Positions 1 through 37,777 of a stretch of DNA of 37,777 bases are shown in pieces. Under the pieces are notes generated by a model. It was not told where the DNA came from and did not search any database. It worked only from the letters and a program-made list of their open reading frames with translations. This stretch comes from Eubacterium sp. GTDB lineage: Bacteria > Bacillota > Clostridia > Lachnospirales > Lachnospiraceae. The position numbers and the translations under genes were made by a program. The stretch covers positions 1 through 37,777 of the forward strand of contig JAFUPY010000051.1 in assembly GCA_017472565.1 (NCBI GenBank). The letters are read 5' to 3'. Each line of letters opens with the position of its first letter. The first letter of the stretch is position 1.

Positions 1-135
1 AAAGATGGTTACGGTGTTCAAAATATTTTCCGCCGTATAAAGATTATGTGCGGAGATGCATATGGCATTTCTTATGAAAAAACAGACACACAAACGTTCT
101 GTCATATTCATTTACCAAAAAAAGAAACTCTGTAA
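1..135 (+). CDS. Sensor histidine kinase, C-terminal fragment (YesM/LytS type)
   Basis: The first 44 codons in frame 1 read through to a TAA at 133-135; the 5' part lies outside the window. The visible residues include GYGVQNIFRRIK followed by a short beta strand and CHIHLPK. This matches the end of the HATPase_c domain of YesM-like kinases, where the G2 box (G-x-G-x-x-N) is followed by an (E/R)RI(K/R) helix and a final strand ending in LP. It is the only plus-strand gene seen. It converges on a YesN-type regulator (153-1739), a natural partner, although such pairs usually sit in one operon. Family assignment from so short a tail is fairly good because the motif is characteristic. Confidence 0.75.
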   Translation, partial: KDGYGVQNIFRRIKIMCGDAYGISYEKTDTQTFCHIHLPKKETL

Positions 136-149
136 AAGAGTTTCTTTTT
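117..149. terminator. Bidirectional intrinsic terminator between convergent genes
   Basis: A perfect 11-bp stem (121-131 with 137-147) encloses the 5-base loop GTAAA. It is flanked by an A-run on the left (117-123) and a T-run on the right, so it can end transcription in both directions. It overlaps the stop codon of the kinase and lies 4 bases past the stop of the regulator on the other strand. Confidence 0.85.
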
Positions 150-152
150 CCT

Positions 153-1739
153 TTAATTCTGTCTGCGATATGCAGAGAGCGTTGTCCCTGTATGCTTTTT
201 AAAAATCTGAGAAAAATATGCGTAATCACTATACCCCACTGCACAGGATACTTCATACATTTTCATATCGGTATTTGCCAAATAGTCTTTTGCCTTTTCA
301 ATACGCAGAGATGTCACATAATTCATAAACGTAATGCCCAACTCTTTTTTGAAAATATCACAGAGATAGTTTTTACTGATATTGATATTCTCTGCCACAT
401 CGGCCAGAGAAATATTTTCGCAAAAATGTCCATTGATATAGGTCAATGCTGCCACAATCATTTTAGATGGTTCAGAGATTTCTTTTTCTGCAATCAGCTC
501 AGACAAAGCTGTTGCAAAACCTTCCACCAATTTTTTCTGCGCTTCTGACGTCGAATGAACCTTTTTGAGATGTTTTAAGTCTAACAATTCAGGGCTTACA
601 ATGTGCCTGCTGAAATCGTACTTGTTCTGTAACTGACACATACGCAGTAAAATCAGGAACGTAATTGTTACACTATACTCCCTATATAGATTATTACTGG
701 TGTCTCCTGAAATGTCATACAGTTTATCGATAGACCGCCGCATGACATCCCCATCTTTCATGGAAATCCCACGAAAAAGATTTTCAAGCTCCATATATGG
801 CACATTTAGATTGCTCTCTGACTGACGTATCGGATTGGCATCAGAAGCTTCGTCGATATGCATTTCTTTCATGAAAATCTGTCGGATACAATCATTTCGC
901 GCCAGGAAAAATTCTTCTGGCCCTTGATGTTCCAAACTAATACCTGCGGCCAATGCAATCCCTTTCTGACGTAATGCCTCCATTAAATCAATCACAGTGG
1001 TTCGAATGTCCGATACATCTTCCGTATCTACAGAATATAACAAGAAAAACAAACTTTCGTCTGTTGCAAATTCTTCCACCTGTCCATATACAACCAATTC
1101 ATCGTTCATCTGCTGGTATATTTTTCCAATTTCTGACACATAATCCATCTCTACCGGCATCTTATAGACATCAACCTTAATCAACAGATATTTCTTACGA
1201 AGAAAATCACAGCCCACCTTATTCATAATCGTATTATACTGTGTTTCATCAAATTCTCCGCCCTCCGCCAAATTCAGGAAGAAATTATTTTTATATTCTG
1301 CATAATTATTTTCCACAAATTCCAACAGAGACTGATAATACTGTTTTTCCGCTTTTTTATCAGATATTTTCTGATACATACCCTTCATCATTGTATTGAA
1401 ATCTAGTTTCTTAATCGGCTTCAACAAATAATCACGAATACCCAGCTTAATTGCCGCCTGTGCATAAGAAAAGTCATCATAACCAGATAAAATAACAATT
1501 TCTATCTCTGGAAAAATTTTTTTAGCCATTCGCGAAAAATCCAGTCCATCCATTTGTGGCATCTTGACATCGGTAATAATCATATCCGGCTGCAAGTTTT
1601 CCAACTGTTCCAAAGCCTTTTCCGGATTATGAAATATCCCTACAACTTCAAATCCCAAGGCATCTAAGTCAAATACTTTTTGAATCCCATTTGTTACGAT
1701 TTCTTCATCATCAAGTAATACTAATCGATATTTATTCAC
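153..1739 (-). CDS. Two-component response regulator, AraC-type output (YesN family)
   Basis: A 528-residue cytoplasmic regulator starting with GTG at 1739, preceded by AGAGGG about 8 bases upstream. The receiver domain spans about 1-120: acidic pair D10/D11, phospho-acceptor D57 in TDVKMP, and K107 in LLKP. A central linker domain of about 300 residues, typical of the YesN class, follows. The last ~100 residues are an AraC/XylS double helix-turn-helix (LADVAENINISKNYLCDIFKK, then the RIEKAKDYL and VGYSDYAYFSQIFKK signatures). Such regulators usually answer to YesM kinases and control sugar uptake genes. A YesM-type kinase ends head-on 18 bases away. The gene follows mnmA by 30 bases with no terminator seen, so it may be co-transcribed with it. 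Target unknown. Confidence 0.9.
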   Translation of the reverse strand: MNKYRLVLLDDEEIVTNGIQKVFDLDALGFEVVGIFHNPEKALEQLENLQPDMIITDVKMPQMDGLDFSRMAKKIFPEIEIVILSGYDDFSYAQAAIKLGIRDYLLKPIKKLDFNTMMKGMYQKISDKKAEKQYYQSLLEFVENNYAEYKNNFFLNLAEGGEFDETQYNTIMNKVGCDFLRKKYLLIKVDVYKMPVEMDYVSEIGKIYQQMNDELVVYGQVEEFATDESLFFLLYSVDTEDVSDIRTTVIDLMEALRQKGIALAAGISLEHQGPEEFFLARNDCIRQIFMKEMHIDEASDANPIRQSESNLNVPYMELENLFRGISMKDGDVMRRSIDKLYDISGDTSNNLYREYSVTITFLILLRMCQLQNKYDFSRHIVSPELLDLKHLKKVHSTSEAQKKLVEGFATALSELIAEKEISEPSKMIVAALTYINGHFCENISLADVAENINISKNYLCDIFKKELGITFMNYVTSLRIEKAKDYLANTDMKMYEVSCAVGYSDYAYFSQIFKKHTGTTLSAYRRQN

Positions 1740-1769
1740 AAAAAACCCTCTTTTGAATCCCCATACTTG

Positions 1770-2846
1770 TCATCGTATCACGCCGCCGCCGATAACCACA
1801 TCCCCATCGTACAAAACAAGGGACTGACCTGGGGTAATCCCGCGCTGCGGCACATCAAATACGACCTTCACTTCTGTGTCAGAAATCTGTGTTACCGTCG
1901 CATCTGCTTCTTTATGCTTATAACGAATCTTTGCCTTACAGCGAATTGGTGCCGGAATGCTGTCTACAGAAATCAGATTCACGTTATACGCCACCAACGT
2001 ATCTTCCATCAGGTTATCGTTGCTGCCTAAGATAACTCTATTGTTTTCCATGTCTTTATCCACTACGTAGAGACGGTCTGCTGCAGAAATCCCAAGGCCT
2101 CGACGCTGTCCAATAGTGTAGCGGATCATTCCCTGATGGGCGCCCAGCACCTTTCCATCTGTGGTAACAAATTCCCCCGTTTCAAAGGTTGTTCCCAGAT
2201 AATTCTCGATAAACGCTGCATATTCTCCATCCGGCACAAAGCAGATATCCTGACTGTCCCGCTTCTGGGCGTTGACCAATTCCTGCTGACCTGCCATTTG
2301 GCGAATCTCATCCTTGGTAAAGTCACCCAGCGGAAATACCAGATGCGATAACTGTTCCTGGGTCAGATTGTAGAGCATATAGCTCTGGTCCTTGGTGGCA
2401 TCCACTGCTTTTTTTAAAAGATAGCGTCCACTTACCGCATCGTATTCATTTCGCACATAATGGCCGGTGGCAAGATAGTTGTAACCCAACGCAAACATGC
2501 GGTCCATCATCACACCGAACTTAATGTAATGATTGCACTCCACGCAAGGATTTGGCGTTTCTCCGTCCATATAAGTCTGCACGAAACGTTTGATCACTTC
2601 TTTTTCAAATACCTCTCTGTAATCCCATACTTCGAAGGGAATCCCTACTGCATCAGCAACCTTTTTTGCATCTTCAATATCCTTAGAGGTAAATTCGCCT
2701 GCCAGCTCGCACTGACAATTACATTCTTTATCATACAATCGCATGGTCACACCCAGGCATTCAAATCCCTTCTGTTTCATCAGATGGGCTGCCACACTGG
2801 AGTCCACACCGCCGCTCATGGCTATGATCGCTTTTTTCTGTTCCAT
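1770..2846 (-). CDS. mnmA: tRNA-specific 2-thiouridylase MnmA
   Basis: A 358-residue protein that thiolates C2 of wobble U34 in tRNA-Lys/Glu/Gln, using sulfur from a persulfide carrier and ATP. Visible motifs are the PP-loop SGGVDSS (11-17), the catalytic C101 in NPCVEC, and the second catalytic C202 in DICFVPDGEY; the C-terminal beta-barrel follows. Length is normal. The start has AGAGG with 6 bases spacing. An unusual C-x-C-x-C run (C42, C44, C46) lies after strand 2, which is not part of the classic active site. It lies 62 bases downstream of the GH13 gene with no clear terminator between them. Confidence 0.95.
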   Translation of the reverse strand: MEQKKAIIAMSGGVDSSVAAHLMKQKGFECLGVTMRLYDKECNCQCELAGEFTSKDIEDAKKVADAVGIPFEVWDYREVFEKEVIKRFVQTYMDGETPNPCVECNHYIKFGVMMDRMFALGYNYLATGHYVRNEYDAVSGRYLLKKAVDATKDQSYMLYNLTQEQLSHLVFPLGDFTKDEIRQMAGQQELVNAQKRDSQDICFVPDGEYAAFIENYLGTTFETGEFVTTDGKVLGAHQGMIRYTIGQRRGLGISAADRLYVVDKDMENNRVILGSNDNLMEDTLVAYNVNLISVDSIPAPIRCKAKIRYKHKEADATVTQISDTEVKVVFDVPQRGITPGQSLVLYDGDVVIGGGVIR

Positions 2847-2908
2847 CTTCGGCCTCTTTTCTTACAACTGACAGATTTACAATCATCCGCCATACTATCT
2901 ATCAGAAC

Positions 2909-5026
2909 CTATGCTTCTTCTTTCTCATCTTCCGCAGCTACATATCGTAATACAACACTGCTTGATTTTGGCAGAGAAATATTTAATACCCCATTTTCAA
3001 TCGGATATTTGACAGGTGCTGTGGAATGCGCATTTTCTGTTACATACATCATCTGCATCAGCACCGCATCATCCGGAATTCCCAGTGGCCACACATCCAG
3101 GTCCACCGTGTGGGCATACTGATCGTTGTTGATGATTACCACAAATTGCTCCTTCCGGTTGAATCTACCATAACACAAAAGATTTTGTTCTCCATGAAGA
3201 AACTTGATCGAGCCTGTTTTTAATGCCTGGCTGTTTCTGTGGATGGCAATCATATCTTTGTGGAAATCCAGCAATTCTTCATCTTCATTGCCCCATGGAT
3301 AGGTGCGTCTATTATCCGGATCTGTAAATCCACACACACCCACTTCATCCCCATAATAGAGCGTCGGTGCACCTGGCCAGGTCATCTGTATTACCACCGC
3401 CGCCTTCATCACAGACTTTTTCACATTGTCGCTGGCGCACTTGGCTCCCAACGCACAGGCACGGCCAACCGTGTGATTGGTTCGCGTTAAGAAGCGGGAA
3501 TGATCATGATTAGACAACTGGTTCATGGCACACAGCAGAGACGGAGTCTGAAAAGACGCTGTGTAGTGATTCATTGAATCACAGAAAGAGTCAATCTTAC
3601 CCAGTTTGAACTCCTTATAATCTTCACTGTGCTTTTCCATACCTGTTAAGAACCAGGACACCGGTTCCATAAAAGCATCGTAATTCATGACTGTATCCCA
3701 CTGATCACCCTGCAGCCAATCCTTTGGATCCCCATAATGTTCTGCCAAAATGAGCACATCCGGATTCACCGCCTTCATTTCCTGACGGAATCTGCGCCAG
3801 AACTGGTGATTATATTCTTTAGAATGCCCCAAATCCGCCGCCACATCCAGGCGCCAGCCATCGATACAGTATGGTTCGGAAATCCATTTTTTACCTACTT
3901 CTATAATATAGTCCTCCAGTTCTCTGGAGCCTTCATAATTCAACTTCGGAAGCGTGTCATGTCCCCACCAGCCATCATAGGACTCGTTTTGTGGGAATGC
4001 CTTTTCATCACGGAAGGAAAAATAGTTGTGATATGGACTGTCTGCCTGATGATAGGCACCCACCGCAAATCCTTCCTTATCTTTGTAGATACCTTCCCGA
4101 TCCAGCCACTTATTAAAGGAACCGCAGTGATTGAATACCCCATCTAAAATAATCTTCATGCCACGGCGATGAAGTTCCTGTACAAACGCTGCAAAGTAAG
4201 CGTTGCTTGCCTCTAAATTTTTCAGATTGGTCACACGGTTCTGGAATAAGGTCGCCTTTTTGTTGTCAGACTCACCCTGTGCCAGTACCTCGCCTCCATC
4301 TTCTATGATCTTGCTCAAATGTGGATCTATATAATCATAGTCCTGCGTATCATACTTGTGACTGGAAGCAGACACGAACAAGGGATTAAAGTAAAGTACT
4401 TCTACCCCCAGCTCCTGCAGATAATCCAGCTTTTCCCACACACCGGCAATATCACCGCCATAAAAGTTGGCAACATCAAAATCAGCCGGACACTTATCCC
4501 AGTTTTGCACTTTTTGGGTCAGGCGGTTAATGTAATAATATTCCCCGTCCTTCACATCATTGGAAGGATCTCCGTTGCGAAAACGGTCAATAAAGATCTG
4601 ATACATAACAGCACCCTTGGCCCAGTCCGGCGTGGAAAATTCCGGTACAACTTCAAAGTCATACTGCGGACGCGGGTTCGTTGCCAGCCCTACCTTGTCA
4701 TAATAGCCCCGATATCCATCGGATTCGATCATAAAACGATACGCATAGCGCGCTTCCTGTGGCGTCACTGTGATTTCATAATAATCAAAACCCGTGGTGT
4801 ATTCCACCAACGGCATCTCCATACACTCTTCACCATGACACAAGTACACTTTATCCACATTGGACTCCGCCGTGCGGAATCGGATCCGCACCGGTTCGCC
4901 CACCTTTGGCTCCGTTGGAATTCGATAATCCGCCGTTCCGTCCGAAAAAAGTGCCGCCGCTTCCAGTCCCGGATGCTGGGTGAGAGGCTTCCATTCAATA
5001 ATCTTATCCTTACATTCACAATTCAT
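2909..5026 (-). CDS. GH13 alpha-glycosidase (neopullulanase/cyclomaltodextrinase-like)
   Basis: A 705-residue enzyme without a signal peptide, so probably cytoplasmic and acting on imported malto-oligosaccharides or cyclodextrins. An N-terminal beta domain of the CBM34 kind (about 20-130) precedes the GH13 barrel (about 135-600) and a C-terminal beta domain. In this numbering the catalytic residues are nucleophile D394 (DGWRLDVA), acid/base E429 (ILAEH) and transition-state stabiliser D508 (LSNHD). I chose ATG 5026, which has AAGGTGG 6 bases upstream. An in-frame ATG at 5095 would add 23 residues unlike the family, but it also has an AAGG, so it is not excluded. The exact substrate cannot be read from sequence. 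No regulator or transporter lies beside it except the YesN-type regulator two genes downstream. Confidence 0.88.
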   Translation of the reverse strand: MNCECKDKIIEWKPLTQHPGLEAAALFSDGTADYRIPTEPKVGEPVRIRFRTAESNVDKVYLCHGEECMEMPLVEYTTGFDYYEITVTPQEARYAYRFMIESDGYRGYYDKVGLATNPRPQYDFEVVPEFSTPDWAKGAVMYQIFIDRFRNGDPSNDVKDGEYYYINRLTQKVQNWDKCPADFDVANFYGGDIAGVWEKLDYLQELGVEVLYFNPLFVSASSHKYDTQDYDYIDPHLSKIIEDGGEVLAQGESDNKKATLFQNRVTNLKNLEASNAYFAAFVQELHRRGMKIILDGVFNHCGSFNKWLDREGIYKDKEGFAVGAYHQADSPYHNYFSFRDEKAFPQNESYDGWWGHDTLPKLNYEGSRELEDYIIEVGKKWISEPYCIDGWRLDVAADLGHSKEYNHQFWRRFRQEMKAVNPDVLILAEHYGDPKDWLQGDQWDTVMNYDAFMEPVSWFLTGMEKHSEDYKEFKLGKIDSFCDSMNHYTASFQTPSLLCAMNQLSNHDHSRFLTRTNHTVGRACALGAKCASDNVKKSVMKAAVVIQMTWPGAPTLYYGDEVGVCGFTDPDNRRTYPWGNEDEELLDFHKDMIAIHRNSQALKTGSIKFLHGEQNLLCYGRFNRKEQFVVIINNDQYAHTVDLDVWPLGIPDDAVLMQMMYVTENAHSTAPVKYPIENGVLNISLPKSSSVVLRYVAAEDEKEEA

Positions 5027-5122
5027 GACATTCCACCTTATCCAACATTTTTCTTCCTGACCCCATGGCTTATAGGTGGCAGAAAATTCAAACATTTTGA
5101 CGCCTTAAGCCGTATAACAAAT

Positions 5123-5155
5123 AAAAAAGGCAGCCGTCGATCCGCTGCCTTTTTT
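5123..5155 (-). terminator. Intrinsic terminator between ftsH and the GH13 gene
   Basis: The core stem pairs 5129-5134 (GGCAGC) with 5144-5149 around a 9-base loop, extended by A/T pairs to about 12 bp and followed by a T-run on the minus strand. It lies about 165 bases past the ftsH stop and only 97 bases before the chosen GH13 start. The rest of the 5096-5319 gap is AT-rich. A weak promoter-like pair (TTGTAA at 5216-5221, TATATA at 5195-5200, 15-bp spacer) would read straight into this hairpin. Confidence 0.8.
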
Positions 5156-5319
5156 AGGAGAAGGTATTTTTTACTATGGGGTGTAGCAAAAAACTATATA
5201 ATGTATTGGGGGTTTTTACAATAATGAGTATATCACTTTACCTTAATAAAGTGTGCACAAACATTATAAAATAATCAAAATGTTTTTGTCACATTTTTAC
5301 GTTACCAAATAGTTATCCC

Positions 5320-7176
5320 CTATTCCTCAAACATCGTTTCTGCTTCAACCTTCTTTACTTCAAAAAGAGCTTCGAACTCTTCACGATTAATCTTTTCTTT
5401 TTCTAAGAGCAGATCTGCGCAAGCGTCAAGAATTGCTCTGTGCTCGTTGATAATGTTACGAGCCTTTTCATAACAGTCGTCAATAATGTTCTTGATTTCC
5501 TGATCAATGACAGCTGCGACGCCTTCGCTGTAGCCTCTGGTATGAGCCAGATCTCTGCCGATAAACACTTCATCTTCGTCGTTGTCATAGTTGATCAGAC
5601 CAACATTCTCTGACATACCATACTTGGTAACCATGGCTTTGGCAACTGCAGTTGCCTGCTTGATATCCTGAGAAGCTCCTGTTGTGATGTCCTCAAAAAC
5701 AAGTTCTTCTGCTACACGTCCACCCAGGGATACGATGATTTCCTGGAGCATACGCCCCTTTGTATTGAACATCTCATCCTTTTCAGGCAATGGCATGGTA
5801 TAACCCGCTGCACCTGCGCCTGTCGGAATGATGGATACAGAGTATACCGGTCCCACATCCGGAAGCACATGGAATAAAATCGCATGCCCTGCTTCGTGGA
5901 AGGCTGTGATACGTTTTTCCTTGTCTGTAATGACACGGCTCTTCTTTTCTGCACCAATGCCAACCTTTACAAAGGCTTTCTTAATATCTTCATGGTTCAT
6001 ATAAACACGATTTTCACGTGCAGCACCAATGGCTGCTTCGTTTAACAGGTTTTCAAGGTCTGCCCCTGTAAAGCCTGCTGTGGTCTGTGCGATCTGCTTC
6101 AGATCCACATCCTCAGCCAGCGGTTTGTTCTTTGCATGTACCTTTAAGATCTCTTCACGGCCGCCCACATCTGGTCTGCCAACATAGACCTTACGGTCAA
6201 AACGACCCGGACGCATAATTGCCGGATCAAGAATATCCACACGGTTGGTCGCTGCCATAACGATGATACCTGCATTCACACCAAAACCATCCATCTCTAC
6301 CAGAAGCTGATTCAATGTCTGCTCTCTTTCATCGTGGCCGCCGCCCATACCAGTACCACGGCGTCTTGCCACCGCATCAATTTCGTCGATAAAAACGATA
6401 CATGGGGAATTCTTTTTCGCCTCTTCAAACAGGTCGCGGACACGGGATGCACCTACGCCGACAAACATCTCTACAAAGTCGGAACCGGAAATGCTGAAAA
6501 ATGGCACGCCTGCTTCTCCTGCAACTGCCTTTGCCAGCAGGGTCTTACCAGTACCAGGAGGACCTACTAAAATAACCCCCTTTGGAATACGGGCACCCAG
6601 CTGGGTATATTTCTGCGGAGCCTTTAAGAAATCAACCAGCTCCTCCAAATCTTCTTTTTCTTCTCTTAAACCTGCAACACTGCCAAAATTCACATCAACT
6701 TTATCGCTGGTGGTCATTTGCGCCCGGCTCTTGCCAAAATTCATCATCTTGTTGCCGCCACCGCCGCCGGCATTGGCCTGGGCGTTAAAGATCATCATGA
6801 ACGCCAGTACCAGAATAATACCTTCCACGACCGCAGGAAGCAGGTAAATCATCCAGTTGGTTCCCGGCATATCAGACACCGTATAATTCGCAAACCCCTC
6901 TTCCTCGAGAAAAGCCTGCAGTTCATTCACATCCGATGTACTAAAGCGCTGGGTCGATTCATCCTCAAAGGTAACCGCCACATTACCAGTTGGAACTTCC
7001 CGGTTCTGACTGATAATAACCTTTTCTACCTGTTCGTTCTGAATCGCTGTTTTAAATTGGTCAAATGTATATCCTGTATTGTAGTAGCTCTTAGAGTTCA
7101 CAGATGACATCAACATAAAAACTACTAACAGCACAATAATATAGATACCAATACTTCTAAGTGGTGATCGTTTCAA
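5320..7176 (-). CDS. ftsH: ATP-dependent zinc metalloprotease FtsH
   Basis: A 618-residue inner-membrane AAA+ protease that degrades misfolded membrane and regulatory proteins. Two membrane segments (about 8-25 and 108-130) bracket a small extracytoplasmic domain. The AAA module has Walker A GPPGTGKT (205-212), Walker B FIDEID (262-267) and the second region of homology ([20 protein letters not shown]). The zinc site is HEAGH (427-431). The start is TTG at 7176, with AAGGAGG 9 bases upstream that overlaps the hpt stop codon. The position after tilS and hpt matches the Bacillus/Clostridium order. Confidence 0.97.
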
Positions 7177-7190
7177 ACAAAAAATCCTCC

Positions 7191-7715
7191 TTAATCAAAC
7201 TCCACAACACCGATATATGGGAGATTTCTGTATTTCTGAGCATAGTCTAACCCGTAACCAACAACAAATTCATCCGGAATGACAAAACCGATATATTCTA
7301 CGTCTACTTCCACTTCATGTCTTGCCGGTTTGCTGAGCAGTGCACAGAGTTTTACGGACTTTGCTCCTCTGTCTTTCAAATCCTGTTTCAGATATTTTAA
7401 TGTTCTTCCAGAGTCAACAATATCTTCTACAACAATGACATTTTTTCCTTCAATGCTTTCTTCCAGGTCCTTTTTCACCCGAAGATTTCCGCTGGATACG
7501 GTGCCATCACCATAGCTGGAAACCATCATAAAGTCCATTACGACCGGCATTGTCAGTCTCTTTGCCAGATCGCATGCAAAAAAGCTTGCGCCCTTTAAAA
7601 TACAAATAATAGTAACAGGCTCTCCCTTCATATCCTCATTAATCTGTGCCGCCAATTCTGCAATTTTAGATGTTACCTGTTCTTCTGTGTACATCTCTCG
7701 AATTGTTTCGCCCAT
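7191..7715 (-). CDS. hpt: Hypoxanthine-guanine phosphoribosyltransferase
   Basis: A 174-residue purine-salvage enzyme joining PRPP with hypoxanthine or guanine. The PRPP loop is IVVEDIVDSGRTL (94-106). The flexible-loop SSYGDGTVSSG (66-76) and the late IPDEFVVGYGLDY base-binding region are also present. Its ATG lies one base after the tilS stop (TGA C ATG), and its own stop overlaps the ftsH ribosome-binding site, so tilS, hpt and ftsH look translationally coupled. The same trio occurs in Bacillus. Confidence 0.95.
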   Translation of the reverse strand: MGETIREMYTEEQVTSKIAELAAQINEDMKGEPVTIICILKGASFFACDLAKRLTMPVVMDFMMVSSYGDGTVSSGNLRVKKDLEESIEGKNVIVVEDIVDSGRTLKYLKQDLKDRGAKSVKLCALLSKPARHEVEVDVEYIGFVIPDEFVVGYGLDYAQKYRNLPYIGVVEFD

Positions 7716-7716
7716 G

Positions 7717-9177
7717 TCAGTTCTCCTTTTCTACTCGTACCTCTAAAATTTGTTTTGTATCTGTTGTTACCTTATACCCTTCACTGATCCGATGCCCTAT
7801 GATCCAGATAATATGAGAGTCCTCGGCCAAAAGCCAGGTCTGCTCTCTCTGTTCCCGGGAAATCTTTTCGTGAATAAAATATTCTTTCAGCTTTTTTCGA
7901 TTTCCCTTCTGGTTGATGATCAGATAATCACCCACCACACGTTTTCTCAGCAAAACAGTACCCTTTATTTTATCATAGTCAAACCATTTCGTATATCTTT
8001 TTTCTGGTATTTTTTCCAAATCACCATCAAAATCAAGGATTTTTGCCGTGACAGACAGACCATTTTCCAAAACCACCGATGCTTTTAGAATGTCTTCCAA
8101 AGACCTGTGGCAGACAAGCTTCTCCGACATCCGTCCCCCATCCTTGTCTTTCTCTTGCTCTTTTGCAAGCACCACATCCTCATATCCCACCGTTGCTGCC
8201 AGGCCATATGGCAGGCTGGACTGCTTTCCGGTCTCCGCAAAAAACAGTTGGCGCAGTGCTACAACGTGAACCGCACCAATATCCTTTTTGCTTCCCGCTG
8301 CCAATCCAAGAACCTGATGTAAAAATTCCTTTTGCAGCACCGGTTCCATGGCTGCAACATGACCTTTTGCGATCCGAATCTCCGCCGGTTTCGTCAAACT
8401 ATCCGTAGGTTCATCTGCTGTCAGCCACACGCCGCCGTACAGAAGCTTCAAGCTGCCTTTTCCTGCCTCCCAGGCACTGCGGCTCACATAGTCATACAAC
8501 TCCTCCACTTGCTGCGACAAGCTTGTCATATGCTCCACCGCCCGTGGATTGATTTTCAATAACTGCGGCATGACCTGACTGCGGATACGGTTTCTGGAAT
8601 AGGTCACATCCCCATTGGTGCTGTCCACACAGTAGCTTACCTGCTGACTTGCCAAAAAGGCTTCTATTTCTGCTCTTGTCACACATAAAAGTGGGCGGAT
8701 AATCTGCCCTCGCTCCGGCCGAATCCCGGTCATACCATGCACTCCCGTTCCCCGGATCATATGAAACAGCATCGTCTCTGCATTGTCATCTCCGTGGTGA
8801 GCCACCGCCACCTTAGTTGCATCATATGCTGCCCGAGCCTGTTCAAAGCACTCATATCGCAGCTTTCGGGCTGCTTCTTCCAGGGATATTCCCTCCATCT
8901 TTGCTTTTGCCGGTGCATTCACATGATACAGATAAAAAGGAATCCCTCTCTCCTGGCAGAAACTCTCTGCAAATACCGCATCTGCTTCACTTTCCTCTCC
9001 ACGGATACCATGCTCCACATGAACCCCGCAGAAAGAAAAATCATACTGTTTTTTTAGTTCTTCCAATACCAACAGCAGACATACCGAGTCTGCTCCACCG
9101 GAAAATCCAGCAACAATTCTGTCTCCATCTGTAATTAGTCCCAATTGTCGCTGATACTCCAGCACTTTTTTCATCAT
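7717..9177 (-). CDS. tilS: tRNA(Ile) lysidine synthetase
   Basis: A 486-residue enzyme that converts C34 of the CAU-anticodon tRNA-Ile to lysidine using ATP and lysine, allowing AUA decoding. The N-type PP-loop SGGADS (about 26-31) and HHGDDNAETMLFHMIRG are clear, and the C-terminal TilS domain has the LLRKRVVGDY...KKLKEYFIHEKI pattern. I place the start at the ATG whose bases overlap the spoIIE stop (9177; GGGAG 8 bases upstream) rather than the ATG at 9192, whose Shine-Dalgarno is too close. The overlap suggests coupling with spoIIE. Confidence 0.93.
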   Translation of the reverse strand: MMKKVLEYQRQLGLITDGDRIVAGFSGGADSVCLLLVLEELKKQYDFSFCGVHVEHGIRGEESEADAVFAESFCQERGIPFYLYHVNAPAKAKMEGISLEEAARKLRYECFEQARAAYDATKVAVAHHGDDNAETMLFHMIRGTGVHGMTGIRPERGQIIRPLLCVTRAEIEAFLASQQVSYCVDSTNGDVTYSRNRIRSQVMPQLLKINPRAVEHMTSLSQQVEELYDYVSRSAWEAGKGSLKLLYGGVWLTADEPTDSLTKPAEIRIAKGHVAAMEPVLQKEFLHQVLGLAAGSKKDIGAVHVVALRQLFFAETGKQSSLPYGLAATVGYEDVVLAKEQEKDKDGGRMSEKLVCHRSLEDILKASVVLENGLSVTAKILDFDGDLEKIPEKRYTKWFDYDKIKGTVLLRKRVVGDYLIINQKGNRKKLKEYFIHEKISREQREQTWLLAEDSHIIWIIGHRISEGYKVTTDTKQILEVRVEKEN

Positions 9178-11015
9178 CTGTCTTTCTCCCATATTCCTGC
9201 AACGAGTACCGTCATATCATCCCGCACCGTTCCTCCGGTGTACAACAGGATATATTCTAAAATCTGTCTCGCCATCTGTTTTGCATTCGTAGTCTCTATC
9301 AGATTTAATATCTCTTTCATAGTCTCTTCCGGTTGGTCCACATACAGATGTTCCAACACCCCGTCAGAAACCATAACAATAAAATCACCATGTTTCAATG
9401 TCACTTGTGCCGTCTGGATTTCCATTTTCGAGAAAAGTCCGATCGGCGGGTTCTCGCAGGTAACCTGCGCCACATGCCCGCCATGCTTTACAAAGGTCGG
9501 TGCTGCCCCCACCTTGTACAGCTGACAGGTTCCCGAATCCAGGTCCATATCTGCCACATCCACCGTGGAAAAAAGATTGTTCTCTCCATGGGTAACCATA
9601 GCAGAATTCATCATGCGTATGGAAGCATCCGGCAAAAAACCTGCCACCAGAAATTTTTCCAGCAGGTCAATGACCATTTCACTTTCCTTGCTGGCTACTG
9701 CACCGCTTCCCATGCCATCGGAAAGGCTCATCACAAAGCGGCCATCCTGGAGATGTAAAAAGGAAAAACTGTCTCCCGATATCTGTTCCCCTTCCTTTAC
9801 CATCCGGGCAAGCCCCTGATATACAGAATAACGGTTATCCTCCACAAAGGTCAACAGCACCTCTTCGCTTCCAAGGAGCACCGGATTGTCCGGTCGGGTC
9901 ACGAACCGTTCCTGTCCAATGGCAGAAAACTGTTTCGCCATCTCCCGTACAGGAATACACCGCCCTGTTTTTGTCTTGCAGGAGAGCAACAGAATCTTCT
10001 TCCCATTGGCATTTTCCATCATTTTGATCTGTCCGATCTGAACCCCCTGCTCCCGGCAGTAATACTTCACGTTGGCAAGAAACTTCCCTTCCTGCCTGCT
10101 TATGTCCACATTCTCTTTGGCGCAGTCCTCCATGATATAGGCCATGGCATTTAACTGCTGGGCAATCACTTCCCGGTTTTCCTGCAGTCGATTATACCAG
10201 GACATATTTAGTCTGGCCTTTTCAAAAATCTGCATAATATGGTTGATCAGTTCTGCAGAATAAGGGCAATGTTCCTCCAATTCTCTGGCGCTGTTTTCCG
10301 TCAGATACCCGGTCTGAAGCTTTTGCAAAAACCGGTACATCACCTGATACATGGGCGGATTCTCCTGTTCCCAGCAAATGGCGCACTGCCCACAGGAAAC
10401 ACAGATACGCCCGGTGACCTCTGACTGCATCCTGCTAAGTTCCTCTGCGGTAAAATCTTCCTTATAGCGATTCATTTGTCCAAAGGTCTTTGATAACTGT
10501 TCAAAAGATTCCGCATAATACTCCAGCCGTTTGGTTCCACCCACTGTAATCTGGGGAGATGCACGTTTCAGCGGTTCCCACTGCAGAAACAGGTAGCCAA
10601 ACCGGACCAAAAGATGAACAAATCCCGCCACGAACAAGGCCTCTAACATACTAATAGCAAGATTTGGAGAATCTTTCAAGTGCATCATGGCACAGAACTG
10701 TCCAACTGCCAGTGTACTGGCTCCTGCCACAATGGCCGCCACAGCACCGGAACACCTTTGATAATACCATTCGATGGCTTTCACAATCAAGACCGCTGCC
10801 AAAATTGCAAGACTGTACTTGATCATCGATACGATTGGTACAAAAATGATCAGCCCGGCAAAACTCGCCAGCAGGAGCAGGCTTCGGTTAACTCCCATCA
10901 TAAACCCTACCATAAAGACGGCGGGCACCAGAGGATAGACACCTCCTACATTTGCATTTGCGGCCAGCAGCGCCAGCGCACACACAATCAATTGTTTCAC
11001 ATCCACTCGTTTCAT
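9174..11015 (-). CDS. spoIIE: Stage II sporulation protein E (PP2C-type phosphatase)
   Basis: In sporulating bacteria SpoIIE binds FtsZ at the asymmetric septum and dephosphorylates SpoIIAA to free sigma-F in the forespore. This copy is 613 residues from ATG 11015, chosen for the GGAGG 8 bases upstream and for the promoter placed just before it; longer in-frame extensions lack both. The N-terminus has about five membrane segments within 1-145. A C-x2-C-x2-C-x2-C cluster (C205, C208, C211, C214) follows. The PP2C domain runs from about 415 to the end with D433 (SDGMGSG), D551 (SDGVLE) and RDDMT at 598-602. B. subtilis SpoIIE is about 827 residues with ten membrane segments, so the membrane part here is reduced. 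Confidence 0.95.
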   Translation of the reverse strand: MKRVDVKQLIVCALALLAANANVGGVYPLVPAVFMVGFMMGVNRSLLLLASFAGLIIFVPIVSMIKYSLAILAAVLIVKAIEWYYQRCSGAVAAIVAGASTLAVGQFCAMMHLKDSPNLAISMLEALFVAGFVHLLVRFGYLFLQWEPLKRASPQITVGGTKRLEYYAESFEQLSKTFGQMNRYKEDFTAEELSRMQSEVTGRICVSCGQCAICWEQENPPMYQVMYRFLQKLQTGYLTENSARELEEHCPYSAELINHIMQIFEKARLNMSWYNRLQENREVIAQQLNAMAYIMEDCAKENVDISRQEGKFLANVKYYCREQGVQIGQIKMMENANGKKILLLSCKTKTGRCIPVREMAKQFSAIGQERFVTRPDNPVLLGSEEVLLTFVEDNRYSVYQGLARMVKEGEQISGDSFSFLHLQDGRFVMSLSDGMGSGAVASKESEMVIDLLEKFLVAGFLPDASIRMMNSAMVTHGENNLFSTVDVADMDLDSGTCQLYKVGAAPTFVKHGGHVAQVTCENPPIGLFSKMEIQTAQVTLKHGDFIVMVSDGVLEHLYVDQPEETMKEILNLIETTNAKQMARQILEYILLYTGGTVRDDMTVLVAGIWEKDR

Positions 11016-11048
11016 AAATTCGACCTCCATTTCGTCAATGTGGGCTTT

Positions 11049-11082
11049 AGTGTAACCCCGCAGGCAAAAAATGTTTGTCAAA
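11049..11082 (-). promoter_or_regulatory. spoIIE promoter with Spo0A box
   Basis: On the minus strand TTGACA (11081-11076) and TACACT (11054-11049) are separated by 21 bp, too wide for an ordinary sigma-A promoter but matching the known spoIIE and spoIIG promoters. The other strand over the -35 reads TTTGTCAAA (11074-11082), a full match to the 0A-box consensus TTTGTCRAA. A weaker match, TTTGCCGAG (11115-11107), lies about 30 bp upstream. The predicted transcript starts near 11041, about 26 bases before the spoIIE ATG. Confidence 0.75.
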
Positions 11083-11258
11083 TTCAGAATATGGAAAAAA
11101 TTTGTTCTCGGCAAAATCTTCCAGCAAAAAAAGATTCCTGCCGATTCTAAGGAACTCCAGTTTTTTAGGAAATTCAACACCAAGTGATTCCAATCGAGTT
11201 TTTTGATTCATAGACTATACTTTCACACATTAATGTAACAAGGCCTTTCCAATGAACC

Positions 11259-11288
11259 AAAAAAAGAACCTGCATCAACTGCAAGTTC
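11259..11288 (-). terminator. Intrinsic terminator after divIC
   Basis: A 9-bp stem (11280-11288 with 11266-11274, one G-U pair) with a 5-base loop, followed on the minus strand by seven T residues. It begins 8 bases past the divIC stop and separates divIC from the independently promoted spoIIE. Confidence 0.88.
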
Positions 11289-11296
11289 CCTTCTGC

Positions 11297-11605
11297 TTAT
11301 TTTTCCTTAAATACAATTTCATTTTCGTACGTCATACCAAGCTTAGACTTGGCTACATCTTCAATGTATTCCTGAGACCCTACATAGGCTTCCTTTTCTT
11401 TCAGCTGTTCAGAGCGTTCTGTCTCTGCTTCCAGTTGAGCCTGAAGCTGCGCCTCCTGCGCCTTATAGTCTTCATTCTTCTGATACAAATGAACAATCTG
11501 TACGGAAAGGATCAACACCAACGCCAACACCATGAAGCTGACACAAAGCTTGCCTACCCGATTGCGAACCTTACGTGGTCTCCTTCTGCCTTTTTTCTTC
11601 GTCAT
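11297..11605 (-). CDS. divIC: Septum formation initiator family protein (DivIC/FtsB-like)
   Basis: A 102-residue bitopic membrane protein. It has a very basic cytoplasmic N-terminus (KKKGRRRPRK), one membrane segment (about 20-40), a heptad-like coiled coil (about 42-72) and a short C-terminal domain ending in AKSKLGMTYENEIVF. This is the layout of the FtsB/DivIC component of the divisome. The gene sits between yabQ and spoIIE, as divIC does in Bacillus. The ribosome-binding site is weak (GTGGGTG). Confidence 0.88.
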   Translation of the reverse strand: MTKKKGRRRPRKVRNRVGKLCVSFMVLALVLILSVQIVHLYQKNEDYKAQEAQLQAQLEAETERSEQLKEKEAYVGSQEYIEDVAKSKLGMTYENEIVFKEK

Positions 11606-11669
11606 AAATCAATCACACACCCACTTTAATACACAGTTTACATAAAGTTATAGTTATTTTAACTGGTTT

Positions 11670-12098
11670 CTATCTATTTTTCAATGGGTTTTTCTTCGTT
11701 TCCTTCGGTTTTTTCCTTTTTTCGTTCTGGTTTTTTATCCTGGATTGGATTGTGTTTCCGAAACGCTTTTTTATGCTATGTATGACACCGGATCCAGCCC
11801 TGATCAAATAGGGGCTTACCAGCTTGTGATAGGCCAGACTGCCCACCCCAAATGCCAGGATCAGGAACACCCGCAGCTGGCCAAGACTTTGGGGATACAG
11901 AACCTGAAATCCCACCAGTGCACAGACCAGAAAAAAAATTACATCCTCAAGAGCCATCCATACCGTCCCGTGGGGAAGTATCCTTCGCCACAGGCGAATC
12001 AGGTCGTATAAAAACCATACCACCACACCGCAAACAATACCTGACAGAAATAACCTTCCCTGCTCCAATATCCCATTACTGATTGCAATCGCTTCCAC
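11670..12098 (-). CDS. yabQ: Spore cortex biosynthesis protein YabQ
   Basis: A 142-residue integral membrane protein with three to four membrane segments in the first ~100 residues and a very basic tail (KNQNEKRKKPKETKK). The opening helix pattern with FLYDLIRLWRRI is typical of YabQ, which localises to the forespore outer membrane and is needed for cortex formation in B. subtilis. The GTG start at 12098 overlaps the yabP TAG stop by one base, indicating translational coupling. Confidence 0.88.
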   Translation of the reverse strand: MEAIAISNGILEQGRLFLSGIVCGVVVWFLYDLIRLWRRILPHGTVWMALEDVIFFLVCALVGFQVLYPQSLGQLRVFLILAFGVGSLAYHKLVSPYLIRAGSGVIHSIKKRFGNTIQSRIKNQNEKRKKPKETKKNPLKNR

Positions 12099-12382
12099 TA
12101 TTTAAATAATCTTCCAAACAGAGATTCTCCCTGCTTTCCCTTTGGTGAAATGTCAGAATACAGCATGGAATCAATCCTTCCTGTAATATCCAGTTCACCC
12201 TTTTCCAGGCTTAACCGGTTTACGTGAAGATCCTTGCCCTTGATCATTAGCATCCCCTGTTCCGTTTCCAGCAGAATCTCATTTATATCAAAAGATAGAA
12301 TGTCCAGCACACCATTCAACACACCGCTGGCCCGGTCTGTGATGATCATTTTGTGTTGTCTGGAAGTCTGTCGTTCGTCCAT
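12098..12382 (-). CDS. yabP: Sporulation protein YabP
   Basis: A 94-residue YabP-family protein (HKMIITDRASGVLNGVLDILSFD, then the ETEQGMLMIKGKDLHVNRL strand pattern). It acts with YabQ in spore cortex assembly. I prefer ATG 12382; a TTG at 12388 shares the strong AAGGAGGG site. The operon with yabQ is preceded by the rqcP terminator, so it needs its own promoter (see 12408-12436). Confidence 0.9.
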   Translation of the reverse strand: MDERQTSRQHKMIITDRASGVLNGVLDILSFDINEILLETEQGMLMIKGKDLHVNRLSLEKGELDITGRIDSMLYSDISPKGKQGESLFGRLFK

Positions 12383-12407
12383 TAGCAAATCCCTCCTTCT
12401 ATCCTTA

Positions 12408-12436
12408 TTCTTATGTGCAGGAATTTGCTTTTATGA
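12408..12436 (-). promoter_or_regulatory. Candidate sigma-E promoter for yabPQ
   Basis: On the minus strand TCATAAAA (12436-12429) and CATAAGAA (12415-12408) are spaced by 13 bp. This resembles the sigma-E pattern (ATA-rich -35, CATAnnnT-like -10, 13-15 bp apart) but the -10 is imperfect. In B. subtilis yabP-yabQ belong to the sigma-E regulon, which favours the call. It would start transcription just upstream of the AAGGAGGG site. Confidence 0.4.
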
Positions 12437-12491
12437 AAAAAGATTCCGTATAGAGCAGGATATTTTCTCTATCCTTCTTATACGGAATCTT
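12436..12491 (-). terminator. Intrinsic terminator after rqcP
   Basis: A perfect 13-bp outer stem (12440-12452 with 12479-12491) with an inner 5-bp stem, followed by T residues on the minus strand. It begins 8 bases past the rqcP stop. Confidence 0.88.
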
Positions 12492-12499
12492 AAAACGGC

Positions 12500-12739
12500 T
12501 TATAAATATCGGAAAAGGTCCTTGGCCTCATCCTTTTTTGTCGTATCTGCCAGTGCAAGCACTTCCGCCTTCACCGTTCTTGTTCCAAACATGATCTCTA
12601 TCACATCTCCCACCTTCACATTCAGGGATGCTTTGGCCACCTTGCCATTCACCAGCACACGCCCTGCGTCACAGGCCTCATTGGCAACGGTTCTCCTTTT
12701 GATCAATCTGGATACTTTTAAAAATTTGTCTAATCTCAT
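12500..12739 (-). CDS. rqcP: S4-domain RNA-binding protein RqcP (YabO)
   Basis: A 79-residue protein that is essentially one S4 domain (RLDKFLKVSRLIKRRTVANE, GRVLVNGKVAKAS, VKVGDVIEI). RqcP binds stalled 60S-like 50S subunits with RqcH and drives alanine tailing in bacterial ribosome quality control. Gene order (HU, rqcP, yabP, yabQ, divIC) agrees with the yabO position in Bacillus and clostridia. GGAG lies 6 bases before the ATG. Confidence 0.9.
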   Translation of the reverse strand: MRLDKFLKVSRLIKRRTVANEACDAGRVLVNGKVAKASLNVKVGDVIEIMFGTRTVKAEVLALADTTKKDEAKDLFRYL

Positions 12740-12797
12740 ATATTACTCCAATGGTTTTCGATACATGATCTCATTTTTCTCCCAGCGGTTTCACCGC

Positions 12798-12832
12798 GAA
12801 AAAAAGGTTGCTCTCCTTTGAGAACAACCTTT
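12798..12832 (-). terminator. Intrinsic terminator after HU
   Basis: A 13-bp stem (12803-12815 with 12820-12832, one G-U pair), a 4-base loop and a T-run on the minus strand. It starts 11 bases past the HU stop. A second small hairpin (GCGGT/ACCGC) follows immediately. Confidence 0.9.
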
Positions 12833-12842
12833 GTAAAACATA

Positions 12843-13115
12843 TTAGTTGATAGCGTCTTTTAAAGCTTTACCTGCTTTGAATTTAGGAGCTTTAGAAGCT
12901 GCGATAACCATTTCAGCACCTGTCTGTGGGTTTCTGCCTGTTCTAGCTGCTCTTTCAGATACTTCGAATGTACCAAAGCCTACTAACTGGATTTTGTCAC
13001 CTGCTTTTAATGCGTCAGCTACTGTAGCTGTGAATGCTGCCAATGCTGCTTCTGCGTCCTTTTTGGATAATCCTGCTTTTTCAGCCATAGCTGCTACTAA
13101 TTCAGTTTTGTTCAT
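12843..13115 (-). CDS. DNA-binding protein HU
   Basis: A 90-residue nucleoid protein that binds and bends DNA as a dimer. It has the typical [22 protein letters not shown] start, the GFGTFEV turn, RTGRNPQTG of the DNA-binding arm and the [15 protein letters not shown] end. ATG 13115 follows TAGGAGGAATAACA, an optimal site; the in-frame ATG 48 bases upstream does not fit the family. It is transcribed alone between its own promoter and terminator. Confidence 0.97.
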
Positions 13116-13228
13116 TGTTATTCCTCCTACGATATAAGTTAACGAATACGGGATGCTCTGCATCCACTCGAGTCAGTACTTCACTGCAATCATATTCTCC
13201 CACAGTGAACCTTGCTTTAAACCTCATA
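13116..13228 (-). promoter_or_regulatory. Long structured 5' leader of HU mRNA
   Basis: From the predicted start near 13227 to the ATG is about 110 bases. Two inverted repeats lie within it: a 7-bp stem TTCACTG/CAGTGAA and a compact GGATGC-AGA-GCATCC hairpin. No known riboswitch motif was recognised and no T-run follows either hairpin, so post-transcriptional control or mRNA stabilisation is more likely than attenuation. Confidence 0.45.
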
Positions 13229-13233
13229 GAATA

Positions 13234-13262
13234 GGTATACTGTATTTCCTGGGGTTTGTCAA
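13234..13262 (-). promoter_or_regulatory. Sigma-A promoter of HU
   Basis: TTGACA (13262-13257), a 17-bp spacer, and TATACC (13239-13234) on the minus strand. The -35 lies 16 bases beyond the phosphoglucomutase stop. Confidence 0.8.
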
Positions 13263-13277
13263 GTAAATTTACCTGGC

Positions 13278-15011
13278 CTACAGCATTGGCTCAACCATCG
13301 CAAGAACCGCTTTTCCTAAGGCTTCAGACTTGGCATCTGCGTCTGTCATATCGGCACCTTTCACACCATAATAGAACTTCACTTTTGGCTCTGTACCGGA
13401 TGGACGAACACATACCCATGCCGCATCATTCAGTTCATAGTAAAGAACATTAGATGCCGGAAGACCTGTAGGTGTCACTGCACCACTTACCAGATCTACC
13501 ACTACCTCTTTCTTGTAGTCTCTTGCCTTTTCAACCTTCCAATCGCCAAACGTTGCCGGTGTATTGTCTCGAAGGGTATTCATGATAGTCTGAATCTTTT
13601 CAAGACCTTCAATTCCCTTTAAGGTTACAGACTTCACGTCGTCTTTGTAATAGCCATATTTTTCGTACATATCGATCATGGCATCCCAAAGAGTCTTGCC
13701 CTGCTGCTTGTAGAATGCTGCCGCTTCACAAAGAACCATAGAAGCGACTACCGCATCTTTATCACGACAGTATGTGCCTGGGAGGCAGCCATAGCTTTCT
13801 TCCAGACCGAACAGGTAGGTTCCTGTGCCTTTTGTTTCAAACTCTAACATTTTCTGACCGATATACTTAAATCCTGTCAGAACTTCTACCAGACGAACAC
13901 CATAGCTTTCTGCAATGGCATCCGCCAGATTGGTTGTTACAATAGATTTTACCAGCGCCCCATCTTCCGGAAGACCTGCAAGAACTTTTCTCTGGCTGAT
14001 TTCGTATTCGCCGATGAGACATCCGGACATATTCCCTGTCAGCGGATGATATTCCCCTGTCTGCTGATCCTTCACATAGACACCGAGACGGTCTGCATCC
14101 GGATCAGTTGCCAGTACCAGGTCTGCATCCATCTCTTTTGCAAGTGCAAGTCCCAGTTCAAAGGCTTCTGCTGCCTCCGGGTTTGGATAACTTACAGTCG
14201 GGAAGTTGCCATCTGGATGTTCCTGTTCTGGAACTACATACACATGCTTGAATCCAATCTGGCTTAGAATACGGCGAACCGGAACATTACCGGTTCCGTG
14301 AAGTGGTGTGTAAACAATCTTGATATCATCTGCCATGGCAGTGATTGCTTCTGGATGAAGGATAATCTTTTTCAACTCTTCCATGTATGCCATGTCAATA
14401 TCCATACCGATAGTCTGGTACAGACCTGCCAACATGGCCGCCTCTGCATCCATGGTACGAACCTGACCATAATCTGTTACCTGTTTTACCTCTGCCATGA
14501 TACCCGCATCATGTGGAGGAGTAATCTGTGCGCCATCTTCCCAATACACTTTGTAGCCATTGTATTCTGGTGGATTGTGGCTTGCTGTAATATTAATACC
14601 AGCAGTACAGCCAAGCTTGCGAACGGCGTAAGACAGCTCTGGTGTTGGTCTTAAACTTTCAAAAACATAGGCCTTAATGCCATTTGCTGCCAGACATAAT
14701 GCTGCTTCGTTGGCAAACTCAATGGACATATTTCTGGAATCATATGCAATGGCAACACCCTGGTTCTGCTTGCCCTGTGTCAGGATATAGTTCGCCAGAC
14801 CCTGTGTTGCTTTTCTTACGGTGTAAATATTCATGCGATTGGTACCGGCTCCGATAATCCCACGAAGTCCTGCAGTACCAAACTCTAAGTCCATGTAAAA
14901 GCGTTCTTTGATCTCATTGTCATCATCCGCGATTGCCTTTAATTCTGCCTTTGTGTCTTCATCGAAATATGGATTGGATAACCATGATTCGTAAAGTTCT
15001 CTGTATCCCAT
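13278..15011 (-). CDS. Phosphoglucomutase (alpha-D-phosphohexomutase family)
   Basis: A 577-residue phospho-sugar mutase interconverting glucose-1-P and glucose-6-P (or mannose phosphates), of the long PgcA-like class. Motifs: phosphoserine S144 in TASHNP, metal loop DPDADRLG (303-310), sugar-binding GLEESYG, and the phosphate-binding RPSGTEPKVKFY near the C-terminus. It is cytoplasmic and feeds UDP-glucose and glycogen-type pathways. AAGGAGG lies 10 bases before ATG 15011. Confidence 0.93.
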   Translation of the reverse strand: MGYRELYESWLSNPYFDEDTKAELKAIADDDNEIKERFYMDLEFGTAGLRGIIGAGTNRMNIYTVRKATQGLANYILTQGKQNQGVAIAYDSRNMSIEFANEAALCLAANGIKAYVFESLRPTPELSYAVRKLGCTAGINITASHNPPEYNGYKVYWEDGAQITPPHDAGIMAEVKQVTDYGQVRTMDAEAAMLAGLYQTIGMDIDMAYMEELKKIILHPEAITAMADDIKIVYTPLHGTGNVPVRRILSQIGFKHVYVVPEQEHPDGNFPTVSYPNPEAAEAFELGLALAKEMDADLVLATDPDADRLGVYVKDQQTGEYHPLTGNMSGCLIGEYEISQRKVLAGLPEDGALVKSIVTTNLADAIAESYGVRLVEVLTGFKYIGQKMLEFETKGTGTYLFGLEESYGCLPGTYCRDKDAVVASMVLCEAAAFYKQQGKTLWDAMIDMYEKYGYYKDDVKSVTLKGIEGLEKIQTIMNTLRDNTPATFGDWKVEKARDYKKEVVVDLVSGAVTPTGLPASNVLYYELNDAAWVCVRPSGTEPKVKFYYGVKGADMTDADAKSEALGKAVLAMVEPML

Positions 15012-15091
15012 ATGTAAGTCTCCTCCTTCATATTGACTGTTCAGCGATATAGGAAAAACGGCTAGCCCCAGTCGTTCATCCCCTAACTGTC

Positions 15092-15100
15092 AGTATACCA
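15092..15100 (-). promoter_or_regulatory. Extended -10 promoter of phosphoglucomutase
   Basis: TGGTATACT on the minus strand combines a TGn extension with a good -10 (TATACT, 15097-15092). No good -35 lies 17 bp upstream. It sits in the gap after the coat-protein gene, about 80 bases before the start codon. Confidence 0.5.
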
Positions 15101-15139
15101 CATTCGGGGGTTGAATCACACTGAAATCTAGCCATTCTA

Positions 15140-16135
15140 TTATTTTTTTCTTTCCATGTTTTCATAAAAATACAGCAATCGATGCAGGTACTGCTTCCGA
15201 TAGGGATTTTGCCGCAATTCCTTTTCCAGTTTCTCATAATTTTGTCTGGAAATCCATGCTTTATTTGACACATAATAGCGGTCCGCCAGCTTCCAGAATT
15301 TTTCCGGATAAGCCAACCGATAGTACATATGCCAAAATTCCACCTCACTGATCGGACAGATGCGATGATACTCGCGGAGCATTTCCAGCCCCAGGCTCTC
15401 ATCCCAGCAATACTTCTCCATTACCTTGCGCTTGAAATTGCAAAAATCAAAAATCTGCAGCCCATATCCTGCCTTCTCAAAATGCAGGAATACCGGCTCG
15501 CCTAAAACGGACAGCACGTTGTGATGGTTAAAATCCCCATGGCACACATGAAAGGCTTCCGATGACAAATGCAGTTGTCGCTGTTCCATCTGTTCCTGAA
15601 TCTCTTCACACTGTTTAAAAAATTCTTGAAAACAGGACAAAAACAAAACTTCATATTCACTTTTTTTCTTTCTCTTTGTGACAAAACGATAGATCTTTTT
15701 CAATTCCTTTGTGTGGCGGGCATATTCCTGCAACGGATCCTCCATGGTTCCATACAGGTGTTCTCCCACCGGAAACCCTCTGCACAACCGATGAAATCTG
15801 GCAAGAGCTGACACCGCCATCATAATTTCCATTCGGCTCTTAATATCGCACTCCCGCCCCCGATACCAGTGGTGCAGGGTATAAAAAATCCCATCCACGC
15901 CTTCCGCCAAAAGGGCATCCTCTCTGGTTTTTATCAGACCATCCATGACAAAGCCATTTTCCCGCAAATACTGCCCTAGCCGGTACAAAAACTGCGCCTT
16001 TTTTTCTGTTCCAAAATACTCCTTCAGACCATACAGTTTCTGATTCTTTTCGCAAAGCAGTACCTGTCGTCCTTTGGAAATACGTGCATCTTCCAGGTCA
16101 TATTTTTCCAAAACCGTTTCTATCTGAAAATACAT
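15140..16135 (-). CDS. CotS-family spore coat protein (kinase-like fold)
   Basis: A 331-residue member of the CotS/YsxE/YutH group, which has the aminoglycoside-phosphotransferase fold. The catalytic-loop HGDFNHHN (199-206) is retained, and the metal-binding segment is FDFCNF (229-234), with D230 in place. The middle has a basic KRKKKSE stretch. ATG 16135 is preferred: GAGGGGTG lies just upstream, and upstream in-frame codons look non-coding. B. subtilis CotS is an inner-coat protein made in the mother cell. The gene follows cca by about 110 bases. Whether it phosphorylates anything is unknown. Confidence 0.82.
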   Translation of the reverse strand: MYFQIETVLEKYDLEDARISKGRQVLLCEKNQKLYGLKEYFGTEKKAQFLYRLGQYLRENGFVMDGLIKTREDALLAEGVDGIFYTLHHWYRGRECDIKSRMEIMMAVSALARFHRLCRGFPVGEHLYGTMEDPLQEYARHTKELKKIYRFVTKRKKKSEYEVLFLSCFQEFFKQCEEIQEQMEQRQLHLSSEAFHVCHGDFNHHNVLSVLGEPVFLHFEKAGYGLQIFDFCNFKRKVMEKYCWDESLGLEMLREYHRICPISEVEFWHMYYRLAYPEKFWKLADRYYVSNKAWISRQNYEKLEKELRQNPYRKQYLHRLLYFYENMERKK

Positions 16136-16140
16136 AAAAA

Positions 16141-16247
16141 AACACCCCTCACAAGAAGTTCCGGGCTCCAAACACATGTGTCTGCCTGTAAAAACAGCAC
16201 ACATGCCAATTTGTTCCCTTGTATCTTCATCTTATGTGTGGGGTGTT
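16141..16247 (-). repeat. Long-range inverted repeat at the cca/cotS junction
   Basis: Two 13-base arms (16141-16153 and 16235-16247) pair with one mismatch across an 81-base interval. The upstream arm overlaps the cca stop codon. The downstream arm contains the GAGGGGTG ribosome-binding site of the CotS-like gene and is followed by seven T residues running up to its ATG. On a read-through transcript the stem could hide the ribosome-binding site or act as a terminator. Confidence 0.6.
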
Positions 16248-17580
16248 AAAAGTATTCATTTTCCTGCAGTCTCTTTATGAGAATCTCTCTGTCATTTAAC
16301 TCCGGCTGTTCCAGAACATCCTGAAGCATTTTGTTTAAAATCTCGCCAATCGCCTTGCCTGGTGCAATGCCCAAAGCGATCAGATCTTTGCCGGTAATTG
16401 CCAGGTCTTTTAAGGATAAGCAGTTCTGTTCCTCCAAAATCTGCTGATAAAGCCTCTCATATTCATCAATATAGGCCATTTTGCGCTCATAATTAAACTG
16501 GCTCTGGGCGCCCGCATCTGCGCGCTTTACCGCAAACAAGTTCGGATACTGCTCCAATCCATGACGAAACATGGCCTTTCGGACAGACTTGAGGGTCAAC
16601 TCTGGCTTATCGTCATGAATTTTGATCAGGGCGCACACTTTTTGGATGGTATCATTGTCAAACTTCAAGCGGCGTAAAATCTTTCGGGCTGTCTCTGCGC
16701 CTTTTGACTGATGCCCATAAAAATGATCCACACCATTTTCGTCGGTGGTCTTACAGGAAGGCTTTTCTATATCATGCAGAAGCATGGTCAGACGAAGCAC
16801 CTTATCTGCAGGAACCAACGGCAGAGAATGCAGGGTATGCTCTCCCGTAGTGTAGATATGATATTCATTGTTCTGCTCTGTGGTCATCAATAAAGAAAAC
16901 TCCGGCAGCACCACATCCGCAATTCCAAGCGCATACACATCCCGCATCATATCCGGATTCGGGGAAATCAGAAGCTTCACCAGTTCCACCTGAATGCGCT
17001 CTGCGCTGATTTTCGACAGGTTTGGTGCAAGCCTTGTAATCGCCGCTTTGGTAGGTCCATCAATGGAGCAGTCAAGCTGTGCTGCAAAACGGACCGCGCG
17101 CAAAATACGCAGGGCATCCTCCGTAAAACGTTCCATCGGATTGCCCACGCAGCGGATGATTTTTCGTTCCAGGTCTCCGATGCCATCAAAGGCATCCACC
17201 AGCCCATCTCTGTCATTATATGCCATCGCGTTAATGGTAAAGTCACGGCGTTTCAAATCCTCAATCAACTGCGACGTAAAGGTCACTTCTTTCGGATGAC
17301 GGGCATCCTCATACTCACCATCAATACGGTACGTAGTCACCTCAAACCCTTCATGATCCAGCATGACCGTAACCGTGCCATGCTGAATCCCGGTATCAAT
17401 GGTATAGGAAAAAAGCGCCTTCACTTCCTCTGGCTTGGCAGAAGTGGTAATGTCCCAGTCCTGAGGCTCACGCCCCAGAATGGAATCCCGGACACAGCCA
17501 CCCACTGCATAGGCCTCGAAACCATGGTTCTGGAGGCAGTCGATAATACTATTTACTTTTTCAGGTAAAACAATTCTCAT
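16246..17580 (-). CDS. cca: CCA tRNA nucleotidyltransferase
   Basis: A 444-residue class II nucleotidyltransferase that builds or repairs the 3' CCA of tRNA from CTP and ATP. The head domain shows GGCVRD (27-32) and the metal pair DWD (41-43), followed by the RRDFTINAMAYN motif. A neck/body region and an HD domain (LLHDIEKPS, GHQSKGAE) follow, as in the HD-containing subgroup. AAGGAGG lies 7 bases before the ATG. It is 75 bases downstream of proS with no terminator seen, so it is probably in the same T-box-controlled transcript. Confidence 0.95.
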   Translation of the reverse strand: MRIVLPEKVNSIIDCLQNHGFEAYAVGGCVRDSILGREPQDWDITTSAKPEEVKALFSYTIDTGIQHGTVTVMLDHEGFEVTTYRIDGEYEDARHPKEVTFTSQLIEDLKRRDFTINAMAYNDRDGLVDAFDGIGDLERKIIRCVGNPMERFTEDALRILRAVRFAAQLDCSIDGPTKAAITRLAPNLSKISAERIQVELVKLLISPNPDMMRDVYALGIADVVLPEFSLLMTTEQNNEYHIYTTGEHTLHSLPLVPADKVLRLTMLLHDIEKPSCKTTDENGVDHFYGHQSKGAETARKILRRLKFDNDTIQKVCALIKIHDDKPELTLKSVRKAMFRHGLEQYPNLFAVKRADAGAQSQFNYERKMAYIDEYERLYQQILEEQNCLSLKDLAITGKDLIALGIAPGKAIGEILNKMLQDVLEQPELNDREILIKRLQENEYF

Positions 17581-17655
17581 AAGACTTCCTCCTTCACATC
17601 ACTGTCTGAGCCGCTAGGCGAGTTTGGACTGATGCCACACTATATGATTGATAAA

Positions 17656-19095
17656 TTAATATGCCTTGCCCCAGTAAATCAGCTTATGCGCTGGCTTTCC
17701 ACAGCATACGCACACATCAGAGATCTGTTCCTGATCCTTGAATGGCATACAACGGGAGGTTGCACTTGTTTCTTCTTTAATCTTGTCTTCACATGCACGG
17801 TCGCCGCACCACATACCACGGATGAATCCTGGCTGGTTTTCTACGATATTTACAAACTCATCATAGTTGTGAGCATCGTAGATATGTTCTGCACGATGTG
17901 CCACTGCGCGGTCGAACATATCTTTCTGGATGGTTTCTAACAGTTCTGCTGCCTTCACATCTACTTCATCTAAAGATACCACGATTTTTTCTCTGGTATC
18001 ACGACGAACCAGTACGCACTGATTCTGTTCGATATCTTTTGGTCCAAGTTCAATACGAACCGGGATACCACGCATTTCCTGTTCGGAGAATTTCCATCCT
18101 GGACTCTTATCGGAATCGTCCAGTTTTGCACGGCAAAGCTTGCCAACTTTTTCTCTTACTTCTGCTGCTTTTTCCAGTACGCCTTCTTTTTTCTGCATGA
18201 TTGGAACAACCATAACCTGTGTTGGTGCGATTCTTGGTGGAAGCACCAGACCAGAATCATCCCCGTGAACCATAATGATGGCACCGATCAGACGTGTTGT
18301 CATACCCCAGGATGTCTGGTGTACATGTTTTAACTTGTTGTCTTTGTCTGTAAACTGAATGCCAAATGCTTTTGCAAAACCGTCACCAAAGTTGTGGCTG
18401 GTACCGGACTGAAGTGCCTTGCCATCGTGCATCAATGCTTCGATGGTATAGGTACTTTCTGCACCAGCAAATTTTTCCTTGTCTGTTTTCTGTCCACGAA
18501 CAACCGGCATTGCAAGTACTTCTTCACAAAAGTCCGCATACAGATTCAGCATCTGTACGGTACGTGCTTCTGCTTCCTCCGCGGGTGCATGCGCGGTATG
18601 GCCTTCCTGCCATAAGAATTCTCTGGAGCGAAGGAATGGTCTTGTTTCCTTTTCCCAACGAACTACAGAACACCACTGGTTGTACAGTTTTGGAAGGTCA
18701 CGGTAGGACTGGATGTCATTCTTGTAAAAATCACAGAACAGTGTCTCAGATGTTGGACGTACACAGAGACGTTCCTGCAACGGATTTAAGCCACCGTGTG
18801 TTACCCATGCTACTTCTGGCGCGAATCCTTCTACGTGATCCTTTTCCACCTGAAGCAGGCTTTCTGGAATAAACATTGGCATGTACACGTTTTCAACACC
18901 TGTTTCTTTAAATCTGCGATCCAGTTCATGCTGGATATTTTCCCAGATGGCATACCCATATGGTTTGATGATCATACAGCCTTTTACGCTGGAGTAATCG
19001 ATTAATTCTGCTTTTTTCACTACATCTGTATACCACTGCGCAAAGTCTTCGTTCATAGATGTAATGGCTTCTACTAATTTCTTTTCTTTTGCCAT
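17656..19095 (-). CDS. proS: Prolyl-tRNA synthetase, archaeal/eukaryotic-like type
   Basis: A 479-residue class II synthetase charging tRNA-Pro. The short length, lack of the editing insertion and the C-terminal zinc-type cysteines with a terminal WGKAY identify the ProS3 (archaeal/eukaryotic-like) form rather than the E. coli-like one. Recognisable pieces are RPTSET, the [16 protein letters not shown] motif 2 region, and [12 protein letters not shown]-like motif 3. The start is ATG 19095 (AAGGAGA 8 bases upstream). Expression is preceded by a T-box leader and its own promoter. Confidence 0.95.
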
Positions 19096-19133
19096 TCTCG
19101 TAATCTCCTTTATCTGCTTATTATTTCCGAAAT

Positions 19134-19427
19134 AAAAAACGCCGAACTCACAATCCCAAAAAGGGACCGGAAATCCGGCGGTACCACCCTGATTTGCATG
19201 CGAAATACACATACACACTCAAAATCTTTAACGCAGATTGTACGTGGCAGTTTTCATGCCAGACTCAAAGGGCAGGTTCCAAACACTTCCGGCAAGAACC
19301 TCCCAGCTATGGTTCTCTCTCTGGAGCCTTTCATGAATGTACTAATCCTTATCAACGTCTTTTTCATATATATTGGGATTCATTTGCACATTTCAACACG
19401 GCAAATGCCAACCGTTCGTTTTTTCTC
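19134..19427 (-). promoter_or_regulatory. Proline T-box riboswitch leader of proS
   Basis: The minus strand carries the conserved T-box AGGGTGGTACCGCC (19190-19177), followed by a terminator: CGCCGGA (19180-19174) pairs with TTCGGCG (19146-19140) with an inner TCCC/GGGA, then six T residues. In stem I the specifier follows GGAA and reads CCT (19276-19274), a proline codon. The TGGT in the antiterminator bulge would pair with a tRNA 3' end ACCA, consistent with the A discriminator base of bacterial tRNA-Pro. Uncharged tRNA-Pro should therefore switch proS on. Confidence 0.95.
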
Positions 19428-19433
19428 TGCCCC

Positions 19434-19462
19434 ATTGTAAGGGAATGATTTTTAATTGTCAA
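19434..19462 (-). promoter_or_regulatory. Sigma-A promoter of the proS T-box operon
   Basis: TTGACA (19462-19457), a 17-bp spacer and TACAAT (19439-19434) on the minus strand. The -35 lies inside the last codons of the rluA-like gene (CTT GAC AAT TAA). Confidence 0.85.
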
Positions 19463-20189
19463 GAGTGGATGTCATGTCAAATCCCTGAAAAAGTGGATTC
19501 TGCGGTAAGATTGCATATTCCATCTGCTTCTTTGTCACCGGATGAACAAATCCAATCTTGTGAGAGCAGAGAGCCACCATCTCGCGCCCCAGCCTTCCTG
19601 GTGGCGTCTGCCTATTCATTGCCGCTTCGCCACTTCCCGCTGCCGCATGGTACTTCTGATCCCCCAGCAGCGGATGTCCAATCGCAGACATCTGCACACG
19701 AATCTGATGATGACGGCCGGTATCCAGCTTGATCCTAACAAGACTGGCATCCCTTGCCTTATCATAGGCAAGCACCTGATAGGATAACCGGGCAAGCTTT
19801 GCCTCAGGCTCTCCCTGACTTGCTACCCGCGAAAGATTGGTCTTGCCATCCCGCATCAGATAATGTTCCAGGTTCCCAGCATCTTCGGCAAGCTTTCCCT
19901 GCACCACAGCCAGATAGCACTTGTCGATTCCCCGACTTGCCACCTGCCTGGAAAGGGCTGCTGCCGCCTGCTTTGTTTTGGCAAACACCATCACCCCTTC
20001 CACCGGCTGATCCAACCGGTGAAGCAATCCAACATAAGGTTCTTCTCCCTTGGCAGCTCTGGCATTTTTGAGCAGGCTCACCATATCCTGCTGCCCACAC
20101 CTTGCAGACTGGGTCGCTATCCCTGCAGGTTTCCGGCAGACAACAATCTCCAGATCTTCAAATAATACTTCTATCTTTATCTGTCTCAT
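19452..20189 (-). CDS. RluA-family pseudouridine synthase
   Basis: A 245-residue RNA pseudouridine synthase. The catalytic Asp is D60 in HRLDQPVEGVMVF. Other family marks are KPAGIATQ, the long DTGRHHQIRVQMSAIGHPLLGD motif and a C-terminal SHKIGFVHPVTKK. The start is ATG 20189, one base after the stop of a 52-codon upstream ORF. An in-frame ATG at 20252 would add 21 residues that lie wholly over that ORF in another frame. The target RNA cannot be deduced. Confidence 0.88.
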   Translation of the reverse strand: MRQIKIEVLFEDLEIVVCRKPAGIATQSARCGQQDMVSLLKNARAAKGEEPYVGLLHRLDQPVEGVMVFAKTKQAAAALSRQVASRGIDKCYLAVVQGKLAEDAGNLEHYLMRDGKTNLSRVASQGEPEAKLARLSYQVLAYDKARDASLVRIKLDTGRHHQIRVQMSAIGHPLLGDQKYHAAAGSGEAAMNRQTPPGRLGREMVALCSHKIGFVHPVTKKQMEYAILPQNPLFQGFDMTSTLDN

Positions 20190-20190
20190 C

Positions 20191-20349
20191 TTATTTCTTT
20201 CTATTTGTTTTTGTTTTCTTTGCTGTCTGGTCCAGTTCAGCCTCATGCTCATTCGTTTTGGACGACTGTTTCTCCTCTTTCTTCTCTTTCAGAGCATGCA
20301 CTATTTTATGAACCGCCTCCAACAACATCTGATTTGCAATTAAGCCCAT
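20191..20349 (-). CDS. Small ORF, 52 residues, function unknown
   Basis: ATG 20349 begins 3 bases after the SGNH hydrolase stop, with AAAGGA 6 bases upstream inside that gene's end. The TAA lies one base before the rluA-like ATG, so the ORF fills the gap exactly. The product starts MGLIANQMLLEAVHKIVHALKE, a predicted amphipathic helix, and continues as a very hydrophilic K/E/T/N-rich tail ending NRKK. I do not recognise a family. It could be a real small protein or only a coupling ORF for the pseudouridine synthase. Confidence 0.6.
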   Translation of the reverse strand: MGLIANQMLLEAVHKIVHALKEKKEEKQSSKTNEHEAELDQTAKKTKTNRKK

Positions 20350-20352
20350 ACA

Positions 20353-20997
20353 TTATCCTTTCATCGGAAGCCATAACACAACATCCCTTAGTTTCCCCGC
20401 CAACATGGCATGTGCCCCCGGTGTCAAATGAAGGGAATCTTCATTTGATGCCTGAATCCACTCTGCCGCATCGAAAAAAGTACAGCCACAACGCTCCGCC
20501 ACCTGCTTGTAATACCTGGAAAACTCTTTGGACCGAAAGATAGCACTTGCTTTAAAGGCATCTCCAAATGGAGATCTGTGGATATTAGGACCAATCTCTG
20601 GTGGAGATACCAGGATGACCTCTGCCTGAAATCCCTGTTTTTCCAGTGTAAATTCCTGAATGACCGTTACCAGGGTTTCCGCCCCGGCTGCAATCTCCTC
20701 TGCAGAAGCCTGAAAGGTCTCTTTCAGGTCATTACTTCCAAGCATCATGATCACAATATCCACCGGCTTATGGGAGTTAAGACAAGGGCGCAGATAACCA
20801 AGACCATTTTTCCATCCTTCTATCGGATCGTCATATATGGTGGTTCTGCCGTTGCATCCCTCTTCGATGACAACATAGTCCTCCCCTAACAGTTGCTGCA
20901 GGCGGCCTGTCCAACGAATATCCGTCGGATAACGCATCCCATTCACCGGATTATAGCCATACGTATTTGAATCCCCATAACAAAGAATTGTTTTCAT
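20353..20997 (-). CDS. SGNH/GDSL-family hydrolase
   Basis: A 214-residue esterase/lipase-fold enzyme without a signal peptide. Block I is CYGDSNTYG with nucleophile S10, block III is LGSND, and block V is DSLHLTPGAH supplying the Asp and His. The WTGRLQQLL and EGCNGRTT segments resemble the bacterial aryl-esterase/arylacyl-transferase subgroup (GDSN instead of GDSL). Substrate unknown. It lies 24 bases after the response regulator and just before the small ORF, probably in the same operon. Confidence 0.85.
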   Translation of the reverse strand: MKTILCYGDSNTYGYNPVNGMRYPTDIRWTGRLQQLLGEDYVVIEEGCNGRTTIYDDPIEGWKNGLGYLRPCLNSHKPVDIVIMMLGSNDLKETFQASAEEIAAGAETLVTVIQEFTLEKQGFQAEVILVSPPEIGPNIHRSPFGDAFKASAIFRSKEFSRYYKQVAERCGCTFFDAAEWIQASNEDSLHLTPGAHAMLAGKLRDVVLWLPMKG

Positions 20998-21021
20998 CCT
21001 TCTTCTCCCATGATATTTTTG

Positions 21022-21711
21022 TTAGAGTTTAAAACGATATCCCACACCCCAGATTGTCTCAATATACTGAGGTTTTGCTGTGTTAAATTCAATCTTTTCA
21101 CGAATCTTTTTGATATGTACCGTTACTGTGGCAATATCACCAATGGATTCCATATCCCAAATTTTACTGAACAGTTCCTCCTTAGTGTAAACATGATTTG
21201 GATTCTGCGCAAGGAAGGTAAGCAGATCAAACTCTTTGGTGGTGAACTGTTTTTCCTCGTCATTGACCCAAACGCGGCGAGCTGTTTTGTCAATGCGGAT
21301 ACCGCGAATCTCAATCATTTCATTTTCCTGCACATTGCTGGAAATCAGTCTCTCGTATCTTGCCAGATGGGCTTTTACACGGGCAACCAGCTCACTTGGG
21401 GAAAACGGTTTTGTAATGTAATCATCCGCGCCTAAGCCTAACCCTCTGATCTTGTCGATATCGTCTTTTTTCGCAGACACCATCAGGATTGGGGTATTCT
21501 TCACCTCGCGGATACGTTTGCAGATTTCAAATCCGTCCACGCCAGGAAGCATCAGATCCAGAATATACATATCATAATCCTGGCTCATGGCTCTTTCCAA
21601 GCCAGTGTCGCCTCGTGTCTCTATCTCTACTTCAAATCCGCTCAGTTCCAGATAATCCTTCTCAAGGTCTGCAATCGCTTCTTCATCTTCAATAATCAAA
21701 ATCTTACTCAT
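21022..21711 (-). CDS. OmpR/PhoB-family response regulator
   Basis: A 229-residue regulator. Receiver domain about 1-118 with E8/D9, phospho-acceptor D52 (YILDLMLPGVDG) and the ITKPF lysine. The winged helix-turn-helix output domain about 130-229 has the usual TTKEFDLLTFLAQNPNHVYTKEEL, VTVHIKKIREKI and WGVGYRF pattern. Its ATG overlaps the end of the sensor kinase gene by 8 bases, so the two are co-expressed. It probably binds tandem sites near promoters, possibly its own. Confidence 0.94.
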   Translation of the reverse strand: MSKILIIEDEEAIADLEKDYLELSGFEVEIETRGDTGLERAMSQDYDMYILDLMLPGVDGFEICKRIREVKNTPILMVSAKKDDIDKIRGLGLGADDYITKPFSPSELVARVKAHLARYERLISSNVQENEMIEIRGIRIDKTARRVWVNDEEKQFTTKEFDLLTFLAQNPNHVYTKEELFSKIWDMESIGDIATVTVHIKKIREKIEFNTAKPQYIETIWGVGYRFKL

Positions 21712-23212
21712 AAGGTACCTCCTGATATTTTCTTATTACAAAATACATAATCGTTCCTGTGCCCAGCTTACTGGTAGCCCAGATCTTGCCGCCGTGATCC
21801 TCAATGATCTTGCGGACAATGGAAAGTCCGATGCCGCTGCCTCCTGTACTGGAATTACGAGAAGCATCCGAACGATAAAATCGATCAAAAATATGCGGAA
21901 GGTCTTTCATATCAATACCCTGTCCATTGTCTTCCAGTTCTACCTGAATGAAATCTCCCACATCCTTAATGCGAATATTGATAAATCCAACCTTTTTGTC
22001 CATATACTTCATAGAGTTTCCGATAATATTGGAAATTACACGCATCAACTGCTCCGGATCTGCAATGATCACCGTCTTCGGATCCGCATAATTGTAATAT
22101 GCCAATCCGGTTCCTGCTGCTTCCAGCTCCAGTCCAATCTCTTCAATACAATCCTTGAAGTAGTCCGCCACATTCAGCTTCTGGAAGTTGTAAGGAATCT
22201 TATTTGTATCAATTTTGGAATACAAGGTCAGCTCATTGATGAGACGGTCCATCTCATTGGCCTTGTTGTAAATCATACGAATATATTTTTCCTGCTTTTC
22301 AGGTGTGTCCGCAACCCCATCAATCAGGCCTTCTGCATAGCCTTTTACCGTTGTAATCGGGGTCTTAAGATCGTGGGCAATATTGCTGATCAATACGCGA
22401 TTTTCCTTTTCCGCAACGATCTTTTCTTCGGTACTCTCCTTCAGACGCTGCCGCATCTGCTCAAAGTTGTGACACAGTTCGCCAATCTCATCCTCATGTT
22501 CCGCCTCAATGGTAAAGTCCAGATTGCCATCCCGAATATTCTGCGTGGCACGCTTCAGCTTCTTGATCGGATTGATGATCCCCTTGTAAATATAAATGGT
22601 CAGAACCGCAGCTGTCAGTATCAGAATCAACACAATGCAAACACCCAAGTCAAAAATCAGCTGCTGCATCTCCGGCAAAACGCTTTCCGTGAAGGCGGCT
22701 ATGTAAATACTGCCCTGGTGACCCCTAAAGTCCACAAAGTCAATCTGCTTGATCAGCCACTGCAGATCCCCCTCCAGGAAAAAGCCGCCGTCTCTGGCAT
22801 CCGTGGCACCATAGTCTGGAAGCAGATCTGCCAACTCCTCATTGGTCACATCCAGTTCCCCATCAAAGCCATTGTAGATGATTGTTCCATCCACGCAGCA
22901 GATCAAAAATGCATTTTTTGCCTGCAATTCTTCATTTTTTTGTGCCAGATACTCCAGTTGCTGCACTCTGGATGGCATACTTTCTGCCACTTGCTGCAGT
23001 TCATCAAAGTCCGGCTGAATATACTGGTTCAGCATCTGCACCGAATTAGAAAAGAAAAAGGACGGGTCTTCACTTTCAATTCCATAGGTCTGCTTAATCG
23101 AATGCACCTGCATCTGATAAAAGCCAAACAATGCCGCACAGGCAAGGGCAATCGGCAGGAATAATATTACACAAAAAGATAAAATCAACCTTGTCTTTAG
23201 CTTCATGGACAA
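21704..23212 (-). CDS. Membrane sensor histidine kinase
   Basis: A 502-residue kinase, partner of the regulator that overlaps its end. Membrane segments at about 8-33 and 185-209 flank an extracytoplasmic sensor region of about 150 residues. HAMP follows (about 210-262), then the dimerisation domain with H280 (IAHDLKTPITTVKGYAEG), and an ATPase domain with the N box (IIGNSMKY), DNGQGID and GGSGIGLSIV. The signal is unknown. It lies just downstream of the cohesin/dockerin operon and behind a terminator, so it has its own promoter. Confidence 0.94.
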   Translation of the reverse strand: MSMKLKTRLILSFCVILFLPIALACAALFGFYQMQVHSIKQTYGIESEDPSFFFSNSVQMLNQYIQPDFDELQQVAESMPSRVQQLEYLAQKNEELQAKNAFLICCVDGTIIYNGFDGELDVTNEELADLLPDYGATDARDGGFFLEGDLQWLIKQIDFVDFRGHQGSIYIAAFTESVLPEMQQLIFDLGVCIVLILILTAAVLTIYIYKGIINPIKKLKRATQNIRDGNLDFTIEAEHEDEIGELCHNFEQMRQRLKESTEEKIVAEKENRVLISNIAHDLKTPITTVKGYAEGLIDGVADTPEKQEKYIRMIYNKANEMDRLINELTLYSKIDTNKIPYNFQKLNVADYFKDCIEEIGLELEAAGTGLAYYNYADPKTVIIADPEQLMRVISNIIGNSMKYMDKKVGFINIRIKDVGDFIQVELEDNGQGIDMKDLPHIFDRFYRSDASRNSSTGGSGIGLSIVRKIIEDHGGKIWATSKLGTGTIMYFVIRKYQEVPYE

Positions 23213-23267
23213 CCCCTTCTATCTCACGTCTTCAAGTTTCATCTATGCATCTTTCGAGCACAGCGAG

Positions 23268-23315
23268 TTTTTTGTGATACAGGAAATTCCTTTGGGTTTC
23301 CTATATCATAAAAAA
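23268..23315. repeat. 19-bp imperfect inverted repeat in the kinase leader
   Basis: Arms 23268-23286 and 23297-23315 pair at 17 of 19 positions plus one wobble, with a 10-base loop. No T-run follows on either strand, so it is not a classical terminator. It lies about 55-105 bases upstream of the sensor kinase start and would form a strong hairpin in its mRNA leader. Confidence 0.65.
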
Positions 23316-23333
23316 GCGCACTTATATGCGTAT

Positions 23334-23353
23334 CATACCACAAATGTGGTATG
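23334..23353. promoter_or_regulatory. Palindromic operator-like dyad overlapping a candidate promoter
   Basis: A perfect 9-bp inverted repeat, CATACCACA and TGTGGTATG, separated by AA. On the minus strand the inner part gives TGGTATGAT, an extended -10 (TGn plus TATGAT) for the sensor kinase operon, so a protein bound to the dyad would control it. The remaining gap from 23213 to 23516 holds only this dyad, the hairpin at 23268-23315 and the terminator at 23442-23484. Confidence 0.5.
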
Positions 23354-23441
23354 CAATTCATCCATTCCATGCATCTTTTATAAACTTTTTATAACTATTT
23401 GTGATTTCTTCTACAAAATATGGCACCACATTCATATAAAG

Positions 23442-23484
23442 AAAAAAGAGACCTGTCAGGAGAACTACCTCCTGTCAAGTCTCT
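23442..23484 (-). terminator. Intrinsic terminator after the cohesin gene
   Basis: A 16-position stem (23447-23462 with 23469-23484, one mismatch and one wobble), a 6-base loop and a T-run on the minus strand, 32 bases past the stop codon. Confidence 0.88.
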
Positions 23485-23516
23485 TGCTTTTCTTCATTAC
23501 TTTTACCGGTTACTTT

Positions 23517-24977
23517 TTATTCTTCCTTTTTTTCTTTCGCTTCAACATCCCCTGCGCTTTTGCCCTGTTTTTTCATCTTTACCCCAAACACGATGGTAAG
23601 AATGAGAAACAGAACTGCCACACCAGATGCACCTGCAATCAGGTACAGACTGTATTTTTCATAAAATGGACGGTCATCCTCTTCAATTTCGCCTTCAATT
23701 ACAAGGCTGTTATCAGACACTTTCACTTCTGCAAATCTCTGATAGGTTCCATCTACGCTGTCATACTTGTAGTACAGTTCTGCGCCATCCTGATTCATCA
23801 CTTTCAGCACGCTGAATTCTTCATCGATCTTCCATGCAAAAAAACTCTGATTCTGAATGCTTAAAGTCACCTGTTCAAAACCGGCGAACTGAGGATCGGT
23901 ATCATCCAATGGAAGCGGAACAATGTATTTCCCCTCGTCAATAGCTATCTGTACAAATGGATAGAAACTTTGTGTATCCTGTTCGTAAATGTAGAACGCG
24001 GAACCCGCTTCATTTGTCAGATACATTAACTGTACCCCACTTGCAGATACCAGAGCTTCGTATTCTCTTTCATTGTACACAGCCTTGCCTCTGGAAAATC
24101 CAGCCGGAATCTGCTCATCGGTAAATCCTTCGTTGATGGTATTCTCTGTGCCATTTACGGTAATCTTTTCCACCTCACCACACATAATGGTAATGTTGTA
24201 GGCTTTGGAAGAACCATTTTCTGCTGTAACTACAACTCTGGCACTGTTTTCTCCAAGTTTCAGATCCTTACCGCCAGACACACTTACCTTGGCCTTGTCG
24301 CTGGCCGGTGTGGCAGAGATGGTCACCGCAGTAGTATCTGCAGGTACTGTCACTGTATAGGAAGTGGTGTTGGCACTAAAGGCAGGAGATAAACTTCCTG
24401 GAGAAACCTGCAGACTGCTAAGCTTGTTGTTGCTGTCCTTGGAAGGATCCACATCCTGGTTGTTGTTTGTGTTACTGTTGTTATTGTTATTATTATTGCT
24501 ATTATTGTTGTTGCTGTTATTGCCTGGATTATCGGTCTGCGGAACGGTACCTTTGATCGTTCCAGATCCACCGCTAACACTCATTACCTGAAGGTTCCAG
24601 TCATAGGCATCACTGCTGCCTGCAGATACCGTGTGTGAGCCTTCTTTTAAAATCTTAAAACTCATAGAAAAACTAAGAGAGGTTGCAGAGCCATCGCCAT
24701 CACCTGCGTAAATGACACTTCCTGAACCGCCATTTGCTCCACCGGTTGCACTGACAAACTGCAGTGCAGATGGATCATAAGAGGCAACTACGGTTGCTGC
24801 ACCGATCGGTCCGGAACTGCATTTGATGGTACAGTTAACAGAAACGGTGCTGCCTACATTTCCTGATGCACCAGATACGCTGACACTGCCGGATGCAGCC
24901 AATACCGGCATGCAAAACAATGGCAGGATCAAACATATACTAACAATCATTGCACTTATTTTTCTTCTTAATTTCAT
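23517..24977 (-). CDS. Membrane-anchored cohesin-domain protein
   Basis: A 486-residue secreted, membrane-anchored protein. Signal peptide 1-28 (cleavage near VLAA-S). Residues 30-143 resemble a cohesin module: SVSVSGASGNVGSTVSVNC, ASYDPSALQFV, and a final LQVMSVSGGSGTIKG strand. An Asn-rich linker (about 150-185) leads to a cadherin-like beta-sandwich (186-266: LSSLQVSPGSLSPAFS, TVTVPADTTAVTISATP, VTAENG). Residues 270-430 form an unrecognised beta-rich domain. A single membrane helix (443-467) and a charged cytoplasmic tail end it. The start lies 12 bases after the dockerin-protein stop, and its AGGAGAG overlaps that stop. Family knowledge says cohesins bind dockerins, so the upstream product is the obvious ligand. 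Confidence 0.82.
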   Translation of the reverse strand: MKLRRKISAMIVSICLILPLFCMPVLAASGSVSVSGASGNVGSTVSVNCTIKCSSGPIGAATVVASYDPSALQFVSATGGANGGSGSVIYAGDGDGSATSLSFSMSFKILKEGSHTVSAGSSDAYDWNLQVMSVSGGSGTIKGTVPQTDNPGNNSNNNNSNNNNNNNSNTNNNQDVDPSKDSNNKLSSLQVSPGSLSPAFSANTTSYTVTVPADTTAVTISATPASDKAKVSVSGGKDLKLGENSARVVVTAENGSSKAYNITIMCGEVEKITVNGTENTINEGFTDEQIPAGFSRGKAVYNEREYEALVSASGVQLMYLTNEAGSAFYIYEQDTQSFYPFVQIAIDEGKYIVPLPLDDTDPQFAGFEQVTLSIQNQSFFAWKIDEEFSVLKVMNQDGAELYYKYDSVDGTYQRFAEVKVSDNSLVIEGEIEEDDRPFYEKYSLYLIAGASGVAVLFLILTIVFGVKMKKQGKSAGDVEAKEKKEE

Positions 24978-24989
24978 GTTGTCTCTCTC

Positions 24990-27008
24990 CTACTGCTGAA
25001 TCTGTGCAGCTTTTACAATATGTCTCTTTACCTGCAGCAAATCTAAAGAAGTAATTTTTCCATCTTTACTTGTATCTGCCGCCGTGGCATACACACCGTT
25101 TAACGAACTGGTCTTCACAATGTGTCTCTTTAACTGCAATAAATCCAGCGACGTTACTTTACCATCACCACTGGTATCCCCGTAAATCACCACAGTATAA
25201 TCTTTGCTTCCCGCACCGTTGGAAACCCGGATAATATTTCCGGTGCCCACAGTTCCGGTATTTTCACTACCGCTTGCCGTGAGAACTTTCATGCTGCCGT
25301 TTTCAGAGGCACTCAAGTTCTTTTTCAGGGTAGATGCCGATACTCCTGGCTGAATACCTGTTACGGTTGTCCCTGCAATCTTATAGGTGCTGCTGGATAA
25401 GGTTGGCAACGTCTGCGTTTGGGCACTGTTTCGAACAATGGTAATCGTATAGGTTCTCTCGGTACCGTTTTCTGCAGTCACCTTAATTGTTGCTGTATTG
25501 TTACCCACATTCAGACTCTTGGTACCTGTTCCGGTTACCTTCGCCGTAGAACTTGCCGGTGTTGCACTGATCGTTACACTGGATACACTATTTGGAACAA
25601 TCAGAGAATAGGTCTGCTCATACATACTAAAGGATGGTGTCAGACTGTATCCACTTACGGATAAGGCAGTCAGCATGTAGTTTGGATTGCTGTTGCCTGT
25701 TGGTTTCTGACAAGGCTGTCCCGGCATGTTTTTAAACACTGGAATCTTAAATACCAGGGCACTCTGTCTGGCAGTTTCATTATAAGCCCTTGCCATAAAA
25801 AGACCCTCACTGTATCCACCGCCAACATTGGTCATATACTGGTGTGTGTATAAGGTTCCTACCAGGTCAAATTTTTTCAGATACATGGTATCCTGTCCCA
25901 CGCTTACAAAGCCTTCTCCGTAATGCTGAGAGCCACCCATAATAGATGCTGCTCTGGTATTCCATGGACGATAATAAGATGTCTCTCCCTTACCAGAACC
26001 GGATGCATACCAAAGACCACGCTCTGTTGCCTCCATGGTAGAGGTCTTATAAGCACCAATATTAAAGAAGTTGTAATAACCCACATACTCTTCGCCATAG
26101 GTACTGTTGGTTCCACTGATGTTACCGCTGTCACCATCCGTTCCTTGTTCCTGCAAAATCATTGCCGCAAGAACATACGGACTCACCTTATTGGTGGCCG
26201 CTGCATTCATAATGTCATCCAGGTATGCTTCTGGCTTGCCATCATATCCTTTGGCAAGGAAGGTTCCTGTCACCATACCTTTTAAGTTATTTCGCACCGC
26301 AGTGGTATCTGCCGTTGATGCATCATAACTTTGTTTTAAAAACTGAAAGATGGTGTTTGTACCCAAAAAATTTCTTGGGTCCATGTAATATTCAATAATC
26401 TCTGTGGAGGCTGCCACCCATCCGCCGGAGTCAAACACCTTCCACTCACCAGTCTCCCAGTTATAGGCACCGTCTGCCGTAGACTTCCAGGAAGTCTCCG
26501 CAGAAGAATGCACCAGGTTGCGTCCCAGCTTACTCTCCTCTGCAATTACGGTATTCCAGTCCAGATTGGTATGCTGTGCTTCAAAGATCCAGTTTGGATA
26601 CTGCTCATGAAGCACTCGAAGGGACTGTTTATAATCCTCTGGGAATCCCTGGGATGTCAGATAGGCTTCAAACGCAGCATCCGAACTTTCAGCGGTAATG
26701 ATCTTAACATAATCAGAATGCACCCAGCCGGATACGCCATCAATTTTCAAGTTGTACCAAAGCTTGCCATTGGAGGCTGTTCCCTCACCAAGATACGTTC
26801 CTGTCTTACCATAATTATATTTTCCAAGGGATGCGTAGCTTGTTCCAGGCCCTTTACGGAAGTTAACGCCATCGCCGGTAATCATACCTGTTTTCACCGT
26901 TTCTGCATGAACCGGAATCTGATAGGTCATCACACTGGCGGTCACCACCACGAAAGCCATCGCTATGCATATGAACGTCTTTCGAATCTTTTTTCCAAAT
27001 AACTTCAC
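24990..27008 (-). CDS. Secreted glucosaminidase-like cell-wall hydrolase with SH3b and dockerin
   Basis: A 672-residue secreted protein from GTG 27008 (AGGAG 7 bases upstream), which puts a clean signal peptide at 1-35 (cleavage PVHA-ET). Domains in order: bacterial SH3 (about 40-104, GVNFRKGPGTSY), a helical region, a glucosaminidase (LytG/Auto-like) domain (about 270-400) with likely catalytic E287 (MILQEQG) and the YNFFNIGAY motif. Then a cadherin-like domain (445-526), a small beta domain (540-608) and a type I-like dockerin with two calcium loops, 611-632 (DTSGDGKVTSLDL) and 645-666 (DTSKDGKITSLDL). It probably cleaves peptidoglycan glycan strands and docks on the downstream cohesin protein. 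A longer in-frame start at 27068 is less likely. Confidence 0.87.
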   Translation of the reverse strand: MKLFGKKIRKTFICIAMAFVVVTASVMTYQIPVHAETVKTGMITGDGVNFRKGPGTSYASLGKYNYGKTGTYLGEGTASNGKLWYNLKIDGVSGWVHSDYVKIITAESSDAAFEAYLTSQGFPEDYKQSLRVLHEQYPNWIFEAQHTNLDWNTVIAEESKLGRNLVHSSAETSWKSTADGAYNWETGEWKVFDSGGWVAASTEIIEYYMDPRNFLGTNTIFQFLKQSYDASTADTTAVRNNLKGMVTGTFLAKGYDGKPEAYLDDIMNAAATNKVSPYVLAAMILQEQGTDGDSGNISGTNSTYGEEYVGYYNFFNIGAYKTSTMEATERGLWYASGSGKGETSYYRPWNTRAASIMGGSQHYGEGFVSVGQDTMYLKKFDLVGTLYTHQYMTNVGGGYSEGLFMARAYNETARQSALVFKIPVFKNMPGQPCQKPTGNSNPNYMLTALSVSGYSLTPSFSMYEQTYSLIVPNSVSSVTISATPASSTAKVTGTGTKSLNVGNNTATIKVTAENGTERTYTITIVRNSAQTQTLPTLSSSTYKIAGTTVTGIQPGVSASTLKKNLSASENGSMKVLTASGSENTGTVGTGNIIRVSNGAGSKDYTVVIYGDTSGDGKVTSLDLLQLKRHIVKTSSLNGVYATAADTSKDGKITSLDLLQVKRHIVKAAQIQQ

Positions 27009-27139
27009 TATGTATCTCCTCTTAAATCTGTGCCAGGTATCTGCATTTCGTGCCAATACTTGTCCCACTTTAAGTTTCTAAACAACACGAAAAGAGCAGT
27101 TTCATTTCTTCGCTGCTCAAGTAAATTTTTCACTTGTTT

Positions 27140-27168
27140 ATAATAACGCATATCCCTTATTGGTTCAA
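27140..27168 (-). promoter_or_regulatory. Sigma-A promoter of the dockerin/cohesin operon
   Basis: TTGAAC (27168-27163), a 17-bp spacer and TATTAT (27145-27140) on the minus strand. The leader to GTG 27008 is about 125 bases and holds a GAGCAG/CTGCTC hairpin (27094-27118) followed by only four T residues; no known riboswitch motif was recognised. Confidence 0.7.
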
Positions 27169-27235
27169 GTAATATGCCTGTTCTAAATTATAAAAGTTCT
27201 ATAAATAGTTTACATAATTATTGTAAATATTGCAA

Positions 27236-27276
27236 TAAAAAAACTGACTTACCATAATTTAACAGTAAGTCAGTTT
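27236..27276 (-). terminator. Intrinsic terminator after metK
   Basis: A perfect 12-bp stem (27241-27252 with 27265-27276) around a 12-base loop, followed by seven T residues on the minus strand, 26 bases past the metK stop. Confidence 0.9.
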
Positions 27277-27302
27277 CTATGTAATCAACTCAATCTAAAA
27301 TC

Positions 27303-28490
27303 TTATAAATATTTTTTAAGATCTTCTACTTTGTTTAATGCTTCCCATGGAAGATCTAAGTCGTTACGTCCGAAGTGGCCGTAAGCTGCTGTAGGTCTGT
27401 AGATTGGTCTTCTTAAGTCTAACATCTTGATGATGCCGGCTGGACGAAGGTCAAAGTTCTCACGAACGATTTCTACTAATTTATCATCAGCAACTTTACC
27501 TGTGCCGAATGTGTCAACCATGATAGATGTTGGCTGAGCTACACCGATCGCGTAGGATAACTGAATCTCACATTTGTCCGCAAGACCAGCTGCTACTAAG
27601 TTCTTAGCAACATAACGAGCTGCATAAGCGCCGGAACGGTCTACTTTTGTGCAGTCTTTACCGGAGAAAGCGCCGCCGCCGTGACGAGCATATCCGCCGT
27701 ATGTATCAACGATGATCTTACGGCCTGTTAAACCTGCATCACCGTGTGGTCCGCCGATTACGAAACGACCTGTTGGGTTGATGAAGAATTTTGTTTCAGC
27801 GTCGATCATTTCCTGTGGAAGTGTTGCATCAAATACATATTTTTTGATGTCTTCATGGATCTGTTCCTGTGTGACATCATCATCATGCTGTGTAGATAAT
27901 ACTACCGCTTCCAGTCTCTTTGGCTTGCCAGCTTCATCATATTCTACGGAAACCTGAGTTTTTCCGTCTGGTCTTAAGTATGGTAATGTACCATCTTTAC
28001 GAACCTTTGTTAACTGCAGTGCCATTTTGTGTGCAAGAGAGATTGGATATGGCATATATTCTTCTGTTTCGTTGGAAGCATAACCGAACATCATACCCTG
28101 ATCGCCAGCACCTACTGCTTCGATTTCTTCATCAGACATTTTGTTTTCTCTTGCTTCTAAAGCTTTGTCTACACCCATAGCGATGTCTGGAGACTGCTGA
28201 TCTAATGCAACCATAACAGCACATGTATGTCCATCAAAGCCTGTTTCTGCTCTGTTGTATCCGATTTCGTTTACTGTTTTACGAACGATAGATGGGATGT
28301 CTAACTGCGCTTTTGTTGTAATTTCACCTGTTACAAGTACGAATCCTGTACAGCTGGCTGCTTCACAAGCAACACGGCTCATTGGGTCCTGTGCTAAGCA
28401 AGCGTCAAGAATCGCGTCAGACACTGCGTCGCACATCTTATCTGGATGGCCTTCTGTTACGGATTCAGAAGTAAATAATAATTTTTCCAT
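27303..28490 (-). CDS. metK: S-adenosylmethionine synthetase
   Basis: A 395-residue enzyme making SAM from ATP and methionine. Signatures: [13 protein letters not shown] near the start, [12 protein letters not shown], the glycine-rich [16 protein letters not shown] loop and [21 protein letters not shown] 28490 follows GGAGG with ordinary spacing; 14 further in-frame codons upstream do not match the family. It is transcribed alone between the murA and metK terminators. Confidence 0.97.
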
Positions 28491-28680
28491 GGTATTTCCT
28501 CCATTATAATCTTCTACTAAACCAACTGCCAAAAGTATATAAATAATTCGTTCTCTTGAATATATGCAATTGGTTTCTTATGTTTCTTTTTGTTATACAT
28601 ATTGCTCTTTTTGTAGTCGAAAAACACACAAATCATTTAATACGTTTGCGTCTTTTGTCAAAACCGAGAGGTATCATATC
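28491..28680 (-). promoter_or_regulatory. metK leader with candidate promoter
   Basis: TTGACA lies near 28659-28664 on the minus strand, followed 16 bp later by TAAATG, an imperfect -10. A nearer TATACT about 45 bases before the ATG lacks a good -35. The AT-rich leader shows none of the conserved S-box sequences expected for a SAM-I riboswitch. Confidence 0.35.
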
Positions 28681-28682
28681 AC

Positions 28683-28709
28683 AAAAAAAGGAAGTCCACA
28701 AGGACTTCC
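28683..28709 (-). terminator. Intrinsic terminator after murA
   Basis: A perfect 8-bp stem GGAAGTCC/GGACTTCC (28690-28697 with 28702-28709), a 4-base loop and seven T residues on the minus strand, starting 20 bases past the murA stop. Confidence 0.9.
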
Positions 28710-28728
28710 CGCTTTTTTATATCATTTT

Positions 28729-30021
28729 TTATGAAATCTTTAACTTGAACTTCTGAATTTCCTTTTCAGAGCTTACACGTTCAATCTTTGCGCCAAGTGC
28801 AGCAAGTTTTGCATCCAGATTTTCGTAACCGCGCTCGATATAGTAAATATCATCTACAATGGTGATACCGTCTGCAGCCATACCGGCAATAACCAGTGCA
28901 GCTCCTGCTCGAAGGTCTGGTGCACTGACTCTTGCGCCCACATATCGTTCCACACCACTGATGATAGCAATATTGCCCTCAACCTTAATGGATGCTCCCA
29001 TCTTGGTCAGCTCATCCACATAGCGGAAACGATTTTCAAAAATACTTTCTGTAATCGTACTGATTCCGGAAGCAATTGCTAAGACAATACACATCTGAGG
29101 CTGCATATCTGTTGGAAAACCAGGATATGGCAGTGTTGTTACACTTGTGTGTTTCAGTTGTGCTGGAGCAATAACTCTTACAGAGTCGTCTTCCTCCTCA
29201 ACACGGCAGCCAACTTCTAACAGCTTCGCAGTGGTTGCCTCCAAATGCTTTGGAATGACATTCTTTACTGTAACATCTCCCCCGGTTGCTGCCGCTGCAA
29301 ACATAAAGGTTCCGGCTTCAATCTGGTCTGGGATGATAGAATACTCTGCCTTATGTAACTTTTTAACACCTTCGATACGAATAACGTCTGTACCGGCACC
29401 GCGGATGCTTGCACCCATACAGTTCAGGAAGTTGGCCACGTCTACAACGTGTGGTTCCTTGGCTGCGTTTTCAATCACAGTTCTGCCATCGGCCAACGCT
29501 GCCGCCATCATAATATTGATGGTAGCTCCAACAGAAACCTTATCCAGATAAATATGATTTCCTGCCAGATGCTCTGCCTCTACAGAAAGCAGTCCTCCAC
29601 GGACAACACATTTGGCACCCAGTGCGCGGAAGCCCTTCTGATGCAGATCAATTGGTCTGCTTCCAATGGCACATCCTCCTGGAAGTGCAACTTCTGCTTT
29701 TTTGTATTTTCCAAGTAAAGCTCCTAATAAATAATAGGAAGCTCTGATTTTTCGAATAAACTCATTATCAACACTTGTTGTATTGATGAATGCCCCATTG
29801 ATCTTCACAGAGTGTGGGCCGGTTCTTTCCACCTTGGCACCAATCTCTTCAATGGCCTGTAACAAAACATTGATGTCTCGTACATTTGGCAAATTATCTA
29901 TTGTTACGGTTTCGTCACACATTACGGCTGCTGCCAAAATAGGAAGGGCTGCATTTTTCGCTCCGCCGATTTCCACACTGCCCTTTAATGGGACGCCACC
30001 CTTAATTACATATTGATCCAT
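28729..30021 (-). CDS. murA: UDP-N-acetylglucosamine 1-carboxyvinyltransferase
   Basis: A 430-residue EPSP-synthase-fold enzyme for the first committed step of peptidoglycan synthesis, adding enolpyruvate to UDP-GlcNAc. The catalytic, fosfomycin-target cysteine is C117 (LPGGCAIGSRPIDLH). K22-N23 in the GGAKNA motif and a PTDMQPQ loop are present. The length is normal. Firmicutes often have two paralogues (murA and murZ); one sequence alone cannot separate them. It has its own near-consensus promoter. Confidence 0.95.
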   Translation of the reverse strand: MDQYVIKGGVPLKGSVEIGGAKNAALPILAAAVMCDETVTIDNLPNVRDINVLLQAIEEIGAKVERTGPHSVKINGAFINTTSVDNEFIRKIRASYYLLGALLGKYKKAEVALPGGCAIGSRPIDLHQKGFRALGAKCVVRGGLLSVEAEHLAGNHIYLDKVSVGATINIMMAAALADGRTVIENAAKEPHVVDVANFLNCMGASIRGAGTDVIRIEGVKKLHKAEYSIIPDQIEAGTFMFAAAATGGDVTVKNVIPKHLEATTAKLLEVGCRVEEEDDSVRVIAPAQLKHTSVTTLPYPGFPTDMQPQMCIVLAIASGISTITESIFENRFRYVDELTKMGASIKVEGNIAIISGVERYVGARVSAPDLRAGAALVIAGMAADGITIVDDIYYIERGYENLDAKLAALGAKIERVSSEKEIQKFKLKIS

Positions 30022-30057
30022 CTTGCACCTCTATGCTTTATAATCATACGAGTTCAT

Positions 30058-30087
30058 ATTATAGTGACTATACACTTTCGCTGTCAA
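30058..30087 (-). promoter_or_regulatory. Strong sigma-A promoter of murA
   Basis: TTGACA (30087-30082), an 18-bp spacer and TATAAT (30063-30058) on the minus strand: both hexamers are perfect. A second TATAAT lies upstream near 30154 without a good -35. Confidence 0.85.
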
Positions 30088-30162
30088 TCATTATTCTGTA
30101 CTTTATAAAAACATTAGAAATAATATCCAGCTCGCAAATACTCAACGTATATTATATCATAT

Positions 30163-30186
30163 AAAAACTCCTCTGAAAAGAAGTTT
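30163..30186 (-). terminator. Intrinsic terminator after the shikimate-kinase-like gene
   Basis: An 8-bp stem (30179-30186 with 30165-30172, one wobble) with a 6-base loop and five T residues on the minus strand, about 33 bases past the stop. Confidence 0.65.
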
Positions 30187-30218
30187 CCATGTTATCATAT
30201 GTAAAAAACCATATTCCG

Positions 30219-30719
30219 TTACTGAATATGCAAAGCATCACAGATTGCCTCCACGGTCTGCTCAATATTAAGACCATACTGATCTACGGTCACATCTGCA
30301 TACGCTTCATACAAAGCAACACGTTCGTTGTAAAGGTCTCGCAGAGTTTGACCTTCTTTTAAGACCACGCCTCTATTTTTAATATTGTGAAGCCGACGGT
30401 TCAACGTACGATAAGACTGCTTCAGGTAAACAACCGTGCCGATTTCTTTCAAGTGAGCCATGGCTTCCTTTCCATAAATCACACTGCCGCCAGTGGCAAT
30501 GACAGAATGCTGCACATCCAGCCGGCTGTTCACACGGTTCTCTACTTCGATAAAACCATCCGCGCCCTTCTCAGCAATAATATCTTTCAAAAGCTTCCCT
30601 TCTTCTTTCTGAATGACAAGATCCGCATCTACAAATTCATAACCCAGGATTTTTGCCAGAATAACACCCACCGTGCTTTTTCCTACACCCGGCATTCCGA
30701 TCAACACAATATTATCCAT
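30219..30719 (-). CDS. Shikimate kinase-like P-loop kinase
   Basis: A 166-residue nucleoside-monophosphate-kinase-fold protein. Walker A is GMPGVGKST (8-16), the DAD motif D31/D33 is present, and the late R-x-x-L-Y arginine (ERVALY) is kept. Two shikimate-binding marks differ. The GFRxxE motif reads GFIEVE, with I57 where shikimate kinases have Arg, and the GGG loop is GGS (77-79). It would usually be annotated aroK, but these changes make the substrate uncertain. No other aromatic-pathway gene is adjacent. AGAGGAG lies before ATG 30719. Confidence 0.75.
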   Translation of the reverse strand: MDNIVLIGMPGVGKSTVGVILAKILGYEFVDADLVIQKEEGKLLKDIIAEKGADGFIEVENRVNSRLDVQHSVIATGGSVIYGKEAMAHLKEIGTVVYLKQSYRTLNRRLHNIKNRGVVLKEGQTLRDLYNERVALYEAYADVTVDQYGLNIEQTVEAICDALHIQ

Positions 30720-30813
30720 ACTTTACTCCTCTGTTAAAAATTTCTTTATTTTGTTTATTTTTCTTTTAGATATTTTAAGATGACTTTCATAATTCATCCA
30801 CAACTTGGACATA

Positions 30814-30842
30814 ATTATAGCATATAATCATACTTGTCAGAA
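30814..30842 (-). promoter_or_regulatory. Promoter of the shikimate-kinase-like gene
   Basis: Extended -10 TGCTATAAT (TATAAT at 30819-30814) with TTCTGA (30842-30837) 17 bp upstream on the minus strand. A 6-bp inverted repeat (GTCAGA 30836-30841, TCTGAC 30854-30859) covers the -35. Further upstream TTGACT with TATTAT (16-bp spacer) could be a second promoter. The rest of the 30720-31013 gap holds only these and the GH2 terminator. Confidence 0.6.
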
Positions 30843-30955
30843 GGAAAGAGTCGTCTGACATCCCCCAAACAAGAAATATCTCTTTCATAATACTTATTGA
30901 AGTCACAAAGTCAATAGGTAATTAGATTTAACATTTTCATAACTCAATCTCCCCA

Positions 30956-30983
30956 GAAAAAGCAGCCTTTCGGCTGCTTTTTC
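30956..30983. terminator. Terminator after the GH2 gene
   Basis: A perfect 12-bp stem (30956-30967 with 30972-30983) with a 4-base loop; A- and T-tracts within the stem make it work in either direction. It starts 31 bases past the GH2 stop. Confidence 0.88.
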
Positions 30984-31013
30984 ATTTGCGGGAAATACGT
31001 CCCAAACAATTTC

Positions 31014-33248
31014 TTATTCTGGTTTTTTGATCTGGTTTAACTGTGCATTCAGACCTAACAGCTGTTCTTTTGTCAGGTTTACGCCCATAGTACCGATCAT
31101 ACCAGACAGACGCAGAACGGTAAATCCACCCATCATCTGCATCATAGCGTCATTCATTTCAAATCCGCCCGCTACAGTGTCTCCTTCTTTTGGCATGAAC
31201 TGTGCAAACATACCCATAAATAACTGCTGTCCTTCTGGAACCTTGAAGATATCGCTGAGTTTATCGTTCAGTGAGAAGTAGCCTTCTACTTCTGTGATAT
31301 CGAACCAGTTCAGAATGGCATTCTTTTCTTTCAGGCGGTAAGATTCATCAAATACCTCTACTTTGTTGATCCTGCTTTCGTCTTTCAGCTCGCCAGCCAC
31401 CGCTGCCAGTGTCGTTTCACCCACGTTTGGCACATCAAAGTAGAAGAAGTGGTCTTCTGCTGTTTTCTTGCCAAGGCTTACACCGTTTGCAAACAGTTCT
31501 ACTTCTGGCTGGTTAGAGTAAACGGTTACTTTTGTCACATCTTCTTCACGGTTAATGTAACGTTTGCCGCAAAGATGTACGAATGGTTCATCGGACAACC
31601 ATGCTTTGTAAGCATAGAAGGAATCTTTTTTGTACTTGCGGTCAAATGTCACCAGACCTTTGTGGTTCTGACCATTTTCGCCGCCTTCGCTTCTTGCATC
31701 TGCACCGAAGTCGAACATGTTCCATACATGGGTCGCCCACATATATTTGCGTGTATATAACTGTTTGATCAACTCTTCATGATAGTATGCCTGATATTCT
31801 TCTGTGTAATCACCCTGTACTGGTTTGGATGTATGCCAGTTCAGCGCTTCACAACCATATTCGGAACATCCGATAGGAATGTTTGGGTGGGTTGCATGGA
31901 ACTTGTCGAACCAAGGGCCGTTCATGGAGGTTTCTCCGCCATACCATCCGAAGTAGTGGTTATAGGAAACCACATCTGGAATATGAATATATGGATCATT
32001 AATATCACATGGAGAAACACATGCGATTGTTGTCAATCTTGTCTTGTCCATTTCATGGCACAGATCGTTCAGGATGCGGTGGTTTTCTAACAGATCCTCA
32101 TCACTGCCGCTGATTGTGATTTCGTTACTTAATCCCCAAACAACAATGGATGGGTGGTTGTAATTCTGAACAACCAGTTCTTTCATCTGGGAAATAGTGT
32201 TTTCACGAGCAGTAGGCATATGCTTGGAGATATAAGGAATCTCTGCCCAAAGTACCAGACCGCGTTCGTCACACAAATCATAGAAATACTGATCGTGCTG
32301 ATAGTGTGCCAGACGGATAGTTGTGCATCCAACTTCACAGATCAGATCGATATCTTCTTCATGGTGTTCTGGAAGCAGGGCATTCCCAACACCCCAGCGA
32401 TCCTGATGGCGGGAAACACCGCGAAGTGGATATTCTTCTCCATTGAGGATAAATCCGTTTTTAGGATCGATCGCAAATGTTCTGCATCCAAAGCGTGCAC
32501 TTACATTATCAATCACATTGCCGTCTTCCATCAGGTCTGCTTTTACAGTGTACAGATATGGATCTTTCAGGCCATGCCATTTATGCACATTGGCCATTGC
32601 AAAGTTTACTTTTGCTTCTGCTGTTTCCACAGAATCTACCACATTGCCTTCTGCATCCAGGACAGTATAGCAAACAGTCTGGCCTTCTTTTGCGCCAGTT
32701 AAGAACACTTCTACTTCCACGTCTGCATCTGCACCATTTACTGCAGGTGTTACCTTGATACCAGGTCCTCCGTAGTAGTCCAGATCAAAGTGGGATTCAC
32801 TTACGCAGATTACATTCACATCACGGTATAAGCCGCCATAGAAGGTAAAGTCAGCAACCTGTGGGTATACAGTTTCATTTGCAGAATTGTCCACTGCAAT
32901 TACTAACAGGTTGTCTCTTTCCATTGCTTCTGTCAGATTCACACGCCAGGTAGCGTAACCGCCATCATGGTGCGCAAGGTGTTTGCCATTCAGATACACA
33001 TCTGCGGAAGAGTTGGCACCGTGAAGTTCCAGATAGTAACGATCGGAAGCAGGAAGGTCCATTTTATCAAATGCTTTTGCATAATATGCAGTTCCTCTGT
33101 AGTAGTCATTACCACCGTCCTGTCCATCAATGGCATTCCAGGAATGTGGTAAGTTTACAAAATTCCATTTGTTGTTAATCTCTGCAGGTACTTCACATGC
33201 TTCTTTGGAAAATACCCAACGATAGTTGAAATTGATTACTTGTCTCAA
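31014..33248 (-). CDS. Glycoside hydrolase family 2 (beta-galactosidase/beta-glucuronidase-like)
   Basis: A 744-residue cytoplasmic enzyme with no signal peptide. It begins with the GH2 sugar-binding domain (LPHSWNAIDG, YYRGTAYY), then an immunoglobulin-like domain and the TIM barrel. Acid/base is E376 (GLSNEI) and nucleophile E463 (GCSEYG). An N-x-K motif (N528, K530 in NHKGLVT) occurs in both glucuronidases and some galactosidases, so the substrate stays open. The last ~97 residues (648-744) are Met-rich and unlike the usual GH2 end. The start is TTG 33248 with GAGGAG upstream; it overlaps the transporter's TGA as TTGA, so the two are translationally coupled. Confidence 0.87.
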   Translation of the reverse strand: MRQVINFNYRWVFSKEACEVPAEINNKWNFVNLPHSWNAIDGQDGGNDYYRGTAYYAKAFDKMDLPASDRYYLELHGANSSADVYLNGKHLAHHDGGYATWRVNLTEAMERDNLLVIAVDNSANETVYPQVADFTFYGGLYRDVNVICVSESHFDLDYYGGPGIKVTPAVNGADADVEVEVFLTGAKEGQTVCYTVLDAEGNVVDSVETAEAKVNFAMANVHKWHGLKDPYLYTVKADLMEDGNVIDNVSARFGCRTFAIDPKNGFILNGEEYPLRGVSRHQDRWGVGNALLPEHHEEDIDLICEVGCTTIRLAHYQHDQYFYDLCDERGLVLWAEIPYISKHMPTARENTISQMKELVVQNYNHPSIVVWGLSNEITISGSDEDLLENHRILNDLCHEMDKTRLTTIACVSPCDINDPYIHIPDVVSYNHYFGWYGGETSMNGPWFDKFHATHPNIPIGCSEYGCEALNWHTSKPVQGDYTEEYQAYYHEELIKQLYTRKYMWATHVWNMFDFGADARSEGGENGQNHKGLVTFDRKYKKDSFYAYKAWLSDEPFVHLCGKRYINREEDVTKVTVYSNQPEVELFANGVSLGKKTAEDHFFYFDVPNVGETTLAAVAGELKDESRINKVEVFDESYRLKEKNAILNWFDITEVEGYFSLNDKLSDIFKVPEGQQLFMGMFAQFMPKEGDTVAGGFEMNDAMMQMMGGFTVLRLSGMIGTMGVNLTKEQLLGLNAQLNQIKKPE

Positions 33249-34678
33249 TACTGTAATTCTCCTCTCTTTGCTTTCAGCGCTGCAATATTCGCATCCACCT
33301 GTTTTTTGTGCAATGGATACCAGAACCAAAGCACCAGAGCCAACAGCAGGAAGCCCACTGCAGGAACCAGCGTGGAAATATGGAAAATACCGTTTAAAAC
33401 AGAATCTGCCTGTTTCAGACCACCAGCAGCTGCTGCGGAGTCATATCCGATACCTGTCAATAACCAACCGGAGATACCAGCCGCAAGCGCCTGACCAAGT
33501 TTACGCGCAAGAGAGTAGAGTGCATAAACAGCACCATCTTCTCGCACACCATTACGAAGCTCAGCATAGTCAATCACATCTGTGATCAACGCCCAGGAGA
33601 CCATCGCAAAAACACCCAGGCCTAACCAACACAGTAACTGGAGCCCACAGTATACCCAGACACTTTCCGGTTTCATAATCCAGATAAAAAGCATGACTCC
33701 CCCAGCAAAAATATTAGCTACAACGGAAATTTCTGCTTTGCCATATCTTTTTGCCAGTGGCTTTGCCAAAATAGCTGCCACCGTCATCCCAACCATCATC
33801 AATACGGTAGACACAGATTGGGCGGTTGCATTGTTGTAATAATCCGGATATATATATGCCGCCATGTTCTGCATGGTCAACTGCGCCAACAGCATAACGA
33901 TGGAAGCAACAATGATAGAGAGCAACGCCCGGTTTGTAACTGCATTCTTAAGCATCACACCCACACCGGAGCCTTTTTTAATTGCTTCTGTATTTTCTTC
34001 CGAACGAACCCTTTCTGTGACCAGCTTATAACATAGCAGATAACAAATGACAGCCAGCACAGAGAACACACCTGCAGCAATTGTAACTCTGCTTCCAATC
34101 AAGGTTTCTTTTATGGTTCCATCTAACAAGGGAATCTTCTCATACGCAACAAGCGGAATCCCTACACCAATTACCATACCCGCCAGCATGCCGCCCATGG
34201 TGCGGAATGTGGATAAGCTCTGACGATCGCCAGGATCGGAAGAAATCGCAGATGCCATGGAACCATATGGGATATTAATGGATGTATAAAAAAAGGATCC
34301 CCATAAAATATAAGTAATCGCAAGGTAAGCAACCTTGGCACCATATTCCATATCTGCTACGCCGCTGTTATATATCAGAAAGGATGATGCTGCCACCGGA
34401 ACGCACATACGCAACAGCCATGGTTTGAACTTACCAGCCTTTCTCGTTTTACTCCTGTCACAAATACGACCCATACCCACATCCGTGACGGCATCAACAA
34501 AACGGGCACACATCATAATCGTACCAACGGCTGCGGCAGAAATCCCCATTACATCAGTATAGAATTTGGTCAGGATCATGGTTGACAGGATAAAGGTAAA
34601 GTCATTCCCAAAATCACCGAACAAATAACCTAATTTGTCCCTAAAGCCAAAAGGACGAAATTGTTTTTCCGTTTTCAC
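33245..34678 (-). CDS. Glycoside-pentoside-hexuronide (GPH) family cation symporter
   Basis: A 477-residue, roughly 12-helix MFS-type transporter that imports a glycoside with Na+ or H+. Family marks are FGFRDKLGYLFGDFGNDFTF at the start, DAVTDVGMGRICDRSKTRKAGKFKPW in loop 2-3, NIPYGSMASAIS and a late DVIDYAELRNG.REDG. Start GTG 34678, AGGAGG 8 bases upstream. It overlaps the GH2 glycosidase, which presumably splits the imported sugar. No regulator gene is adjacent. A candidate promoter (TTGGAT then TAATAA, 16-bp spacer) lies just past the prsA terminator. Confidence 0.92.
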   Translation of the reverse strand: MKTEKQFRPFGFRDKLGYLFGDFGNDFTFILSTMILTKFYTDVMGISAAAVGTIMMCARFVDAVTDVGMGRICDRSKTRKAGKFKPWLLRMCVPVAASSFLIYNSGVADMEYGAKVAYLAITYILWGSFFYTSINIPYGSMASAISSDPGDRQSLSTFRTMGGMLAGMVIGVGIPLVAYEKIPLLDGTIKETLIGSRVTIAAGVFSVLAVICYLLCYKLVTERVRSEENTEAIKKGSGVGVMLKNAVTNRALLSIIVASIVMLLAQLTMQNMAAYIYPDYYNNATAQSVSTVLMMVGMTVAAILAKPLAKRYGKAEISVVANIFAGGVMLFIWIMKPESVWVYCGLQLLCWLGLGVFAMVSWALITDVIDYAELRNGVREDGAVYALYSLARKLGQALAAGISGWLLTGIGYDSAAAAGGLKQADSVLNGIFHISTLVPAVGFLLLALVLWFWYPLHKKQVDANIAALKAKRGELQY

Positions 34679-34753
34679 ACAACATACCTCCTATGCAAAT
34701 CGTCTAAAAATCGCATTCCCTCCATTTTTATTACGATTACATATAGGATATCC

Positions 34754-34790
34754 AAAAAGAAACGGATTAAGCATAAACTTAACCCGTTTC
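34754..34790 (-). terminator. Intrinsic terminator after the foldase gene
   Basis: A 13-bp stem (34759-34771 with 34778-34790, one wobble), a 6-base loop and five T residues on the minus strand, about 60 bases past the stop. Confidence 0.88.
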
Positions 34791-34851
34791 CTTCTATAAA
34801 AAACGATATTCTATTCTATACCTTTGATGGCTGTCTGCGAGAGATACTTTC

Positions 34852-35892
34852 TTACTCTATGGTTGCTGTATCCGCATCATCGGCTGCAATGGTAAACAGG
34901 GAATCAAACTTCACCTTTGCCCACTGTTTTTCATCCACCACAATGTCTGTCGCTTCCACCAGTTCTGCCAGAACGCCTTCGTAATATTCTACACGCTCTG
35001 CCGCAATCAGGCTTGCTTTATTTTTCTCAGAGGCCTCTTTGTCATATTCACTGTCCAGGCGAATCACAAAGTAGCCATTGGTACCTTCGATCAAGCCGGA
35101 GATTTCACCTTCTTTTAAGGTGTCTGCTGCCTCAAGGAGTGCTGCATCCATCGTTGCATCGTCCGGGCTGTAGGAATATGTGTTATCTTCATAGCCATAT
35201 TCTGCTGCTACCGCATCAAAATCTGTCTTTGCACGTTCTACTGCAGCTTCTGCCTCTTTTACTTTTTCCGCCAGTGTGTCTTCATCATAAGTTTCATACA
35301 GGCCAGTCTCTTCGTTGGTCTCTCCAACACCAGACAGCATAATATAGCTGAAGGTTCTCTGTGCTGCATCTGCATCTGTTACAGTAACGGTTGCCTGAGA
35401 TTCGATTACTTCCTGAATCTCACTTTCTAATACCGTGTAGTAAAGCATCTCTTCTACATATTCCTTGGTGGCACCAAGCTGTGCAATGGCTTCTTCTGTA
35501 TTGTCAGCCATGAACTGGGCTGCCGTTTCTTCAATCTGTGCCATCATATCATCAGAAAGTTCTACACCATAGTCACCTTTTACCGCATCCAGCACGAACC
35601 ATGACTGAATCAATTCCATAATATCCGCTTTGGTCGTATCTTCTGTTGTCAGACCATCTCCATCGGAATCGGACTCCCAAACATCTTCACCCATATAGGT
35701 TACATAGAACTGGTCTCTCTGGGCCTGTTCGTATCTGGCTACGAAGTTCACAAATCCTAAGGATACCTCTCTGCCATCCACCGTCAATGCGGTTGCCTCT
35801 TTATCTATTTCCTGCGTTCCACATCCGCTCAGCGCTGTTGCTGCAAGCATAACACCAGCCAGCATCAGAGCGATTCCTTTTTTTGTTCTCAT
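34852..35892 (-). CDS. PrsA/SurA-like foldase lipoprotein
   Basis: A 346-residue lipoprotein with a signal peptide ending in the lipobox LSGC (lipidated C24). The mature part has an N-terminal helical chaperone region, a central parvulin-like peptidyl-prolyl isomerase region (about 180-300, ending in GTNGYFVIRLDSEYD) and a C-terminal helix. The isomerase core looks degenerate, so chaperone activity may dominate. It is acidic (many D/E), as expected for an extracytoplasmic protein. It lies 150 bases after mfd with its own promoter. Confidence 0.8.
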   Translation of the reverse strand: MRTKKGIALMLAGVMLAATALSGCGTQEIDKEATALTVDGREVSLGFVNFVARYEQAQRDQFYVTYMGEDVWESDSDGDGLTTEDTTKADIMELIQSWFVLDAVKGDYGVELSDDMMAQIEETAAQFMADNTEEAIAQLGATKEYVEEMLYYTVLESEIQEVIESQATVTVTDADAAQRTFSYIMLSGVGETNEETGLYETYDEDTLAEKVKEAEAAVERAKTDFDAVAAEYGYEDNTYSYSPDDATMDAALLEAADTLKEGEISGLIEGTNGYFVIRLDSEYDKEASEKNKASLIAAERVEYYEGVLAELVEATDIVVDEKQWAKVKFDSLFTIAADDADTATIE

Positions 35893-35973
35893 TTTCGTTT
35901 CCTCCTAGACGACCTTTTCGTGAAAAATATACTACAAAAATATGTCTAAAGTGTGATTTTTCACCTGGGTCTA

Positions 35974-36002
35974 AGTATATCCTTTTTTCACAGTGCCCGC
36001 AA
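35974..36002 (-). promoter_or_regulatory. Promoter of the foldase gene
   Basis: TTGCGG (36002-35997), a 17-bp spacer and TATACT (35979-35974) on the minus strand, about 80 bases before the start codon. The leader carries two copies of TTAGAC (at about 35970 and 35945). Confidence 0.55.
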
Positions 36003-36043
36003 CCATTTCTCCGTTTTTTGTAAGCATGGCAAACAGGACCGCT

Positions 36044-37777
36044 CTACGAATTTAAAATCTGTTCCTCCATGACTTTCAGAAAACTTAAGACCACCGTCAT
36101 GGTATTTGGACTTCCCTTTTTCTTGTCATAGACAAAATACGGATTTTTTGCATCCATACGGAAGTTCAGGTATGGCCGGAACAATTGGACAATTTCTGGG
36201 ATCTTCGCCACATTCACATCTGCTTTTTCATATAATACAAAGCGAATCTGGTTGCCCTTCTCTGAAATCTCGGTCAGATACAGTCGATGGGCATGGGCTT
36301 TCAGCACTGCAATCTCCAACAATGTTTCCACTGTTTTTGGCGGTTCCCCAAAACGGTCGATCAGCTCATCCAACATTTCACTGCGTTCTTCCTCGGATTC
36401 AATACAGGCAATCCGTTTGTACACATCCAGCTTCTGGCTTTCATTCTGGATATAGGTCGTTGGAATATAGGCATCCACATCCAGCTCCAGGGTAGTATCA
36501 AAGGTTGGAACCACCGTTTCTCCCTTCAGAGACTTCACTGCCGTATTCAGCATCTTACAATACAGATCATAGCCTACCGCTTCCATATGTCCATGCTGCT
36601 GAGCGCCAAGCAGATTCCCTGCACCACGGATTTCCAGATCCTTCATGGCAATCTTAAAGCCACTTCCAAGCTCCGAAAATTCGCGAATGGCAGACAAACG
36701 CTTTTCTGCCACTTCCCGCAGCAGTTTGTTTCTGCGATACATCAAAAACGCATAGGAAGTTCGGTTGGAGCGGCCAATACGCCCCCGCAGCTGATAGAGC
36801 TGAGACAAGCCCAGATTGTCAGCATCGTGAATAATCATCGTATTGGCATTAGAAATATCCAATCCTGTTTCAATGATGGTCGTGGAAACCAGCACGTCAA
36901 TCTCCCCATTGATGAACTGGTACATGATGTCCTCCAGTTCCCGTTCCTTCATCTGTCCGTGGGCAAATGCAACGGAAGCCTTTGGCACCAGGGCTGCGAT
37001 TTTTGCCGTCATATCCACGATCTGATTTACCTTATTAAATACGTAATAGACCTGACCGCCTCTGGCAAGCTCACGCTCAATGGCCTCGCGGACCATTTCT
37101 TCGTCATATTCCATTACATAGGTCTGTACCGGCATTCTGTCATTTGGTGCTTCTTCCAGTACGCTCATGTCACGAATCCCAATCAGGCTCATATGCAGGG
37201 TTCTTGGAATTGGTGTTGCTGTCAAGGTCAGCACATCCACATCCTTCTTCATCTGCTTGATCTTTTCCTTATGAGTAACCCCAAAACGCTGTTCCTCATC
37301 AATGATCAGCAGCCCAAGATTTTTAAAAGAAACATCCTGGGATAACAGGCGGTGGGTACCAATGACCACATCTGCCATTCCACGCTTTAAGTCCTCGATG
37401 GTCTGCTTTTGCTCTTTCGTAGTACGGAATCGGCAGAGCAGATCCACCTGCACCGGAAAATCTTTCATTCTTTGGGCAAAGGTATTGTAATGCTGCTGGG
37501 CTAATATGGTTGTCGGCACAAGATAAGCCACTTGCTTCCCATCCTGAATGGCCTTAAAGGCTGCTCGAATGGCAATCTCTGTCTTTCCAAAACCAACATC
37601 CCCGCAGATCAGACGATCCATGATCTTTTTACTTTCCATGTCCCGTTTGGTGGCTTCAATTGCCGCCAGCTGATCCTCCGTCTCTTCAAACGGGAACATT
37701 TCTTCAAATTCTCTCTGCCAGATGGTGTCCTGCCCATAGGCAAACCCTTCCCGGTTCTGTCTTGCGGCATACAGTTC
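36044..37777 (-). CDS. mfd: Transcription-repair coupling factor Mfd, C-terminal part
   Basis: 577 residues are visible; the reading frame stays open to the window edge, so the N-terminal UvrB-like and RNA-polymerase-interacting parts are outside. Present are [33 protein letters not shown], Walker [10 protein letters not shown], the DEEQRFGV box, TATPIPRTL, the [15 protein letters not shown] motif VI region, the RGRIGRS arginine finger and the TRCF C-terminal domain ([20 protein letters not shown]). Mfd removes stalled RNA polymerase and recruits excision repair. Mfd lies upstream of this same gene block in Bacillus. Confidence 0.97.

What the first reader, a model, noticed from the sequence alone, without database searches (positions are those of the whole stretch)
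23517..27008. Two-gene cohesin-dockerin tether for a peptidoglycan hydrolase
The sequence shows an operon of a secreted glucosaminidase-like enzyme (SH3b, catalytic domain, cadherin-like domain, dockerin) and a membrane-anchored protein with one cohesin-like domain. There is one dockerin and one cohesin, 12 bases apart, with no cellulases or other scaffoldin genes around. Cohesin-dockerin pairs are best known from cellulosomes. Here the pair seems to place a cell-wall hydrolase on the outer face of the membrane, where the SH3b and the catalytic domain meet peptidoglycan. The membrane protein also carries an unknown domain (residues 270-430) and a charged cytoplasmic tail, so it could do more than hold the enzyme.
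Basis: partly seen in the sequence, partly recalled or inferred. Interest (0 to 1): 0.78.

Follow-up and report, generated by a model that had tools for sequence, protein, structure and literature searches.

The report
Paired dockerin-cohesin anchor for wall enzyme
Two neighbouring genes in a gut bacterium seem to encode a cell-wall cutting enzyme and the membrane protein that holds it through a matched plug-and-socket pair, and the same gene pair recurs in many related bacteria beside other versions of the holder that suggest a wider family of membrane organisers.

Summary
Confirmed and extended. Window 27008-24990(-) encodes a secreted SH3b / glucosaminidase / cadherin-like / type I dockerin protein; 24977-23517(-), 12 bp on, encodes cohesin / cadherin-like / new domain 'X' / membrane helix / short tail. 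The 68.6%-complete genome shows three dockerins and three cohesins, as three neighbouring pairs with different cargo and recognition codes. In 80 titled relatives 73 hydrolases carry a dockerin; 63 of these have the cohesin/X gene downstream. Dockerin and cohesin distances covary beyond catalytic domain and X (partial r 0.31, 0 of 1000 permutations); two cross-module controls are null, a third is not. The catalytic profile's top solved relative is 6u0o_B (SagB of SagB-SpdC, recalled). Best reading: a 1:1 non-covalent membrane tether for a SagB-type glucosaminidase. Against a simple anchor: cohesin-X genes also sit beside dockerin-less hydrolases and LCP ligases. X has no shared Pfam or NCBIfam match, occurs in 150 of 250 family genomes, and many X proteins share a C-terminal cytoplasmic motif. 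Structure prediction was off; binding is inferred.

The parts
24990..27008 (-). Hydrolase gene, 672 aa from GTG 27008 (ORF open to 27068); signal peptide, SH3b, glucosaminidase, cadherin-like, dockerin
26703..26873 (-). SH3b (SH3_3) domain, expected to bind peptidoglycan
   Evidence: 7.9e-8
25704..26690 (-). Catalytic domain of SagB/autolysin-type glucosaminidase; the Glu aligned with Glu155 of 6u0o_B is invariant in 26 of 26 rows
   Evidence: NCBIfam SagB 2.4e-6, far below its cut-off; Pfam none
25431..25673 (-). Cadherin-like beta sandwich of the hydrolase
25017..25184 (-). Type I dockerin, two near-identical F-hand repeats (TSLDLLQLKRHIV / TSLDLLQVKRHIV)
23517..24977 (-). Membrane-anchored cohesin gene, 486 aa; RBS overlaps the hydrolase stop codon
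24540..24887 (-). Cohesin domain (end set by the family alignment)
24186..24422 (-). Cadherin-like domain of the cohesin protein
23706..24176 (-). X domain: unnamed, extracellular and membrane-proximal by position, built of two similar halves
23577..23654 (-). Single transmembrane helix; short charged cytoplasmic tail follows to 23520 (without the C-terminal motif of relatives)
   Evidence: read from the sequence; a weak TM-type NCBIfam match at 445-471
23317..23330 (-). Terminator-like hairpin with T run after the cohesin gene
   Evidence: 5 such sites found in the region, 3.2 expected, so weak

Best explanation
A two-gene operon makes a secreted SagB-type N-acetylglucosaminidase and a dedicated membrane receptor. 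Inferred steps: both are exported by Sec; the C-terminal dockerin, whose two F-hands carry the same recognition residues, binds the cohesin of the neighbouring gene's product; this holds the enzyme to the membrane at a distance set by the cadherin-like and X domains, so that SH3b and the catalytic domain act on membrane-proximal, probably nascent, glycan strands. It would work like SagB with SpdC (trimming or releasing new peptidoglycan), with a calcium-dependent plug-and-socket joint between enzyme and membrane protein. Shown here: genes, domains, adjacency, recurrence, symmetric codes, covariation. Inferred: binding, location, substrate, timing.
For: Domain make-up. In 250 family genomes, 41 of the 105 dockerin places I entered had a cohesin within 700 bp downstream on the same strand (38 genomes; 2 of the 41 in one ORF); 32 of 68 genomes with one listed dockerin did. 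78 of 127 entered catalytic-domain places have an X gene within 5 kb downstream. Titled records: 63 of 80 loci have dockerin plus cohesin/X gene downstream, while none of six flanking genes of the window (HK, RR, GDSL, pseudouridine synthase, metK, aroA) has a hit at E 1e-3 among 1131 ORFs of those loci (the search finds the queries themselves). F-hand repeats agree within a dockerin at positions 10, 11, 14, 17, 18, 21 in 59-81% against 10-26% between dockerins (101 of 135 dockerin segments could be parsed). Partial correlation DOCK-COH given CAT and X 0.31, 0 of 1000 permutations, 57 loci; DOCK-CADc 0.08 (139 of 1000), CADh-COH 0.04 (242 of 1000). 12 recognition columns give 0.264, random sets of 12 other variable columns 0.138 on average, 3 of 300 as high. 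6u0o_B is the top solved relative of the enzyme.
Against: All 29 distinct dockerin-less hydrolases counted sit beside a cohesin gene, though 23 of the 29 come only from loci fetched because a cohesin or X gene was there; 6 also appear in the titled scan, which was not chosen for that. 10 of 73 dockerin hydrolases have no cohesin gene next door (7 records titled Ruminococcus, 1 Oscillospiraceae, 2 uncultured Clostridia). CADh-CADc also covaries (0.23, 1 of 1000), so some shared history is left after the correction. The 34 other F-hand columns covary with cohesin as a group even more (0.314) than the 12 recognition columns (0.264), so the signal is not confined to the expected contacts. The 80 titled loci are the best 80 of 576 relatives and favour dockerin-bearing ones. 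Substrate and membrane-proximal action rest on the SagB likeness.
Confidence: 0.68

Rival explanations
1. Not exclusive of the above: the cohesin-X protein is first of all a sensor or organiser. X, the membrane helix and the acidic tail report on or position wall enzymes, and the dockerin is one lineage-specific way of docking a client; other versions go with an LCP ligase or bind wall themselves by SH3b.
For: X in 150 of 250 family genomes at E 1e-5; ectodomains COH-Cad, COH or SH3b on the same X-TM-tail; LCP gene at 11 of 20 fetched X loci without hydrolase upstream and at 7 of 11 loci looked at earlier; C-terminal motif in 27 of 33 COH-X, 24 of 100 COH-Cad-X and 2 of 2 SH3-X proteins against 3.9, 4.0 and 0.1 expected from shuffles.
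Against: No partner of the tail is known; the window's own tail is short and lacks the motif; 76 of 100 COH-Cad-X proteins lack it and tails go down to 4 residues.
Confidence: 0.35
2. The cohesin-like domain is only a structural beta sandwich; the genes are co-transcribed for dosage and do not bind through dockerin and cohesin.
For: Cohesin-like domains kept next to dockerin-less hydrolases and LCP genes; only the first half of the Pfam cohesin model matches the window protein; covariation is spread over the dockerin.
Against: Dockerin-cohesin covariation with two null cross-module controls; symmetric codes; three separate pairs in one genome.
Confidence: 0.13
3. A reduced cellulosome or amylosome: the hydrolase docks on a general scaffold shared with other dockerin proteins.
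For: A few family genomes have many dockerins (up to 24 matches among those scored); dockerin-bearing cell-wall hydrolases that join cellulosomes are reported (PMC6403190, passages seen).
Against: Three cohesin matches, each in its own protein and each beside a dockerin gene; three different dockerin codes. The genome is incomplete.
Confidence: 0.06

Closest known systems
SagB-SpdC peptidoglycan release complex of Staphylococcus aureus (PDB 6u0o; entry identity recalled, the call labels chain B 'LYZ2 domain-containing protein')
   Same: Homologous glucosaminidase domain (9.8e-24; NCBIfam SagB 2.4e-6) working with a membrane protein; review text describes release of nascent peptidoglycan (PMC12272431, passages)
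   Different: SpdC is an integral protein of the CAAX protease family (same passages); here a single-pass cohesin-X protein and a dockerin-cohesin joint
Cellulosome type I cohesin-dockerin pairs
   Same: Dockerin with two symmetric F-hands, cohesin domain, non-covalent enzyme display
   Different: One dockerin gene beside one cohesin gene, membrane helix instead of scaffoldin, wall hydrolase instead of plant-fibre enzymes
Dockerin-bearing cell-wall hydrolases in cellulosomes (R. champanellensis; 'lyticome' idea)
   Same: Dockerin on a wall-lytic enzyme (PMC6403190, passages)
   Different: Those are said to dock on scaffoldins; here a membrane receptor encoded next door
C. perfringens NagJ cohesin and partners
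   Same: Non-cellulosomal cohesin (recalled); our profile covers 4-120 of 126 positions on it
   Different: Cohesin on a secreted glycosidase (recalled); here on a membrane anchor for a wall enzyme

Membership tests
Type I cohesin-dockerin pair | Dockerin with two calcium F-hands | tested here: met
   Dockerin_1 1e-14; repeats aligned; calcium binding itself not tested
Type I cohesin-dockerin pair | Matching recognition residues in both F-hands (dual mode) | tested here: met
   positions 10, 11, 17, 18 named as recognition residues in PMC4081043 (passage)
Type I cohesin-dockerin pair | Cohesin domain by sequence | tested here: met
Type I cohesin-dockerin pair | Cohesin fold and complex geometry | not testable with these tools
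   structure prediction switched off
Type I cohesin-dockerin pair | High-affinity calcium-dependent binding | not testable with these tools
   needs purified modules
Cellulosome | Scaffoldin with several cohesins | tested here: not met
   three cohesin matches in three proteins; genome 68.6% complete
Cellulosome | Many dockerin-bearing plant-fibre enzymes | tested here: not met
   three dockerins, on a glucosaminidase, a GDSL protein and a GLUG protein; genome 68.6% complete
SagB-type glucosaminidase | Homologous catalytic domain with the catalytic Glu | tested here: met
   alignment (Glu at chain residue 155 of 6u0o_B; that it is catalytic is recalled); invariant
SagB-type glucosaminidase | Passes NCBIfam SagB cut-off | tested here: not met
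   26.9 bits against 425
SagB-SpdC complex | SpdC-like polytopic partner | tested here: not met
   neighbour is a single-pass cohesin-X protein

The most novel reading that the evidence does not exclude
X - membrane helix - acidic tail is a new family of envelope organisers in Lachnospiraceae and kin. Swappable ectodomains (cohesin for a dockerin glucosaminidase, cohesin beside an LCP ligase, SH3b for the wall itself) are joined to a common X domain and, in many members, a C-terminal cytoplasmic D-F-x-F-I-D-L-D-like motif that recruits one shared intracellular partner, so that nascent-peptidoglycan cutting and glycopolymer attachment are placed by the same inside machinery. The dockerin-cohesin joint would be a borrowed plug, exchangeable with extra SH3b domains on the enzyme.
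Probability: 0.33. Interest if true: 0.8.

Novelty: new variant of a known kind. Interest (0 to 1): 0.64.

Why it matters
Cohesin-dockerin pairs are known mainly as cellulosome glue. Here they recur as a private 1:1 joint in cell-wall maintenance of gut bacteria, in many genomes with a single dockerin. It offers naturally diverged, perhaps orthogonal pairs for engineering, and a handle (domain X and its tail motif) on how these bacteria place wall hydrolases and LCP ligases at the membrane.

Tried and rejected
Cadherin-cadherin contact between the two proteins: within-locus identity is no higher than between loci (0.348 vs 0.339, permutation maximum 0.354). A conserved link to the downstream histidine kinase (by analogy with SpdC and WalK): no hit at the titled loci (search control). 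The DFIDLD motif as a general tag: the DNA pattern gave 45 places in 42 of 250 genomes, against 23 for the pattern read backwards (my sum of the control columns); of 12 places fetched, 6 were X proteins with the motif right before the stop and 6 were other proteins with it inside. X by solved structures: best 0.057; by Pfam: eight families, each in one of 28 rows, best 4.2e-4 (a 6-fold beta flower family); by NCBIfam: five, each in one row, best 0.014. Regulatory RNA at the operon: Rfam at its gathering scores found only a T-box elsewhere in the window.

Rows dropped: I entered 105 dockerin places and left out those of multi-dockerin genomes not fully listed (G098, G140, G157, G158, G179, G181, G220, all but one of G175) and G167; genomes such as G027 and G051 were entered in part. 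In one search I entered 127 catalytic places (121 of 122 genomes) and 144 X places (142 of 150 genomes); second pieces of split matches and unlisted rows were left out. In one search I left out L192 and hydrolase ORFs under 500 aa, and merged SH3 hits closer than 20 residues, so SH3 numbers are low estimates in both groups.
Full report
THE OBSERVATION. The first (27008-24990, minus) encodes a secreted protein with SH3_3, a catalytic domain that Pfam does not know, a cadherin-like domain and a type I dockerin; the second (24977-23517) encodes a cohesin, a cadherin-like domain, an unnamed domain X, one membrane helix and a short charged tail (signal peptides and helix read from the sequence). 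They are 12 bp apart, with the second RBS overlapping the first stop codon. A profile of 35 cohesin regions finds solved chains from 7.8e-12; of 30 listed rows up to E 0.0073, 23 bear cohesin or scaffoldin names, 4 are NagJ, 2 'Endoglucanase', 1 'Ribonucleases G and E'. A profile of 26 catalytic domains finds 6u0o_B (9.8e-24), then 6fxp, a bifunctional autolysin, autolysin E and an N-acetylglucosaminidase (5wqw); the Glu at chain residue 155 of 6u0o_B aligns with an invariant Glu. That 6u0o is the SagB-SpdC entry and that this Glu is catalytic are recalled; NCBIfam's SagB model also touches the window protein (2.4e-6, far below its cut-off).

THE GENOME. It is 68.6% complete. It shows three cohesins and three dockerins, in three neighbouring pairs: the window pair; a GDSL-hydrolase/coiled-coil/dockerin protein with a cohesin protein ending in an SPNTGD-like sorting signal (C95); and a GLUG-repeat/dockerin protein with a similar cohesin protein (C114) (the sorting-signal reading is from the sequence). 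The two F-hands of each dockerin agree with each other and differ between the three: TSL.DLL, DGR.DSI, NST.DAM.

THE FAMILY SURVEY. In 250 genomes of the family (249 genera), Pfam cohesin rings in 97 and dockerin in 95. Of 105 dockerin places entered, 41 (38 genomes) have a cohesin under 700 bp downstream on the same strand, two of them within one ORF. For one or two cohesins in about 3 Mb I would expect far fewer than one by chance (own estimate). The only other held genome of the genus (G001) has neither. The catalytic domain is found in 122 of 250 genomes, X in 150 of 250; of 127 entered catalytic places 78 have X within 5 kb downstream, and 66 of 144 entered X places have no entered catalytic place upstream.

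TITLED RELATIVES. A scan with the hydrolase alignment found 576 relatives, of which the best 80 were kept. Own profiles show: 73 of 80 hydrolases with dockerin; 70 of 80 with a cohesin/X gene downstream (median gap 16.5 bp, range -58 to 1414); 63 with both; 10 with dockerin and no such neighbour (7 records titled Ruminococcus, among them R. albus and R. bicirculans, 1 Oscillospiraceae, 2 uncultured Clostridia); 7 without dockerin, one of them (L192, Roseburia inulinivorans) with what looks like a dockerin start followed by a frameshift. Six flanking genes of the window have no hit at E 1e-3 in 1131 ORFs of these loci (control).

COVARIATION. In 57 loci with all modules, distances were compared. 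Given catalytic domain and X, dockerin and cohesin covary (0.31, 0 of 1000); dockerin with the partner's cadherin-like domain (0.08, 139 of 1000) and the hydrolase's cadherin-like domain with cohesin (0.04, 242 of 1000) do not; the two cadherin-like domains do (0.23, 1 of 1000), so some history remains uncorrected. The 12 recognition columns covary with the cohesin (0.264) more than random sets of 12 other variable dockerin columns (mean 0.138; 3 of 300 as high). But all 55 other columns as a group give 0.247 and the 34 other F-hand columns 0.314, so the signal is spread over the dockerin. Recognition positions 10, 11, 17 and 18 are named for R. albus in PMC4081043 (passages seen); the set of positions that I used, with 14 and 21 added, was chosen.

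WHAT DOES NOT FIT A SIMPLE ANCHOR. Dockerin-less hydrolases keep the cohesin-X neighbour. Twenty loci with X but no Pfam dockerin near the catalytic place were fetched on purpose: 19 of 20 lacked a dockerin by my profile, L266 had it. Among 139 distinct hydrolases the 110 with dockerin have 0-1 SH3b after merging close hits, the 29 without have 2.0 on average (p 8e-9; related sequences are not independent), so extra wall-binding domains may replace the dockerin. X also occurs as COH-X-TM-tail downstream of LytR-CpsA-Psr ligases: 7 of 11 loci and 11 of 20 (one LCP checked in Pfam, 1.9e-35); 9 of those last 11 genomes had no Pfam dockerin. In the window's own genome (C49) and in G001 an SH3b-X-TM-tail protein lies beside a clpC-like gene (gene name recalled from the sequence). 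X consists of two similar halves (hhalign probability 95.3, P 2.4e-8) and has no shared relative in Pfam, NCBIfam or the PDB. Tails are acidic (class medians 110 to 160.5 aa) and many end in a D-F-x-F-I-D-L-D-like motif: 27 of 33 COH-X (a class that includes a few with X alone), 24 of 100 COH-Cad-X and 2 of 2 SH3-X, against 3.9, 4.0 and 0.1 from shuffling (135 distinct complete proteins of 147). The window protein lacks it.

MECHANISM. I read the window operon as a private non-covalent anchor that holds a SagB-type glucosaminidase at the membrane face, near new glycan strands, as SagB works with SpdC (PMC12272431, passages). The wider family suggests that the anchor protein is also an organiser with an inside partner; that part is a proposal.

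PRIOR WORK. Dockerin-bearing cell-wall hydrolases in cellulosomes and a 'lyticome' idea are in PMC6403190 (passages). A 2024 cellulosome survey counts proteins with at least one cohesin and a C-terminal membrane helix among its non-SLH anchoring scaffoldins (PMC11557425, passages). Searches for cohesin with dockerin, Lachnospiraceae and glucosaminidase (1 paper, a rumen metatranscriptome, listing seen only), cohesin with dockerin, peptidoglycan and non-cellulosomal (11, listing), non-cellulosomal cohesins or dockerins (18, listing), LytR-CpsA-Psr with cohesin (none), dockerin with peptidoglycan hydrolase (14) and with autolysin and cohesin (8) showed no description of this operon in the listings and in the passages I opened; subscription papers are mostly not held, so this is not proof of absence.

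Noticed in passing
L011 7052-12322 and L012 1284-5596 (window genome, contigs C95 and C114): Two further dockerin/cohesin gene pairs with other cargo (GDSL hydrolase with coiled coil; GLUG repeats), cohesin proteins with sorting-signal-like ends.
   Followed up: partly
L233 5036-6724 (window genome, C49); L234 2556-4139: SH3b-X-membrane helix-acidic tail protein ending in DLEFLDI / DLEFLDLK, beside a clpC-like gene.
   Followed up: partly
L198 6958-8340: A second dockerin protein lies between the hydrolase and the cohesin gene: two dockerins, one cohesin.
   Followed up: no
L173, L179, L183, L184, L195, L202, L206, L209, L213, L218: Seven Ruminococcus-titled and three other records carry the hydrolase with a dockerin soon after the cadherin-like domain and no neighbouring cohesin; R. 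albus is reported as nearly cohesin-free (PMC4081043, passages).
   Followed up: partly
dockerin C-termini, alignment A4: 59 of 109 distinct dockerin hydrolases end in I/L/V-x-Q at or one residue before the stop codon, as the window protein does.
   Followed up: partly
L075 181-2680: Hydrolase gene of G205 lies in three frames; intact relatives exist.
   Followed up: no
L192 4545-6902: Roseburia inulinivorans record: a dockerin seems to begin, then the frame shifts.
   Followed up: no
window 21022-23212: Histidine kinase and response regulator just downstream; no relatives of them at the 80 titled loci.
   Followed up: yes
window 19159-19364 (-): T-box leader before the prolyl-tRNA synthetase gene.
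   Followed up: no
L135, L150, L281, L283 hydrolase C-termini: Dockerin-less hydrolases with Gly/Ser/Pro-rich tails ending in a short hydrophobic stretch such as SNVTIVPN, SNVTVIN, SNVTIIPQ, SDIVIIP.
   Followed up: no
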